Shown one piece after another: positions 1-64,000 of a DNA stretch of 64,000 nt (position 1 is its first letter; every line of letters starts with the position of its first letter). The translations under genes were made by a program, and so were the position numbers. Under the pieces are notes generated by a model. The model saw only the letters and a program-made list of their open reading frames with translations. It was not told the DNA's origin and did no database searches. Source of the stretch: Pseudogulbenkiania ferrooxidans 2002 (lineage in GTDB: Bacteria > Pseudomonadota > Gammaproteobacteria > Burkholderiales > Chromobacteriaceae); NCBI RefSeq assembly GCF_000174355.1, contig NZ_ACIS01000004.1, positions 190,924-254,923 on the forward strand. The letters run 5' to 3'.

Positions 1-120
1 CGCGGTCGCTACGCCTTCGAGGTGGCCAATGACGATTATCAGCATTGCCCCCCGTCGCTGGTGCTGCAGCGGGCAGGGCAGGCGGTGGAGTGGCTTTCTT
101 CGCAGTTACTGTCGGGCTGA
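1..120 (+). CDS. C-terminal end of an unidentified protein (5' end outside window)
   Basis: An open frame enters from the left edge in frame 1 and ends at the TGA at 118-120, giving the last 39 residues (start RGRYAFEV, end SSQLLSG). The codons are GC-rich like the neighbouring host genes. A good terminator follows at 249-276 with no other gene between, which fits a real gene end. The tail is too short to assign a family, so no function is proposed. Confidence 0.6.
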   Translation, partial: RGRYAFEVANDDYQHCPPSLVLQRAGQAVEWLSSQLLSG

Positions 121-248
121 ACGCGATGTTTCCGGTGCCCCGCTACGGTGTGGCGTCGGCGTACTGATATCCCTCGCTTCCGGGCATGGCCGGGAGGGTT
201 AACGTTGTTTGTGTTGGTGTGTGCACCTGGCGATTTCCCAGGGATTGG

Positions 249-276
249 CGGACGGGTCTTCCCGTCCGTTTTTTTT
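249..276 (+). terminator. Rho-independent terminator after the partial first gene
   Basis: Perfect 8-bp stem CGGACGGG/CCCGTCCG with loop TCTT, followed by eight T residues. The rest of 121-565 holds no gene I can support; the overlapping frames there have no family character and lie in several frames at once. Confidence 0.85.
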
Positions 277-565
277 GCGCGCCACAAATCGCGGGGCTAG
301 AGGCGGTGGAGGGGGCGTGCGGCGCGGGCTTGGCGCTAAAAGCACGTTCCGCTTGGCCGCTGCTGCTTCGCCTCTTGGCCGCTTTCTTCCAAGAGTCGCT
401 CCGTGGCGTGGAATCCTCATTTTTTTGCTCCCCCACTTCTGTTTCTGTGTTCCGGCCGCACTCCACCTGGCGTGGCTCGCCCAACGATGGGGCTGCCTCT
501 TGCCTCTGGCCGATCTGTTCTTGGACAGCCCTTTCCCGCTGGCGGCCGTATTCCATGCATGCGCT

Positions 566-594
566 CTTGAAATCGCCAAAACCCCGCCCAAAAT
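566..594 (+). promoter_or_regulatory. Sigma-32-like heat-shock promoter of clpB
   Basis: CTTGAAA at 566-572 is an exact match to the sigma-32 -35 element. After 14 bp comes CCCAAAAT at 587-594, close to the CCCCATNT -10 element. The start codon is 30 bp further on, with AGGAG at 613-617. clpB is a classic heat-shock gene, so the match is in the expected place. Confidence 0.7.
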
Positions 595-623
595 AGGGAT
601 TAATAGCGATTCAGGAGTCCCTC

Positions 624-3200
<2,577 letters not shown>

Positions 3201-3235
3201 GCACGCGACCGCCAGCCTGAAGGCGGGTGACGTGA

Positions 3236-3289
3236 ACCCCCGGTTCGGTGACGTGTTTCAAGACACGTCGTCAGGACCGGGGGTCTTTT
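3236..3289 (+). terminator. clpB terminator (nested hairpin)
   Basis: Outer 9-bp perfect stem ACCCCCGGT/ACCGGGGGT encloses a second hairpin (GACGTGT/ACACGTC). TCTTTT follows. It ends the clpB transcript and isolates the EAL-gene promoter downstream. Confidence 0.8.
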
Positions 3290-3316
3290 GCTTCCTGGCT
3301 CGGGCGGGGCGGGCAG

Positions 3317-3333
3317 TGCACTGTTGCAGTGCA
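3317..3333. promoter_or_regulatory. NtrC-like enhancer dyad upstream of the EAL gene
   Basis: TGCAC-N7-GTGCA, a perfect dyad with the spacing of the enterobacterial NtrC site. Its centre is about 104 bp upstream of the start site expected from the sigma-54 promoter at 3403-3418, a normal enhancer distance. Similar dyads lie upstream of the nrt and MFS promoters in this window. Confidence 0.6.
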
Positions 3334-3402
3334 ATATGCGCCAATGCCGGGCGAATGGCGGGTGCTATCCAGTCATTTTGACGGCATGGCGGAGCGGGAC
3401 GC

Positions 3403-3418
3403 TGGCACAGCGATTGCT
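3403..3418 (+). promoter_or_regulatory. Sigma-54 promoter of the EAL-domain gene
   Basis: TGGCAC-N5-TTGCT matches the sigma-54 -24/-12 consensus at every invariant base, including GG and GC at the required spacing. The transcript would start near 3429 and run directly into the two-hairpin leader. The same promoter type precedes the three nitrate-assimilation units. Confidence 0.85.
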
Positions 3419-3431
3419 AAATAGCCGGCAG

Positions 3432-3507
3432 GCGGACCAACGGCGGTCCGCACTTGAAAGGGACAACGGCGTCCCCGGGGCTGACCGGCCCGGGGACGCC
3501 TTTTTTT
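3432..3507 (+). promoter_or_regulatory. NasT/ANTAR-type antiterminator leader of the EAL-domain gene
   Basis: Hairpin P1 is GCGGACC/GGTCCGC (3432-3451) with hexaloop AACGGC. Hairpin P2 is GGGAC/GTCCC (3460-3475), also with loop AACGGC. Both loops carry A at position 1 and G at position 4, the ANTAR recognition rule. The 3' arm of P2 is part of the 5' arm of a perfect 12-bp terminator stem (3468-3479 with 3489-3500), followed by seven T residues (3501-3507). P2 and terminator are therefore mutually exclusive, so a protein that stabilises P2 would allow read-through. The start codon lies only 6 nt after the T run. Confidence 0.88.
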
Positions 3508-3513
3508 GCCACT

Positions 3514-4797
3514 ATGCAATCACTCTCTGCTTTGCCGCTGTCGTCGCCCGACCTGTGCCTGCCGCTGGGCGACATCACGCGCTCCATCCTTCCCGAAGCC
3601 GGCCGTGCCATCGGCCGCTTCCGTGAGCTGTGCCTGGACAGCCACTTTCAGCCGATCTACAGCCTGGCGCACAGCCGCATCGTCGGCCACGAGGCGCTGC
3701 TGCGGGCGCGGCAGGCCAACGGCAGCCCGGTGGGGCCGCTGCAGGCGCTGGCCAGCGCGCAAGGCGATGAGGAGCGGGTTTTCCTCGACCGGCTGTGCCG
3801 TGCCCTGCACCTCGCCAACTATCAGCGCACCGGGGAGCTGGACGACGCTCAGACCTGGCTGTTCCTCAATGTGTCGACCCAGGTGGTGGTGCGCACCGGC
3901 CAGTCCGAGCCGTTCTTCGCCGAACTGCTGGCGCACAGCGCTTTTCCCGCCCGGCGCGTGGTGGTGGAAGTCCTCGAGGGTACCATTCCCGACCAATCGC
4001 TGCTGAGCGAGGCGGTGGCCAACTATCGCAACATGGGCTGCCTGGTGGCGTTGGACGATTTCGGGGCTGATGCCTCCAACATCGAGCGCATCTGGCGTGC
4101 CGCGCCGGACATCGTCAAGCTCGACCGCAAGCTGATCGCCGCCGCTGAGCACTCGCCGCGGGCGCGGCGCGTGCTGCCGGCCACGGTGGCGCTGATCCAC
4201 GAGGCGGGCAGCCTGGCGCTGATCGAGGGGGTCGAGAACGAGGAGCAGGCCGCCATCGCGCTGGACAGTGACGCCGACCTTGTGCAGGGCTTTCACTTCG
4301 CGCGGCCGGCGCCAGAGCCGCTGCGCCATGGCGACGGCGGCATCGCTGCGCTGTCCGCCCGGCACGCCGCCGCGCAGGCCTCGGCGCGCCAGCGCCGGGA
4401 ATTGCAGGTCTACGCCAGCGCCTTCCAGCGCGCGGCGCAGCGGCTGTGGACCGAGCAGGGCCTGGCGTCGGCCTGCGCCGAGCTGTTGGCGATGCCGCAA
4501 GTGGACCGCTGTTACCTGATCGGCGCGGACGGGGTGCAGATCGGCGCCAGCGTGCTGCGTGCCGACCACGAACCGGCGTCCTCGCGCTTCGCCCCGCTGG
4601 AGGAGGCGCAGGGCGCCAACTGGGCGCGCAAACCCTACCACTACCGTGCCCTGGCCCACCCCGGTCAGCTGCAAGTCAGCAGCCCCTACCTGTCGGTCGC
4701 CAACTCCCGGCTGTGCGTGACGCTGTCGCTGACGGTGCCTTTGGCGCAGGGGCAGCGGGTGCTGTGTTGCGACATCAAACTGGAAGGGCTGGCCTGA
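3514..4797 (+). CDS. EAL-domain c-di-GMP phosphodiesterase with C-terminal sensor-like domain, under NasT-type control
   Basis: A 427-residue soluble protein. Residues about 35-265 are an EAL domain with the catalytic set present: EALLR at 60-64, N and S in LFLNVS, E in VVVEVLEG, the DD pair at 181-182 in ALDDFGAD, K202 in VKLDR, E238 in IEGVE, and QGF. Hydrolysis of c-di-GMP to pGpG is therefore likely. The C-terminal ~150 residues resemble the Cache/PAS-like domain of YkuI-type EAL proteins and could bind a ligand. There are no membrane segments. ATG at 3514 is the only ATG before the domain but has no clear ribosome-binding site; the frame is also open upstream through the leader. Placing a c-di-GMP enzyme behind this leader is unexpected. 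Confidence 0.85.
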   Translation: MQSLSALPLSSPDLCLPLGDITRSILPEAGRAIGRFRELCLDSHFQPIYSLAHSRIVGHEALLRARQANGSPVGPLQALASAQGDEERVFLDRLCRALHLANYQRTGELDDAQTWLFLNVSTQVVVRTGQSEPFFAELLAHSAFPARRVVVEVLEGTIPDQSLLSEAVANYRNMGCLVALDDFGADASNIERIWRAAPDIVKLDRKLIAAAEHSPRARRVLPATVALIHEAGSLALIEGVENEEQAAIALDSDADLVQGFHFARPAPEPLRHGDGGIAALSARHAAAQASARQRRELQVYASAFQRAAQRLWTEQGLASACAELLAMPQVDRCYLIGADGVQIGASVLRADHEPASSRFAPLEEAQGANWARKPYHYRALAHPGQLQVSSPYLSVANSRLCVTLSLTVPLAQGQRVLCCDIKLEGLA

Positions 4798-4961
4798 CGA
4801 TGGCTCCGTGCGCCAGGACGTCAGGCGAGAGATCTTCGGCCGGGCCGGCGGCGTAAGCATCAGGCTTAACAATTGTTAGTACTTCTTGACAGCGCCCGGC
4901 GGCGATCTTGGTTATGATGCCGCCGTTGATGATTACTGCACTAGTCTTAAGGAACACAGCC

Positions 4962-5264
4962 ATGAACAAGAACCGTTGGATGGTCGCCCTGCTGGCCGGC
5001 AGCCTGTTGCTGACCGGCTCGGCCTACGCCATGGACAGCAACGCCGTGCTCGGCGGCGCGCTGGGCGGTGGTGCCGGCGCGGCGGTCGGTTCGGCATTGG
5101 GTGGGCGGGATGGCGCGATGATCGGCGCGGCGGCCGGTGCCGCCATCGGTACCGGTGTCGCAACCCGGCCCGAACCGCGTCGCACCATCGTAGAACATCG
5201 TTATGTCGAAGAGCGCGGCTGGAAGCGCGGGCACCGCCACCATCACCACCGCTACGACGATTAA
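4962..5264 (+). CDS. Small secreted glycine-zipper protein
   Basis: 100 residues. A lysine/arginine start and hydrophobic core end in AYA, giving a signal peptide cut at about residue 24. Next comes a glycine/alanine-rich glycine-zipper stretch with repeated GGALGGGAG- and GAAAGAAIG-like units, then a basic histidine-rich tail (HRHHHHR). Such proteins insert into or associate with the outer membrane; no precise role can be given. AAGGA at 4949-4953 supports the ATG. The histidine tail might bind metal, which is only a guess. A strong terminator follows. Confidence 0.75.
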   Translation: MNKNRWMVALLAGSLLLTGSAYAMDSNAVLGGALGGGAGAAVGSALGGRDGAMIGAAAGAAIGTGVATRPEPRRTIVEHRYVEERGWKRGHRHHHHRYDD

Positions 5265-5309
5265 GAGCTAAAAAAGCCGTATCGAATCGCTTGTGTCAGC
5301 AAGGCGCGC

Positions 5310-5343
5310 AGCCGGTGTCCGGGGTTCCCGACACCGGCTTTTT
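5310..5343 (+). terminator. Terminator after the glycine-zipper gene
   Basis: Perfect 10-bp stem AGCCGGTGTC/GACACCGGCT followed by a T run. It lies between two convergent genes, but only the plus-strand reading has a T tract. Confidence 0.85.
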
Positions 5344-5374
5344 GTCGCGTGAGGCGCTAGCGGGCGAGCGCGGC

Positions 5375-5947
5375 TCAGTCTTGCCGTTGCGGGTGGCGGT
5401 GGCAGCCGATCAGGTGGTCGTTGACCACGCCGGTGGCCTGCAGGAAGGCGTAGATCACCGTGCTGCCGACGAAGTTCATGCCGGCCTTTTTCAGCTGTTT
5501 GCTGATGGCGTCGGACAGCGGCGTGGAGGCGGGGCATTCGGACAGACTGCTCCAGTGGTTGACCACCGGCTGGCCGTCGACCTGTGCCCACAGCCAGGCG
5601 GCGAAGCTGCCGTGGCGGCGTTGCAGGTCGAGAAACACGCGGGCGTTGCGGATGGCGCTGTGGATCTTCAGCCGGTTGCGCACGATGGCCGGGTTTTGCA
5701 GCAGGCGCTCGACGTCGGTCTCGTCCATCGCCGCGACGCGCTCGGGGTCGAAGCCGTGGAACGCAGCGCGGTAGCCTTCGCGTTTCCTGAGGATGGTGAT
5801 CCACGACAGTCCGGCCTGGGCGCCTTCCAGCACCAGCATTTCGAACAGCTTGCGGTCGTCGTGCACCGGCACGCCCCATTCCAGGTCGTGGTAGGCCACG
5901 TAGAGCGGGTCATCGCCACACCACGGGCAGCGCGTTGCAGTAATCAT
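5375..5947 (-). CDS. tag: DNA-3-methyladenine glycosylase I
   Basis: Tag removes 3-methyladenine from alkylated DNA, the first step of base excision repair. The 190-residue length matches the family. The N-terminal CPWCG and the C-terminal HLIGCHRH supply the cysteine/histidine ligands of the zinc site special to Tag; YHDLEWG and LEGAQAGLSW.TIL..R are family signatures. It reads opposite to the neighbouring genes. Its 5' leader contains a copy of the CTTCGGCCAACCTT motif. Confidence 0.96.
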   Translation of the reverse strand: MITATRCPWCGDDPLYVAYHDLEWGVPVHDDRKLFEMLVLEGAQAGLSWITILRKREGYRAAFHGFDPERVAAMDETDVERLLQNPAIVRNRLKIHSAIRNARVFLDLQRRHGSFAAWLWAQVDGQPVVNHWSSLSECPASTPLSDAISKQLKKAGMNFVGSTVIYAFLQATGVVNDHLIGCHRHPQRQD

Positions 5948-5950
5948 GGT

Positions 5951-5964
5951 CTTCGGCCAACCTT
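5951..5964 (+). repeat. Copy of the over-represented motif CTTCGGCCAACCTT (intergenic)
   Basis: Intergenic copy, in the tag-nasT gap, of the 11-mer CTTCGGCCAAC that occurs exactly 11 times in the window. The full 14-base form is present here and at 19813 and 39012. It may be a DNA-uptake-type or other genome-wide signal; see findings. Confidence 0.6.
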
Positions 5965-6127
5965 AAAGTAAGCCCACGCTGCGTTGGGTCTCCGCCGTAT
6001 CGAGCCGTTTGCCTTTTGGGGGCCCGAGACTGGTTGCACGCAGATCATGGACAGGTAGTTTGCATGGAAAGAGCATCGACCCGGCATGGTGCTTGCTTCA
6101 CCTTTTCTGTGCAATAGGGAGATGACA

Positions 6128-6706
6128 GTGCTGACGGTAATGCTGGTTAACGATGGATCGGGCAAGGCAGCTGCGCTCAAGGAGGCGCTGACGCAGGCCG
6201 GCGTGCGCGTGATCGCGGAGGTGGAGGTGTCGCTGCGGCTGGGTGAGATGATCGACAGCATCCGCCCCGACATCGTGCTGATCGACTCCGATGCCCCATC
6301 GCGCGACATGCTGGAGCACGTCTGCGTCAGCAGCGCGCACAGCGAGCGGCCGGTGGTGATGTTCACCGACGACGCCCGCCGCGACACCATCCGAGCCGCC
6401 CTGGCCGCCGGGGTGGCGGCCTACGTGGTGGGCGATGTGGTGCCTGAGCGTATCCAGCCGCTGCTGGAGGTGGCGATAGAGCGTTATTCGCTCGACAAGG
6501 AGCGGCGCGAGGAGCTGGACGACATGCGCCAGCGCCTGGCCGACCGTCAGGTGGTGGAGAAGGCCAAGGGCTTGCTGATGCAGATGAAGGGCATCGGTGA
6601 GGACGAGGCCTACCGCCAGCTGCGCGAGCGCGCGATGAAGTCGCAGAAGAAGCTCGGCGACGTGGCGCGTGAGGTGGTGGAGCTGGCCAACTGGCTCAAA
6701 GGCTGA
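6128..6706 (+). CDS. nasT: NasT-type ANTAR response regulator (transcription antiterminator)
   Basis: 192 residues: an N-terminal receiver-like domain (LTVMLVNDGS..., IVLIDSDAPS, VVMFTDDA) and a C-terminal ANTAR domain (about 125-190: RQVVEKAKGLLMQMKGIGEDEAYRQLRERAM). ANTAR proteins bind a pair of hexaloop hairpins in leader RNAs and prevent termination; NasT does so for nitrate-assimilation operons. I place the start at GTG 6128: AGGGAG at 6116-6121 is then 6 nt away, and the N-terminus matches known NasT proteins. The ATG at 6122 would directly abut that site. Four leaders of the expected form lie at 3.4, 6.8, 10.3 and 15.2 kb. No nasS, the usual inhibitor gene, is next to it. Confidence 0.92.
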   Translation: MLTVMLVNDGSGKAAALKEALTQAGVRVIAEVEVSLRLGEMIDSIRPDIVLIDSDAPSRDMLEHVCVSSAHSERPVVMFTDDARRDTIRAALAAGVAAYVVGDVVPERIQPLLEVAIERYSLDKERREELDDMRQRLADRQVVEKAKGLLMQMKGIGEDEAYRQLRERAMKSQKKLGDVAREVVELANWLKG

Positions 6707-6724
6707 GCGTGCGCTGGTGCAGGG

Positions 6725-6741
6725 CGCACGTGTGCAGTGCA
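6725..6741. promoter_or_regulatory. NtrC-like dyad upstream of the nitrate ABC importer operon
   Basis: CGCAC-N7-GTGCA, one mismatch from the TGCAC-N7-GTGCA dyad. The centre lies about 86 bp upstream of the start site expected for the sigma-54 promoter at 6793-6808. Confidence 0.5.
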
Positions 6742-6792
6742 CAAAAGGAGTGGATGTAAAAAATTTCCCTTTTAAAACAGTTGATTGACCTC

Positions 6793-6808
6793 TGGCACGG
6801 TAGTTGCG
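6793..6808 (+). promoter_or_regulatory. Sigma-54 promoter of the nrt operon
   Basis: TGGCAC-N5-TTGC, a full -24/-12 match, placed just ahead of the antiterminator leader and 145 bp before the first nrt start codon. Confidence 0.88.
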
Positions 6809-6823
6809 TATAGCGTGACGACC

Positions 6824-6914
6824 GGGTAAGTCGCCAACGGCGGCGGCGCTACCCAGACGGGCAACGGCGCCTGTCGACCCGACTCCGACACGGAGCGGGA
6901 CGACAGGCGTTTTT
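6824..6914 (+). promoter_or_regulatory. NasT/ANTAR antiterminator leader of the nrt operon
   Basis: P1 has stem GTCGCC/GGCGGC (6830-6847, one G-U pair) with loop AACGGC, closed further out by GGGTA/TACCC. P2 is GACGGGC/GCCTGTC (6856-6875, one G-U pair), again with loop AACGGC. The terminator stem CGCCTGTCG/CGACAGGCG (6868-6876 with 6901-6909, extra inner hairpins) uses the 3' arm of P2 and is followed by five T residues. Confidence 0.88.
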
Positions 6915-6953
6915 CGTTTTCGGCTGTTTTTTTCTGCAAAGAGGGAGAAGAGA

Positions 6954-8234
6954 ATGGATAACAAGCGCACATCGATCGACAGCAGTTCACCGGCGGTGCC
7001 GGATCGTCGCGATTTTCTCAAGGGAGCACTGACCGTCATGGGGTCCACTACTTTGCTGGCCGCCTTGCCGGCCGGTATCGCCACTAGCGCCTGGGCTGCC
7101 GGCAGCGACAAGCCGGAAAAAACTGAAGTCAGAGTCGGCTTCATCCCTCTGACCGATTGCGCCTCGGTGATCGTGGCTTCCAAGATGGGCTTCGACAAGA
7201 AGTACGGCATCACCATCGTGCCGTCCAAGGAGGCGAGCTGGGCTGCGGTGCGCGACAAGATGGTCAACGGCGAGCTGGACGCCGCCCACGTGCTGTACGG
7301 CCTGATGTACGGCGTGCACCTGGGCATCGGCGGTCCGAAGAAGGACATGGCGGTACTGATGACGCTGAACCAGAACGGCCAGGGCATCACGCTCTCCAAC
7401 CAGCTCAAGACCAAGGGCGTGACCTCCGGCCCGGCGCTCGCCAAGCTGATCAAGGCCGAGCCGCGCGAATACACCTTCGCCCAGACCTTCCCCACCGGCA
7501 CCCACGCCATGTGGCTCTACTACTGGCTGGCCGCGCACGGCGTCAACCCGATGAGCGACGTCAAGACCATCGTGGTGCCGCCGCCGCAGATGGTGGCCAA
7601 CATGCGCGTCGACAATATGGACGGCTACTGCGTCGGTGAACCGTGGAACGCCCGCGCCATCGCCGACAACGTCGGCTTTACCGTGGCTACCACCCAGCAG
7701 ATCTGGGCCGGTCACCCGGAAAAGGTGCTGGGCACGACCGGCGACTGGGTCAAGCAGAATCCGAACACCGCGCGCGCGCTGATCGCGGCGCTGCTGGAAG
7801 CCTCGCGCTACATCGACGACGTCAAGAACCGCGCCAGCGTGGCCAAGCTGATCGCCGACAAGGCCTACGTCAACGCCCCGGAGCCGGTCATCGAGGGACG
7901 CTTCCTGGGCACCTACGAAGACGGCCTGGGCAAGAAGTGGCAAGACCCCCACCTGATGAAGTTCTTCGACGAGGGCAAGGTCAACTTCCCGTATCTCTCC
8001 GACGGCATGTGGTTCCTGACCCAGCACAAGCGCTGGGGCTTGCTGAAGGCCGATCCGGACTACCTGGGCGTGGCCCGACAGATCAACCAGATCGCGCTCT
8101 ACAAGGAAGCCGCTGCGCTCGCCAAGGTCGCGCTGCCGCGTTCCGATATGCGCTCCGCCAAGCTGATCGACGGCGTGGTGTGGGACGGCAAGGACCCGAA
8201 AGGCTACGCCGCTTCGTTCAAGATTCGCGCCTGA
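6954..8234 (+). CDS. nrtA: Nitrate ABC transporter, periplasmic substrate-binding protein (Tat-exported)
   Basis: 426 residues of the NrtA/CmpA/NasF family, which captures nitrate (or nitrite) in the periplasm and delivers it to the NrtB-type permease. A twin-arginine signal is visible (RR at 18-19 in DRRDFLKG, hydrophobic core, cleavage after about residue 48 at AWA), so it is exported folded. This export signal argues against its being NasS, the cytosolic nitrate sensor of the same fold. The body carries VRVGFIPLTDCA, HVLYGLMYGVHLG and CVGEPWNARA, typical of the family. First gene of a three-gene operon behind a sigma-54 promoter and antiterminator. Confidence 0.93.
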   Translation: MDNKRTSIDSSSPAVPDRRDFLKGALTVMGSTTLLAALPAGIATSAWAAGSDKPEKTEVRVGFIPLTDCASVIVASKMGFDKKYGITIVPSKEASWAAVRDKMVNGELDAAHVLYGLMYGVHLGIGGPKKDMAVLMTLNQNGQGITLSNQLKTKGVTSGPALAKLIKAEPREYTFAQTFPTGTHAMWLYYWLAAHGVNPMSDVKTIVVPPPQMVANMRVDNMDGYCVGEPWNARAIADNVGFTVATTQQIWAGHPEKVLGTTGDWVKQNPNTARALIAALLEASRYIDDVKNRASVAKLIADKAYVNAPEPVIEGRFLGTYEDGLGKKWQDPHLMKFFDEGKVNFPYLSDGMWFLTQHKRWGLLKADPDYLGVARQINQIALYKEAAALAKVALPRSDMRSAKLIDGVVWDGKDPKGYAASFKIRA

Positions 8235-8258
8235 GCCACGGAATAGGGGAGAAGCACC

Positions 8259-9173
8259 ATGCAAGCCATCAAGCATGAAGCCAGTGTCGTGAGCGGCACA
8301 GAGAGCAAGACCGTGGAACAGACACTGCCGGCGCGCACCGCGTCGAAACGCCGTTTCCCGTCGCTGGAATCGGCCGATACCTCGCCCGCCGTGCGCCTGC
8401 TGGTGCCGGCGATCAAGACCGTGGTGCCGCCGCTGTTGGGGCTGGCGCTGCTGGTGCTGGTGTGGGCCGTGGTCGCCAAGTCGCGCGGCGGCCTGCCGGG
8501 GCCGCTGTCCACCTGGGAATCGGCCAAGCTGCTGTTCGCCGATCCGTTCTACCGCAACGGGCCGAACGACCAGGGCGTGGGCTGGAACATCCTCAATTCG
8601 CTCGGGCGCGTCGGCATCGGCTTCGGCCTGGCCGCGCTGGTGGGCATTCCCGCCGGCTTCATCCTCGGCCGCTTCGCCTTCGTCTCGGCGATGTTCGCGC
8701 CGGTGATCAGCCTGCTGCGACCGGTTTCGCCGCTCGCCTGGCTGCCGATCGGCCTGTTGGTGTTCAAGGCCGCGAGCCCGGCATCGATCTGGGTGATCTT
8801 CATCTCCAGCGTGTGGCCGATGATCCTCAACACCGCCGCCGGGGTGCGCGCGGTGCCGCAGGATTACCTCAACGTGGCGCGCGTGCTGCGCTTGTCCGAG
8901 TTCAAGGTGTTCACCACCATCCTGTTCCCGTCGGTGCTGCCGCACGTGTTGACCGGAGTGCGCCTGTCGATCGGCGTGGCCTGGCTGGTGATCGTGGCGG
9001 CCGAGATGCTGACCGGCGGGGTCGGTATCGGCTTCTGGGTGTGGGACGAGTGGAACAATCTCAACGTCGAGCACATCATCATCGCCATCTTCATCGTCGG
9101 GCTGGTCGGGCTCTTGCTGGAACAGGTGCTGATCCTGCTGGCACGCCGCTTCAGCTTCGGTCAGGGAGTGTGA
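8259..9173 (+). CDS. nrtB: Nitrate ABC transporter, inner-membrane permease
   Basis: 304 residues of the SsuC/NrtB permease family. After a ~45-residue cytosolic lead come about six membrane helices. The ATPase-coupling EAA-like loop lies near AVPQDYLNVARVLRLSEFKVFTTILFP, and the segment RPVSPLAWLPIGLLVF is a hallmark of nitrate/sulfonate/taurine permeases. It forms the channel for substrate delivered by the upstream binding protein, 24 bp away, and abuts the ATPase gene (3 bp). Confidence 0.93.
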   Translation: MQAIKHEASVVSGTESKTVEQTLPARTASKRRFPSLESADTSPAVRLLVPAIKTVVPPLLGLALLVLVWAVVAKSRGGLPGPLSTWESAKLLFADPFYRNGPNDQGVGWNILNSLGRVGIGFGLAALVGIPAGFILGRFAFVSAMFAPVISLLRPVSPLAWLPIGLLVFKAASPASIWVIFISSVWPMILNTAAGVRAVPQDYLNVARVLRLSEFKVFTTILFPSVLPHVLTGVRLSIGVAWLVIVAAEMLTGGVGIGFWVWDEWNNLNVEHIIIAIFIVGLVGLLLEQVLILLARRFSFGQGV

Positions 9174-9176
9174 GTC

Positions 9177-9968
9177 ATGGAAAAATTCGTCGAATTGCAA
9201 GGCGTGGGCAAGAGCTTCGACAGCCGCAAGGGCCGTTTCGTGGCGCTACGCGACGTCAACCTCACCATCCGTCAGGGCGAGTTCGTGTCGCTGATCGGCC
9301 ACTCCGGCTGCGGCAAGTCCACCGTGCTCAATATCGTCGCCGGGCTGTACGACCCCGATGCCGGCATCGCCTTGTGCGGCGGGCGCGAGATCGACGGGCC
9401 GGGGCCGGAGCGCGCCGTGGTGTTCCAGAACCACAGCCTGCTGCCGTGGCTGACCTGCTACGGCAACATCTACCTCGCGGTGGAAAAGGTCTTCGGCCAA
9501 CGTGAGAACAAGGCCCAGCTCAAGGCGCGCTGCGAGGCGGCGCTGGCGCTGGTCAATCTGAGCCACGCCAGCGACAAGTACCCGCACGAGGTGTCGGGCG
9601 GCATGAAGCAGCGCGTCGGCATTGCGCGAGCCTTGGCGATGGAGCCCAAGGTGCTGCTGATGGACGAGCCGTTCGGTGCGCTCGACGCCTTGACCCGCGC
9701 CAACCTGCAGGACGAGCTGGTGAAGATCGTCGAGGCCACCCAGGCCACCGTAGTGATGGTGACGCACGACGTGGACGAGGCGGTGCTCTTGTCCGACCGC
9801 ATCGTGATGATGACCAACGGCCCGGCCGCCACTGTCGGCGAGATCCTTGAGGTGGCGTTGCCGCGCCCGCGTGAGCGGCTGGCGCTGGCCAACGACAGTG
9901 CCTATCACGGCTACCGTAGCGCGGTGCTGGAGTTTTTGTATCAGAAGCATCTGCGCCCGGCGGCCTGA
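9177..9968 (+). CDS. nrtC: Nitrate ABC transporter, ATP-binding protein
   Basis: 263-residue ABC ATPase that powers nitrate import. Walker A GHSGCGKST, Q-loop in VVFQNHSLLPWL, signature SGGMKQRVGIARAL, Walker B LLMDEPFGALD and the H-loop in VTHDVDEA are all present. It is the single-domain (NrtD/NasD-like) form, without the NrtA-like regulatory extension of cyanobacterial NrtC, so nrtD would be an equally good name. One copy of CTTCGGCCAAC lies in the frame at 9491. Confidence 0.92.
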   Translation: MEKFVELQGVGKSFDSRKGRFVALRDVNLTIRQGEFVSLIGHSGCGKSTVLNIVAGLYDPDAGIALCGGREIDGPGPERAVVFQNHSLLPWLTCYGNIYLAVEKVFGQRENKAQLKARCEAALALVNLSHASDKYPHEVSGGMKQRVGIARALAMEPKVLLMDEPFGALDALTRANLQDELVKIVEATQATVVMVTHDVDEAVLLSDRIVMMTNGPAATVGEILEVALPRPRERLALANDSAYHGYRSAVLEFLYQKHLRPAA

Positions 9969-9973
9969 ACCCA

Positions 9974-10084
9974 TTTCATTAGGCCGCTGCGCCTGCGCAT
10001 CTTGAGTCCCTGCAGTACTCCGTGACCATTCGGGTTCCTGTGCTCGTGGTACTCAATCTGCGTTGGCTCGCTGGCCTACTGAAA
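9974..10084. repeat. Dispersed imperfect palindrome, copy R1 (short form)
   Basis: Begins 6 nt after the nrtC-like stop codon. The ends pair (TTTCATTAGGCC with GGCCTACTGAAA, one bulge), and the next ~40 bp of each side are imperfect reverse complements, including CTTGAGT against ACTCAA. The outer sequence matches copy R3 at 24698, but the middle section present in R3 is missing here. Confidence 0.7.
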
Positions 10085-10109
10085 CAGGTCCTATGTACTC
10101 TGGTGATAA

Positions 10110-10143
10110 AGGCGGGGGAGACGAGAGTCTTCCCCGCTTTTTT
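10110..10143 (+). terminator. Terminator of the nrt operon
   Basis: A stem of about 12 bp (GGCGGGGGAGAC with GTCTTCCCCGCT, two G-U pairs), loop GAGA, then a T run to 10143. It lies after repeat R1 and ahead of the next sigma-54 unit. Confidence 0.8.
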
Positions 10144-10181
10144 CATGGCGCGGGCGCCGATGTGCCCGGCTGGTGCATCGG

Positions 10182-10198
10182 CGCACTTGTGCAGTGCG
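10182..10198. promoter_or_regulatory. NtrC-like dyad upstream of the MFS nitrate transporter
   Basis: CGCAC-N7-GTGCG, a symmetrical variant of the TGCAC-N7-GTGCA dyad, centred about 85 bp upstream of the expected sigma-54 start site. Confidence 0.45.
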
Positions 10199-10248
10199 CC
10201 AGACGGCATGTGACGGCGCCAAGGCCCGCCTGACATGGCTTTCGGGGC

Positions 10249-10264
10249 TGGCACGCTAGTTGCT
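10249..10264 (+). promoter_or_regulatory. Sigma-54 promoter of the MFS nitrate transporter
   Basis: TGGCAC-N5-TTGCT, matching all invariant -24/-12 bases. A long (~185 nt) leader follows before the start codon. Confidence 0.87.
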
Positions 10265-10299
10265 ATATCACTCTCGAACAATTCAGCTCCGGCACACCG

Positions 10300-10421
10300 G
10301 GCCAACGGAGGCCAGGTTCGCCGGATACCAGGGGAAGACCAATGTGGGTCTTTCGCCTGAGACGGACAACGGCGTCCGCTACCACGCAGCCAACACTGCG
10401 CGGCGGCGGACGTTTTTTTTT
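10300..10421 (+). promoter_or_regulatory. NasT/ANTAR antiterminator leader of the MFS transporter
   Basis: P1 is GGCC/GGCC (10300-10313) with loop AACGGA. P2 is CGGAC/GTCCG (10363-10378) with loop AACGGC. Between them is an extra hairpin GAAGACC/GGTCTTT (about 10334-10353). The terminator CGTCCGC/GCGGACG (10373-10379 with 10406-10412) takes over the 3' arm of P2 and is followed by nine T residues. The spacing between P1 and P2 is the longest of the four leaders. Confidence 0.82.
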
Positions 10422-10460
10422 GCGCGGCGACTGGTTCGCATCGATATCGGGAGAAGGTAC

Positions 10461-11672
10461 ATGAACAAGAGTTTCTGGAAGGCCGGGCACTGGCCCACTC
10501 TGCTGGCCGCGTTTCTCTACTTCGACTTGAGCTTCATGGTCTGGTACATCCTCGGGCCCTTGGCGATCCAGATCGCCGACAGCCTGTCGCTGTCCGCGCA
10601 GCAGCGCGGCATGATGGTGGCCACGCCGATCCTGGCGGGCGCGGTGCTACGTTTCGCCATTGGCCTGATGGTGGACCGCCTGTCGCCCAAGACCGCCGGC
10701 ATCGTCGGCCAGGTGGTGGTGATCGCGGCTCTGGGCACCGCCTGGCACTTCGGCATCCACTCCTTCCACCAGGCGCTGCTGCTGGGCCTGTTCCTCGGCG
10801 TGGCCGGCGCCTCGTTCGCGGTGTCGCTGCCGCTGGCGTCGCAGTGGTATCCGCCGGAGCACCAGGGCAAGGCGATGGGGATCGCCGGCGCCGGCAACTC
10901 CGGCACGGTGTTCGCGGCCTTGCTGGCACCGGGGCTGGCCTCGGTCTACGGCTGGGAGAACGTGTTCGGCTTCGCGCTGATTCCGCTGTCGATCGTGTTC
11001 GTGGTGTTCTGTCTGTTGGCCAAGAATGCGCCCAACCGCGCGCCGGCCAAGTCGCTGGCCGATTACCTCAAGGTGCTGGGCGACAAGGACAGCTGGTGGT
11101 TCATGTTCTTCTACAGCATGACCTTCGGCGGCTTCGTCGGCCTTGCCGGCGCCTTGCCGGGCTACTTCCACGACCAGTACGGTCTCAACGCGGTGACCGC
11201 CGGCTACTACACCGCCGCCTGCGTGTTCGCCGGTTCGATGATGCGCCCGCTGGGCGGCGCGCTGGCCGACCGCGTCGGCGGCATCCGCACCCTGCTGGTG
11301 ATGTACACCATCGCCGCGCTGATGTTGGGCGTGGTCGGCTTCAACCTGCCGCAGGCCTACGCCGCGCTGGCGCTGTTTGTCGGTGCCATGCTGGCGCTCG
11401 GTTGCGGTAACGGCGCGGTGTTCCAGCTGGTGCCGCAGCGCTTCCGCAAGGAAATCGGCGTGATGACCGGCCTGGTCGGCATGGCGGGCGGCATCGGCGG
11501 CTTCCTGCTGGCGGCGGGTCTGGGCTTCGTCAAGCAATCCACCGGCAACTACCAGATCGGCCTGTGGCTGTTCGCCAGCCTGGGCCTGGTGGCCTGGTTC
11601 GGCCTGCACAGCGTGAAGCTGCGCTGGCGCACCACCTGGGGCGCGGCCAGCGTGACTTCGGCCCGGGTATAG
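10461..11672 (+). CDS. MFS nitrate/nitrite transporter (NarK/NasA family)
   Basis: 403-residue major facilitator protein of the nitrate/nitrite porter family, with about 12 membrane helices. Family marks: FDLSFMVWYILGPLA in helix 1, the nitrate-signature glycine-rich stretch GIAGAGNSGTVFAALL in helix 5, and GMAGGIGGFLLAAGLG in helix 11. It imports nitrate and/or exports nitrite across the inner membrane; with the ABC system nearby, this cell has two uptake routes. ATG 10461 follows GAGAAGG. Often called nasA or narK; I leave the symbol empty because nasA is used below for the reductase. Confidence 0.93.
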   Translation: MNKSFWKAGHWPTLLAAFLYFDLSFMVWYILGPLAIQIADSLSLSAQQRGMMVATPILAGAVLRFAIGLMVDRLSPKTAGIVGQVVVIAALGTAWHFGIHSFHQALLLGLFLGVAGASFAVSLPLASQWYPPEHQGKAMGIAGAGNSGTVFAALLAPGLASVYGWENVFGFALIPLSIVFVVFCLLAKNAPNRAPAKSLADYLKVLGDKDSWWFMFFYSMTFGGFVGLAGALPGYFHDQYGLNAVTAGYYTAACVFAGSMMRPLGGALADRVGGIRTLLVMYTIAALMLGVVGFNLPQAYAALALFVGAMLALGCGNGAVFQLVPQRFRKEIGVMTGLVGMAGGIGGFLLAAGLGFVKQSTGNYQIGLWLFASLGLVAWFGLHSVKLRWRTTWGAASVTSARV

Positions 11673-11780
11673 TTCGAACAGGAGGACCCGCACGCCGGCT
11701 GTTCCGGGTAGGGACGGCTGGCGTGCGCTGAGCGCATCTCTCGCCGGCCCGGTGGCCCGCGAGAGCTGCGCACACTGACC

Positions 11781-11817
11781 ACCCCCATCCGCCGACGCCG
11801 TCGCCGAGGCGGATGGG
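11781..11817 (+). other. Stable hairpin in the leader of the PP2C-kinase gene
   Basis: CCCATCCGCC/GGCGGATGGG, a perfect 10-bp stem ending just before the AAGGA ribosome-binding site of the next gene. No T tract follows, so it is not a classical terminator. It may limit translation or protect a processed mRNA end. Confidence 0.45.
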
Positions 11818-11832
11818 AACAAGGATTCGATC

Positions 11833-13503
11833 ATGTCGCTCGCCCTGACCGTCGGTCACGCCACCGATGCCGGCCCCAAGCCGCGCAACGAGGATGCGCT
11901 GGCCTGCGTGACGCCGGAGGCCGGCCTCTTGACCAGCAAGGGCGCGCTGTTCGTGCTGGCCGACGGCGTGTCGAGCTGCGCCGACGGCAAGCTCGCGGCC
12001 CAGTCCAGCGTGCGCGCGGTGGCGGCGGACTACTACGCCACGCCGGAAACCTGGGAGGTCGGCACCGCGCTCGACCGCCTGCTGACCGCGCATAACCGCT
12101 GGCTGCGCTCGCAGGGCAAGACGCTGGTGGCGACGCTCACCGCGCTGGTGTTGCGCGGCCGGCGCTTCACCGTGGCGCACGTCGGCGACAGCCGGCTCTA
12201 CCGTCTCACCGGGGGGCGGCTGTTCTGCCTCACCACCGATCACGTCTGGGACGAGCCCTCGATGCGCCACGTGCTCAAGCGCGCCATGGGGCTCGACGAG
12301 CACGTCATGGCCGACTTCCTCGACGGCGACGTGGCCGAGGGCGACGTGTTCCTGCTGGTCAGCGATGGCGTATGGGGGCCGCTGCCCGACAAGCGCCTGG
12401 ACGAAGTGCTGCGGCTGCACGTCGACCCGCAGCGCGCGGCCCAGGTGCTGGTGGAGGAGGCCATCGCCGCCGGTTCCGGCGACAACCTGTCGGCCATCGT
12501 GCTGCGCGTCGACGGCCTGCCTTCGGCCAACCTCGGCGACGAGCTGGCGCGCGGCGCCTTCCAGTCGCTGCCACCGCGCCTCAAGCCGGGGCAGGAGTTC
12601 GACGGCCTCACCGTGGAGGCGGTGCTGAACGACGCCCCGTCCGGGCTTGCCTACCGCGTGCTCGACAGCGCGGGCAAGCGCTGGGTGATGAAGACGCTGC
12701 CGCCGACCTTGGCCGGCGACAGCCAGGCGGAGCAGGCGCTGCTGGTCGAGGAGTGGCTGCAGAAACGCCTGACCGCGCATTACTTCGCCGAGGTCAAACC
12801 GCTGCCGGCACGCCAGCATCTCTACTACCTGCTGCGCTGGTACGCCGGCGAAAACCTGGCGGAACGGCGCCAGCGCGAAGGCGGTGGCATCGGTCCGAGC
12901 GAGGTGGTGAAGATCGGCCTGCGCCTGACGCGCGCGCTGGCCGCCTTGCACCGGCTCAACATCCTGCATCGCGACGTCAAGCCGGAAAACATCCACATCG
13001 ATCACGACGACAAGCTGCGCCTCTTGGACCTGGGCGTGGCGTACTGCCCCGGGCTCACCGTCGACCGCGACGGCGCGGTGCCGGGCACGCCGAGCTACAT
13101 GGCGCCGGAGCTGTTCGAGGGCGCTTCGGCCAACGTGCGCACCGATCTCTACGCCGCCGGCGTGACGCTGTACTGGCTGTTGACCGGTCACTACCCCTAC
13201 GGCGAGGTGGAACCGTTCCAGCATCCCCGTTTCGGTACCCCGGAGCTGCCCACGCGCTACCGGCCGGACCTGCCGCCGTGGCTGGAGAACGTCTTGCTCA
13301 AGGCGGTGGAGCGCGATCCGGCACGCCGCTTCGAAACTGCGGAAGAACTGCTGCTGGCGCTGGAAAAGGGCGACGCGCAGTCGCTCGCGGTGCGCCGCCG
13401 CGTGCCGTGGGCCGAGCGCTCCCCGCTCAAACTGTGGCGCGCCATCGCCCTGGTGTCGCTGCTGCTCAACCTGGTGCTGGTGTACCTGCTGCTGGTGCTC
13501 TGA
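11833..13503 (+). CDS. Bifunctional PP2C phosphatase-Ser/Thr protein kinase, membrane anchored
   Basis: 556 residues. Residues 1-225 are a PP2C-type phosphatase (PRNEDA, DGVSSCADG, HVGDSRLYRL, LLVSDGVW, GSGDNLS, all metal-site motifs). Residues about 250-520 are a Hanks-type kinase with the lysine in WVMKTLP, catalytic loop HRDVKPEN at about 379-386, DLG in place of DFG at about 399, and GTPSYMAPEL. One membrane helix forms the extreme C-terminus, leaving both enzymes in the cytosol. Such fusions sit next to nitrate-assimilation genes in pseudomonads too; the target is unknown. It lies 160 bp after the transporter and may be in its transcript. Confidence 0.92.
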   Translation: MSLALTVGHATDAGPKPRNEDALACVTPEAGLLTSKGALFVLADGVSSCADGKLAAQSSVRAVAADYYATPETWEVGTALDRLLTAHNRWLRSQGKTLVATLTALVLRGRRFTVAHVGDSRLYRLTGGRLFCLTTDHVWDEPSMRHVLKRAMGLDEHVMADFLDGDVAEGDVFLLVSDGVWGPLPDKRLDEVLRLHVDPQRAAQVLVEEAIAAGSGDNLSAIVLRVDGLPSANLGDELARGAFQSLPPRLKPGQEFDGLTVEAVLNDAPSGLAYRVLDSAGKRWVMKTLPPTLAGDSQAEQALLVEEWLQKRLTAHYFAEVKPLPARQHLYYLLRWYAGENLAERRQREGGGIGPSEVVKIGLRLTRALAALHRLNILHRDVKPENIHIDHDDKLRLLDLGVAYCPGLTVDRDGAVPGTPSYMAPELFEGASANVRTDLYAAGVTLYWLLTGHYPYGEVEPFQHPRFGTPELPTRYRPDLPPWLENVLLKAVERDPARRFETAEELLLALEKGDAQSLAVRRRVPWAERSPLKLWRAIALVSLLLNLVLVYLLLVL

Positions 13504-13515
13504 ACGGCGGGCGGC

Positions 13516-14403
13516 TCAGGCCGTCGTGGCCGGCAGCGCCACCGGCTCGCCCAGCTCGCGACAGAACAAGGCCGCCAGTTGTCCGCTCAGCGGGTCGCTA
13601 TCGCCGCTTTGCCGGTAGACGCCCACCGGCATGCCGGGCAGCGGCGGCAGGCTGCCGTCGTTGATGCAGTAGCTGTTGGCAGGCGGGGTGTCCGCCAGCA
13701 TCGCCGCCACCCCGAGCCCGGCCTCCACCGCGGCCTGGATGGCGGGCAGGCTGAAACTCTCGAAGACGATATGCCACGGCTGTCCGGCACGGTTCAACGT
13801 GGCCAGCGTTTGTTCCCGCCATGAACAGGGAGCGCTGAAAATCACCAGTGGCAAGGAGGTGGTCGCCAGTGGCTTGCCGCGCGCGGCGAACCAGGCCAGC
13901 GGACACAGGAACTGGGCCTCCGGCTTCAACAACGGGCCACTGTCGCCCAGCGGTGAACTGACCATGACGTCCAGCTCGCCGGCGTTCATCGCCGCGAACA
14001 GCTCGACCTTGAGCCCCACCGTCACCGACAGGCGCAGGCCCGGATGCACGCTGGCGAAATCCGCCAGGACGCGGGGCAGCCGGGTGCCGACGAAGTCCTC
14101 CATGATGCCGATGCGGCGGTGCTGGGCGCTGGTCGGCAGGCTGCCCAATCCGGGCAGCAGCTGGTCGGTCAGCATCAGCAGGCGCTCGGCGTAGGGCAGC
14201 AACGATTCGCCCGCCCCGGTCAGGCTGATACCGCGAGGCGAGCGCTCCAGCAACGGCTGCCCCAGCTGCTGCTCCAGTTTGCGGATCTGCTGGCTGACGG
14301 CGGGCTGGGTGCGCTGTAGGCGGCTGGCGGCACGGTTGATGCTTCCGCTGCGCACCACGCTGACGAAGGCGCGTAGCAGGGCGGTATCCAGATCCATGGC
14401 CAT
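13516..14403 (-). CDS. LysR-family transcriptional regulator
   Basis: 295 residues: N-terminal winged helix-turn-helix (about 5-65: DTALLRAFVSVVRSGSINRAASRLQRTQPAVSQQIRKLE) and a type 2 periplasmic-binding-like effector domain. Divergent from the EamA-like gene, with a perfect 17-bp palindrome in the gap, the usual arrangement for an LTTR and its target. Start may be ATG 14403 or ATG 14397. It interrupts the nitrate cluster between the kinase and nirB, so a role in nitrate use is not implied. Confidence 0.9.
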   Translation of the reverse strand: MAMDLDTALLRAFVSVVRSGSINRAASRLQRTQPAVSQQIRKLEQQLGQPLLERSPRGISLTGAGESLLPYAERLLMLTDQLLPGLGSLPTSAQHRRIGIMEDFVGTRLPRVLADFASVHPGLRLSVTVGLKVELFAAMNAGELDVMVSSPLGDSGPLLKPEAQFLCPLAWFAARGKPLATTSLPLVIFSAPCSWREQTLATLNRAGQPWHIVFESFSLPAIQAAVEAGLGVAAMLADTPPANSYCINDGSLPPLPGMPVGVYRQSGDSDPLSGQLAALFCRELGEPVALPATTA

Positions 14404-14429
14404 AATGAATTCTTATAACAAGGATAATA

Positions 14430-14446
14430 ATAGGTAGTCTACCTAT
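14430..14446. promoter_or_regulatory. Likely LysR operator: perfect 17-bp palindrome
   Basis: ATAGGTAG-T-CTACCTAT, two exact 8-base arms around one central base. It lies 27 bp from the LysR start and 51 bp from the EamA start in an AT-rich divergent promoter region. Confidence 0.7.
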
Positions 14447-14496
14447 AGCCTGTCCGGGTCGCTAGCATGGTGGGGTTCATTTCATAGGAGCACACC

Positions 14497-14907
14497 ATGT
14501 CGCTGTTTGCCTTGTTGCTGGCCGTGGCCGGCTCGGTGATTTACCACTTGTCGCTCAAGCAGGTGCCACAGACGGTGAATCCGTTTTTTACCCTGGCCGT
14601 CAGCTATGGCGTGGCGATGCTGCTGTGTCTCATCGGCATGCAGTTCAGCCCCGGCAACCGCAGCCTGCTGGCCTTGAACTGGAGCAGTAGCGGCGTCGCG
14701 CTCGGCATCCTGGGCATCGAGCTGGGCTTCCTCTTGGCCTACCGTGCCGGCTGGCAGATGGGAGTGGCGTCGCTCAGCGCCAATGTTATCAGCACCTTGG
14801 TGCTGCTGCCGCTAGGCTTCCTGCTGTTTCGTGAGCAGCCGTCGCTGCTGCGCCTGGGGGGCGCCGGGCTGAGTCTGGCTGGCTTGTGGCTGATGCTGCA
14901 GAAGTAG
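14497..14907 (+). CDS. Half-size EamA/DMT-family membrane protein
   Basis: 136 residues with four to five membrane helices, corresponding to one EamA repeat of drug/metabolite transporters rather than the usual two. Such single-repeat proteins (EmrE/SMR-like size) act as dimers. The last helix reads LSLAGLWLMLQK, the usual end of an EamA repeat. AGGAG is 8 nt before the ATG. It is the likely target of the divergent LysR regulator. The substrate cannot be told. Confidence 0.8.
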   Translation: MSLFALLLAVAGSVIYHLSLKQVPQTVNPFFTLAVSYGVAMLLCLIGMQFSPGNRSLLALNWSSSGVALGILGIELGFLLAYRAGWQMGVASLSANVISTLVLLPLGFLLFREQPSLLRLGGAGLSLAGLWLMLQK

Positions 14908-14923
14908 CCGTCGTGGCGCGCTG

Positions 14924-14940
14924 TGCACGCTTTTGGGGCA
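14924..14940. promoter_or_regulatory. Weak NtrC-like dyad upstream of nirB
   Basis: TGCAC-N7-GGGCA, one mismatch, with an additional TGCAC half-site at 14945-14949. It is ~225 bp upstream of the nirB sigma-54 promoter, farther than the other three, and overlaps the region just after the EamA gene. Confidence 0.3.
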
Positions 14941-15156
14941 ATGCTGCACTGCAATCCAACTTGGCAGCGGCTCAATCGCCCGAGCAAAGGCTCTTGCAGG
15001 GGGAGTCCGGGTCATTTGCCCCTCCGCCACGAGCCCGTCTGGGCAGCCAATGGTGCGGCGCTGAAGCGTGAAACGGCGGAAAGGCACGGTATTCCGGGGG
15101 CTTGCCGGCCTCCTGAAGCCTCACGCACGGCAAGATTATCGGCAGTATTCAGGATC

Positions 15157-15172
15157 TGGCACGGCACTTGCT
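15157..15172 (+). promoter_or_regulatory. Sigma-54 promoter of nirB-nirD-nasA-cobA
   Basis: TGGCAC-N5-TTGCT, all invariant bases present, 164 bp before the nirB start codon with an antiterminator leader between. Apart from the nearby EamA gene end and the weak dyad, 14950-15156 holds nothing I recognise. Confidence 0.87.
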
Positions 15173-15200
15173 AGTAATACAGCAGACAATTTTGCTCGGT

Positions 15201-15276
15201 TTGCCAATGGCGGTGAAGCGGGTAAGGACAAAGAGGTCCGTTCAGCATGGGGAATCCATGGGAACGGACTTTTTTT
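15201..15276 (+). promoter_or_regulatory. NasT/ANTAR antiterminator leader of nirB
   Basis: P1 is TTGCC/GGTGA (15201-15216, two G-U pairs) with loop AATGGC. P2 is GGAC/GTCC (15226-15239) with loop AAAGAG. Both loops keep A at 1 and G at 4. The terminator GTCCGTTC/GAACGGAC (15236-15243 with 15262-15269, inner CATGG/CCATG) re-uses the P2 3' arm and ends in seven T residues. It is the most divergent of the four leaders in loop sequence. Confidence 0.82.
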
Positions 15277-15335
15277 ATTTGGTCTCGCTGCGGCAATGGT
15301 GAATGCGGCGTAGCCACGATGCTAAGGAGATCCCG

Positions 15336-17768
15336 ATGAACAAACCGAAACTCGTCATGGTAGGCAACGGCATGGCCGGCGTGCGTACTCTGGAAGAGCT
15401 GCTCAAGCTGATGCCCGACTTCTACGACATCACCGTCTTCGGCGCCGAGCCGCACCCCAACTACAACCGCATCCTGCTGTCGCCGGTGCTGTCGGGGGAA
15501 CAGACGCTGAAGGAGATCATGCTCAACGAGGTGGAGTGGTACGCCGAAAACGGCATTACCCTCCACATGGGCAAGGAAGTCACCGAGATCGACCGCGTCA
15601 AGCGCGTGGTGCGCACCTCCGACGGCACCGAGGCGCCGTACGACCGCCTGCTCTTGGCTACCGGCTCCAACCCCTTCATCCTGCCGGTGCCGGGCAAGGA
15701 CCTCGACGGCGTGGTGACCTTCCGCGACATCCGCGACGTCAACCTGATGATCGAGGCCAGCCAGAAGTACAAGAAGGCCGTCGTCATCGGCGGCGGCCTG
15801 TTGGGCCTGGAAGCCGCCAACGGCCTGATGGCGCGCGGCATGGACGTGAGCGTGGTGCACCTGGGCGAGTGGCTGCTCGACCGCCAGCTCGACCGCACCG
15901 CCGCCAAGCTGCTGCAGCAGAGCCTGGAAGACCGCGGCATCGCCTTCCACCTGCAGAAGCAGACCGCCGCGCTGCTCGACAACGGCACCGGCCGCGTTGC
16001 CGGCCTGCGCTTCGCCGACGGCGAGGAAATCCCGGGCGACCTGGTGGTGATGGCCGTCGGCATCCGCCCGAACGCCGAGTTGGCCGAAAAATCCGGTCTC
16101 TACTGCAACCGCGGTGTGGTGGTGAACGACACCATGCAGACCTACGACCCGCGCGTCTACGCCGTCGGCGAGTGCGTCAGCCACCGCGGCGTGGCCTACG
16201 GCCTGGTCGCCCCGCTGTTCGACATGGCCAAGGTCGCCGCCAACCACCTGGCGCACTACGGCATCGGTCGTTACGTGCCGGCCGCCACCTCGACCAAGCT
16301 CAAGGTCACCGGCATCGACCTATTCTCTGCCGGCGACTTCATGGGCGACGACGGCACCGAGGCCATCACCCTGTCCGACCCGATGGGTGGCCTCTACAAG
16401 AAGCTGGTGCTGAAGGACAACAAACTGGTTGGCGCCTGCCTGTACGGCGACACCGCCGACGGCGCCTGGTACTTCCGCCTGATCCGCGAAGGCAAGTCGG
16501 TGGCCGAGATGCGCGACGTGCTGATGCTGGGCGAAGGCGGGCAGGGCGACGTCGGCCACGCCGGCCAGAGCAAAGTCGTCGGCATGCCGGACGACGCCGA
16601 AGTGTGCGGCTGCAACGGCGTGTGCAAGGGCACCATCGTCAAGGCGATCCAGGAAAAGGGCCTGTTCACCGTCGACGAGATCAAGAAGCACACCAAGGCC
16701 GCCAGCTCCTGCGGTTCGTGCACCGGCCTGGTCGAGCAGATCCTGATCAACTGCGTCGGCGGTGCCGCCGACGTCAAGCCCAAGTCCGAGAAACCGGTGT
16801 GCGGCTGTACCGAACACACCCATGGCGGCGTGCGCAAGGTGATCCGCGAACAGCACCTGACCAGCCTGCGCCAGGTGATGGACTTCCTCGAATGGCGCAC
16901 CCCGGACGGCTGCGCCACCTGCCGCCCGGCGATCAACTACTACCTGATTTCGACCTGGCCGGGCGAAGCCAAGGACGATCCGCAGTCGCGCTTCATCAAC
17001 GAGCGCGTGCACGCCAACATCCAGAAGGACGGCACCTACTCGGTGATCCCCCGCATGTGGGGCGGCGTCACCAACGCCTCCGAGCTGCGCCGCATCGCCG
17101 ACGTCGCCGACAGGTACGCCATCCCGATGGTGAAAGTCACCGGCGGCCAGCGCATCGACCTCTTGGGCGTGAAGAAGGAAGACCTGCCCAAGGTCTGGGC
17201 CGACCTCGACATGCCGTCCGGCCACGCCTACGGCAAGAGCCTGCGCACCGTGAAGACCTGCGTCGGCTCCGAGTTCTGCCGCTTCGGCACGCAGGATTCC
17301 ACCCAGATGGGCATCGACCTGGAGAAGGACCTCACCGGCATGTGGAGCCCGGCCAAGGTCAAGCTGGCGGTCTCGGGCTGCCCGCGCAACTGCGCCGAAT
17401 CGGGCATCAAGGACGTCGGCATCATCGGCGTCGACTCCGGCTGGGAGCTCTACATCGGCGGCAACGGCGGCATCAAGACCGAGGTGGCGCAGTTCCTCGC
17501 CAAGGTGAAGACACGCGAGGAAGTGCTGGAACTCTCCGGCGCCTTCCTGCAGCTCTACCGCGAGGAGGCGTTCTACCTCGAGCGCACCGTGCACTACCTG
17601 CACCGCGTCGGCCTCGATTTCATCAAGGCCCAGGTGGTCGACAACCTGGAAAACCGCAAGGCCCTGTACGAGCGGCTGCGCTTCGCCCTGTCCTTCGAGA
17701 AGGACCCGTGGACCGAGCGCGTCAAGGAAGGTGTCGCCCGTCACGAATTCGAACCTCTCACCGTGTAA
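15336..17768 (+). CDS. nirB: Assimilatory nitrite reductase [NAD(P)H], large subunit
   Basis: 810 residues; reduces nitrite to ammonium with six electrons from NAD(P)H. Order: FAD/NAD-binding pyridine nucleotide oxidoreductase module (GNGMAGVRTLEE near 9-20; GGGLLGLEAANG), BFD-type [2Fe-2S] domain (CGCNGVCKG from about 424, then SSCGSCTG), a second cysteine pair region (GCATCRPA), then the sulfite/nitrite reductase half with siroheme-[4Fe-4S] cysteines in TCVGSEFC (about 641) and GCPRNC (about 681). ATG 15336 with AAGGAGA. The siroheme is supplied by cobA further down the operon. Confidence 0.97.
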   Translation: MNKPKLVMVGNGMAGVRTLEELLKLMPDFYDITVFGAEPHPNYNRILLSPVLSGEQTLKEIMLNEVEWYAENGITLHMGKEVTEIDRVKRVVRTSDGTEAPYDRLLLATGSNPFILPVPGKDLDGVVTFRDIRDVNLMIEASQKYKKAVVIGGGLLGLEAANGLMARGMDVSVVHLGEWLLDRQLDRTAAKLLQQSLEDRGIAFHLQKQTAALLDNGTGRVAGLRFADGEEIPGDLVVMAVGIRPNAELAEKSGLYCNRGVVVNDTMQTYDPRVYAVGECVSHRGVAYGLVAPLFDMAKVAANHLAHYGIGRYVPAATSTKLKVTGIDLFSAGDFMGDDGTEAITLSDPMGGLYKKLVLKDNKLVGACLYGDTADGAWYFRLIREGKSVAEMRDVLMLGEGGQGDVGHAGQSKVVGMPDDAEVCGCNGVCKGTIVKAIQEKGLFTVDEIKKHTKAASSCGSCTGLVEQILINCVGGAADVKPKSEKPVCGCTEHTHGGVRKVIREQHLTSLRQVMDFLEWRTPDGCATCRPAINYYLISTWPGEAKDDPQSRFINERVHANIQKDGTYSVIPRMWGGVTNASELRRIADVADRYAIPMVKVTGGQRIDLLGVKKEDLPKVWADLDMPSGHAYGKSLRTVKTCVGSEFCRFGTQDSTQMGIDLEKDLTGMWSPAKVKLAVSGCPRNCAESGIKDVGIIGVDSGWELYIGGNGGIKTEVAQFLAKVKTREEVLELSGAFLQLYREEAFYLERTVHYLHRVGLDFIKAQVVDNLENRKALYERLRFALSFEKDPWTERVKEGVARHEFEPLTV

Positions 17769-17836
17769 TGCCAGACCGCCGCGGGAGCACGTTGTCAGCA
17801 CCCGTGCTCCCGGCACGAATGGACAAGGAGATCAGC

Positions 17837-18148
17837 ATGAACTGGAAAACCGTTTGCACCATCAATGACATCCCGAAGCAGGGCGCCCGCGTCCTCAAGC
17901 GCGAGGGTCAGGACGACATCGCCATCTTCCGCGCCGAGGACGACTACGTGTTCGCGCTGGTCGACCGCTGCCCGCACAAGGGTGGTCCGCTGTCGCAAGG
18001 CATCATCTCCGGCCACACCGTGGCCTGCCCGCTGCACAACTGGGTGGTCGACCTCAAGACCGGCGAGGCCTGCGCGCCCGACGTCGGCTGCACCGGCCAC
18101 ATCCCGGTACGCGTCGAAGACGGCCAGGTCTCGCTGGACCTGAAATGA
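17837..18148 (+). CDS. nirD: Nitrite reductase [NAD(P)H], small subunit
   Basis: 103-residue Rieske-like protein that partners NirB. The Rieske ligand pattern is present as C-P-H (DRCPHKGGPLS) and C-P-L-H-N (ACPLHNW), so a [2Fe-2S] cluster is likely; many NirD proteins have lost it, so this is the cluster-bearing type. It follows nirB by 68 bp with AAGGAG before the ATG. Confidence 0.93.
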   Translation: MNWKTVCTINDIPKQGARVLKREGQDDIAIFRAEDDYVFALVDRCPHKGGPLSQGIISGHTVACPLHNWVVDLKTGEACAPDVGCTGHIPVRVEDGQVSLDLK

Positions 18149-18219
18149 GCCGTCACGGGGCGTTCCGCCGAAGCCGGGCCGAAATGAGCTGACGTAGGGC
18201 GTTCTGCGTGAGCGCGGCA
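18142..18219 (+). repeat. Two diverged 39-bp tandem units between nirD and nasA
   Basis: Units 18142-18180 and 18181-18219 both begin GAAATGAGC, which in the first unit is the end of nirD, and share GGGCGTTC and further blocks (about 27 of 39 positions). GAACGCCC at 18234-18241 is complementary to GGGCGTTC in either unit (18158-18165 or 18197-18204), so two alternative hairpins are possible in the nirD-nasA spacer. Confidence 0.5.
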
Positions 18220-18306
18220 CGCCCGCCTCGACGGAACGCCCAGCTCGGCGCGGCTTCCGCCCCACGGCAAGGCTCCATCAAGATTGATCGCATTGGGAGA
18301 CATCAC

Positions 18307-21015
18307 ATGACAGACACCACGGGACGCAACAAGACTGTCTCCTCGATCTGCTGTTACTGCGGCACCGGCTGCGGTGTCCTGATCCAGTCCGACGGCCAGC
18401 GCCTGACCTCGGTGGAAGGCGATCCCGCCCACCCGGCCAACCTCGGCCGGTTGTGCAGCAAGGGCCGCACCCTGGCCGACACCACCGGCAAGCCGGGCGC
18501 GCGCCTGCTCTATCCCGAGCTGCGCCACGACAAGACCGCCCCGCGCCAGCGCATCGCCTGGGACGACGCCATCGCCGGCGCCGCCGACCGCATCGCGGCG
18601 GCCGTCGCCGAGCACGGCCCCAACTCGGTGGCGTTCTACCTCTCCGGCCAACTGCTGACCGAGGACTACTACGTCTTCAACAAGCTGACGCGCGCCGTGG
18701 TCGGCACCAACAACGTCGACACCAACTCGCGGCTGTGCATGTCGAGCGCGGTGGCCGGCTACAAGGCCACGCTCGGTGCCGACGCGCCGCCGGCCTGTTA
18801 CGAAGACATCGACCAGGCCGAGGTGGTGCTGATCGCCGGCTCCAACATGGCCTACGCCCACCCGGTGCTGTTCCGCCGGCTGGAAGCCGCCAAGGCGGCC
18901 AACCCGGCGCTCAAGGTCATCGTCATCGACCCGCGCCGCACCGACACCGCCAGTCTCGCCGACCTCTACCTGCCGATCTTGCCCGGCACCGATGTGGCGC
19001 TGTTCCACGCCATGCTCAACGTGCTGGTGTGGGACGACCTGCTCGATCGCGACTACATCGAGCAGCACACCGAAGGTTTCGCCAAGCTGAAGGAGCGGCT
19101 GCGCGAATTCACCCCGCGTGCCGCCGCCGACATCTGCGGCATCAGCGAAGAAGACATCGTCACCGCCGCGCGCTGGTTCGGCCGCGCCGGCGCGGCCCTG
19201 TCGTTCTACACCATGGGCCTGAACCAGTCCGCCGCCGGCACCGACAAGAACGCCGCGCTGATCCACCTGCACCTGGCCACCGGCCAGATCGGCAAGCCCG
19301 GCGCCGGCCCGTTCTCGCTCACCGGCCAGCCCAACGCCATGGGCGGGCGCGAAGTAGGGGGGCTGGCCAACCTGCTGTCGGCGCACCGCGACCTCGCCAA
19401 CCCCGCGCACCGCGCCGAAGTGGCGGCGATCTGGGGCGTGGACAGCATCCCGGCCGAGCCCGGCCTGCCCGCCATCGAACTGTTCGAGGCCGCCTCGAAA
19501 GGGCAGATCAAGGTGTTGTGGGTGGTCTGCACCAACCCGGCGCAATCGCTGCCGGACCAGGCGCTGGTACGCCGCGCGCTGGAGAAGGTCGACTTCGTCA
19601 TCGTGCAGGAAGCCTTCGCCGGTTCCGAAACGCTGCCGTACGCCGACCTCGTGCTGCCGGCCAGCACCTGGCCGGAGAAGGACGGCACCGTCACCAACTC
19701 CGAGCGCCGCATCAGCCGCGTGCGCGCCGCGCTGCCGGCGCCGGGTGAGGCGCGCCACGACTGGATCATCGCGCGCGACGTGGCGCAGGCGCTGGAAGCG
19801 CGTCTGCATCCGCTTCGGCCAACCTTGTTTGGCTACGAAGAAGCGTCCCAGGTGTTCGCCGAGCACGTCGTCACCACCGCCGGGCGCGACCTCGACATCA
19901 CCGGCTTGAGCTACGCCGTGCTCGACCAGATCGGCCCGCAGCAATGGCCGTTCCCGGCCGGCGCCACCGCCGGCCAGGCGCGGCTCTATCAGGACGGCCG
20001 CTTCGCCACGCCGTCCGGCCGCGCCCGCTTCGTCGACATCGGCTACCGCCCGGTGGCGGAGAACGTCTCGGCGCAGTACCCGCTGCGCCTGACCACCGGC
20101 CGCCTGCGCGACCACTGGCACACCATGAGCCGCACCGCGCTGGTGCCAGGGCTGACCCGTCACGTCGAAGAACCGGTGCTGTCGCTCAACCCGCGCGACC
20201 TCGACCGCTACCACCTCAAGGAGGGTGACCTGGCGCGCATCAAGTCGCGGCGTGGCGCCATCGTGCTGCCGGTCGCAGCCGACGACAACCTGCGCCCCGG
20301 CATGGCCTTCCTGCCGATGCACTGGGGTGGTGCCTACATGGCCGGCAACGGTGTCAATGCCCTGACCTTGGGCAAGGTCGACCCGGTATCGCGCCAGCCT
20401 GAACTCAAGCACGCCGCCATCGCGCTCGAACCGGCGCGCCTGCCGTGGCGGCTCACCCTGCTGGTCAAGGGCGACGTGGCCCAGCTGCGCCAGCGCCTGA
20501 CCCCGTGGCTGGCACGCTTCCCCTACGCCGTGCTGCTGACGGTGGTTGCCGGCGGCACCGCGGTGCGCCTCAAGCTCGCGGCCGAAGCCGCCCCCGAGGC
20601 CGCTCTGCTCGAGGCGCTGGCCGACACGGTGACGCCGGCCGACGCCATGCTCGCCGCCTTCGACGACCCGGCACGAAGTGTGCTTAGAAGAGTGTGGCTG
20701 AACGGCAAAATGCCTTGCGCCTATCTGCTGGCCGGCGATGTCCGTGCCGACGAGGCGCTGGCCGACTGGTTCGACGACGGCGAAACGCCGGACAGCCTGG
20801 CGCGCTTGTTGATGGGCGGAGGCACTCTGATCCACCGTTCACGTGTAGTATGCGCCTGCACCGGGGTGCGCGAGGACGCCATCGTCCAGGCGATCGCCGC
20901 CGGTTGCGATGTTGAAGGGCTGAAATCGGGACTCGGCTGCGGCAGCGGCTGCGGTTCCTGTGTGCCGGAATTGACGAGGATGGTGGCTGCTGCCCAGGCA
21001 GCCCAGGGAGCATGA
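18307..21015 (+). CDS. nasA: Assimilatory nitrate reductase, molybdopterin catalytic subunit with C-terminal [2Fe-2S] domain
   Basis: 902 residues; cytosolic reduction of nitrate to nitrite. The N-terminal [4Fe-4S] cysteines are visible (C16, C19, C23 and C50 in CCYCGTGCG ... LCSKG), followed by the bis-MGD molybdopterin domains (NTNSRLCMSSAV, TGQPNAMGGREVGG, DTASLADLYLPI) and the dinucleotide-binding domain (LTTGRLRDHWHTMSRT). Residues about 848-895 are a BFD-like [2Fe-2S] domain (VCACTGV ... GCGSGCGSCVPE), as in Klebsiella NasA, which takes electrons from a reductase partner. No separate nasC-type reductase is in the window. GGGAGA is 6 nt before ATG 18307. A copy of CTTCGGCCAACCTT lies at 19813. 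Confidence 0.95.
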   Translation: MTDTTGRNKTVSSICCYCGTGCGVLIQSDGQRLTSVEGDPAHPANLGRLCSKGRTLADTTGKPGARLLYPELRHDKTAPRQRIAWDDAIAGAADRIAAAVAEHGPNSVAFYLSGQLLTEDYYVFNKLTRAVVGTNNVDTNSRLCMSSAVAGYKATLGADAPPACYEDIDQAEVVLIAGSNMAYAHPVLFRRLEAAKAANPALKVIVIDPRRTDTASLADLYLPILPGTDVALFHAMLNVLVWDDLLDRDYIEQHTEGFAKLKERLREFTPRAAADICGISEEDIVTAARWFGRAGAALSFYTMGLNQSAAGTDKNAALIHLHLATGQIGKPGAGPFSLTGQPNAMGGREVGGLANLLSAHRDLANPAHRAEVAAIWGVDSIPAEPGLPAIELFEAASKGQIKVLWVVCTNPAQSLPDQALVRRALEKVDFVIVQEAFAGSETLPYADLVLPASTWPEKDGTVTNSERRISRVRAALPAPGEARHDWIIARDVAQALEARLHPLRPTLFGYEEASQVFAEHVVTTAGRDLDITGLSYAVLDQIGPQQWPFPAGATAGQARLYQDGRFATPSGRARFVDIGYRPVAENVSAQYPLRLTTGRLRDHWHTMSRTALVPGLTRHVEEPVLSLNPRDLDRYHLKEGDLARIKSRRGAIVLPVAADDNLRPGMAFLPMHWGGAYMAGNGVNALTLGKVDPVSRQPELKHAAIALEPARLPWRLTLLVKGDVAQLRQRLTPWLARFPYAVLLTVVAGGTAVRLKLAAEAAPEAALLEALADTVTPADAMLAAFDDPARSVLRRVWLNGKMPCAYLLAGDVRADEALADWFDDGETPDSLARLLMGGGTLIHRSRVVCACTGVREDAIVQAIAAGCDVEGLKSGLGCGSGCGSCVPELTRMVAAAQAAQGA
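19813..19826 (+). repeat. Copy of CTTCGGCCAACCTT inside nasA
   Basis: In frame it reads CTT CGG CCA ACC TT(G). The leucine codon CTT and arginine codon CGG are unusual in this gene, where CTG and CGC dominate, which suggests that the DNA sequence itself is conserved. Confidence 0.55.
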
Positions 21016-21016
21016 G

Positions 21017-21772
21017 ATGCATACAGGCAAGGTCTATCTGATCGGGGCGGGCCCGGGTGATCCGGAACTGCTGACGCTCAAGGCGGTGAAGGCCCTTCAG
21101 GCCGCCGACGTCTGGCTGGTGGACGACTTGGTCAGCCGCGAGGTGCTGGGCTTCGCCCGCCCCGACGCGCGCATCGTGCACGTCGGCAAGCGCGGCGGCT
21201 GTCGCTCCACGCCGCAAGCCTTCATTCATCGCCTGATGCTGCGCTACGCCCGCCACGGCAAGGTGGTGGCGCGCGTCAAGGGCGGCGATCCCTTCATCTT
21301 CGGCCGCGGCGGAGAAGAATGGCAGTGGCTGGCCGAGCGCGGCGTCACGGTCGAAGCCGTCGGCGGCCTTACCGCCGGTCTCGCGGTCGGCCCGGCGCTC
21401 GGCCTGCCGCTGACCCATCGCGGCCTCAGCCGCGGTGTGACGCTGGTCACCGCGCACACCCAGGACGGCAGCCCGCTGCCGTGGGCAGCGTTGGCGCAAG
21501 CCGGACTCACCGTGGTGTGCTACATGGGCATGAGCGACCTGCCGTCGCTGACCACAGTCTGGCGCGAAGCCGGCTTCGCCACCGATCTGCCGGTGGCGGT
21601 GGTGCACCGCGTCGGCTGTCCGGAGCAGCGTGCCGTGGTCAGCACGCTGGCCAACCTGGTCGCCGACGTGCGCGAGGCCCGGCTCGCCAGCCCCGCCGTC
21701 ATCGTGCTGGGCGAAGTCGCCGGCCTGGCTGCCTTGCAGCCGCAACTGGAGCAGGCGTGCAGGGTTGCATAG
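21017..21772 (+). CDS. cobA: Uroporphyrinogen-III C-methyltransferase (siroheme synthesis)
   Basis: 251 residues. SAM-dependent methylation of uroporphyrinogen III at C2 and C7 to precorrin-2, the entry to siroheme needed by NirB. Family motifs are present: VYLIGAGPGDPELLTLKA near the N-terminus, VDDLVS, and RVKGGDPFIFGRGGEE. It lacks the CysG N-terminal dehydrogenase/chelatase part, so precorrin-2 must be oxidised and loaded with iron by another protein. It starts 1 bp after the nasA stop, so it is translationally linked in the nirBD-nasA-cobA operon. Confidence 0.95.
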   Translation: MHTGKVYLIGAGPGDPELLTLKAVKALQAADVWLVDDLVSREVLGFARPDARIVHVGKRGGCRSTPQAFIHRLMLRYARHGKVVARVKGGDPFIFGRGGEEWQWLAERGVTVEAVGGLTAGLAVGPALGLPLTHRGLSRGVTLVTAHTQDGSPLPWAALAQAGLTVVCYMGMSDLPSLTTVWREAGFATDLPVAVVHRVGCPEQRAVVSTLANLVADVREARLASPAVIVLGEVAGLAALQPQLEQACRVA

Positions 21773-21822
21773 GACAACACCCGTAGCGGGGCGGGGTCAT
21801 GCCGCTACGCGAAGGTCACAAC

Positions 21823-21857
21823 AAAAGCGCCGGTCATGGGGAGTGACCGGCGCTTTT
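21823..21857 (+). terminator. Terminator of the nirBD-nasA-cobA operon
   Basis: Perfect 14-bp stem AAAAGCGCCGGTCA/TGACCGGCGCTTTT with a 7-nt loop. Preceded by another hairpin GTAGCGG/CCGCTAC (21783-21808). Confidence 0.85.
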
Positions 21858-21870
21858 GTGTCTGAATCTC

Positions 21871-22039
21871 AGAACCTGTTCATCTGTCGCGAGCGGCCCT
21901 CAGCGGGACAGCCCGGCACGGAAATCAGGATGTACATGGAGTACATGAGGATCATGGCTGAGCAAATCGGAGATTCGCACACGCAGAGTAACGCATGAGC
22001 CCCAATCAGGTGTGCGCCGCAAGATCATGAACAGGTTCT
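21871..22039. repeat. Dispersed imperfect palindrome, copy R2
   Basis: 169 bp bounded by exact 13-bp inverted ends AGAACCTGTTCAT / ATGAACAGGTTCT. The interior contains ATGAGGATCATGGCTGAGC and a core GCAAATCGGAGATTCGC. The reverse complement of copy R4 (27799-27978) aligns to it over almost its full length. No ORF is carried. Confidence 0.8.
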
Positions 22040-22106
22040 CACGGCCAAGGTAATCGGCTTGATGGCCGTCAACGCGGTGACTCGGCGGCCTGTTTATGCT
22101 TTATGC

Positions 22107-22201
22107 CGTGTGGCGATAAAGTCTAAATCCCCCTTGTGGTGTCGCGATTTAACATCACCGTAATAGGAAAGACACATTGAGTGTCTATATTTCGCCACAC
22201 G
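22107..22201. other. Porin upstream region bounded by perfect 10-bp inverted repeats
   Basis: CGTGTGGCGA (22107-22116) and its exact reverse complement TCGCCACACG (22192-22201) enclose 75 bp that include the hairpin GACAC-ATTGA-GTGTC (22171-22185). It precedes the porin start by 48 bp. It could be a pair of operator sites or a structured 5' leader; no sequence decides. Confidence 0.4.
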
Positions 22202-22249
22202 TTTCACCCGACGAAGCGTGAAATACAACAACCCTAGTGAGTTATCGCA

Positions 22250-23311
22250 ATGAAGAAGAATCTGCTTGCCTTGGCGGTCGCCTCCGCCCTGATCGCCCCG
22301 GCCGCCCTGGCCGACGTCACCCTCTACGGCACCATCAGCGAGTCGATCGAATCGGTCAAGGCCACTGGTTCGACCAATTCCGCCAACGACATCAAGTCCA
22401 CCACCCGCGTCAGCTCCAACGTGTCCAAGCTGGGCTTCAAGGGCAATGAAGACCTGGGCGACGGCCTGAAGGCCATCTGGCAGGTCGAGCAGGAAATCTC
22501 CGTCGATGACGGCGGCACCCGCAAGGGCACTTTTGCCACCCGCAACAGCTTCGTCGGTCTGGACGGCGCCTTCGGTAAGGCCTTCATGGGCTACAACGAC
22601 AGCGCCTACAAGGCTCTGCTCAAGCCGATCCTGGTCAACCCGATGGCTGACACCATCGCCGAAATCTGCACCGACAAGTCGGTGTTCTGCCATGGCGACA
22701 CGCGTCTGGCCAACTCGGTGCATTACTACACCCCGAACTTCGCCGGCTTCCAGGCTGCCGTGTCCTATGGCACCGACGAAACTCGCGCTATCGTCGGCAC
22801 CGACCGTACCAACAAGGACGTCTGGAGCCTGGCCGCAGCCTACTCGATCGACGGCTTCAACGTCGGCGTGGGCTACGACCGTCGCAACGACAAGAACGCC
22901 GTGGCCAGCGACGCCAACCTGAACCAGTCCTTCTGGAAAGTGGCCGCCAGCTACAAGTTCGGCGACACCAAGATCGGTGCCGGCTTCGAGCAGGAGCGTA
23001 ACGACACGACCACCGGCGATACCAAGCAGAACGCCTGGACCGTCGGCGCCGAGCAGAAATTCGGCAACTTCGGCGTGAGCCTGGCCTACGCCAAGCTGCA
23101 AGAGTCCAAGTCCGACGCCAAGGACGGTGCCAACCAGTGGACCCTGGGCGCCACCTACGATCTGTCCAAGCGCACCCAGACCTACGCCTACTACACCCGT
23201 ATCGCCAACGACGACAACGCCAGCCGCACCTTCGGCAACGCCGGCCTGACCGGCGTCGGTGCCGGTTCCAACCCGACCGGCTTCGGTGTTGGCCTGAAGC
23301 ACTCGTTCTAA
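22250..23311 (+). CDS. Gram-negative porin (neisserial/burkholderial type)
   Basis: 353 residues. Signal peptide MKKNLLALAVASALIAPAALA, then a 16-strand beta-barrel porin beginning DVTLYGTISESIE, the standard start of this family, and ending in a strand closing with F (GVGLKHSF), the BAM recognition end. Strand-turn motifs SSNVSKLGFKGNEDLGDGLKAIWQVEQ and ATRNSFVGLDGAFGKAFMG are typical. It forms trimeric outer-membrane channels for small solutes. It is monocistronic with its own terminator. Confidence 0.94.
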   Translation: MKKNLLALAVASALIAPAALADVTLYGTISESIESVKATGSTNSANDIKSTTRVSSNVSKLGFKGNEDLGDGLKAIWQVEQEISVDDGGTRKGTFATRNSFVGLDGAFGKAFMGYNDSAYKALLKPILVNPMADTIAEICTDKSVFCHGDTRLANSVHYYTPNFAGFQAAVSYGTDETRAIVGTDRTNKDVWSLAAAYSIDGFNVGVGYDRRNDKNAVASDANLNQSFWKVAASYKFGDTKIGAGFEQERNDTTTGDTKQNAWTVGAEQKFGNFGVSLAYAKLQESKSDAKDGANQWTLGATYDLSKRTQTYAYYTRIANDDNASRTFGNAGLTGVGAGSNPTGFGVGLKHSF

Positions 23312-23334
23312 GCGAACGCCCGCGTCTCTCCCCG

Positions 23335-23367
23335 CCGCCTGCGACCTCCGGTCGCCGGCGGTTTTTT
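23335..23367 (+). terminator. Porin terminator
   Basis: CCGCCTGCGACC/GGTCGCCGGCGG, a 12-bp stem with one mismatch and loop TCC, followed by six T residues. Confidence 0.85.
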
Positions 23368-23501
23368 CGTTTGTGAGGCCAGGGCAGGGGGGCAATCTCG
23401 AAGTGCCCGTCCCGCACTACGCCTCGGCGGCCGTTTCATGGTACGGTTAGCGCCTGCTTGTTTCGCTCATCAACCAACACTACGAGACTGTGGCCCGCAC
23501 C

Positions 23502-24698
23502 ATGTTCGAACACGTTGACGCCTACGCCGGCGACCCGATCCTCACCCTCGTCGAAACCTTCAATAACGACCCGCGCCCGAACAAGGTCAACCTCGGCATC
23601 GGCCTGTACTACGACGAACAAGGACGCATTCCACTGTTGCCGTCGGTGCAGAAGGCCGAGGTGGCGCGTGTGCAAGCCGCCGGCCCTCGCTCCTACCTGC
23701 CAATGGAAGGTGCCGCCAACTACCGCCGGGCGGTGCAGGAGTTGCTGTTCGGTGCCGGGCACGAGGCCGTCACGTCCGACCGCATCGCCACCATCCAGAC
23801 CATCGGCGGCTCCGGTGCGTTGAAGATCGGCGCCGATCTGTTGAAGCGCTACTTCCCCGAGAGCGAAGTCTGGGTCAGCAGCCCGACCTGGGACAACCAC
23901 CGCGCCATGTTCGAAGGTGCCGGCTTCGTGGTGCACGACTACCCCTACTACGACGCAGTCAGCGGCGGCGTGAAATTCGACGAAATGATCACCTGCTTCA
24001 AGCAGTTGCCGGCCAAGACCGTGGTGCTGCTGCACCCGTGCTGCCACAACCCGACCGGTGTCGATCTCTCCAACGCGCAGTGGCGCGAGGTGATCGCCGT
24101 GGTCAAAGAGCGCGAGCTGATCCCCTTCCTCGACATCGCCTACCAGGGCTTCGGCGACGGGCTGAACGAAGACGCCTACGCCATCCGCACCATGGCCGAC
24201 GCCGGTATCAGCTTCTTCGTCAGCAACTCGTTCTCCAAGAACCTGTCGTTCTACGGCGAGCGCTGTGGCGGCCTGTCGGTGGTGTGCCAGGACGCCGAAG
24301 AAGCCGGACGCGTGCTGGGCCAGATGAAGGCCACGGTGCGCCGCAACTATTCCAGCCCGCCGACCCACGGCGGCCAGGTCACCGCCATGGTGATGAACGA
24401 CGCGGTGCTGCGCCAGGAATGGGAGGGCGAGGTCGCCGAAATGCGCGAGCGCATCAAGGCCATGCGCCAGAAGCTGTATGAGGTGCTGGCCGCCAAGGTG
24501 CCGGGCCGTGATTTCAGCTACTTCATCAAGCAGCGCGGCATGTTCAGCTACACCGGTCTGACCCCGGAACAGGTCGACCGTCTGCGTGAGGAGTTCGCGG
24601 TCTACTTGGTGCGTTCCGGCCGCATGTGCGTCGCCGGTCTCAACAGCCGCAACGTCGAGTATGTGGCGGATGCGATGGCCGAGGTGCTGAAGGGCTGA
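23502..24698 (+). CDS. tyrB: Aromatic-amino-acid aminotransferase
   Basis: 398 residues, class I PLP aminotransferase. The start [16 protein letters not shown] matches E. coli TyrB (397 residues), so I choose ATG 23502 over the upstream in-frame GTG 23490. The PLP lysine is in [22 protein letters not shown] and the substrate arginine in SGRMCVAGL are present. It transaminates phenylpyruvate and 4-hydroxyphenylpyruvate, and often aspartate and branched 2-oxo acids. An aspartate aminotransferase role cannot be excluded by sequence alone. Repeat R3 starts at the last base of its stop codon. Confidence 0.93.
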
Positions 24699-24897
24699 GA
24701 ATCTATCCCGCCAGGCGGCTGCGCCTTCGCATCTTGAGTGCCGGCAGTACTGCGTGCGAATCTATCGCTGAGCAAATCGGAGATTTGCACGCAGGGATTC
24801 GCTCAGCGATACGGAATCCTCATGTACTCCGTGTACATTCCTGTGCGCTGGCGGCACTCAACCTGCTTTGGCACGCTCGCCCGGTGGGGTAGATTCT
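24698..24897. repeat. Dispersed imperfect palindrome, copy R3
   Basis: 200 bp starting at the tyrB stop codon. Ends AGAATCTATCCCGCC / GGTGGGGTAGATTCT are imperfect inverted repeats. The interior has GCTGAGCAAATCGGAGATTT (close to R2), a second pairing block GATTCGCTCAGCGAT, and CCTCATGTACTCCGTGTAC. The outer ~45 bp on each side match R1. No ORF. Confidence 0.8.
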
Positions 24898-24920
24898 GTG
24901 TCTGCATGTTGCTGGCAAGG

Positions 24921-24957
24921 ATGAAAGCGGCCGCCCGTATGGGGCGGCCGCTTTCAT
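24921..24957. terminator. Bidirectional terminator between tyrB and fliW
   Basis: Perfect 16-bp stem (ATGAAAGCGGCCGCCC and its complement) with a 5-nt loop, between the convergent genes. T-rich sequence is modest on both sides. Confidence 0.7.
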
Positions 24958-24998
24958 TGTGGATGAGGGAAGGCGCAGCCGACTAATGAAACAGACGC

Positions 24999-25445
24999 TC
25001 AGCCGCGGTTGTGGAACAGGATGTCACACCCTAGCCCGGCCTTCTGCAAACCACGGCGCGCCGCCAGGTTGATCACTAGCGGGTTGCGCACGTTGGCCCT
25101 GAGCGGGGCCAGTACCGGGTGTGCCTCATCGGCCTGCTCCTGTGGCTTGTACACCATCAGCAGGATGGCCGCATCCTCCGGGCGGCTCAATTCGAGTGCG
25201 GTCACGTCGTCTTCACTCAGCTCGATTTCGTAGCGCAGTCCCAATTCAGTGGGCGACACCACGCTGAACAGAACGTCGGGGTTGTCGAGCGACTGCATCC
25301 AGAACACGCTGGGCTCGGCTTTGTCCTGATCGTGAAACAGCTGGAAGCGGGTGCAGTTTTCAAATGCGGGAATACCATGGGGGAAGAGCAGGGTGGTGGC
25401 TTCGTTCACCTCGACTTCGCCCAGCAGGCTCGATCTGAACAGCAT
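24999..25445 (-). CDS. fliW: Flagellar assembly factor FliW
   Basis: 148 residues. FliW binds flagellin and, when flagellin is exported, is freed to sequester the translational repressor CsrA. Family signatures: LLFPHGIPAFENCTRFQLF, FWMQSLDNPDVLFSVVSP, and NPLVINLAARRGLQ. No csrA or flagellar gene is adjacent, although fliW often lies beside csrA. The cell is therefore probably flagellated. Confidence 0.9.
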   Translation of the reverse strand: MLFRSSLLGEVEVNEATTLLFPHGIPAFENCTRFQLFHDQDKAEPSVFWMQSLDNPDVLFSVVSPTELGLRYEIELSEDDVTALELSRPEDAAILLMVYKPQEQADEAHPVLAPLRANVRNPLVINLAARRGLQKAGLGCDILFHNRG

Positions 25446-25631
25446 GGTTGGCTCCTAACGGGGGTCTGGTCGCTCATTATGCCTGATGGGTGATTGTCTG
25501 GCGGGCAAAATCCGTCCGGCTTGCCAAGGCGCGCCAGGGCCGGCCGTCGTATTACAATCGTGGGCTGTACAAGGCTCGCCGCCTCCCCTTGAGGATCGGG
25601 CCGAGGCCGTTTCAAAACAAGGTGCCATGCC

Positions 25632-25844
25632 ATGCTTCAACTGTTTTTCCGCCGCCTGCGTCAGGACCGCCGCCTCGCGATCCTGGTGCTGTTGTTGTCC
25701 ACGCTGTTGCTGGCACTGGCCGGTGCCGGCATGCAGTCGTCTTCGGCGAACGGTCTGCTGCCGTCGCTGCTCTGGTCCGGGCTGATGGTGGTCGGCGTGG
25801 TGGGGCAGTTCACCGCGCTGGTGGCGCTGATGAAAAAACCATGA
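25632..25844 (+). CDS. Small hydrophobic membrane protein
   Basis: 70 residues: a basic start (RRLRQDRR), then two hydrophobic helices (LAILVLLLSTLLLALAGAGM and LLWSGLMVVGVVGQFTALVALM) and a KKP end. Short, with host-like codons and followed by a 170-bp gap. Probably real, but no family recognised. Confidence 0.5.
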   Translation: MLQLFFRRLRQDRRLAILVLLLSTLLLALAGAGMQSSSANGLLPSLLWSGLMVVGVVGQFTALVALMKKP

Positions 25845-26014
25845 AGTAAAAAGGGCATTCAAAACAGTATCTTAAACCACCGGGGTTTGGGGCGGGTCGC
25901 AGTTGACTGTGGCCGGGGCGGGGCGCATAATCGCGCCGCACAATAGATCGAAAACAAGGCTCCACTGCCGGTGGGGCCTTGTTCTTTTTTCTCTCTTCAG
26001 GAGTGTTCCTCGTC

Positions 26015-26434
26015 ATGGACCACCACGGGTTGCTGCGACAGCTGGAAACGTTGGCGCTGCCTGAAGCCGACTTCAACCACGAAGCCCATCTGCTGGCGGC
26101 CTGGGCCTACCGGCGCCAGTACCCGGCACGCGAGGCGGCGGCACGTTGCGCCCGCACCCTGTCGCGCTACGCCATGGCCAAGGGCGCGGCGCACAAGTAC
26201 CACCACACGCTGACCATGGCGGCGCTGGCCATCCTCTACAGCCGCCTCGACGCGAAGCCGGAATTGCTGGACGACTGGCCCGCCTTCCTGGCGTGCTGCC
26301 CGGACGTGCGCGACGACCTGCCAAGCCTGTTGCGGCAACACTATTCCGAAGAAAAACTGCATGACGAGACCGCGCGCCGAGCCTTTGTCGCGCCGGACCT
26401 CAAGCCGCTGCCCGCCAGCGCCATGCTGCACTGA
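26015..26434 (+). CDS. Conserved hypothetical protein with histidine motifs (FNHEAHL / KYHHTLT)
   Basis: 139 residues, soluble and helical. FNHEAHLLAAWAYRR near the N-terminus and AAHKYHHTLTMAAL in the middle recur in a family of small proteobacterial proteins of unknown function, as far as I can recall; the paired histidines look like a metal or catalytic site. It ends 21 bp before trhP and may be cotranscribed. AGGAG at 25999-26004 precedes ATG 26015. Confidence 0.65.
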   Translation: MDHHGLLRQLETLALPEADFNHEAHLLAAWAYRRQYPAREAAARCARTLSRYAMAKGAAHKYHHTLTMAALAILYSRLDAKPELLDDWPAFLACCPDVRDDLPSLLRQHYSEEKLHDETARRAFVAPDLKPLPASAMLH

Positions 26435-26455
26435 AAAACTGGAACCGAAAGCCTG

Positions 26456-27799
26456 ATGAAAGCCCCGGAACTGCTGCTCCCCGCCGGCTCGCTCGACAAG
26501 ATGCGTGCCGCCTACGACTATGGCGCCGACGCCGTCTACGCCGGCCAGCCGCGTTACTCGCTGCGCGCCCGCAACAACGAATTCAAGCTGGAAGAACTGC
26601 GCCAGGGTATCGAAGAGGCGCATGCACGCGGCAAGCAGTTCTTCGTCGCCAGCAACATCCTGCCGCACAACGCCAAGCTCAAGACCTATCTCGCCGACAT
26701 GGAACCGGTGATCGCCATGAAGCCGGACGCGCTGATCATGGCCGACCCCGGCCTGATCATGATGGTGCGCGAGAAATGGCCGGAGGTGAATATCCACCTC
26801 TCGGTGCAGGCCAATACCACCAACCTGATGGGCGTGAAGTTCTGGCAGAAGATCGGCCTGACCCGCGTCATCCTGTCGCGCGAGCTGAGTCTGGATGAAA
26901 TCGCCGAGATCCGCCAGGAATGCCCGGACATGGAGCTCGAAGTGTTCGTGCACGGCGCGCTGTGCATCGCCTACTCCGGCCGCTGCCTGCTCTCCGGCTA
27001 CTTCAACCACCGCGACCCGAACCAGGGCACCTGTACCAACGCCTGCCGCTGGGACTACAAGATGCACGACACCCAGGGCGACGACGCCGGCGACGTGCAG
27101 ACCATCAAGTTCGACTTCAACAAGGCGCTGGAAGAAGCCAACCAGAGCTTCGCCGCCTGTGGCGGGGCCGAGCGCCACCCGCTGGCCGACAAGACCTACC
27201 TGATCGAAGAGGGTAGCCGTCCGGGCGAACTGATGCCGATCATCGAGGACGAGCACGGCACCTACATCATGAACTCCAAGGACCTGCGCGCCATCGAGCA
27301 GGTGGAGAAGCTGGTAAAGATCGGCGTCGATTCGCTGAAGATCGAAGGCCGCACCAAGTCGATCTACTACGTGTCGCGCACTGCCCAGGCCTACCGCAAG
27401 GCCATCGACGACGCCGTGGCCGGCCGCCCGTTCGACTTCTCGCTGTTGTCCGATCTGGAAGGCCTGGCCAACCGCGGCTATACCCCGGGCTTCCTTGAGC
27501 GTCACCAGACCCAGGAATACCAGAACTACCTGACCGGCCACTCACAGGCCAAGCGCAGCCAGTACGTCGGCGAAGTGCTTGAAATCGATGCCGAGGGCTG
27601 GGCGCTGATCGATGTGAAGAACCGCTTCGCCGTCGGCGACCAACTGGAAATCATCCATCCGAGCGGCAACCGCATCGTCGACCTTACCACCATGACGCGG
27701 GACGGCGCGGCCACCGAGGTGGCGCCGGGCAACGGCGTCAAGGTCAAGATTCCAGGCATGGAAGGGATGGAAAAAGCCCTGATCGCGCGTCTCCTCTGA
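26456..27799 (+). CDS. trhP: tRNA hydroxylation protein TrhP (U32 peptidase family, YegQ)
   Basis: 447 residues, close in length to E. coli YegQ/TrhP (453). Begins MKAPELLLPAGSLDKMRAAYDYGADAVYAG, the U32 signature start. CIAYSGRCLLSGYFNHRDPNQGTCTNACRW holds the cysteines thought to carry the iron-sulfur cluster. TrhP makes 5-hydroxyuridine at tRNA position 34 using prephenate. Peptidase annotation is historical. Repeat R4 begins at the last base of its stop codon. Confidence 0.94.
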   Translation: MKAPELLLPAGSLDKMRAAYDYGADAVYAGQPRYSLRARNNEFKLEELRQGIEEAHARGKQFFVASNILPHNAKLKTYLADMEPVIAMKPDALIMADPGLIMMVREKWPEVNIHLSVQANTTNLMGVKFWQKIGLTRVILSRELSLDEIAEIRQECPDMELEVFVHGALCIAYSGRCLLSGYFNHRDPNQGTCTNACRWDYKMHDTQGDDAGDVQTIKFDFNKALEEANQSFAACGGAERHPLADKTYLIEEGSRPGELMPIIEDEHGTYIMNSKDLRAIEQVEKLVKIGVDSLKIEGRTKSIYYVSRTAQAYRKAIDDAVAGRPFDFSLLSDLEGLANRGYTPGFLERHQTQEYQNYLTGHSQAKRSQYVGEVLEIDAEGWALIDVKNRFAVGDQLEIIHPSGNRIVDLTTMTRDGAATEVAPGNGVKVKIPGMEGMEKALIARLL

Positions 27800-27978
27800 G
27801 AACCGATCCACGATCCTGCTGCGCATCCCTGATCGGGGCTCATGCGCGGCTCTGCGCGTGCGAATCTCCATTGGAGATTCGCTCAGCCATGATCCTCATG
27901 GACTCCGTGCCCATCCCGGTTCCTGCACTGCTCTTCACCCCGCTGAGGGCCGCTCGCGACGGATCGTGAGCAGGTTCT
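27799..27978. repeat. Dispersed imperfect palindrome, copy R4
   Basis: 180 bp from the trhP stop. Ends AGAACCGATCCACGATC / GATCGTGAGCAGGTTCT are imperfect inverted repeats. The core is a near-perfect hairpin CGAATCTCC-ATT-GGAGATTCG. The reverse complement aligns with R2 (shared blocks GTCGCGAGCGGCCCTCAGCG and CATGAGGATCATGGCTGAGC). Confidence 0.82.
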
Positions 27979-28002
27979 GAACCAACGGCTCAAGGTTGGT
28001 CG

Positions 28003-28037
28003 AAGGCGCGGCGTCTCCTCCTGGAGCGCCGCGCTTT
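28003..28037 (+). terminator. Probable terminator between trhP and argS
   Basis: AAGGCGCGGCG/CGCCGCGCTTT stem (8 bp perfect GC core) with only three T residues directly after. The T tract is weak, so termination strength is uncertain. Confidence 0.5.
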
Positions 28038-28055
28038 GCTTTGAACGCCGCACGC

Positions 28056-28101
28056 TGCACTGCGGCAAAGTTTGCCCTGGCCAGTAGCCAGCGCTTACAA
28101 T
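28056..28101 (+). promoter_or_regulatory. Candidate argS promoter sharing a block with the leuC promoter
   Basis: TTGCCC (28072-28077), 18 bp, TACAAT (28096-28101). The block just upstream and overlapping the -35 (28056-28076) matches 18 of 21 bases of 36360-36380 ahead of leuC, including TGCGGCAA and GTTTGC. Confidence 0.45.
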
Positions 28102-28130
28102 TTCACCCTGATATCGCGCAGGGGCCGTGA

Positions 28131-29879
<1,749 letters not shown>

Positions 29880-29897
29880 GCGCGCTCTCGACGACAA

Positions 29898-29929
29898 CAA
29901 AAAGCCCAACCATTCGGTTGGGCTTTTTT
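29898..29929. terminator. Bidirectional terminator between argS and the convergent binding-protein gene
   Basis: Perfect 12-bp stem AAAAGCCCAACC/GGTTGGGCTTTT, loop ATTC, T run on the plus strand and A-rich sequence at the other side that supplies a T run for the minus-strand gene. Confidence 0.88.
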
Positions 29930-29935
29930 GTCTCT

Positions 29936-30769
29936 TCAGGGCTCGAGTCCGAGGCGCATGACCTGCAGTGGCGGCGCTTCACCGGGGAGCCAACGCTGAT
30001 GGATCGCCTGAAAGGTACCGTCCTTCTTCATGTCGCGTAGCGCAGCCTGCCATTGCAGGATGGTCTCGCGGTCGGTGCCGCGCGAAAAGGCGAAGTAGAG
30101 GTCGAGCGAATCCAGGGTGATGACGCGGGCCACGCGGCCGGGCGGGATGGCTAGCCGTTGCAGGGTCTGAGCCACCGCGACATTCCCTTCCACCCATAGG
30201 TCCACCCGCTTGGCGAGCAGCATGCGCGCGCCTTCCTCGCTGCTGCCGGTCTCCCGGATGCTGGAAAAGCCCTTGTTGCGTGCCGTACTCTCGAAGATGC
30301 TGCCCTGGTAGGCGGCCACTTCCCGTTTCAGGATGTCGCTGCCGAGTGCTTGCAATGCCAGAACGTCTTCGCTGCGCGCCAGCAGCACGGTGCTCGACAT
30401 GGCGATCGGCCCCAGCAGGGTCATGTTGCGTTCGCGCTCGGCGTTGCGTCCGACGGTGAACAGCAGGACGTTGGGGCGGGTCAGCAACTGATTGTAGCCG
30501 CGTATCCAGGGCACCACGGCGATCGGGTTGTTCTGTCCCGTGCGCCGCAGTATCTCGTTCACCACCTCGACGGCCATGCCATCCGGCACCCCTCTGTTGT
30601 TGGTAAAGGACATGGGTGGCCACTCCTCGGTGTAGAGGGCGAGCCTGGGCGCCGCTTGGCAGGCCGTTATCAGCAGCAGGCCGGCAGCGAGACCGCCGAG
30701 CAGCCGCTTCAGGCTGGGTGGGGCAAGGCCAAGCAGGGGGAGGGTGAGTGCAGCGAAAGTCATGGCCAT
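29936..30769 (-). CDS. Periplasmic solute-binding protein, family 3 type
   Basis: 277 residues from the ATG at 30769 (a second ATG at 30763; the frame is open further upstream without a plausible start). N-terminal hydrophobic export signal ending near ACQAAPRLALY. The body shows the family 3 amino-acid-binding protein pattern (LALYTEEWPPMSF, GMAVEVVNEILRRTGQ, MKKDGTFQAIHQRW). There is no transporter gene beside it, so it may be an orphan binding protein or a sensor-type protein of the TPM/ABC-like family common in Chromobacterium-like genomes. Ligand unknown. Confidence 0.8.
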   Translation of the reverse strand: MAMTFAALTLPLLGLAPPSLKRLLGGLAAGLLLITACQAAPRLALYTEEWPPMSFTNNRGVPDGMAVEVVNEILRRTGQNNPIAVVPWIRGYNQLLTRPNVLLFTVGRNAERERNMTLLGPIAMSSTVLLARSEDVLALQALGSDILKREVAAYQGSIFESTARNKGFSSIRETGSSEEGARMLLAKRVDLWVEGNVAVAQTLQRLAIPPGRVARVITLDSLDLYFAFSRGTDRETILQWQAALRDMKKDGTFQAIHQRWLPGEAPPLQVMRLGLEP

Positions 30770-30833
30770 CCGGTCCGATTTGCAGCGAGCGAGTATAAGG
30801 GGACTCGCGCGGCCTGTCAGTGCCGTATGGCAT

Positions 30834-30862
30834 AAAAAAAGCCGGGAAAACATTCCCGGCTT
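30834..30862 (-). terminator. Terminator of phaA (minus strand)
   Basis: On the minus strand, AAGCCGGGAA/TTCCCGGCTT with a short loop, then seven T residues. Confidence 0.88.
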
Positions 30863-30883
30863 GTCTGCGCTTCAGGGGTGGAG

Positions 30884-32065
30884 TCAGTCGCGCTCGACCG
30901 CCAGTGCCACGCCCATGCCGCCGCCGATACACAGCGTGGCCAGACCCTTCTTGGCGTCACGGCGCTGCATTTCGTGCAGCAGGCTGACCAGGATGCGGCA
31001 GCCGGAAGCGCCGATCGGGTGACCGATGGCGATGGCGCCACCGTTGACGTTGACCTTGTCGGCATCCCACTGCAGTTCGCGCGCCACACCCAACGCCTGA
31101 GCCGCGAAGGCTTCGTTGGCTTCGATCAGGTCGACTTCGCCCAGGCTCCAGCCGGCACGTTCCAGCACGCGCTGGGTGGCCGGTACCGGGCCCATGCCCA
31201 TGATCGACGGCTCGACGCCGGCCGAAGCGTAGGCCTTGATGCGGGCCAGCGGCTTCAGGCCGAGCTCGGCGGCTTTCTTTGCGGTCATCATGATCACCGC
31301 GGCGGCGCCATCGTTCACGCCGGAGGCGTTGCCAGCGGTGACGGTGCCATCCTTCTTGAAGGCCGGGCGCAGTTTGCCCAGACCTTCGGCGGTAGCGCCG
31401 GCCTTGATGAATTCGTCGGTGGCGAAGGCAACCGGGTCGCCCTTGCGTTGCGGCACCATCACCGGAATGATCTCGTCGACGAACTTGCCGGCAGCCCGGG
31501 CGGCTTCGGCCTTGTTCTGCGACGCGGCGGAGAAGGCATCCTGCTCTTCACGCGAAATGCCGTACTTGGTGGCGATGTTCTCGGCGGTAACGCCCATGTG
31601 GTACTGGTTATAGACGTCGGTCAGGCCGTCGTACACCATGGTGTCGACCAGGGTGGCCGGACCCATGCGGAAGCCATCACGCGAACCCGGCAGAATGTGC
31701 GGGGACATGCTCATGCTTTCCTGGCCACCGGCAATCACGATCTCGGCATCGCCGCAGGCGATGGCTTGAGCGGCCAGGTGGGTCACCTTCAGGCCGGAAC
31801 CGCACACTTGGTTGATGGTCATGGCCGGCACGTGGACCGGAATGCCGGCCTTGATCAGTGCCTGGCGTGCCGGGTTCTGGCCGACGCCGGCGGTCAGCAC
31901 CTGACCCATGATCACTTCGGAGACCTGTTCCGGGGCGATGCCGGTCTTTTCCAGCAGGGCCTTGATCACCGTGGCGCCCAGTTCCGGCGCCGGAATCTTC
32001 GCGAGCGAGCCACCAAAGTTGCCGACAGCGGTGCGGCCAGCAGCGACGATAACGATCTCTTCCAT
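30884..32065 (-). CDS. phaA: Acetyl-CoA C-acetyltransferase (beta-ketothiolase)
   Basis: 393 residues. Condenses two acetyl-CoA to acetoacetyl-CoA, the first step of polyhydroxybutyrate synthesis, and works in reverse in degradation. The nucleophile cysteine is in NQVCGSGL (about 88), and GHPIGASG and CIGGGMG carry the catalytic histidine and second cysteine. It lies 94 bp downstream of phaC, with a weak terminator-like hairpin in between. No phaB (acetoacetyl-CoA reductase) is in the window. Confidence 0.95.
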
Positions 32066-32125
32066 CAGTCTTCTCCGTTCATTGAACTAAAATTGCCAGC
32101 ATCTTGGGCCGACAATGGCATGTTG

Positions 32126-32150
32126 AAAACGGCCCCGATCGCTCGGGACC
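32126..32150 (-). terminator. Terminator-like hairpin between phaC and phaA (minus strand)
   Basis: On the minus strand, GGTCCCGA-GCGA-TCGGGGCC followed by GTTTT. It could partly separate phaC from phaA expression. Confidence 0.6.
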
Positions 32151-32159
32151 GGGTCCGGA

Positions 32160-33929
32160 TCATTGCAGCGAGGCCACCACCGCCGGCAGGGCCTTGGCGC
32201 GGACGTACGTCCCCGGTGCCGGCTCGAGCGGGGGCAGTTCCTTGTTGCCCATGGTCTTGGGTGTGGCCACCTGCTTGCCCGATTGCGGAGCGAGCCAGGC
32301 ATCCCAGTCCTTCCACCAGCTGCCCGGACGGCTTTCCGCGGTTTCCAGCCAGTCTTCCGGGTCTGCCGGGAGGGCTTCGTTGACCCAGTAGTTGCGCTTG
32401 TCCTTGGTCACCGGGTTGATCGAACCGGCGATGTGGCCGGAAGCGCCGAGCACGAAGCGGCGGCTTGGCGTGCCGGTCAGGTACTTCACGCCGGAGTAGG
32501 CCGAGGTCCACAGCACGATGTGATCTTCGCGGGCGGCGAAGATATACACCGGGATGTTGATCTTCGACACGTCGATCGGTACGCCGCACAGGGTGATAGC
32601 ACCCGGCTTGGTCAGCGAGTTCTTGAGGTTGATCTCGCGCAGGAAGAAGGTATGCATCGGCAACGGCAGGTCGACCGCGTCGTTGTTCCAGTAGAGCAGG
32701 TCGAACGGTGCCGGGGTCTTGCCCAGCAGGTAGTTGTTCACCACGTAGTTCCACACCAGATCGTTGGCGCGCAGCGAGGCGAAGGTGCGCCCCAGCTCCT
32801 TGCCGCTGATGATGCCGCCGCTGGCTAGCTTCTGCTCGCGGCTGCGCACCACGTTCTCGTCGATGAACACCTTGATTTCGCCCGGATCGGTATGGTCGAG
32901 CAGCGAGGTCATGAAGGTGGCGGAATCGATCCAGTTCATGCCCTTGGCCTGCATCACGCACAGCGCCGTGGTGAGGATGACGCCACCGATGCAGAAGCCC
33001 AGAGCGTTCATCGAGGGCTGGCGGGTGACTTTCTTGACCGCCTCGGCGGCGGCGATGACGCCCTTCTCGATGTAGGTTTCCCAGGTGAACTGCTTCATCT
33101 CCGGGGTGGCCGAGCGCCAGGAAATCAGGAACACGCGGTAACCCTGGGCCACGAAATGGCGCACCATCGAGTTGTCCGGCTGCAGATCCATCAGGTAATA
33201 CTTGTTGATGCAGGGCGGCACGATCAGGAGCGGCTTTTCGTAAACCTTTTCTGTGGTCGGGGTGTACTGGATCAGCTCGATCAGTTCGTTGCGGAACACG
33301 ACCTCGCCGGGCGTGGTCACGATGTTGACGCCGATCTCGAACTTGCTTTCATCGGACATCGAGATGTGACCCTTCTTGATGTCCTCCATCATGTTCTTCA
33401 TGCCTTCGGACAGGCTCTCGCCCTTGGTCTCGATCGCGCGCTTGATCACCTCGGGGTTGGTCAGCATGAAGTTGGTCGGCGCCATGGCGTCGATGTACTG
33501 TCGGGTGATGAAGGTCAGCTTGTCCTTGGCCTCCGCGTCCAGCTGGGCCTGGTCGACCAGTTCGGTCATCCACTTCGAGGTGGCCAGGTAGCTTTGCTTG
33601 AGCAGGCTGTAGAACGGGTGATCGTTCCACTCCGGCGCGGCAAAGCGGCGGTCGCTGCTCGGGGCGGGTGCTTCGTCGCCAGATGCGTTGCCCTGGCCGA
33701 GGAATTTCATCCAGAGGCCCATCTGTTGCTGGTAGAGCTGGCTCTGCATGGCAAACAGCTGGTTGGCATGGTTCATCATGCCTGCCCACGGGTTGGCCGC
33801 GCCATCGACAGGAGCGCCCATGGTGCCTCCCAGCGTCAGGGAATTGACGAACTGCTGCATCCACTGTTGATTGGCCTCGGAGAGGCTGGCAAAAAACTTC
33901 TCAAGCGAGATGGGTGCTTCCTGGCTCAA
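32160..33929 (-). CDS. phaC: Class I poly(3-hydroxyalkanoate) synthase
   Basis: 589 residues with a TTG start at 33929: AAGGAGA lies 5 nt upstream and the product begins (M)[12 protein letters not shown]. The frame is open upstream to an ATG at 34049, but that would add 40 residues without family likeness. Polymerises 3-hydroxyacyl-CoA on the granule surface. The lipase-like box GFCIGG places the nucleophile cysteine at about 313. The catalytic aspartate and histidine regions follow ([19 protein letters not shown]). 589 residues is the class I size. Confidence 0.96.
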
Positions 33930-34094
33930 TGTACTCTCCTTGCGCGTATCTGTCGGGGCAGTCCGCCGATCAGCTTGTCCTGACGCGCGGGCCCCCTGAG
34001 GGTGCTGCTGGTTTTGGCAAACTCTAACAGTGGTAAATGACAATTTCACACGAAACGACCATTCACGCCAGAGGTTTTGTTGCAGACCAGCAAA

Positions 34095-34109
34095 TGTTGC
34101 AGTGCAACA
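34095..34109. promoter_or_regulatory. Palindrome TGTTGCA-G-TGCAACA between phaC and the FAH gene
   Basis: Perfect 15-bp palindrome with a related TTGC...GCAA element just upstream (about 34080-34093), in the divergent promoter region. TGC-rich sites of this sort bind the PHB regulator PhaR in several proteobacteria, so a PhaR operator is a reasonable inference. No phaR gene is in the window. Confidence 0.45.
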
Positions 34110-34236
34110 AAATAATATATGACGGCGTGGTCGTTGTCACGTGCAATCTGCGTCTGTCCGCACTGCCGTTCGCGGGGCTTCGGCGCTATAGTTGAGAGTT
34201 GCCGTTAGCCGTGTTTAACCAGGGGAGAGTCAAAGT

Positions 34237-34890
34237 ATGGCGGTAGTTCAATTGAACGGGCAGAGCATCCGCGTGGGCAATGTGTTCTGTATCGGCCGGA
34301 ACTACGCCGCACATGCGGCGGAACTCGGCAACGCCGTCGAGGCGGAACCGCTGGTGTTCCTGAAGCCGACGTCGGCGCTGGCCGTTGAAGGCGAGCCGAT
34401 TCGGCTGCCGGCCTATTCCGGCGATGTTCATCACGAATGTGAACTGGTGCTGCTGATTGGCAAGGGTGGAAATGACATCCCTGAATCTGCCGCGCTGCAG
34501 CATGTGGCGGGCTATGCCATCGGCCTCGACATGACCGCGCGCGACGTCCAGGGCATTGCCAAGCAAAAGGGTCTACCATGGACCAAGGCCAAGGGCTTTC
34601 GCAGTGCGGCCACGGTTTCGGCCTTCGTTCCCGCGGAACGCGTCGCGGACCCAGGGCACCTCGAGTTTACCCTGCAGGTCAACGGCGAGACGCGTCAGCG
34701 GGGCGATACCCGTCTGATGCTGTTTTCCGTTCCCGCCATCATCCATTACCTTTCCACGGTCTACGGCCTGAGCGAGGGAGACCTGATCTATACCGGCACC
34801 CCGGAGGGCGTCGCGGCGGTCAAGCCGGGCGACCGCCTGCGACTCGATCTGCAGGGGTGGGTGTCGGCCGAGTGGAGCGTGGTCGAATGA
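34237..34890 (+). CDS. Fumarylacetoacetate hydrolase-family protein (acylpyruvase-like)
   Basis: 217 residues, FAHD1/YcgM-like. CIGRNYAAHAAELGN near the start, the metal ligands in HHECELVLLIGKGG (H-x-E...E) and GLDMTARDVQ are conserved; DLIYTGTPEGVAAVKPGD is the family end block. It hydrolyses acylpyruvates or acts on oxaloacetate in related proteins; the substrate cannot be fixed from sequence. Stop overlaps the start of hslR (ATGA). Confidence 0.9.
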   Translation: MAVVQLNGQSIRVGNVFCIGRNYAAHAAELGNAVEAEPLVFLKPTSALAVEGEPIRLPAYSGDVHHECELVLLIGKGGNDIPESAALQHVAGYAIGLDMTARDVQGIAKQKGLPWTKAKGFRSAATVSAFVPAERVADPGHLEFTLQVNGETRQRGDTRLMLFSVPAIIHYLSTVYGLSEGDLIYTGTPEGVAAVKPGDRLRLDLQGWVSAEWSVVE

Positions 34891-35297
34891 GCCGGCAAAA
34901 CCATGCGCCGGACGAGGAAGGCAAGGTCCGGCTCGACAAGTGGCTGTGGGCGGCGCGCTTCTATAAGACCCGGCAACTGGCGCACGAAGCGCTGGAGTTG
35001 GGGAGGGTGACGCTGGGCGGGGAACGGGTCAAGGCCTCGCGCGTAGTCAAGGTGGGGGACCGCCTGCACTTGCGGATCAACCAGCTGGAGTACGATATCG
35101 AGGTGCGAACTTTGACCGCGCAGCGACGCTCGGCCAGCGAGGCGCAGTTGTTGTACGCAGAAAGCGAAGCCTCGCGACTGGCGCGCGAGGAGAAGCAGGC
35201 CTTGCTCAAGGCCGAACGGGTGTCCTTCCCGCACGGTGCCGGTCGCCCGACCAAGAAGGATCGACGCGAAATCCAGCGTTTCAAGAATGGTTCCTGA
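34887..35297 (+). CDS. hslR: Ribosome-associated heat shock protein Hsp15 (S4 domain)
   Basis: 136 residues. The N-terminal S4 RNA-binding domain (VRLDKWLWAARFYKTRQLAHEALELGRVTL) is followed by a basic C-terminal tail (GRPTKKDRREIQRFK). Hsp15 binds 50S subunits that carry a stalled nascent chain and helps recycle them. ATG overlaps the preceding stop by the ATGA arrangement. Confidence 0.92.
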   Translation: MSRQNHAPDEEGKVRLDKWLWAARFYKTRQLAHEALELGRVTLGGERVKASRVVKVGDRLHLRINQLEYDIEVRTLTAQRRSASEAQLLYAESEASRLAREEKQALLKAERVSFPHGAGRPTKKDRREIQRFKNGS

Positions 35298-35331
35298 GGC
35301 GGGGCCACGCTGTTGATCACGCACTTCAAAC

Positions 35332-35342
35332 GTTGGCCGAAG
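35332..35342 (-). repeat. Copy of CTTCGGCCAAC between hslR and the XRE gene
   Basis: Reverse-strand exact copy in non-coding sequence. It lies within a larger loop closed by TGAGGCGG (35294) and CCGCCTCA (35353). Confidence 0.5.
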
Positions 35343-35358
35343 AGCCGGCGATGCCGCC

Positions 35359-36144
35359 TCAAGGGGAGGGCAGGGCCGGTAGCAGCATCACCAGCTTGAG
35401 GTCGCGACGGGTTGCCGGGTAAAAGGTGACCTGTTCGTACACCAGTCGACCGCGTTGTGGGTGCTGGAACACCCGTATCCCGCCTTCACGCCCGGTGACC
35501 TCGTAGTCCTGCCAGAACGCGGTGAATTCGGCGCTGCTCTGGCACAGCTCGGTGATCAACGGCTGCATCTCGGCATCGTCGACGCTGCGGCCGCAGTCGG
35601 CACGGAACTCCGCCACCAGGCGCTTGGCCCGGTAGGGCCAGTTGTCGATCAGGTGCCGCGCCTGCGGCGCCAGGAAAGTGAAACGCAGCAGATTGCGCGC
35701 CGGCGTTCCGGCGCCAGTGTCCAGCCAGCCATGGAACAGCTGCTCTGCCGCGGTATTCCAGGCGCGGGCATTCCACTGCCGGTCGAGCACGTAGGCGGGG
35801 GCGGTGACGTGTGCCACGCTGGCCACGATGGCGTCCGCCGCGCTGGCATCGCTTTGTTCGCCGGACAAATCCAGCTTGCCCGCCAGCGTGAACAGGTAAT
35901 GCCGTTCCGCCGCCGTCAGTTGCAGCACCTCGGCCAGGCGGGACAGCACCTCGGTCGATGCGGACACCTCCCTGCCTTGTTCCAGCCAGGTAATCCAGGT
36001 GGGGCTGACGGCGCACAGTTGGGCCAGTTCTTCGCGTCGTAAACCGGGTGTGCGGCGACGCCCGGTGGTGCGCAGTCCGGCGTCTTCCGGCTGCAGGCGT
36101 TCACGGTGTTTGCGGATGAACTGGCCAAGGTTGTGTGGCGGCAT
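35359..36144 (-). CDS. XRE-family regulator with MmyB-like ligand-binding domain
   Basis: 261 residues. N-terminal helix-turn-helix (about 5-75: LGQFIRKHRERLQPE, RTPGLRREELAQLCAVSPTWITWLEQGR), then the MmyB-type PAS-like domain (APAYVLDRQWNARAWNTAAEQLF; RLVAEFRAD). These are usually local repressors of oxidoreductases and respond to small hydrophobic ligands. No target is evident; a divergent partner is absent, since leuC starts 315 bp away. Confidence 0.88.
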   Translation of the reverse strand: MPPHNLGQFIRKHRERLQPEDAGLRTTGRRRTPGLRREELAQLCAVSPTWITWLEQGREVSASTEVLSRLAEVLQLTAAERHYLFTLAGKLDLSGEQSDASAADAIVASVAHVTAPAYVLDRQWNARAWNTAAEQLFHGWLDTGAGTPARNLLRFTFLAPQARHLIDNWPYRAKRLVAEFRADCGRSVDDAEMQPLITELCQSSAEFTAFWQDYEVTGREGGIRVFQHPQRGRLVYEQVTFYPATRRDLKLVMLLPALPSP

Positions 36145-36458
36145 GGGGTATCGTCTGGCGAAGGCTGGTAGGGTTTTATACTAGGATAAAATAGGGGCTT
36201 GTTCCAGTAGCCAGCGTTTTTTATCCTGATCTTCAGAGGCTGGGTTCACCGCTCTGTTTCGACATTGTCACCGCGGTACCGTGGAGGTGATGTTGGTGCG
36301 GCGAACCGGATGGCGCCGGGTTACTTTAGGTGCCGTCGAACGTTTCAAGCTGGCGTTTTTGCATTGCGGCAAGGTTTGCTTGAATGAGGGGTAAACGCTA
36401 TGCCAGAATGGATTTCACGCTATTTCGCCACCGTTAGATTTCGACAAGACATAGAGAC
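36145..36458 (+). promoter_or_regulatory. leuC upstream region with candidate promoter
   Basis: 314 bp without a gene. The argS-like block at 36360-36380 is followed by TTTGCT (36375-36380), 18 bp, TATGCC (36399-36404), a candidate promoter. A short dyad CACCGCGG...CCGTGGAGGTG lies near 36271-36291. I see no leucine-rich leader peptide. Confidence 0.4.
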
Positions 36459-37865
36459 ATGACCGCGCAGACCCTTTACGACAAGCTCTGGTCCAGCCAC
36501 GTAGTGACGGAAGAAGCCGACGGCACCGTGCTTCTTTATATCGATCGCCACCTGGTGCACGAAGTGACCAGCCCGCAGGCCTTCGAAGGCCTGAAACTGG
36601 CCGGCCGCAAGCCGTGGCGAGTATCGTCCATCGTGGCGACCGCCGACCACAACACCCCGACCGATCACTGGGACGAGGGTATCAAGGATCCGATCTCGCG
36701 CCAGCAGGTCGAAACCCTGGATAGCAACATCAAGGAATTCGGCGCACTGGCCTACTTCCCGTTCAAGGACAAGGGCCAGGGCATCGTGCACGTGATGGGG
36801 CCGGAGCAGGGCGCCACCTTGCCGGGCATGACCGTGGTGTGCGGCGATAGCCACACCTCAACGCACGGCGCCTTTGGCGCGCTGGCGCACGGCATCGGCA
36901 CCTCCGAGGTCGAGCACGTCATGGCCACCCAGACCCTGGTGGCGAAAAAATCCAAGAACATGCTGGTGCGCGTGGATGGCCAGCTGGCCGCCGGCATCAC
37001 CGGCAAGGACGTGGCGCTGGCGATTATTGGAAAAATCGGCACCGCTGGCGGTACCGGCTACGCCATCGAGTTCGGTGGCGACGCGATCCAGAGCCTGTCG
37101 ATGGAAGGCCGCATGACGCTGTGCAATATGGCGATCGAAGCCGGTGCCCGCTCCGGCCTGGTGGCGGTCGACCAGAAAACCATCGACTACGTGAAGGGCC
37201 GGCCGTTTGCGCCCAAGGGCGAAGCGTGGGACAAGGCAGTCGCCTACTGGAACACGCTGCATTCCGACGAAGGTGCGCACTTCGACGCCGTGGTCACGCT
37301 GGACGCCGCCGAGATCAAGCCGCAAGTGACCTGGGGTACCTCGCCGGAAATGGTGACTGACATCAATGGCCACGTACCGGATCCGGCACAGGAAAGCGAC
37401 CCGGTGAAGAAGGGTTCCATCGAGCGCGCGCTGGCCTACATGGGCCTCAAGGCCAACACCCCGATCAGCGAGATCGCGGTGGATGTAGTGTTCATCGGTT
37501 CCTGTACCAACAGCCGCATCGAAGACCTGCGCGAAGCCGCCGCCGTGGCCAAGGGGCGCAAGAAGGCGGCCAATGTCAAGCAGGTGCTGGTGGTGCCAGG
37601 CTCGGGCCTGGTCAAGGCGCAGGCCGAGGCCGAAGGGCTCGACAAGGTGTTTGTCGAAGCCGGCTTCGAATGGCGCGAGCCGGGCTGCTCCATGTGCCTG
37701 GCGATGAATGCCGACCGCCTGCAGCCGGGCGAGCGTTGCGCCTCGACTTCCAACCGCAACTTCGAGGGCCGCCAGGGGCAGGGCGGGCGTACTCACCTGG
37801 TAAGCCCGGCCATGGCCGCGGCCGCCGCGATTGCAGGCCACTTCGTCGATGTTAGTCATTTCTAA
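36459..37865 (+). CDS. leuC: 3-isopropylmalate dehydratase, large subunit
   Basis: 468 residues, aconitase family. With LeuD it isomerises 2-isopropylmalate to 3-isopropylmalate in leucine synthesis. The [4Fe-4S] ligands are in GSCTNSR and [17 protein letters not shown]-like DHNTPT and [13 protein letters not shown] blocks are present. Its last 17 bp overlap the start of the entericidin gene. Confidence 0.97.
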
Positions 37866-38136
37866 ACGTGCGCTGCGCCGTTTGCTGCCGCTGACGGGTG
37901 TCCTGCTGCTTGGCGCTTGCAACACCGTGCACGGACTGGGTCAGGACATCAACCAGGGCGGCGAGGCCGTCGGCCATGCTCTGCATCGCGGTGGCGAAGC
38001 GGTCGGCCACGCCGTGCAGCGCGGCGGCGAAGCGGTATCGGATACCGCCAAGCGCGTGGGCGACAAGATAGACGATGCGACGCGTCCGAGCCCGCCGGCC
38101 CCCGTGGTCAACGGCACGGCGCCGCAAGGCAACTAA
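37849..38136 (+). CDS. Entericidin A/B-family lipoprotein with triplicated motif
   Basis: 95 residues. Lipoprotein signal with lipobox LLGAC (cysteine at 24); after it, [14 protein letters not shown] matches the entericidin core. The family core then repeats three times as 11-residue units beginning GGEAV (37957-37989, 37990-38022, 38023-38055), followed by a proline-rich end. Entericidins are small toxin/antidote-like lipoproteins induced in stationary phase. It lies inside the leuC-leuD operon, starting within leuC, so it should be expressed with leucine genes. ATG 37849 is preferred over the upstream in-frame TTG. Confidence 0.82.
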
Positions 38137-38169
38137 CGTATTGGGAGAGGGCTTGGCCCTACAGGAACA

Positions 38170-38808
38170 ATGAAAGCATTTACCACATTGAACGGGCTCG
38201 TGTGCCCGCTCGATCGCGCCAATGTCGACACCGATGCGATCATCCCGAAGCAGTTTCTCAAGTCGATCAAGCGCTCCGGTTTCGGCCCGAACCTGTTCGA
38301 CGAATGGCGCTATCTCGACCACGGCGAGCCGGGCATGGACAACAGTGCGCGCCAGCTCAACCCGGATTTCGTGCTGAACTATCCGCGCTACGCCGGTGCC
38401 CAGGTACTGCTGGCGCGCGAGAACTTCGGCTGCGGCTCCAGCCGCGAGCACGCGCCGTGGGCGCTGGAAGATTATGGTTTCCGCGTGGTCATCGCGCCGA
38501 GCTTCGCCGACATTTTCTTCAACAACTGCTACAAGAACGGCCTGCTGCCGATCGTGCTGCCGGCGGAGGCGGTCGACCAGTTGTTCAAGGAAAGCCAGGC
38601 AACCGAAGGCTACCGTCTGGACATCGATCTCGCGGCCCAGACCGTGACCACCCCGTCCGGTCAATCCTTCGCCTTCGATATTACCGAGCATCGCAAGCAT
38701 TGCCTGCTCAACGGGCTCGATGAAATTGGCCTCACCCTGGCGCAGGCCGACAAGATTCGCGCCTACGAGGAAAAGCTCAAGGCTGAGAAGCCCTGGTTGT
38801 TGGCCTGA
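38170..38808 (+). CDS. leuD: 3-isopropylmalate dehydratase, small subunit
   Basis: 212 residues. The swivelling domain partner of Leu[28 protein letters not shown] and [12 protein letters not shown] are the typical blocks. Third gene of leuC-ecn-leuD-leuB. Confidence 0.97.
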
Positions 38809-38871
38809 GTCCGGCCAGTGCGGGCAGCCCTGCTGCCCGTCCATGCTAAAGAGAAAGCAAGGGACACGATT

Positions 38872-39936
38872 ATGAAAATTGCAGTATTGCCCGGTGACGG
38901 CATCGGCCCGGAAATCATTGCCCAGGCGCGCCGCGTGCTGGACGTATTGCGTCAGGATGGCCTGCCGCTGGAAATGGAAGAGGCGCCGCTGGGTGGGGCC
39001 GGTTACGATGCCTTCGGCCAACCTTACCCGGAATTCACCCAGAAGCTGTGCCGCGCCGCCGATGCTGTGCTGCTGGGCGCCGTGGGCGGCCCGCAGTACG
39101 ACAACCTCGACCGCCCGCTGCGCCCGGAGCGCGGCCTGCTGGCGATCCGCAAGGATCTCAACCTGTTCGCCAACCTGCGTCCGGCCATTCTCTACCCCGA
39201 ACTGGCCAACGCTTCCACGCTGAAGCCGGAAGTGGTGTCGGGTCTCGACATCATGATCGTGCGCGAGCTGACCGGCGACATCTACTTCGGCCAGCCGCGT
39301 GGCATCGCCGTCAACGAGCTGGGCGAGCGCGAGGCGTACAACACTATGCGCTACAGCGAGAGCGAAATCCGCCGTATCGCCCACGTGGCGTTCGGCATCG
39401 CCATGAAGCGCAACAAGAAGCTGTGCTCGGTGGATAAGGCCAACGTGCTGGAAACCACCGAATTCTGGAAGGAAATCTTCATCGACGTGGCGCGCGAGTA
39501 TCCGGAGGTGGGGCTCAGCCACATGTACGTCGACAACGCCGCAATGCAACTGGTGCGCAACCCCAAGCAGTTCGACGTGATGGTCACCGGCAACATCTTC
39601 GGCGACATCCTGTCCGACGAGGCTTCGATGCTGACGGGTTCCATCGGCATGTTGCCGTCGGCCTCGCTCGACCAGAACAACAAGGGCCTGTACGAGCCTT
39701 CGCACGGTTCCGCACCGGACATCGCCGGCAAGAACCTGGCCAACCCGCTCGCCACCATCCTCTCCGCCGCCATGATGCTGCGTTACACCTTCGGTCAGGA
39801 AGAGGCGGCCCTGCGCGTCGAGAGTGCGGTGAAGACGGTGCTGAAGCAGGGCTACCGTACCGCCGATATCTTCGAGGCGGGCTGCGAGAAAGTCAGCTGC
39901 TCGGGCATGGGCGACGCCGTGGTCGCCGCGCTGTAA
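38872..39936 (+). CDS. leuB: 3-isopropylmalate dehydrogenase
   Basis: 354 residues, NAD-dependent oxidative decarboxylase of leucine synthesis. Start [15 protein letters not shown] fits the family. [11 protein letters not shown], the catalytic K in [14 protein letters not shown] and [18 protein letters not shown] are visible. A 14-base CTTCGGCCAACCTT copy at 39012 is coded with the otherwise rare CAA and CCT codons. Repeat R5 begins directly after the stop. Confidence 0.97.
39012..39025 (+). repeat. Copy of CTTCGGCCAACCTT inside leuB
   Basis: Reads GC-C TTC GGC CAA CCT T. CAA and CCT are unusual here, where CAG and CCG are otherwise used, so the DNA motif appears to override codon preference. 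Confidence 0.55.
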
Positions 39937-40116
39937 GAGCCGCTAACAAAACCCTCTTGGTGTTGTTGTGCTCGCGGGCGAATCTCTTGCAGGGATTCGC
40001 CCAGCAAGCACTTGCCGTACTACTTGCATGTGGCTTCGCTGAAACTTCGGCTGCGCCTCGTTTTCTGCGGCCGCGCGCCTAGCCAAGACCGCTGCTCTGG
40101 GTTTTGTTGGCAGCTC
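39937..40116. repeat. Dispersed imperfect palindrome, copy R5
   Basis: 180 bp immediately after leuB. End arms GAGCCGCTAACAAAACCC / GGGTTTTGTTGGCAGCTC pair at 16 of 18 positions. The core GGGCGAATCTC-TTGCAGG-GATTCGCCC matches the core of R2-R4, while the end arms are unlike those of the other copies. Confidence 0.75.
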
Positions 40117-40156
40117 CAGTGGCGTGGTAAATGCGGTTCAAATAAAACGCGTCAAC

Positions 40157-40195
40157 CCCATTGTGTGAGCCGCTGTTGCCCTGCACAATGGGGTT
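40157..40195. other. Hairpin upstream of asd
   Basis: CCCCATTGTG ... CACAATGGGG, a perfect 10-bp inverted repeat with a ~19-nt loop and no T tract, followed by a second one (CCGGCCT/AGGCCGG, near 40211-40232). These lie in the asd leader and could be regulatory or a weak terminator for leuB. Confidence 0.4.
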
Positions 40196-40276
40196 GATCA
40201 CCAGATAAGACCGGCCTCGATGAGCAGGCCGGCGAAATAGCTTCCTCTATCCGACGACATTCAGGAGATATTTATC

Positions 40277-41389
40277 GTGCGAGTAGGTTTTGTTGGCTGG
40301 CGCGGCATGGTCGGTTCCGTGCTGATGCAGCGCATGCGTGAAGAAAACGATTTTGCCCAGATCAGCGAGCCGGTGTTCTTCACCACCTCCAACGTTGGCG
40401 GCAAGGGTCCCGATATCGGCCGTGACGTGCCGGCATTGAAAGATGCCAAGAATATCGATGATCTGCTGGCGATGGACGCCATTGTCACCTGCCAGGGTGG
40501 CGACTACACCTCCGAGGTGTTCCCGAAACTGCGTGCCGCCGGCTGGACAGGCTACTGGATCGACGCCGCCTCCACGCTGCGCATGGAAAACGACGCCATC
40601 ATCATTCTCGATCCGGTCAACATGAACGTGATCAAGGACGGCCTGGCGAACGGCGTGAAGAACTACGTCGGCGGCAACTGCACCGTGTCGCTGATGCTGA
40701 TGGCGCTGGGTGGCCTGTTTCAGAACGACCTGGTGGAATGGGTTACCTCGATGACCTACCAGGCGGCATCGGGTGCCGGCGCGCAGAACATGCGCGAGCT
40801 GATCTCCGGCATGGGCGCCATTCATGGCCAGGTGGCCGACAAGCTGGCCGACCCGGCTTCCGCCATCCTCGACATCGATCGCAAGGTATCCGACTTCCTG
40901 CGCTCGGACGAGTACCCGAGCCAGAACTTCGGCGTGCCGCTGGCCGGCAGCCTGATTCCGTGGATCGACAAGGATCTCGGCAACGGCCAGTCCAAGGAAG
41001 AGTGGAAGGGCGGCGTCGAAACCAACAAGATTCTCGGTCTTTCGGCCAACCCGGTGCCGGTGGATGGTCTGTGCGTGCGTGTCGGCGCCATGCGCTGCCA
41101 CAGCCAGGCTCTGACCATTAAACTGAAGAAGGACGTGCCGCTCGACGAGATCGAAGCGATGCTGGCTGCCGCCAACCCGTGGGCCAAGGTTGTGCCGAAT
41201 ACCCGCGAAGCCTCGATGCGTGATCTGACCCCGGCTGCCGTGACCGGCACGCTGACCACGCCAGTGGGCCGTCTGCGCAAGCTGGCCATGGGCGGCGACT
41301 ACCTGTCCGCCTTTACCGTCGGTGATCAGTTGCTGTGGGGGGCTGCCGAGCCTCTGCGCCGCATGCTGCGCATCCTGATTGAGCGTTAA
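40277..41389 (+). CDS. asd: Aspartate-semialdehyde dehydrogenase
   Basis: 370 residues, the Gram-negative class. GTG start at 40277 behind AGGAGA; begins (M)[16 protein letters not shown]. Reduces aspartyl phosphate to the semialdehyde for lysine/diaminopimelate, threonine and methionine synthesis. The nucleophile cysteine is in [18 protein letters not shown]. Monocistronic with a double hairpin terminator behind. Confidence 0.97.
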
Positions 41390-41405
41390 AATACGCTCAT
41401 CGCTC

Positions 41406-41458
41406 GAACCGGCCTGAGTGCCGGTTCTGTTTTTCCCAAAGGGCGCTTTGCGCCCTTT
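41406..41458 (+). terminator. asd terminator followed by a second hairpin
   Basis: GAACCGGC/GCCGGTTC with T-rich tail to 41434, then AAAGGGCG/CGCCCTTT (41438-41458). Confidence 0.75.
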
Positions 41459-41482
41459 ATGCATTTCTAACAGGAATTCACC

Positions 41483-42496
41483 ATGTCTCATCCCATTCAG
41501 GTTGCCGTCGTTGGAGCAACCGGTCTCGTCGGCCAGGCCGTGCTCGACTTGCTCGCCAGCCGTGACTTTCCAGCCAGCCGCGTGTTTGCCGTGGATACCC
41601 AGGATCACGATGGGGAAACCGTCACCTTTGGCAACCTTGAGCTGAATGTTCACCCGGTCGACGAGTTTGGCTTCGAGGTGACGCCGTTGGCCATTTTCGT
41701 GGGGGGGAGTGAGATTTCTCGGCAGTACGTGCCGCTGGCGCGCGAGGCAGGCGCCACCGTCATCGATTTCAGCTCGGCTTATCGCCAGGATGATGAAGTG
41801 CCGCTGCTCGTTCCTGCCCTGAACGGTAGCCTGGTGGCCGATCTGCCGGAGAGCGCCCTGATCGCCGTACCCAATTGCACGGTCACGCCGCTGGCCATCG
41901 CCTTGAAGGCGCTGGCTGAGCATGGCCTGAAACGGGTGACGGTATCCACCTACCAATCCGTATCCGGAAGCGGTCAGGCCGCGCTCGAGGAACTGGCCAA
42001 TCAGACCACGGCGCTGTTCACCCAGCGCGACGCCGAGTGCGAAGTCTACGCCAAGCGCATCGCCTACAACCTGCTGCCCAAGATCGGTGATGCCGACGAG
42101 AGTGGTGCGACCGAAGAAGAGTCGTCCATCGTCAATGAACTGCACCGTCTGTTCGGCAGTGATGAGCTCGCTGTCGAGGCGACCTGTGTCAGGGTGCCGG
42201 TGTTCTTTGGTCACGCGTGGTCGGTCACGGTGGAAACCGATACCGAAGTTGAGGCTTCGCGTGCCCGGAACCTGTTTGCATCGCTCGGGCTGCACGTGGT
42301 GGACCAGCCGCAGCAGCCGGATGGCTATGCCACGCCGATGGAAGTCGCCGGCAACGACCGGGTCTGGGTAAGCCGTGTCCGCCGTACCGGAAAGACCCTC
42401 AGCTTCTGGTTGACGGCCGACAACGTCAGAGCCGCCGCGGCAATGAGCTGCGTCACTGTGGCTGAGGCTGTGCAAAACGCAGGGCACTTCGGATAA
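41483..42496 (+). CDS. Second aspartate-semialdehyde dehydrogenase-like protein (USG-1 class)
   Basis: 337 residues of the other ASADH class (Gram-positive-like, USG-1). The N-terminal nucleotide-binding glycine motif is VVGATGLVGQ. The active-site region reads VPNCTVTPLAIALKAL with the cysteine retained, and the downstream catalytic region is AYNLLPKIG. In pseudomonads and Neisseriales such a gene commonly lies between asd and fimV. It may be an active isozyme or a diverged protein; sequence alone leaves both open. Own terminator behind. Confidence 0.85.
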   Translation: MSHPIQVAVVGATGLVGQAVLDLLASRDFPASRVFAVDTQDHDGETVTFGNLELNVHPVDEFGFEVTPLAIFVGGSEISRQYVPLAREAGATVIDFSSAYRQDDEVPLLVPALNGSLVADLPESALIAVPNCTVTPLAIALKALAEHGLKRVTVSTYQSVSGSGQAALEELANQTTALFTQRDAECEVYAKRIAYNLLPKIGDADESGATEEESSIVNELHRLFGSDELAVEATCVRVPVFFGHAWSVTVETDTEVEASRARNLFASLGLHVVDQPQQPDGYATPMEVAGNDRVWVSRVRRTGKTLSFWLTADNVRAAAAMSCVTVAEAVQNAGHFG

Positions 42497-42502
42497 AGGA
42501 AC

Positions 42503-42529
42503 AAGGCGGCAGTCTTTGCCGCCTTTTTT
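42503..42529 (+). terminator. Terminator after the second asd-like gene
   Basis: AAGGCGGCA/TGCCGCCTT, 9-bp perfect stem, loop GTCTT, T run. Confidence 0.88.
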
Positions 42530-42652
42530 CTTGGTATGAAATCTAGCTAAAGAGCTTGTTAAAGCCTAAGATGGCACTGATAAAGGACTACCTTCACTAT
42601 GGGGTAGTTGTTGAAAAAAACATCTAAGCAGGTTGTTGCCGGAAGGTGAACT

Positions 42653-45004
42653 GTGACAAATCGGGCAAAAATGAAGCTGAGCGCTCTCGCCGTTGCGGTA
42701 CTTTTTTCCGCTAATGCTTGGGCGGGGCTGGGGAAAATCAATGTCAGATCCTATCTGGGTGAAACATTTCGCGCCGAGATCAATCTGACCGATGTTAATG
42801 CCGCCGAACTGTCCTCAGCACGGGTCGGCCTGGCCGGAATGGACACTTTCCGGGACCTTAACGTCGATTATTCGGGCATTCTGAGTTCGCTAAAGTTCTC
42901 GGTGGAACCGAGCGGAAGAGGGGCTATCGTTCGCGTTTCGTCTTCCGCCCCGATCAACGAGCCGTATTTGCGCTTCGTGGTGGAGGCTAGAACCAGTTCC
43001 GGGCGCTCGGTGCGCGAGTACACCGTTTTACTCGATCCGATCGATTACCAGGTCAACAACAAGCCCTCCTTTGTCCAGTCCTTGCCAAAGGCGGCGCCTA
43101 GTCTCGCTAGTCCATACCGAGGCAACGTGGCCCGCGAGGGTGTGGTAGCGCCAAGGCGTACCTCTGCCGATTCGCTTTACGTGGCTCCGGGGGCGACGCT
43201 GAATACGCTGGCGGCTCAGGTGCGGCCACAAGGGGCCTCCCTAGAACAAACCATGGCGGCCTTGGTCAAGAACAACCCTTCCGCTTTCATCGCGGGGGAC
43301 CCAAACCGCATCAAGGCGGCCGTCAACCTGAAGGTGCCGCCGGCGGCCAAGATTCGCGCCATTGCTTCGTCCGAGGCCCGTAATCTGCTGGCCCCGGCCT
43401 CCGCGCTTGCTGCCAACTCGATGCCCCCGGCAGCACAAGCCAGCCCCGAGCAGCCGCCGGCAGCAGCGCCCAAGCCGGCTGCTGCGGCCCCGCAGGCGGC
43501 TCAGCCGGTCAAGGGTGGGGAAGTGCTGAAACTGATGGCGCCGGAAACTTCTGCCCCCTCGGACGAAAAACTTTCCGAGGTAGAGCAGCAAGTTGCCAGC
43601 CGCGATCAGGCATTGAAAGATGCCGAAAAGCGCATTGCGACACTCGAGGCGCAAATCAAAGCGTTGCAGAACAGCCATGAGATTGCCAAGCCTGCAGCCG
43701 GTAGCGCCGCCAAGGCCGGGGAGGCAGCTGGGCCGTCGTTGGTCGATTCGCTGGTCGACAATCTGCCTCTGGTCGGTGGTGGCGCCGCCATCGCACTGTT
43801 GGCAGCCTTGGGCGTGGTGGTGGCGCGCCGTCGCCGTCAAGCCCCGTCCTTGTCTTCTGCGCTCAAGCTTTCGTCCGGCAATGCCGGCGCCGTGCTCGGT
43901 AGCGGAGCCAGCTCCAACATCAATCTCCAGGGTGGGGCGTCGGCCATCGGCGGAGGCCACTCTTTCATGGCCAACTTCACGCAGTCGGTGGGGGCTATCG
44001 ACACGGCCGAGGTTGATCCGATTGCCGAGGCGGAGGTGTATATCGCCTACGGTAGGGATGCGCAGGCCGAGGAGATTCTCAAAGATGCATTGAGCCGCGA
44101 TCCGTCCCGCCACGAAGTGCGTCTGAAATTGATGGAAATCCACGCGGCACGGCAGGACAAGGAGGGCTTCGAGTCGCTCGCGCGCGAACTTTATGCGGCA
44201 TTCGACGGCAAGGGTCCGCATTGGGCCAAGGCGGCGGCGATGGGGGCGGTGCTCGATCCGGGTAATCCGCTATATCAGTTGCTAGACACTACCCCGGGGG
44301 CGAGTGCCCCGGCTGTGGCGCCGGCGGCGGCGATCGACCTCGATCACGAACTGTTCGGGCAGCCTCCGGCTCCGGCCTCCCCGCCGATGCCGGCAGAAAA
44401 CGTCGCCGCGCCCCGGGAGCCGGCAAAGGCACCGAGCGCTCCTGTTACGCCATCCGTCCCGGCCGAAAGCGACGACCCGTTGCGTGCCGCTCTGTTTGCC
44501 GAAGCACCACCCTCCGGGCTTGCAGAGGAGGCCAATCCGGGGAATATGCTCGATTTCGACCTGGATGCCGCTTTTGACCTTTCTGCCAAGAAACCAGAGG
44601 CGGAAGCCACACAGGATGACCCCGCAGCCTCGGGGGCGATGCAGGAAAACCTGCTCGATTTCGACTTCAATCTCGATTCGATGTTGAGCGAGCCTTCCGG
44701 CAAGGCTGGGCAGCAGGGTAAAGCCGATACGGCTCCCGATCTGGGGTTGGAAGAGACTGGCTCGGCCGGTTTTGAAGCCCTCTACGAAGGTATGCTGGGG
44801 GCCGAGTCGGCACCGGAGGCCGCCTCGCTGGAGGGTTTGTCGGTCAATGACGATCCCTTGTCCACCAAACTCGATCTGGCCAAGGTTTATCTGGATATGG
44901 GGGATAAGGACGGCGCCAAGGAAGTGCTGGAAGATCTGCTTTCCGAAGCCCAGGGCGGGCTGAAGTCGGAGGCGGAACAACTACTGGCCAAGATAGGCTC
45001 TTGA
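42653..45004 (+). CDS. fimV: FimV-like peptidoglycan-binding polar organiser
   Basis: 783 residues. GTG 42653 has GGAAGG 6 nt upstream; an ATG at 42671 is an alternative. Signal peptide, then the FimV N-terminal domain (GLGKINVRSYLGETFRAEI), a degenerate LysM (PGATLNTLAAQVRP), an Ala/Pro-rich linker, a coiled coil (VEQQVASRDQALKDAEKRIATLEAQIKALQ), one membrane helix (LVGGGAAIALLAALGVVVA), an acidic repeat-rich cytosolic part and the C-terminal FimV TPR-like motif (LAKVYLDMGDKDGAKEVLEDLL). FimV organises type IV pili, polarity and cAMP signalling in Pseudomonas. Confidence 0.9.
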   Translation: MTNRAKMKLSALAVAVLFSANAWAGLGKINVRSYLGETFRAEINLTDVNAAELSSARVGLAGMDTFRDLNVDYSGILSSLKFSVEPSGRGAIVRVSSSAPINEPYLRFVVEARTSSGRSVREYTVLLDPIDYQVNNKPSFVQSLPKAAPSLASPYRGNVAREGVVAPRRTSADSLYVAPGATLNTLAAQVRPQGASLEQTMAALVKNNPSAFIAGDPNRIKAAVNLKVPPAAKIRAIASSEARNLLAPASALAANSMPPAAQASPEQPPAAAPKPAAAAPQAAQPVKGGEVLKLMAPETSAPSDEKLSEVEQQVASRDQALKDAEKRIATLEAQIKALQNSHEIAKPAAGSAAKAGEAAGPSLVDSLVDNLPLVGGGAAIALLAALGVVVARRRRQAPSLSSALKLSSGNAGAVLGSGASSNINLQGGASAIGGGHSFMANFTQSVGAIDTAEVDPIAEAEVYIAYGRDAQAEEILKDALSRDPSRHEVRLKLMEIHAARQDKEGFESLARELYAAFDGKGPHWAKAAAMGAVLDPGNPLYQLLDTTPGASAPAVAPAAAIDLDHELFGQPPAPASPPMPAENVAAPREPAKAPSAPVTPSVPAESDDPLRAALFAEAPPSGLAEEANPGNMLDFDLDAAFDLSAKKPEAEATQDDPAASGAMQENLLDFDFNLDSMLSEPSGKAGQQGKADTAPDLGLEETGSAGFEALYEGMLGAESAPEAASLEGLSVNDDPLSTKLDLAKVYLDMGDKDGAKEVLEDLLSEAQGGLKSEAEQLLAKIGS

Positions 45005-45073
45005 TCGTGAAACTCCGGCCCTCCTTCGAGGGCTGGTTCGTTTCGGCTCCAACGGAGGCTTGCTAGACAGGGA

Positions 45074-47275
45074 ATGAACAGAATGGACTCTGTCATCAGA
45101 ATGACGGCGATTGCCGCTTTGCTGTCTTCTTTGGGGGTCGCGGTGCAGGCCCATGCCGGGTTGGGCCCGATCAAGGTGCTGTCCTCGGAGGGGGAGCCTT
45201 TTGAGGCGGAAATTCCCCTGGTCGATGAAGCCGTTGGCGCCAACGCGTCGATTGGACTAGCCGACCGCAATCACTACCCTCTGATCTCCCCGTACACGCC
45301 ATCAGCCGGCAAGCTCCAGTTCTCTCTGGTGCAGCAGGCCGATGGAACGCTCTCGAAAGTACGTGTTGCCGGCCCAGCCAATTTCGATGAGCCCACGCTG
45401 CATTTTGCCGTGGAAATCAGCTGGCCTGCCGGGCGCCTGGTGCGCGAATTCGACGTGGATTACCGCCGCGATGGGCCACGCCACCCAAAACGTCACCCCC
45501 TGCCTGATGACGAAGGCAAGAAAGCCGCTGTCACTGCCGATCATCATGCCCGGCTAACACCGCTGGGACTTGGTGAACTCAAGGTGCAGTCCTTTATTGG
45601 CGAGCCCTTGCTTGCCGAAGTGGAGGTGCTGGGGCGGCTTCATGCCGAGCACAAGCAGCTCGCTGCCGTGGTGCTGCCCAGTGGTGCGGTGGGGGCACAG
45701 CAGGCCCATTTGCTAGCGTCGATAGGCTACGAGTTTGTCAAGTCAGCGAGCGGTAAGACGGTGCTGCGGCTTTTCTCCTCTCAAATCGTTGAAGAACCCA
45801 TGCTCTCGCTGCGGCTCGAGGTCGGAGTCGGCACCCTCAAACTGGCAAGAAGCTATTCGCTGTTGTTCGACCCCCCTGAAGCTGCCCGCCCGATTGCCCG
45901 TTCTTCTCGGGGAGAGGCTGCCGGCGTGGTTCGTGATGCGGCAAAGACCAAGGTCTATCGGGTCGGGCGCGGGGACACGCTCGGCGCTATCGCGCAGCGC
46001 ACTGAGGGCGCGGGCTCGGTGGAGCAGGTGATTCGCCGGCTGCATGCCGCCAATCCGCAAGCCTTTATCGCCGGTGATGTCGACAGGCTGAAAGCCGGGG
46101 CGCAACTGGCCTATCCGGCAAATTGGCGCATTGGCGAGGCGCCACCGGGTGGCAATAAGGCAACCGTGAAAGAGCCTTCTGCGGCTCCAGCTCAGCTTGC
46201 TGCTCCCGTGCCAGCAACTGCTCCTGTGGTCGCTCCAGCTGCGGCTGCGGCCGTGCCTGTGGTCGGCGATAAGGTTGTACAGCCCAGCAAGGAGGCGCAG
46301 AGGGAGGAACAGTTGAAACGCCGGCTTCAGCAGCAGGACCAACTGCTCGCGGTGGCGGAGCAGCGCCTTCAGGCGCTGCAGCAACGGCTGAATGCCTTGC
46401 AGCAAGAGGCAGCCCATTCTGCCCCGGTCAAGGCGCCTACAACCAAGGCCGCGCCGGTCGGAAACGCTGCCGGCACTGAGCCAGGCGCGATGGAGAGCCT
46501 GGGCAAGGCATTGGGCGACAATTCCCCTTATCTCTATAGTGCCGGTGCCGCGGGCGTGGCATTGCTGGGCGGGGGTTGGTGGTGGCTGCGGCGACGCCGG
46601 AATCGGCAAGGCGGCAGTGCGAACGGGCTTGCAACGGCGTTGAGCGTTGGTGCCAATCCGTCCCTGCTGACGATGGGGCCGCTCACCACCTTGATGGCGG
46701 GGGGCAAGCAGGGCGGGGGAATCGACTTGAGCCCGGTCGACCTGGTGGCCGAGGCGGAGGTCTATCTTGCTTATGGCCGTACCGATCAGGCCTTGGCCTT
46801 GCTGCGAGAAGGGCTGGTGCGGGAGCCGATGCGGCAGGATGTACGGTTTAAATTGCTGGAAGCCTTATCCGCCCTGCCGGACAAACAGCCCTTCATCCTC
46901 GAGGCGACGGCAGCGAAAGGAGTGTTTGGCAAGGATAGTACCTTGTGGCAGCGTGTCTGCGAGCTGGGGCGGGTAACCCTGCCGGGCAATCCGTTATTTG
47001 AGATGGAGCCGCTTGCGCGCGCCGAAGGTGTCGCGGTGCCGGCCGCAGCGTCTATTCCGGCTGCTGGTGTGGTGGCACGAGCGGCGGTTCCTCCCGTCGT
47101 GCCAGGTGATGGATCGGCCGTGCCGACCCAGGCCTCCCTTGCTGCTGAGGTTCCCCTGGCCGCCGAGGTACCTCAATCGGCTTCGGACAAACAGGAACTG
47201 GCGCGGCTGTACATGGAGATGGGGGATACTGAGGCGGCCAAGGCCTTGTTGAAGGAGTCTGAAGATTCGGCTTGA
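45074..47275 (+). CDS. Second FimV-like protein with duplicated N-terminal domain
   Basis: 733 residues, tandem paralogue of fimV. After the signal peptide there are two FimV N-terminal-like domains (GLGPIKVLSSEGEPFEAEI near 30 and LGELKVQSFIGEPLLAEVEV near 170), a better-kept LysM (VYRVGRGDTLGAIAQ), a coiled coil, one membrane helix followed by RRRRNRQ, and two short cytosolic repeats (DLVAEAEVYLAYGRTDQALALLREGL). The C-terminal FimV motif is present but cut short (QELARLYMEMGDTEAAKALL). Spaced 69 bp after fimV. Confidence 0.85.
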   Translation: MNRMDSVIRMTAIAALLSSLGVAVQAHAGLGPIKVLSSEGEPFEAEIPLVDEAVGANASIGLADRNHYPLISPYTPSAGKLQFSLVQQADGTLSKVRVAGPANFDEPTLHFAVEISWPAGRLVREFDVDYRRDGPRHPKRHPLPDDEGKKAAVTADHHARLTPLGLGELKVQSFIGEPLLAEVEVLGRLHAEHKQLAAVVLPSGAVGAQQAHLLASIGYEFVKSASGKTVLRLFSSQIVEEPMLSLRLEVGVGTLKLARSYSLLFDPPEAARPIARSSRGEAAGVVRDAAKTKVYRVGRGDTLGAIAQRTEGAGSVEQVIRRLHAANPQAFIAGDVDRLKAGAQLAYPANWRIGEAPPGGNKATVKEPSAAPAQLAAPVPATAPVVAPAAAAAVPVVGDKVVQPSKEAQREEQLKRRLQQQDQLLAVAEQRLQALQQRLNALQQEAAHSAPVKAPTTKAAPVGNAAGTEPGAMESLGKALGDNSPYLYSAGAAGVALLGGGWWWLRRRRNRQGGSANGLATALSVGANPSLLTMGPLTTLMAGGKQGGGIDLSPVDLVAEAEVYLAYGRTDQALALLREGLVREPMRQDVRFKLLEALSALPDKQPFILEATAAKGVFGKDSTLWQRVCELGRVTLPGNPLFEMEPLARAEGVAVPAAASIPAAGVVARAAVPPVVPGDGSAVPTQASLAAEVPLAAEVPQSASDKQELARLYMEMGDTEAAKALLKESEDSA

Positions 47276-47306
47276 TCTGACTGAGACGTTCCATCCCGCG
47301 GCAATC

Positions 47307-47906
47307 TTGCTGTGTTGGCTGATGGCGGCACTGGTGGTGCAGTTTCTACCCCTGGTGCCGTTGTCGTTCTTGGCCGTGGTCGCCGCGGTGCTGCTCAACG
47401 TGCAAGAGCGGACGGGGGTTGGGCAGTCGCTGCGCCGGATGCGCTGGCTGTTGCTGACGTTGTGGTTGACCATGGGGTGGTCGGTGCCGGGCGATGCCTT
47501 GTTCGATACCGCCTGGGCGCCGACGCGCGAGGGGTTGGCCGAAGGAGCGCGTCATGTCTTGCGGCTGCTCATTCTGGTCTGGCTGATTCGTGGTATCTGG
47601 TTGGCGGTGGGACGAGATGGGGTGCTGGCTGGCCTGCTGTTTCTCCTACGTCCCTTGCACTGGGTGGGCCTGTCATCGGAGCGTTTTGCCTTACGTCTGT
47701 GCTTGACCCTTTCCTATGCCGAGCAGTTGCTGGCGGCGACGCGGCCGCGCACGCGAAGTGCCTGGCGCTCCCTCATGGCCGAAGCCATGGCGTTACCGGC
47801 GCCGGATGGGGTACAGTTGAGGGTTTACCGCTGGAGGGCATCCGATAACGTGGTCCTGGTGTCGTTGGCGGTGGGTCTGGGAGCGGTCATGAAGGCGGTA
47901 GCATGA
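47307..47906 (+). CDS. Membrane protein resembling CbiQ/EcfT transporter components
   Basis: 199 residues from a TTG at 47307 (ATG at 47322 also possible). The frame is open from 47253 and includes a stretch beginning LKIRLDLTETFHPAAILL right after an AAGGAG, so the true start may be a non-ATG codon near 47259-47265 inside the end of the fimV paralogue. Four to five membrane helices; ERFALRLCLTLSYAEQLL resembles the coupling helices of EcfT/CbiQ proteins. No ATPase or substrate-binding component is near. It overlaps truA by the ATGA arrangement. Confidence 0.65.
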   Translation: MLCWLMAALVVQFLPLVPLSFLAVVAAVLLNVQERTGVGQSLRRMRWLLLTLWLTMGWSVPGDALFDTAWAPTREGLAEGARHVLRLLILVWLIRGIWLAVGRDGVLAGLLFLLRPLHWVGLSSERFALRLCLTLSYAEQLLAATRPRTRSAWRSLMAEAMALPAPDGVQLRVYRWRASDNVVLVSLAVGLGAVMKAVA

Positions 47907-48691
47907 GAGTGGCGTTGGGGGTCGAGTACGACGGCAGGGCGTTTGCGGGCTGGCAAAGCCAGCCGCACGGCAATACCGTGCAGGACAAACTGAATCTGGC
48001 CTTGTCGCACATCGCCTGCGCACCGATAAATACGGTGGCCGCCGGCCGGACCGATGCCGGAGTTCATGCCCTGATGCAGGTGGTGCATTTCGATGTGGAG
48101 GTCGAGCGTCCGGAGAATGCCTGGGTGCGTGGCGTCAACAGCCATCTGCCGGCGGACATCGCCGTGGTATGGGCCAAGCAGGTGGACGAGGAGTTCCATG
48201 CGCGCTTCTCGGCCTTTTCCCGCTCCTACAGTTATTTCCTGCTGACCCACCCGGTGCGTAGCTGCCTCCTGGCGGGCAAGGTAGGCTGGTATCACCAGCC
48301 GCTGGATGTGGAGGCGATGCGGGAAGCAGCTGCTCATCTGTTGGGACGGCACGATTTTTCCAGCTTCCGGGCTGCCGAATGCCAGGCCAAGTCGCCGGTC
48401 AAACACCTGCAGCGGCTGGATATTCACGAGGCGGACGGTTTCATCCGCTTCGACCTGCTGGCGGATGCCTTTCTGCATCACATGGTGCGCAATATCGTCG
48501 GCGCACTGGTGTATGTCGGCAAGGGGACGCTCAGCCCGGAGGATATGGTCGATCTGTTGTCGGCTCGGGACCGTCGTCACGCCCCCCCTACCTTCATGCC
48601 GGATGGCCTGTATCTGACCGGAGTAGGGTACCCCGAGTCGTTCGGCGTGACGGCGGCGAGCGACCCCGCCCGGCTGACATTGTGGAGATGA
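47903..48691 (+). CDS. truA: tRNA pseudouridine(38-40) synthase
   Basis: 262 residues. Catalytic aspartate in AGRTDAGVHA; MRVALGVEYDGRAFAGWQ start and FLHHMVRNIVGAL are family blocks. Modifies U38-U40 in the anticodon arm of many tRNAs. Overlaps the preceding membrane-protein gene by 4 bp and precedes trpF by 1 bp, so cotranscription is likely. Confidence 0.96.
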   Translation: MRVALGVEYDGRAFAGWQSQPHGNTVQDKLNLALSHIACAPINTVAAGRTDAGVHALMQVVHFDVEVERPENAWVRGVNSHLPADIAVVWAKQVDEEFHARFSAFSRSYSYFLLTHPVRSCLLAGKVGWYHQPLDVEAMREAAAHLLGRHDFSSFRAAECQAKSPVKHLQRLDIHEADGFIRFDLLADAFLHHMVRNIVGALVYVGKGTLSPEDMVDLLSARDRRHAPPTFMPDGLYLTGVGYPESFGVTAASDPARLTLWR

Positions 48692-48692
48692 G

Positions 48693-49316
48693 ATGCTTCC
48701 CCGAGTAAAAATTTGCGGTATCACCCGGCCGGAAGACGGGGCCGAAGCGGCCCGTTTGGGCGCCGACGCCATCGGCCTGGTGTTTTACGAGAAAAGCCCG
48801 CGCAACGTCTCGTTGGAGCAGGCGCGAACCATCGTGCGGGAGCTGCCGCCTTTCGTCAGTGTGGTGGCCCTGTTCGTTAATCCTGACGAAGCTTTCGTGC
48901 GCCGTGTTCTCGACGCCTGCCCGGTAGACATTCTGCAGTTCCACGGCGAGGAGTCTCCCGAGTTTTGCCGCTCGTTCTCCCGACCCTATCTCAAGGCGGT
49001 ACGGGTCAGGCCGGGGGTGGATTTGCTAGAATGGGCGGCGGCCTATCACGATGCGCGTGGTTTGCTGGCCGACGCCTTCGTTGAGGGCGCTCATGGCGGT
49101 ACCGGCGCGGTGTTCGACTGGACGCTGCTGCCAGCGGATCTGCCGTTGTCGCTGATCCTGTCCGGCGGTTTGACGCCGGACAACGTGCAGGATGCTGTGG
49201 CAAGGGTTCAACCCGCCGCCGTGGATGTGTCGAGCGGGGTGGAGCAAGGAAAAGGAATCAAGGATGCGGCCAAGATGGCGGCATTCATATCAGGAGCAAG
49301 GCATGGATCGGTATGA
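48693..49316 (+). CDS. trpF: Phosphoribosylanthranilate isomerase
   Basis: 207 residues, TIM barrel. [11 protein letters not shown] (catalytic cysteine), LQFHGEE and [28 protein letters not shown] are diagnostic. Third step of the tryptophan branch. Its 3' end overlaps trpB by 14 bp. Confidence 0.96.
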
Positions 49317-50502
49317 TTTTCCGGATGTCCGCGGCCATTTCGGTCCGTATGGTGGCATCTACGTCGCCGAAACGCTGATGGCGGCATTGGCTGAACTCAA
49401 CGAAGAATACGCTCGCGCCAAGGCTGACCCGGCGTTCTGGGAAGAGTTTCATTACGAACTGAAGCATTATGTCGGCCGCCCTTCGCCGATCTACCACGCC
49501 AAACGCTGGTCCGAACTGCTGGGCGGGGCGCAGATCTATCTCAAGCGCGAAGACCTGAATCACACCGGCGCGCACAAGGTCAACAACACCATCGGCCAGG
49601 CATTGCTGGCACGGCGCATGGGTAAGAAGCGAGTGATCGCCGAGACCGGCGCCGGCCAGCACGGCGTGGCGTCGGCCACCGTGGCCGCCCGTTATGGCCT
49701 CGAATGCGTGGTGTACATGGGGGCGGAAGACGTCAAGCGCCAGTCGCCCAACGTGTACCGCATGAAGCTGCTTGGCGCCACCGTGGTGCCGGTCGAATCC
49801 GGCTCCAAGACGCTCAAGGATGCGCTCAACGAAGCGATGCGCGACTGGGTGACCAACGTCGATTCCACCTTCTACATCCTGGGCACTGCCGCCGGTCCGC
49901 ATCCCTACCCGATGCTGGTGCGCGACTTCCAGACCGTGATCGGCGAGGAATGCAAGGTGCAGATGCCGGAAATGATCGGTCGCCAGCCGGACGTGGTGGT
50001 GGCGTGCGTCGGTGGTGGCTCCAACGCCATTGGCCTGTTCTATCCGTACATCGGCGTCGACGGCGTGCGCATGGTTGGTGTCGAGGCGGGTGGGGACGGT
50101 GTCGAGACCGGTCGCCATGCCGCACCGCTGTCCATCGGCAAGCCGGGCGTGCTGCACGGCTTTAAGAGTTACCTGATGCAGGATGAAGACGGTCAGATCA
50201 TCGAGACGCACTCGGTGTCCGCCGGCCTGGACTACCCGGGGGTAGGTCCGGAACACAGCTACCTCAAGGATATCGGTCGCGCCGAATACACCGCGATCAA
50301 TGACGACGAGGCGCTCAAGGCATTCCACGACCTGTGCCGCTACGAGGGTATCATCCCGGCGCTCGAGTCCAGCCACGCCCTGGCCTGGGCGGCCAAGACG
50401 GCGCCGACCATGAGCAAGGATCAGGTCATTCTGGTCAACCTGTCCGGTCGCGGCGACAAGGACATCAATACCGTGGCCAGCCTGTCCGGCCTGACCTTGT
50501 AA
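49303..50502 (+). CDS. trpB: Tryptophan synthase, beta subunit
   Basis: 399 residues; PLP enzyme joining indole and serine. The PLP lysine is in [15 protein letters not shown], phosphate-binding GGGSNAIG, and [12 protein letters not shown] place the start at ATG 49303 (AGGAG before it, product [14 protein letters not shown]), overlapping the end of trpF. Confidence 0.97.
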
Positions 50503-50514
50503 GCAGGAGTAAGC

Positions 50515-51303
50515 ATGTCACGTATTGCAGCATGTTTTGCCGCACTGGCCGGCAAGAAGGCCCTGATTCCGTTCATTACCGCTGGGGATCCTCATCCGGA
50601 TCTGACCGTGAGCCTGATGCATGGCCTGGTCGAGGGTGGCGCCGACATCATCGAGCTGGGGGTGCCGTTTTCCGACCCGATGGCCGACGGTCCGGTGATT
50701 CAAAGAGCTTCCGAGCGTGCGCTGGCGCACAAGGTCGGCCTGCGCCATGTGCTCGACATGGTCGCTGAGTTCCGCAAGACCAACAGCACCACGCCGGTGG
50801 TGCTGATGGGTTACCTGAATCCGCTGTGTGCCATGGGCTATGCTGAATTTGCCAAGCGTGCCGCCGCCGCCGGGGTGGACGGTATGTTGACGGTCGATTG
50901 CCCGCCGGAAGAGGCGGAGGAACTGGCTACGGCGCTGCAACAGGAAAGTATTGACCCGATCTTCCTGTTGGCGCCGACCACACCGCTCCAGCGAGTGGCC
51001 GAGATCGCTCGTCATGCGCGCGGCTATGTTTACTATGTGTCACTGAAAGGCGTGACCGGTGCTGGAAATCTGGACATTGACGACGTAGCGCGTAAAATTG
51101 CCGCCCTTAGACAATACATTCATGTGCCTATTGGTGTCGGCTTCGGTATTCGCGACGGTGCAACCGCGCGTGCCATTGCCGTCACGGCCGATGCTGTCGT
51201 GGTGGGAAGCCGTCTGGTCCAGGAAATCGAGGCGGCAACGCCCGAGACCGCTCGCGAGCGGTTGACGCCCTTGGTCGCCGAACTGAAGGCCGCCATTAGT
51301 TAG
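50515..51303 (+). CDS. trpA: Tryptophan synthase, alpha subunit
   Basis: 262 residues, TIM barrel that cleaves indole-3-glycerol phosphate. Catalytic glutamate in [16 protein letters not shown] and aspartate in [10 protein letters not shown]; the glycine-rich phosphate site is GVGFGIRDG. 12 bp after trpB. Confidence 0.97.
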
Positions 51304-51341
51304 TACATGTCCCCGCGGTTTCGTGCCGCGGGGCAATCATG

Positions 51342-51354
51342 CTTCGGCCAACCT
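51342..51354 (+). repeat. Copy of CTTCGGCCAACCT between trpA and accD
   Basis: Intergenic copy in the 84-bp trpA-accD gap, just after a T-less hairpin CCCCGCGG/CCGCGGGG (51311-51333). Confidence 0.55.
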
Positions 51355-51387
51355 GTTGTTGCCGGAGCGAATGAGCAAGGAGTCAGC

Positions 51388-52257
51388 ATGAGCTGGTTGA
51401 ATAAACTCCTGCCGCCGAAGATCAAGCGCGAGAATCGCGCCGAAAAGTCCTCGGCGGTACCGGAGGGGCTGTGGAGCAAGTGCCCGGCCTGTGAAGCGGT
51501 GCTGTATTACACCGACTTGGAAAGCAATCTGCAGGTTTGCCCGAAGTGTAACCATCATCACGCGGTCTCTGCACGGGATCGCCTGGGCATGTTGCTGGAT
51601 GCCGAAGGCCGCCGCGAGATCGGTGCCGAAGTCAAACCGGTTGATATCCTGAAGTTCAAGGACGGCAAGCGTTACCCCGATCGTCTGGTGGCGGCGCAGA
51701 ACGCCACCGGCGAAGACGACGCCCTGGTGGTCATGCAGGGCAGCATCCTGACGCTGCCGGCCGTGGTGGCATCGTTCGAATTCAAGTTCATCGGTGGTTC
51801 GATGGGCTCGGTAGTGGGGGAGCGTTTCGTGCGCGGCGTACAAGCTGCGGTGGAAGCCAAGGCGCCGTTCATCTGCGTTTCCGCCTCGGGTGGCGCGCGC
51901 ATGCAGGAAGGCCTGAACTCGCTGATGCAGATGGCCAAGACCAGTGCCGCGCTGCAATTGCTGACCGATCACAAGCTGCCGTTCATCTCGATCCTGACCG
52001 ACCCGACCATGGGCGGGGTTTCGGCTTCGTTCGCCTTCCTCGGCGACGTGGTGATCGGTGAGCCGGGTGCGCTGATCGGTTTTGCCGGTCCGCGTGTCAT
52101 CGAGCAGACCGTGCGTGAGACCCTGCCGGAAGGCTTCCAGCGTTCCGAGTTTCTGCTGGAGAAGGGCGCCATCGACATGATCGTCGATCGCCGCGAGCTC
52201 AAGGCCAAGGTGGCCTCGCTGATCTCGATCCTGATGAAGGAACCCGCGGTCGCCTGA
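51388..52257 (+). CDS. accD: Acetyl-CoA carboxylase carboxyltransferase, beta subunit
   Basis: 289 residues. N-terminal four-cysteine zinc ribbon ([24 protein letters not shown]; shown in part) and carboxyltransferase core ([22 protein letters not shown]). With AccA it transfers the carboxyl group from biotin to acetyl-CoA for fatty-acid synthesis. ATG 51388 behind AAGGAG. Closes the truA-trpFBA-accD run. Confidence 0.97.
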
Positions 52258-52286
52258 TCCTTTCGCGCGGTTGTCCGCTCGAACTA

Positions 52287-52312
52287 AAAACCCCGCCGTT
52301 TGGCGGGGTTTT
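52287..52312. terminator. Bidirectional terminator between accD and serA
   Basis: Perfect 11-bp stem AAAACCCCGCC/GGCGGGGTTTT with loop GTTT, between convergent genes. Confidence 0.88.
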
Positions 52313-52344
52313 GCTTTTTTCGGGGGGCTTTGGCGGAGGAGTGC

Positions 52345-53574
52345 TTAGTACAGCACGCGGCAGCGCAGGGTGCCCTCAATGCGCTGCAGCGTTTCGAGCG
52401 CGGTCTGGCTGGCGGCGCTGTCGATCTCGATCACCACGTAGCCGATCTCCTCGTTGGTCTGCAGGTACTGGCCGGCGATGTTTATGCCGGCGCGCGAAAA
52501 CTCGTCGTTGATGCGTGCCAGCACGCCGGGCTGGTTCTTGTGGATGTGCAGCAGCCGGCATTTGCCGCGATGCTCGGGCAGCGAGACCTCGGGGAAGTTC
52601 ACCGCGGTCAGCGTCGAGCCGTTGTTGGAGTACTTGATCAGCTTGGCGGCCACTTCGCCGCCGATGTTGGCCTGCGCCTCCAGCGTGCTGCCGCCGATGT
52701 GCGGCGTTAGGATCACGTTGTCGAACTCGCATAGCGGCGAGCTGAACGCCTCGCCGTTGCCCTCGGGCTCGACAGGAAAGACGTCGATAGCGGCGCCGTG
52801 CAGGTGCTTGCGGCGCAGCGCTTCGGCCAACGCTGCAATGTCCACCACGGTGCCGCGCGAGGCGTTGAGCAGGTGGGCGCCGGGTTTCATCGCCGAAAGC
52901 TCGGCGGCACCGATCATGTCCTGGGTGTCAGGCGTTTCCGGCACGTGCAGCGTGACCACATCGGCCTGGCCGAGTAGTTCCTTGAGCGTTGCGACTTGGT
53001 GGGCGTTCCCTAGTGGCAGCTTGTTTTCGGTATCGTAGAACGCCACCTTCATGCCGAGGGATTCGGCAAGAATGCCGACCTGGGTGCCGATGTGGCCATA
53101 GCCGACGATGCCCAGCGTCTTGCCGCGTACCTCGTAACTGTTGTTGGCCGATTTCAACCAGCCGCCGCGATGGGCCAGGGTGCTTTTCTCCGGGATGCCG
53201 CGCATCAGCATGATCGCCTCGGCGATAACCAGTTCGGCGACGGAACGGGTATTGGAGAACGGCGCGTTGAATACCGGGATGCCGTGGCGGGCGGCGGCCT
53301 TGAGGTCGACCTGGTTGGTGCCGATGCAGAAGCAGCCGACCGCCATCAGCTTGTTGGCGGCGGCGAAGACCTCGTCGGTCAGCTGGCTGCGCGAGCGGAT
53401 GCCGATGATATGGGCGTCGGCGATGCGTTCGAGCAGTTCTTCCGGGGCCAGTGCCTTCTTGTGATAGTCGATCTGGCTGTAACCGTCCTGACGGAAGCTG
53501 TCGACTGCCGTCTGGTGGATTCCCTCCAGAAGCAGTATCTTGATCTTGTCCTTGGCGAGCGAAAGGTTTTGCAT
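52345..53574 (-). CDS. serA: D-3-phosphoglycerate dehydrogenase
   Basis: 409 residues, near E. coli SerA (410). NAD-binding LGIVGYGHIGTQVGIL, catalytic R/E/H regions (NASRGTVVD, HIGGSTLEAQ) and a C-terminal ACT domain for serine feedback (LLHIHKNQPGVLARINDEF). First step of serine synthesis. SerA of this type can also reduce 2-oxoglutarate to D-2-hydroxyglutarate, which is relevant to its divergent neighbour. Confidence 0.97.
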   Translation of the reverse strand: MQNLSLAKDKIKILLLEGIHQTAVDSFRQDGYSQIDYHKKALAPEELLERIADAHIIGIRSRSQLTDEVFAAANKLMAVGCFCIGTNQVDLKAAARHGIPVFNAPFSNTRSVAELVIAEAIMLMRGIPEKSTLAHRGGWLKSANNSYEVRGKTLGIVGYGHIGTQVGILAESLGMKVAFYDTENKLPLGNAHQVATLKELLGQADVVTLHVPETPDTQDMIGAAELSAMKPGAHLLNASRGTVVDIAALAEALRRKHLHGAAIDVFPVEPEGNGEAFSSPLCEFDNVILTPHIGGSTLEAQANIGGEVAAKLIKYSNNGSTLTAVNFPEVSLPEHRGKCRLLHIHKNQPGVLARINDEFSRAGINIAGQYLQTNEEIGYVVIEIDSAASQTALETLQRIEGTLRCRVLY

Positions 53575-53655
53575 GCCGGGTTCCGTTGTTGACCAAAAAA
53601 CTCAAGTATTATTCATTATTACTCCGGATTTTCCGTCTTGACCAGAGAGTTGCCG

Positions 53656-55044
53656 ATGATCGCTCCCCGCCTGCTTGCCGAGCTGCATGCCATGTTCAGT
53701 GCCGACCGCGTTGCCACCGATGCCGATTCTCTGGCCCGCTACGGGCTGGACTGGACCCGCTACTACCAGCCCGCGCCGTCCGCCGTGGTGTTCCCGCAAA
53801 CCGTGGACGAGGTCGTTGCCGTCGTGCAGTGGGCCAACCGTGAGCAGGTGGCGCTGGTGCCGTCCGGCGGCCGTACCGGATTGTCTGGCGGGGCCGTGGC
53901 GCGGCAGGGCGAGGTGGTGGTGTCGTTCGACCGCATGAAGGCCATCAGCGACTTTGATCCGGTCGCGCGCACCGTGCGCTGCCAGGCCGGCGTCATCACC
54001 GAGGCGTTGCAGCAGTTCGCCGCCGAAAATGGGCTCTACTACCCGGTGGACTTCGCCTCGCGCGGATCGAGTCAGATCGGCGGCAACATCGCCACCAACG
54101 CCGGCGGTATCAAGGTGGTGCGCTACGGGATGACGCGCGAGTGGGTGGCGGGGCTGACCGTGGTCACCGGCAAAGGTGAAGTGCTGCGGCTGAATAATGG
54201 GCTCGCCAAGAACAATACCGGCTACGACCTGCGCCACCTCTTCGTCGGCTCGGAAGGGACGCTCGGCTTTATCGTCGATGCCACCCTGAAGCTGGCTCGT
54301 CAGCCGGCCGAGCTGGGGGTAATGGTGTTGGCGGTGCCGCAGTTGACCGACATCATGAAGCTGTTCCACGCCTTCCGCGAACGGCTCGATCTCAACGCCT
54401 TCGAGTTTTTCTCGGAAAAAGCGATGCGCCACGTCCTGGCGCGCGGCCACGTCAAGCGGCCGTTCGAGGGCGAAGCCGACTACTACGTGCTGCTAGAGTT
54501 CGAGAAACTGGCCGCCGATACCGAGGAGGTGGCCCTGGCCGTGTTTGAGGCGTGCGCCGAACAGGGCTGGCTGGTGGACGGGGTGCTGTCTCAGTCCGAG
54601 CAGCAGGCGAAGGACCTGTGGCGGCTGCGCGAGGACATCAGCGAGTCGATCACCCCCTACAAGCCTTACAAGAACGACATCGCGGTAACGGTGAGCCGGG
54701 TGCCGGCCTTCGTCGAACGGCTCGATGCCATCCTGTCGCGCGAATACCCTGATTTCGAGGTGCTGTGGTATGGCCATATCGGCGACGGCAACTTGCACAT
54801 CAATATCCTGAAGCCCGACGCGCTGGAACTGGACGACTTCCGCCGCGCCTGCGAGCAGGTCAACGAACACGTTTTCTCCCTGGTGGGGGAATTCGGCGGC
54901 AGCATGTCGGCCGAACACGGCGTCGGCCTCTTGAAGCGCGATTATCTGGATGTGACGCGCAGTGTCGAGGAGATCGCGCTGATGCGTGCCATCAAGGCAG
55001 TGTTCGACCCGAACGGGGTGATGAACCCGGGTAAACTGCTGTAA
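53656..55044 (+). CDS. FAD-linked D-2-hydroxyglutarate dehydrogenase-like oxidoreductase
   Basis: 462 residues, VAO/GlcD fold: FAD-binding PCMH part (VPSGGRTGLSGGAV, IGGNIATNAGGIKVVRYGMTREWV, VGSEGTLGFI) and the C-terminal FAD-oxidase cap (HIGDGNLHINIL, SAEHGVGLLKRDYL). ATG 53656 with AGAGAG. Divergent from serA by 81 bp; in Pseudomonas a D-2-hydroxyglutarate dehydrogenase couples to SerA by re-oxidising D-2-hydroxyglutarate, and the pairing here suggests that role. Glycolate or D-lactate oxidation is the alternative. Confidence 0.88.
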   Translation: MIAPRLLAELHAMFSADRVATDADSLARYGLDWTRYYQPAPSAVVFPQTVDEVVAVVQWANREQVALVPSGGRTGLSGGAVARQGEVVVSFDRMKAISDFDPVARTVRCQAGVITEALQQFAAENGLYYPVDFASRGSSQIGGNIATNAGGIKVVRYGMTREWVAGLTVVTGKGEVLRLNNGLAKNNTGYDLRHLFVGSEGTLGFIVDATLKLARQPAELGVMVLAVPQLTDIMKLFHAFRERLDLNAFEFFSEKAMRHVLARGHVKRPFEGEADYYVLLEFEKLAADTEEVALAVFEACAEQGWLVDGVLSQSEQQAKDLWRLREDISESITPYKPYKNDIAVTVSRVPAFVERLDAILSREYPDFEVLWYGHIGDGNLHINILKPDALELDDFRRACEQVNEHVFSLVGEFGGSMSAEHGVGLLKRDYLDVTRSVEEIALMRAIKAVFDPNGVMNPGKLL

Positions 55045-55415
55045 AACCTTGCCGAAGAGGGTGCGTATGTCACGAGGGATTTCATTGGTGTAACACGCTT
55101 TTGCCTATTTTTTAACCGGCTTGATTTTTCTCTTTTGTAACAAGCTCTTGTTGCTGTTTTCCACAGACTGTCCACGGTACTATTCAGCCGGGTTGTGAGT
55201 TTGTGGGGAAATCTTGCAGGATTTTGACGGTTTTTTGGGCGGTAACGGCAAGTGGCTAACCCGAAAAGGGTTTTTCGGGTTATTCATGGCTTATCCACAG
55301 GGTTATTCAGCGATGGCTGTGGATAGCTTGATGAGGCTTTCGTATGGCCTTACTGTAGCTTCGCGGTCGTTTTGGCAAAATTTTGCAAGCGTTTTGACAT
55401 AGACCGCCACCACAC
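55045..55415. other. AT-rich intergenic region with a cluster of DnaA boxes
   Basis: No gene. It is clearly richer in A+T than its surroundings, with long T tracts near 55097-55135. DnaA-box matches: TTTTCCACA (55157-55165), TTATCCACA (55291-55299, perfect consensus) and, on the other strand, CTATCCACA (55318-55326); TTCCCCACA near 55202 is weaker. A hairpin AACCCGAAAA/TTTTCGGGTT (55258-55281) and AACAAG/CTTGTT (near 55139-55152) are also present. It may be an origin-like or DnaA-titrating site, or the terminal segment of the prophage. Confidence 0.5.
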
Positions 55416-55436
55416 TAAAACCCCGATTTTGCGGGA
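55416..55436 (-). terminator. Terminator of the prophage com-dam end (minus strand)
   Basis: On the minus strand, CCCG-CAAAAT-CGGG followed by GTTTT, 45 bp after the dam stop. Confidence 0.6.
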
Positions 55437-55481
55437 TTTTTGGCATACAACCCCGACCCTGAGCGGGACTATACGCCTAGC

Positions 55482-56276
55482 TTAGAACAGCCCGCCCAAC
55501 ATGTCAGGCCGCCAGTTCATGATCACCAGCTCCCGGCTGGTGTCGGGGGCACCTTGGGCGTTGGCCACGCTGTACTTGATCCCCAGTTCCTCCATGTGGA
55601 AACCATCAAATACCGCCCGAATATCGGGATGGTCGTTGATGCTGACCATGACCTTTCCCTTGCACGTCCGCATCGCCTCAGCCAGTTGTTCGTACTGGTT
55701 AAACTCGAACGGCACGCCGTAGCCCTCGGTCTGCCAGTACGGTGGGTCGGCGTAGAAGAAGGTGTGCGGCCGGTCGTAGCGCTTCAGGCAGTCCTGCCAC
55801 GGCAGGTGCTCGACGTAGGTGCCGGACAGCCGTAGGTGCGCGGCGCTGAGGTTCTCCTCGATGCGGCACAGATTGATCGCCGGGCCGGTGGTCGCGGTGC
55901 CGAAAGTCTGGCCGGTCACCTTGCCCGCGAACGCATGGTGCTGCAGGTAGTAGAAGCGCGCCGCGCGCTGGATGTCGGTCAGCGTCTCCGGGCGGGTCAG
56001 CTGCTGCCACTTGAACACCTCGCGGCTACTGATCGCCCACTTGAACTGGCGCACGAACTCCTCCAGATGGTGCTGGACCACCCGGTAGAGGTTGACGAGT
56101 TCGCCATTCACATCGTTTAGCACCTCGACTGGGGCAGGGACGTGACGCAGGAAGTAGAGCGCCGCCCCGCCACAGAACAGCTCCACGTAGCACTCGTGCG
56201 GCGGGAACAAGGGCATCAGTTTGTCAGCTAGGCGTCGCTTGCCGCCCAGCCAAGGGATGATAGGACTGGTGTCCAT
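55482..56276 (-). CDS. Phage DNA adenine methyltransferase (Dam-type)
   Basis: 264 residues, class D12/Dam family. SAM-binding WLGGKRRLADKL near the N-terminus (FxGxG-like with CGGAALYF), catalytic DPPY in FFYADPPYW. Modifies adenine in the phage DNA, presumably to evade restriction, taking the place of mom in Mu. Overlaps com by 53 bp. Confidence 0.92.
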   Translation of the reverse strand: MDTSPIIPWLGGKRRLADKLMPLFPPHECYVELFCGGAALYFLRHVPAPVEVLNDVNGELVNLYRVVQHHLEEFVRQFKWAISSREVFKWQQLTRPETLTDIQRAARFYYLQHHAFAGKVTGQTFGTATTGPAINLCRIEENLSAAHLRLSGTYVEHLPWQDCLKRYDRPHTFFYADPPYWQTEGYGVPFEFNQYEQLAEAMRTCKGKVMVSINDHPDIRAVFDGFHMEELGIKYSVANAQGAPDTSRELVIMNWRPDMLGGLF

Positions 56277-56442
56277 CGGTTTCTCCTGGTCGGGGCGCTC
56301 GCTGGCGCTCGGGGGTGAGGCTCTCGGCCTTCAGGTGATTGATGGCCCGGCAGCGCGGGCACTTGATGGTCAATTCGAGGTAACGGCCTTCGGCCAGTTT
56401 GCGGTCGCACTGACCGCATCGGATGTCGTTGGTGTTGTTCAT
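56224..56442 (-). CDS. com: Com-like zinc-finger translational regulator
   Basis: 72 residues from the ATG at 56442. Two CxxC pairs (CGQC near 10 and CPRC near 29) make a small zinc ribbon, with the body IRCGQCDRKLAEG / LELTIKCPRCRAINHLKAES closely matching phage Mu Com. Com binds the mRNA of the overlapping modification gene and switches on its translation; here the overlapped gene is dam. Confidence 0.88.
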   Translation of the reverse strand: MNNTNDIRCGQCDRKLAEGRYLELTIKCPRCRAINHLKAESLTPERQRAPRPGETDGHQSYHPLAGRQATPS

Positions 56443-56609
56443 CTGCAAGCGTTTTGCCAAAAAACCCGCTAAACTTGCCGCGCTTTTGACGTCGAAAGCG
56501 GCAGCCTTGGGGTGACTTGCAGGTATGGACTGCGGGTCAGCTGGCCGGCCGGGTGTTCGTAGCACCCGACCGGTCGCTGTCTCTCGTTCAATACGGTGTT
56601 ACCTATTTT

Positions 56610-57023
56610 CTACATCGTCACATCTCCGCCAAAGCCTTGCGGCCCGAGCCGGGCCACAGCACTGGCGTACAGCCACACCCGCCACGGCGGAGCCCCGGCC
56701 AGCTGCAGCAGCTCGGCGAACACCCGCACCGTGGCGCGCTGGCGGATCGGAATCTCGCGCTTCCACTGACACAAGGCGTCATGCACCAGGCTGGCGTGGT
56801 ATGACAGTGGACGCCCGTCAACGCCGAGCGGCCCGTCCGGCGTGCCGAGCCACAGCCCACCTGGCAAGCGCCAGGCGGGGCTGCAGCCGTCCCATGCATA
56901 GCCGGGCTGGATCAGGATCGTGCCGTGGGGGCGGATGTCGATCCAGTCGTTCCGGTACTCCACGCCGACCAGGTGCGGCGAGGTGTGGAGATAGGGGTGG
57001 TCGAGCCGGTAGCGCCAAGCCAT
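56610..57023 (-). CDS. Phage DUF1353-like protein
   Basis: 137 residues from ATG 57023, overlapping the stop of the preceding gene by one base (TGATG). The pattern YAWDGCSPAWRLPG and SYHASLVHDALCQW resembles DUF1353, found near tail or lysis genes in many phages, with a histidine-aspartate pair (HD) of unknown role. The C-terminal region may contact the membrane (VRVFAELLQLAG). Confidence 0.65.
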   Translation of the reverse strand: MAWRYRLDHPYLHTSPHLVGVEYRNDWIDIRPHGTILIQPGYAWDGCSPAWRLPGGLWLGTPDGPLGVDGRPLSYHASLVHDALCQWKREIPIRQRATVRVFAELLQLAGAPPWRVWLYASAVARLGPQGFGGDVTM

Positions 57024-57787
57024 CACGCCACCATTCCGCCAGGCCATCCTGCCTGAACATCGATCGCGTCCAGCCCGGCTTGGTCGACGGCGGCTTCAGC
57101 CTCCGCTTTGAGCGTGCGGGCATGGGTATGCAGAGCCGCCGCATGCTGGGCCAGTGCTACCGGCATGCCGATCACGCCGACAGCGTCGAGTGTCAGTGTG
57201 CTGTTGTCGGCGCAGGTCCAGTCGAGAGTGAACGTCTGGCCAGCCGCCAGCGCGGCCTGGGCTGCGAGCGCGGCGGCGGTGATGCGCTGGACGCTGCGCG
57301 GTGTGGAGTCCAGTACTTTGCCTAGATAGGGGAACCCTGCCGCTTCGAGTCGGTTGCGTTCGGCGTTGATGGCGTCCAGCAGCTCAGTGCGGCGGTACGT
57401 CAACTGTTGCTCGATCAGCATGGGGTCCGGCACCCAGCTCGTCCCATCCCACACTGTCGCCGGGTCGGCCCGCTCGATGTCGGTCGCACCGATCTCGTCT
57501 GGCGCCACGCCGGGTCGGAGTATCGTCACCGGCTGACCAGTGGCGGTATCCCACAGCGGGAGTCCTCGCCAGTCAGGCTGAACCTGCCAGCTGCCGTCGG
57601 TGTGGCTGGCCGGGACGCCGCCGCCGGCATCCAGATAGCACACACACTCTCGAGCGCTGGTGGGTGGCGGAGCGGCTGGCGTGGCGAACGCCGGCACCAG
57701 ATATTCGCCCGGTTCGCGCGGCGATTCGTTGGCCGGCACCTTGCCGATGCACTCGCCGGTGTCGTGATGGTAGTTGTAGACGAACAT
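57023..57787 (-). CDS. Tail-fibre-associated protein with C-terminal DUF4376
   Basis: 254 residues. N-terminal part (YNYHHDTGECIGKVPANESP) resembles tail-fibre assembly/connector proteins; the last ~110 residues (FPYLGKVLDSTPRSVQRI ... LDAVGVIGMPVALAQHAAALHT) match DUF4376, a domain at the end of phage fibre accessory proteins. It directly follows the fibre gene (2-bp gap), as fibre chaperones do. Confidence 0.7.
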   Translation of the reverse strand: MFVYNYHHDTGECIGKVPANESPREPGEYLVPAFATPAAPPPTSARECVCYLDAGGGVPASHTDGSWQVQPDWRGLPLWDTATGQPVTILRPGVAPDEIGATDIERADPATVWDGTSWVPDPMLIEQQLTYRRTELLDAINAERNRLEAAGFPYLGKVLDSTPRSVQRITAAALAAQAALAAGQTFTLDWTCADNSTLTLDAVGVIGMPVALAQHAAALHTHARTLKAEAEAAVDQAGLDAIDVQAGWPGGMVA

Positions 57788-57789
57788 GC

Positions 57790-58911
57790 TCAGGCTCCAA
57801 TGGTGATGATGGGCAGGTAGATGCGGCGCTTGACGTTGTTTTCCGGGCCGCCGGTTGCGGTGATACCTCCCACCGCCGCGTCCTGAGTCGAACCACTGGC
57901 CATAGAGTTGTCGTTGGTACTAGCAGAACCCGAGCGATAGCGAGTATGCGTGTGACTCTTGATCTCGTCATCGCCCTCTGCGCCGACCTGCCGCCCGGTG
58001 ACTGTCAGCGCTCTAGCGGTAGCGGTCGCTGTAGAGTTGGCCGAAATCTTGACTGTCGTAGAGCTGGGAATCTCGGTGATGGTGGAGTTTGTCGGTATGC
58101 CGGTGCCCGCTACCGGCATACCGACAAAAAGCCCGCGCGTCGACGAGATACCGGACAGCACGTTACTTGCGTTGGTGGTGTTGGCGGTCAGCGTGGATTG
58201 TTCGTAACCACGCCCGGAATCGTAGGCACGGATATGCAGGCCGCGATCATCGGGTACGCCGAACGTCGTCGCGCCGCCGCCCGAACCGTAGCCGAACGGG
58301 AACAGCGTCAGCGTCTGTATGACGCTGACGGTCGCATTGACCGACACGGTGATGGAGGTCAGGCCGGTAATGCTGGCCACCGTAGCCCCTGCAGGTAGGC
58401 CTGCGCACTCGACGGGCTCGCCCACCCACATGTCGAGCGTGGTCGACAGGCCGGTGACGGTGGTCTGCCCATTGGTCAGCGTGCCGCTGCGCGTCGGGCA
58501 ACGCGCTGCGAACAGCGAGGCATAGCTGGCGCGGTTCAGGGCCGAGCCGTCGCGCACCACCGCCCACGATGGCGGGGTGATCCCGGGCCAGTCGAGCGGG
58601 ATGCCGGCGGGCATGCCGGAACGCTTGGCAATGGCCTGCGCCACCTTCAAAGACGTCATCTGGTAGGTATCGTCTAGGCCCGCTTCCGCCTCGACCTGGC
58701 TGGCCACGCGGCGATTGAGGTTGCCCCACGACAAAGACTTGATGGCCTTCAGCAGTTGGTCGAATGCGGCGGCGTCGGGCGCAATTGCAGCGGCAGTCAA
58801 TACCGCCAACAGCTCCTTGTTCCAGCTCTCGAAGTCGGCCGCATCCAGCTGGGTGCCATCCTGGTAGTTGTTTTCGGGCGTCCCGTTCGTCCATTCCTTA
58901 AGTGGAATCAT
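57790..58911 (-). CDS. Tail fibre protein with collar domain and two inserted beta modules
   Basis: 373 residues. The N-terminal attachment part is helical (DAADFESWNKELLAVLTAAAIAPDAAAFDQLLKAI). The C-terminal phage collar domain starts at PSWAVVRDGSALNRASYASLFA. It is interrupted twice by related modules rich in Thr/Val/Ser: residues about 145-190 (VGEPVECAGLPAGATVASI) and about 245-295 (VGMPVAGTGIPTNSTITEI), between conserved collar parts FGVPDDRG and HTHTRYRSG. It probably sets host-cell binding. Confidence 0.85.
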   Translation of the reverse strand: MIPLKEWTNGTPENNYQDGTQLDAADFESWNKELLAVLTAAAIAPDAAAFDQLLKAIKSLSWGNLNRRVASQVEAEAGLDDTYQMTSLKVAQAIAKRSGMPAGIPLDWPGITPPSWAVVRDGSALNRASYASLFAARCPTRSGTLTNGQTTVTGLSTTLDMWVGEPVECAGLPAGATVASITGLTSITVSVNATVSVIQTLTLFPFGYGSGGGATTFGVPDDRGLHIRAYDSGRGYEQSTLTANTTNASNVLSGISSTRGLFVGMPVAGTGIPTNSTITEIPSSTTVKISANSTATATARALTVTGRQVGAEGDDEIKSHTHTRYRSGSASTNDNSMASGSTQDAAVGGITATGGPENNVKRRIYLPIITIGA

Positions 58912-58913
58912 GA

Positions 58914-59489
58914 CTATCCCTCGTAGTAGAAAAGGCAGCGGGTATCTGCCGGTTTCAGATCGTTAAACAGCGTTTCGATGATCGGGTCGGACACCATGGT
59001 TAGCCGCTCACCGCACCGAGAACTGCCGCAGCGGGCATGCCAGATGCGCACTGGCGGCCCGCCGACGTGCACCGTCCACACCCATAGGGTGTCTGGGTGG
59101 CGCAAGCGCATGCCGCACCAGGTCTGGCCCAACACGCGGGCACCTTGCTCCTCGATGTCGATCTGGTAGCCCAGGCCAGCCGCAATACGGGTGAAGTAGG
59201 GGAGGGACAGCCCGCCGGTTTCACGCAGCCGCGACAGAATGCGGGCCACGCGTGAGGCATACGGCGCGCCATATTCCGGTTCGATGGCGAGGTTTCGCTC
59301 CCACAGCGACAGCAGGTCATTGGCACTCACCGGTGACAGTGCGCTCACCAGGGCACGGTAGTTGTCGTCCAGATCGTCCAGCACCGTGCCGGCAGCCTGG
59401 GCGCGCAGGCCAACGTGAAGGCCGTTGGGGTCGTACGCTACCGGCGGCAGCAGGCGCAGCAGCAGCTGCGCGTGACGGCTGGTCGTCAT
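58914..59489 (-). CDS. Mu gp48-like tail/baseplate protein (YmfQ/DUF2313)
   Basis: 191 residues. LLLRLLPPVAYDPNG at the N-terminus and LSPYFTRIAAGLGYQI in the middle follow the DUF2313 pattern, and a cysteine-rich end (RCGSSRCGERL) matches the family. It connects the baseplate J proteins to the fibre. ATG overlaps the J stop (ATGA). Confidence 0.85.
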   Translation of the reverse strand: MTTSRHAQLLLRLLPPVAYDPNGLHVGLRAQAAGTVLDDLDDNYRALVSALSPVSANDLLSLWERNLAIEPEYGAPYASRVARILSRLRETGGLSLPYFTRIAAGLGYQIDIEEQGARVLGQTWCGMRLRHPDTLWVWTVHVGGPPVRIWHARCGSSRCGERLTMVSDPIIETLFNDLKPADTRCLFYYEG

Positions 59490-60559
59490 GGCATCAACTC
59501 GACGAGGACTGCCCCCAGGGTGAGCCACTCGACCACATTGGCATCAACCGTGGCGGTCACGTTGGCCGGCGGGGTCAGCACCTCGCGGTCGGCCACGCCG
59601 GCCAGCGTGGAGATGATGGTTTCGATGCTGCTCCGGATGGCGGTTTCCCCCGGTATCAGTCGGGAAAAATAGTCCTGCAGGGCCGAAGCGATGGCAGCTG
59701 AAACCTGTTCGCGGGTGTAACCCGCCAACAGCTTGATACGCACATGGATATCCACCGGGTGCAGGGTGGGGGCCAATACCAGGTAGTTCTTGCCGGTGAC
59801 GTTGCGCTGTTCGGCCAGGTACAGGTGGACCGCTTCGATCAGCTCCGCCGAAGGCAGGGCGCCCTTGGCAGCCAGAATTACCACGTCGACCGTGCCCAGC
59901 CCGCGCCGGGTCGGGAAGCACCAGGCTTGCTCCACGCCGGGCACTTCCTTGGCCCAGCGGGGCCAGTCGTATTTGTTGCCGCCGGCCGGCGGGCGCCGGA
60001 TCAATTCCAGGTAGCGGGCACGCAGCGCGGAGATGCTTTCCTGTGGCTGGCCGCCATCCATGTCCTCCAACGTGCCCTTGGGCTGGAAGCCCTCCGGTGC
60101 GATCTGCAGCGTGATGCTGGTGCCGTCAGCGGCATTGCCATCGGTGCCGGCAACGATGGCGATGGCGGGTGGCCGGGCGAGGCCGTTGGCGTCCGCCACC
60201 GCCTCAGCCGTGGTGCGGTAGCTGGAGCCGTCACTGCGCAAGGCGACGGTACCGACGGGCACAGACAGACCGGCCGTCCCCTGCAGTACCAGCGTGCCTT
60301 GTGCATAGGTGGCCGGCTTCAGGTTCAAACCGCGATCCCGTGCGTAGAGCAGCAGGATGTCGTCGTCACAGTCCTCGGCCGACAGCTGACGCTTCAGCCA
60401 CGCTTGGTGGGCATAGGCGCCTTCCACCACGCTGCCCACCGCACTGGCATGCTGGTAGTTGTCCGAGTCCGGCGCGGTGTGTTGGCTGCTGTCGTTGCTC
60501 GACAACTCGCGCAAGTAGTCGTCACGGATGTCGGGAAGAGTCTTGGTGGCGAAGGTCAT
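59486..60559 (-). CDS. Baseplate J-like protein (Mu gp47)
   Basis: 357 residues from ATG 60559, which overlaps the stop of the W-like gene (ATGA). TLPDIRDDYLREL at the start, the central QGTAGLSVPVGTVALRSDGSSYRTTA block and the AEQRNVTGKNYLVLAPTLHPVDI region are typical of Mu gp47/baseplate J. It forms the baseplate wedge. Confidence 0.92.
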   Translation of the reverse strand: MTFATKTLPDIRDDYLRELSSNDSSQHTAPDSDNYQHASAVGSVVEGAYAHQAWLKRQLSAEDCDDDILLLYARDRGLNLKPATYAQGTLVLQGTAGLSVPVGTVALRSDGSSYRTTAEAVADANGLARPPAIAIVAGTDGNAADGTSITLQIAPEGFQPKGTLEDMDGGQPQESISALRARYLELIRRPPAGGNKYDWPRWAKEVPGVEQAWCFPTRRGLGTVDVVILAAKGALPSAELIEAVHLYLAEQRNVTGKNYLVLAPTLHPVDIHVRIKLLAGYTREQVSAAIASALQDYFSRLIPGETAIRSSIETIISTLAGVADREVLTPPANVTATVDANVVEWLTLGAVLVELMP

Positions 60560-60906
60560 GACACGGGCACCCATGCATTGAGCGGCACGGCATTGCCGTT
60601 GGCGTCGGTCAGCTGGGCATAGACGGCGATGAAGCCGCGTTCCAGGCGAATGCCGAAGACCTCCAGCGATAACGCGCGGCCATCGTCCAGCAGCGGCTGC
60701 AGCGCCTCGCGCACGTACTCCTCGCCAAGGCGACGCACACGGGCGACGTCCTTTTCGCGAGCCAGCAGGTGCAGACGCGAACCGAGCGTAGGGTCATGCC
60801 ACAGGCTGCCGCGCGGCGTGGTCAGGCGCAGGTAGACGGCGTTTTCCAGGCTGGTGACCTGGGTTCCGTCGTAGTCGCGGGTTTGGGGGGAGATGAAAGC
60901 GTCCAT
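60556..60906 (-). CDS. Baseplate wedge protein of the GPW/gp25 family (Mu gp46)
   Basis: 116 residues. ENAVYLRLTTPRGSLWHDPTLGSRLHLL is the gp46-type N-terminal block; lysozyme-like gp25 fold without catalytic function. It is the first gene downstream of the cargo insertion, and the minus-strand operon must cross the cargo gene to reach it. Confidence 0.88.
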   Translation of the reverse strand: MDAFISPQTRDYDGTQVTSLENAVYLRLTTPRGSLWHDPTLGSRLHLLAREKDVARVRRLGEEYVREALQPLLDDGRALSLEVFGIRLERGFIAVYAQLTDANGNAVPLNAWVPVS

Positions 60907-61152
60907 GCCCGGAATTGTCCGGGCATGGAGTGCGGGGAGTGGATATGCTGAATGTCAGTGGGTCAGGGTAGGTTTGAATTGACGCTGTTTCAATGGCTCG
61001 TCATAATGTGACAACGCTCTTGGCAGGAGCGCTCCGTCCGGCGATAGCAAAGCTGCATCAGCACTGCCTTCTGTGCTTCAGTTTCCATGTGATTTTCTTG
61101 TGCCATATACATTGGTAGCCGGATGACTTTGTGCGTGGCATGGAGAATTTAC

Positions 61153-61977
61153 ATGGCACCTCAGCAGGAATCGCCCTTTGCCCATCATCTTCAATGCGAG
61201 GCTAGAAAGCTCCGCAAGAAAGATGCCTCTCTTACCCGACTCCAAGCACTTGATCAGGCTGCGCGCTTAAATGGCTTTGAGAACTGGCGCCATTTCACCA
61301 ATTCGTATCAAAGTCCCACCGTTTTTTATCCAGGCGTAATTGAAACCTCTTGGAGAGAAACTCCGCGTCAGTATTGGTTGGAGCGAATTGACCTAAAGTT
61401 ACAATCAAATCTAATTGAGCTATTTCCACCAGTAAATCTAAGACACGATTTTTGGCAAGGGGCTTGGTTTGATAAAGAACAAGGGAAAATTCGAGTTCCT
61501 ACCCGGTTCAATGGTTCGGAAATGGATAAAAATAATCCACAGTCGCGAGCAAGAGAGACGATTGCATGCATAGCCCGCCACCTTGTTTTTCTTGATGCCA
61601 CCGGGCTCAAACCATCTTTTGCTTGGCAAACAGCATTGGTTGGCATTCCCCAAGCTGCACGGGGTCTTCTCTGCTTTGACCATCAAAAAGTTTGGCGAGA
61701 CAAGGATGGTCGCTACCTGATCACTACTGAGCCCTATCCTGAGAATCTTCGGGACAATCTGGAGGAGTTCAAAACCATTGCGGGCAAATACAACTATGAA
61801 GTAGTTGAGTCCAGGTGGCCCGGCATGCATAACCCTTCTGAATTTGGAACTCGGCTAGTTCTGATGGCCCATAAGAAGAGAGGGGCCAACCTGAGAGCTA
61901 TATTGGCTAAATTGGATCACCTTCCAGCGTCTTATCTTCCTGATCAGCTTTGGCAGGGAAAAACAACACCGATGTAA
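61153..61977 (+). CDS. Low-GC cargo gene inside the baseplate operon (unknown function)
   Basis: 274 residues from ATG 61153 (TGGAG nearby; a longer start at 61123 adds ten residues). It is the only plus-strand gene in the prophage, lies between gp45 and gp46, and has far lower GC and different codon use than its neighbours. The N-terminal ~45 residues (EARKLRKKDASLTRLQALDQAARLNGFENWRHF) form a short helical motif seen in DUF5623-like and related phage/defence-island proteins; the rest has no fold I can name (WxxFxxxL, GxPxAxRGLLCFDHQK). It looks like a moron; an anti-phage or host-modifying role is a guess. Confidence 0.7.
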   Translation: MAPQQESPFAHHLQCEARKLRKKDASLTRLQALDQAARLNGFENWRHFTNSYQSPTVFYPGVIETSWRETPRQYWLERIDLKLQSNLIELFPPVNLRHDFWQGAWFDKEQGKIRVPTRFNGSEMDKNNPQSRARETIACIARHLVFLDATGLKPSFAWQTALVGIPQAARGLLCFDHQKVWRDKDGRYLITTEPYPENLRDNLEEFKTIAGKYNYEVVESRWPGMHNPSEFGTRLVLMAHKKRGANLRAILAKLDHLPASYLPDQLWQGKTTPM

Positions 61978-62008
61978 CAAGCAACTTTGACGAATATTCG
62001 GGCCGGAC

Positions 62009-62656
62009 TCATACCGGCCCACTCGTCACCCCACCCGAATCCCCGTTGTGCTTGTGCCCATGCAAGCTTGTCCCGCTGGCCACCACATCCCCGTTAGTTG
62101 TGTAGTTGCCGCCAGTCTGATTAACGTCGCCCTCAAACGTCGCACCATCGCCGCCCTTGATCGCCATGCCGCCATTACCGTTCAGCTGGCCTTGGGCAGT
62201 GACCTCTTGGGTGGCTTCCAGATTGGGCGTGTCGAAGCGAGCGCCGTCGCTGGCGCTGACACTGTAGCTTTTGCAGGTCACCTCGTAGCGGTCGCAGTCC
62301 ACCGCCACCACGCGGCCTTGTTTGATATGGACGTGGGCGCCTTCGGACGAATACAGGGCGGTCTCGCCAGACTTCAGGTTCTTCATGCGCAGGCTGCCGT
62401 TCTCGGTGGCGATCACGATGGAGTGCGCGGTCTTGCCACCGATGGGGACGGCCACCGCCATGGTGCCGGGTGGTGGGCAGCTGGTCAGGCCGAAGTGCTG
62501 GAACAGCTCGATGCCGTCCTGGCCTTCGGTGCTCAATCCCTTCAGTTGCACCAGCATCACCGGGCCGTCGGTGCTGGCCAGGGTGATGACGCCCCGGTAC
62601 ACCTGGCGCACTCGCGCCATCGCTCCGGCGATGCGGCGGTCAATATCCTTCCACAT
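62009..62656 (-). CDS. Baseplate spike protein (Mu gp45, phage V-like)
   Basis: 215 residues from ATG 62656. An N-terminal OB-fold part (MLVQLKGLSTEGQDGIELFQHFGLTS) is followed by a repetitive beta-helix (GGDGATFEGDVNQTGGNYTTNGDVV). The end SLHGHKHNGDSGG carries an HxH motif that typically binds an iron ion at the tip of the membrane-piercing spike. Overlaps the gene P end by 17 bp. Confidence 0.9.
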   Translation of the reverse strand: MWKDIDRRIAGAMARVRQVYRGVITLASTDGPVMLVQLKGLSTEGQDGIELFQHFGLTSCPPPGTMAVAVPIGGKTAHSIVIATENGSLRMKNLKSGETALYSSEGAHVHIKQGRVVAVDCDRYEVTCKSYSVSASDGARFDTPNLEATQEVTAQGQLNGNGGMAIKGGDGATFEGDVNQTGGNYTTNGDVVASGTSLHGHKHNGDSGGVTSGPV

Positions 62657-63764
62657 TGATGATCTCTCCCGGTCCTGTGTCTTTCTTCTTGCGACCTTTG
62701 CGCTTGCCGCCGCGCTTGTCCTGGGGGATGGCGAATACCTGCCACACGCCATCCTCTTTCAGAGTCAACACGGTGCGCTTGGCCTGGCCACGGCCACCGA
62801 CTAGCTTGCGCTGCACCAGGAAGAACACGGCATTGACGCCCTTGCTCTCCCACCACAACACCACGCGCTGGCCGGGCTTCCACAGCTGGCCGCTCTCGGT
62901 GCGGTGCCCTGGCACTTCCACCTGCAGCGTCAGCCCGTTGAGCCGGCTGTCGGCCTGCAGCTTGTGCGCGTAGCTATTGGCCACGTCGGCATCGTCGGCA
63001 TCGGCACAGGTCACGATACTCGGCCGGTACAGGCTCACGCCCCGGTCGCGCACCGTGGTCTTGATGGCGTGCTTGCCCTCGGCCTGGTCGGTACCGTGCC
63101 CCTGGGCCAGCACGGTGATCTCGCTGGCGCGGTCGGCCATGCTGCGGGTGCGGGTAATGCGGATCACGTTGTTCTTCTCCGGCTGGCTGCGCGACAGGAT
63201 CAGCGTGGCCACGGGTGCCTGGGTGTAGTCCGGGCCGCCCACCACCAGTGTGCCGTCCGGCTCCAGCCAGGGCCACAGTCCGGCCACCTCGGCGGCCTCG
63301 CGCACCGCATCCCACGCGGTCATGCCGGGGTCGATGGCCAAGCGGTCGTGACGACGCATGCGTTCGGCCTCGATGCGGTAGCGCTTGATGCCCAAGGGGA
63401 GGGCGGCCTGCTTGATGATGTTTTCCAGAGTGATCTGGTTGGCGGCAAAGATCGGCGCCGAACAGTCCAGCAGCTGGCCGACCAGGTCGCGTCCGGTGAG
63501 GCTGACGGCCAGGTTCTCGCGGTTGTCGGTTTCCACGATGTCGTCGATGTAACCCACCATCACCCGTTCCTGGCCGACGCGCACTTCCATGGGCGCACCC
63601 TCGTAGACCGAAGCCGGCAACGCCTCACCCCCGGTGAACAGGTCGAATGACCAGCCGTCAGCGGCTTTCATCAGGTCGGAGTCGATCTCGTAGCGGCTCC
63701 AGTTGCTGTGGAACTTGCCGCCCACCACCAGCGACACGGCATCGTTGTCAGCGTGCGTAGGCAT
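62640..63764 (-). CDS. Baseplate hub protein (Mu gp44/P-like)
   Basis: 374 residues. VSLVVGGKFHSNWSRYEID at the start, AENLAVSLTGRDLVGQLLDCSAP and MTAWDAVREAAEVAGLWPWLEPDG are the gp44 (tail protein D-like) blocks; a highly basic end (GGKRKGRKKK) follows. It joins tail tube and spike. Overlaps the upstream gene by 17 bp. Confidence 0.9.
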   Translation of the reverse strand: MPTHADNDAVSLVVGGKFHSNWSRYEIDSDLMKAADGWSFDLFTGGEALPASVYEGAPMEVRVGQERVMVGYIDDIVETDNRENLAVSLTGRDLVGQLLDCSAPIFAANQITLENIIKQAALPLGIKRYRIEAERMRRHDRLAIDPGMTAWDAVREAAEVAGLWPWLEPDGTLVVGGPDYTQAPVATLILSRSQPEKNNVIRITRTRSMADRASEITVLAQGHGTDQAEGKHAIKTTVRDRGVSLYRPSIVTCADADDADVANSYAHKLQADSRLNGLTLQVEVPGHRTESGQLWKPGQRVVLWWESKGVNAVFFLVQRKLVGGRGQAKRTVLTLKEDGVWQVFAIPQDKRGGKRKGRKKKDTGPGEIINVEGY

Positions 63765-64000
63765 TCAGCACCTCTCCGGCGGCGATGAAGTTGGGGTTGC
63801 GTACCTGGGGATTGAGCCGAGCCAATTCCGCCGCACGGCTGCTGTCGCCATACCACCAGTGGGCGATCAGGTGCAGGTTGCCGGACGCTTCCACTTCGCG
63901 GGCAATCAGTGGCGGGCGGCTGTTGATGACCGCGATGGCGGCCACCAGCAGGTTATGTGCCGTGGCCTTGAGTGCTTCCACGGCTGGCACCGACTCCTCC
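63748..64000 (-). CDS. Mu gp43-like DNA circularisation/tail protein, C-terminal part (cut by window end)
   Basis: The frame runs off the right edge. The visible 83 residues or so end HWWYGDSSRAAELARLNPQVRNPNFIAAGEVLNAYAR, the LysM-like closing segment of the Mu N/gp43 family. It is the gene expected just upstream of P. The function of the family in DNA circularisation is inherited annotation; most members are tail-hub components. Confidence 0.8.
   Translation of the reverse strand, partial: EESVPAVEALKATAHNLLVAAIAVINSRPPLIAREVEASGNLHLIAHWWYGDSSRAAELARLNPQVRNPNFIAAGEVLNAYAR

Follow-up and report, generated by a model that had tools for sequence, protein, structure and literature searches.

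A predicted NasT/ANTAR-type antitermination leader precedes an EAL-domain gene in Pseudogulbenkiania: a candidate link between nitrate and c-di-GMP

In the window, i.e. the whole 64-kb stretch of DNA analysed here, a gene for an EAL-domain protein is preceded by a leader which is predicted, with good support, to be of the NasT/ANTAR type. The switch as such is known, and the class of gene behind it would be new. NasT leaders are familiar as switches of metabolic genes; in this case, the gene downstream would encode a second-messenger enzyme, so that an RNA responding to a nutrient would act directly on c-di-GMP levels and the supply of nitrate would bear on whether cells swim or settle. The case, which is computational throughout, also illustrates a way in which an antitermination regulon can acquire a new kind of target. 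The following features are relevant to it:

3236-3290, + strand: terminator of clpB (fold z -4.3, then UCUUUU)
3317-3333, no strand assigned: NtrC-like dyad TGCACT-N5-AGTGCA, from the sequence, fitting GCAC-N7-GTGC
3403-3418, + strand: sigma-54 -24/-12 promoter, exact match to TGGCACN5TTGCW
3432-3451, + strand: ANTAR hairpin 1, 7 bp, loop AACGGC at 3439-3444
3460-3475, + strand: ANTAR hairpin 2 (antiterminator), 5 bp, loop AACGGC at 3465-3470
3468-3507, + strand: intrinsic terminator, 12-bp stem at 3468-3500 plus T7, overlapping hairpin 2
3514-4797, + strand: EAL-domain protein of 427 aa with a C-terminal domain (Pfam EAL PF00563, E 9e-41, 140 bits)
6122-6706, + strand: NasT, receiver plus ANTAR (Pfam ANTAR, run on 6086-6706)
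6793-6914, + strand: sister leader of nrtA (pattern matches; nrtA at 6954-8234)
10249-10421, + strand: sister leader of narK (pattern matches; narK at 10461-11672)
15157-15276, + strand: sister leader of nirB (pattern matches; nirB from 15336)

A preliminary description of this DNA had proposed the dyad, the sigma-54 promoter, two AACGGC hairpins and a 12-bp terminator excluding the second hairpin, all of which were recovered at the positions given above. Its assignment of the region to the NasT/ANTAR leaders is likewise upheld by the Rfam score, by the finding that the genome encodes one ANTAR protein, by the presence of the leader in all three genomes of the genus and by the mutually exclusive terminator. 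In the covariance-model search, the Rfam narK RNA (RF03032) matched at 3404-3475 with 53.2 bits against a cut-off of 43.2 (E 3.8e-7); this was the sole match in the window above the cut-off of any Rfam family, and no second narK RNA above cut-off was obtained genome-wide (150 scored of 1117 candidates). The sigma-54 promoter by itself is weak evidence, because its pattern with one mismatch gave five matches versus 3.1 expected, while the loop-plus-T-run pattern gave eight, some of them overlapping, versus 0.46 expected. GCAC-N7-GTGC sites occur five times in the + strand text of the window, and three of them precede sigma-54 sites, namely those at 3403, 6793 and 10249, with starts 66-85 bp further 5'. 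Scanning of 3100-5000 returned no sigma-70-type site, and a simple terminator scan of the same interval listed none either; here, the EAL terminator was missed because the scan takes loops of 3-8, while its loop is 9. The terminator of clpB would shield the EAL unit from transcription coming from upstream.

Folding of the leader yields two alternative states. Up to 3475, both hairpins form, while in the leader folded to 3507 hairpin 1 is kept and the terminator replaces hairpin 2, the two latter elements being mutually exclusive with 3468-3475 as their common bases. Since the terminator stem with its seven T reaches -32 kcal/mol (z -4.9), compared with -7.5 kcal/mol for the competing hairpin 2 alone, termination would be the default and a protein would have to hold hairpin 2. 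Such a switch corresponds to the ANTAR mechanism set out in PMC3369931, in which the A at position 1 and the G at position 4 of the loops are important. The T-run ends 6 nt from the ATG of the EAL gene, and GCCACT (3508-3513) alone lies between them; by eye, no Shine-Dalgarno sequence is visible for this gene, unlike for the three sister genes, where one can be seen. All three species preserve this tight spacing. A possible alternative start, the in-frame TTG at 3454, from which translation would read through the terminator, was considered and rejected, as it has no Shine-Dalgarno sequence and as, in the genome G001, the TTG is out of frame and a stop lies in frame upstream of the ATG.

NasT, for which a longer start at 6086 is possible, is encoded 1.3 kb downstream of the EAL gene and constitutes the single ANTAR (PF03861) match in the genome. 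Leaders of the present type were found by pattern at four places in the genome, all within 12 kb. The loops of the three sister leaders are looser than those of the EAL leader (e.g. AAAGAG, AACGGA), and no GCAC-N7-GTGC lies upstream of the sister leader at 15157 in the + strand text of the 64 kb. The genome contains one rpoN and, above cut-off, one ntrC. No clear NasS nitrate sensor emerged from a profile search of the genome with PF13379 (NMT1_2). The strongest match, at 353 bits, is NrtA, with a Tat-type (twin-arginine) signal by eye, and neither of two lower matches (55.5 and 39.4 bits, both above the Pfam cut-off) was identified as NasS, one of them resembling, by eye, a binding protein that is exported and has an ABC ATPase as its neighbour. 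In the window itself (6086-6954), nasT stands without an adjacent NasS gene. The same cluster also carries a gene for a fused PP2C phosphatase and protein kinase (11833-13503), located between narK and nirB.

Within the genus, the window EAL protein is 94-95% identical to its counterpart in P. subflava DSM 22618, and identity goes down to 83% across Pseudogulbenkiania with the leader still kept. The latter, including the sigma-54 site and both AACGGC loops, is present in all three genomes, where the EAL gene always follows clpB and, in both genomes whose contig extends that far, precedes nasT. Linker bases change between the species, while the leader and the spacing to the ATG stay. In the alignment of the three species, 20 of 21 cells are paired in hairpin 1, with one two-sided change, all 15 in hairpin 2, and the terminator has standard pairs in 36 of 36; stem changes hence keep pairing except for one outer pair. 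For these three sequences, the pair changes were reached by 179 of 500 shuffles for the hairpins and 168 of 500 for the terminator, so the case for the leader rests on conservation, not on covariation. The NtrC dyad is present in two of the three species (it is kept in G002) and degenerate in G001.

How widespread such leaders are was assessed in four surveys with two patterns, one pattern per survey, on overlapping genome sets. Matches were obtained in 18 of 61 genomes of the family, 63 of 399 of the order, 35 of 369 of the class and 30 of 349 of the phylum, compared with 1/61, 5/399, 7/369 and 7/349 for the reversed-pattern controls (counted by eye from tables). Among the fetched loci, 180 places were merged into 138 distinct leaders on the basis of a common 40-mer, a tally in which neither the nirB leader of the window nor the place G432:C27 is included. 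The test for dual hairpins and a T-run was passed by 95 of the 138, 93 of them with an identified next gene, while 24 of the 43 failing leaders have a nitrate-type next gene and 19 no recognised one. A nitrate ABC transporter follows 58 of the 95 leaders, NirB 18 and an MFS transporter 11 (six at ≥65% identity to NarK, and five at 25-27%, which are loosely classed as such); a molybdopterin nitrate reductase type, a tetrapyrrole methylase, a chemoreceptor and a porin-like protein follow one leader each, and two leaders run into a contig end. An EAL gene comes next in 2 of 95, corresponding to three genomes, two of which have a common leader stretch, and all three are Pseudogulbenkiania; the search for the same pairing among relatives thus found it in all three genomes of the genus and, in the surveys, nowhere outside it. 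Given this distribution, a nitrate regulon was probably already in place when the EAL gene was added to it. Further cases may exist because the patterns miss looser leaders. EAL relatives were examined at 41 loci. Five of these, from three genomes and including some duplicate records, are Pseudogulbenkiania and carry the leader, while the 36 loci from outside the genus (36-52% identity, likewise with some duplicates) lack the sigma-54 pattern as well as any AACGGC hairpin within approximately 450 nt upstream.

Two of the single next genes deserve a description of their own. In G924, a NasT-type leader with loops AACGAC and AACGGC and a terminator precedes a gene for a methyl-accepting chemotaxis protein (L301:968-2155, - strand), i.e. 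a second behavioural gene behind a NasT-type switch. An nrtA leader follows about 2 kb downstream. Among 59 genomes of its genus searched at E up to 1e-60, this chemoreceptor is found in one, namely G924 itself. In G651, a leader of the same type is located before a gene for an outer-membrane porin-like protein (Pfam Alginate_exp; L229:256-1494, - strand), perhaps a nitrate porin.

Concerning the EAL protein, it had been described as a c-di-GMP hydrolase with all catalytic EAL residues. The positions which we take to be the EAL signature residues, E60, N119, E152, E155, D181, D182, K202, E238, E241 and Q258, are all present in a comparison with RocR and in an alignment, among them E155, presumably the glutamate stabilising loop 6, and the second signature Asp, which is Asn in the YkuI-like rows L063 and L091. 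The residues thus bear the description out, but loop 6 is altered. It reads DDFGADASN (DDFGADSSN in G001), while all nine homologues from outside the genus have DDFG[AV]GHSN, the two YkuI-like rows being set apart; the difference comprises residues 186-187 and is common to all three Pseudogulbenkiania sequences. Judged from sequence, the altered loop may lower the activity of the protein. As the signature residues are present but loop 6 is altered, hydrolysis of c-di-GMP is likely, not assured. Moreover, 40 first-look candidates for EAL relatives were obtained from the genome, of which 14 were scored, and a single EAL enzyme therefore need not shift the global c-di-GMP pool.

The structure model of the EAL protein has a mean pLDDT of 78.5. 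Among the best 50 matches of each of two structure searches, no entry except YkuI of Bacillus subtilis (2bas, 2w27) exceeds 300 aligned residues, its alignment comprising both the EAL and the C-terminal domain; the other entries listed align over the EAL domain. The alignments with YkuI span 418-421 columns in one search and 345-350 residues (Z 23.6-23.9) in the other. Identity is about 20%, and the whole-chain rmsd of 15-17 Å means that domain placement differs between the two proteins. A Pfam search of the last 165 residues with E up to 10 yielded no family, and hence no match to the YkuI C-terminal model by which members of the YkuI family would be marked; the likeness is one of architecture only. 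For the label of a Cache/PAS-like domain given to this part of the protein earlier, the resemblance to YkuI makes it plausible and the Pfam result leaves it short of proof.

Taken together, we consider it probable that the EAL gene belongs to the NasT regulon, nitrate under nitrogen limitation leading to read-through, phosphodiesterase synthesis and lower c-di-GMP. Under nitrogen limitation, NtrC and sigma-54 would start transcription at about 3428-3430. As long as active NasT is missing, hairpin 1 and the terminator would form and the RNA would fall short of the start codon by 6 nt. NasT in its active form, the activating signal of which is presumably nitrate as in other bacteria, would bind and hold both AACGGC hairpins, whereby the terminator would be blocked and RNA polymerase could enter the gene. 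Its product would most likely hydrolyse c-di-GMP as a phosphodiesterase and carry a domain of the sensory type at its C-terminus. The simplest reading is therefore that nitrogen limitation combined with nitrate would turn on the phosphodiesterase alongside nitrate uptake and reduction, with a putative effect on behaviour (motile versus sessile).

Several other explanations have to be weighed against this one. A chance assembly, in which the sigma-54-like site, the two hairpins and the terminator are meaningless together, could draw on a sigma-54 pattern that is not rare at one mismatch and on the background of the survey patterns in the reversed controls, but it is already very unlikely in view of the Rfam E-value, the conservation of the leader in three species and the three sister leaders on nitrate genes of the same cluster. 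It is also conceivable, yet quite improbable, that a copied nitrate leader landed before the EAL gene, which would merely be carried along without any adaptive role. Restriction of the pairing to one genus, the missing Shine-Dalgarno sequence and the loss of the NtrC dyad in one species would all fit such a history. However, the leader and its spacing to the ATG have been kept at 83% protein identity while linker bases changed, and changes in the stems preserve pairing in all but one outer pair.

A further explanation accepts the leader as a working NasT target and places the difference in the protein, which would bind c-di-GMP as a receptor, or hydrolyse it very weakly, rather than act as a phosphodiesterase. 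On this view, loop 6 changed within the lineage, and the protein would now sense either c-di-GMP or some ligand of the C-terminal domain. The deviating residues 186-187 in loop 6 point in this direction, as does the fact that, among the structures listed, YkuI is the only chain well aligned beyond the EAL domain; YkuI binds c-di-GMP and is not known to hydrolyse it. Against a mere receptor speaks the retention of all signature residues, including the second Asp that is Asn in L063 and L091. Besides, a figure legend of PMC12900916 counts EAL domains whose signatures deviate in part among the functional ones. On balance, we regard the receptor as an unlikely reading, albeit one with some weight, and retain the NasT-controlled phosphodiesterase.

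Among known systems, NasR/NasT leaders have been described for Klebsiella nasF, Paracoccus nasA, Pseudomonas nirBD ('NalA') and Bradyrhizobium nap/nos (PMC3369931, PMC5424462, PMC6759348, PMC12830290). With these, as far as the cited accounts describe them, and with RF03032, the EAL leader shares hairpins of the kind recognised by ANTAR, A1/G4 hexaloops and a second hairpin competing with a terminator; with NalA, as described in the same accounts, it would share the sigma-54/NtrC start. The leaders covered there drive nitrate/nitrite metabolism, whereas the EAL leader precedes a gene of c-di-GMP turnover. In Burkholderia pseudomallei, nitrate increases a phosphodiesterase transcript and lowers c-di-GMP and biofilm (NarX/NarL, cdpA; PMC5524735). 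In contrast to the present case, the sections of that paper cited here propose two-component control, and a leader RNA is absent from their account. An ntrC mutant of Burkholderia cenocepacia H111 showed lowered expression of both an EAL gene and nasT (PMC5491218), and the portion of the paper concerned does not mention a NasT leader of this EAL gene. No report of a NasT leader before a c-di-GMP gene was found in open-licence papers. The earlier remark that no described case of the pairing was known agrees with this literature, but NasT and c-di-GMP as such have already been linked in the reverse direction (PMC12830290, in the section cited below).

For P. putida, a review states that NasT is bound by c-di-GMP, which makes its interaction with the nirBD leader weaker (Nie et al. 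2024, as related in section 5.1 of PMC12830290). The players NasT and c-di-GMP are hence the same; going by that section, c-di-GMP acts on NasT in P. putida, while in Pseudogulbenkiania NasT would act on a c-di-GMP enzyme. If this reverse action applied here as well, a feedback loop could be tested in an environmental denitrifier which PMC5017806, in the part referred to, connects with nitrate and iron cycling. In that case, synthesis of the phosphodiesterase under NasT control would remove a compound that inhibits NasT itself. A closed positive loop, in which NasT antiterminates the phosphodiesterase gene, c-di-GMP falls and NasT is freed, thereby committing the cell to nitrate assimilation and the motile state, is possible, if rather doubtful. 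The five c-di-GMP contact residues of NasT we take to be R70, Q72, D123, K127 and R140. At these positions, the NasT proteins of L329-L331, which are probably Pseudomonas-like, have R, Q, D, R and R, while an alignment with L330 gives A, S, D, R and R for the NasT of the window, i.e. three of the five are kept, with one Arg for Lys.
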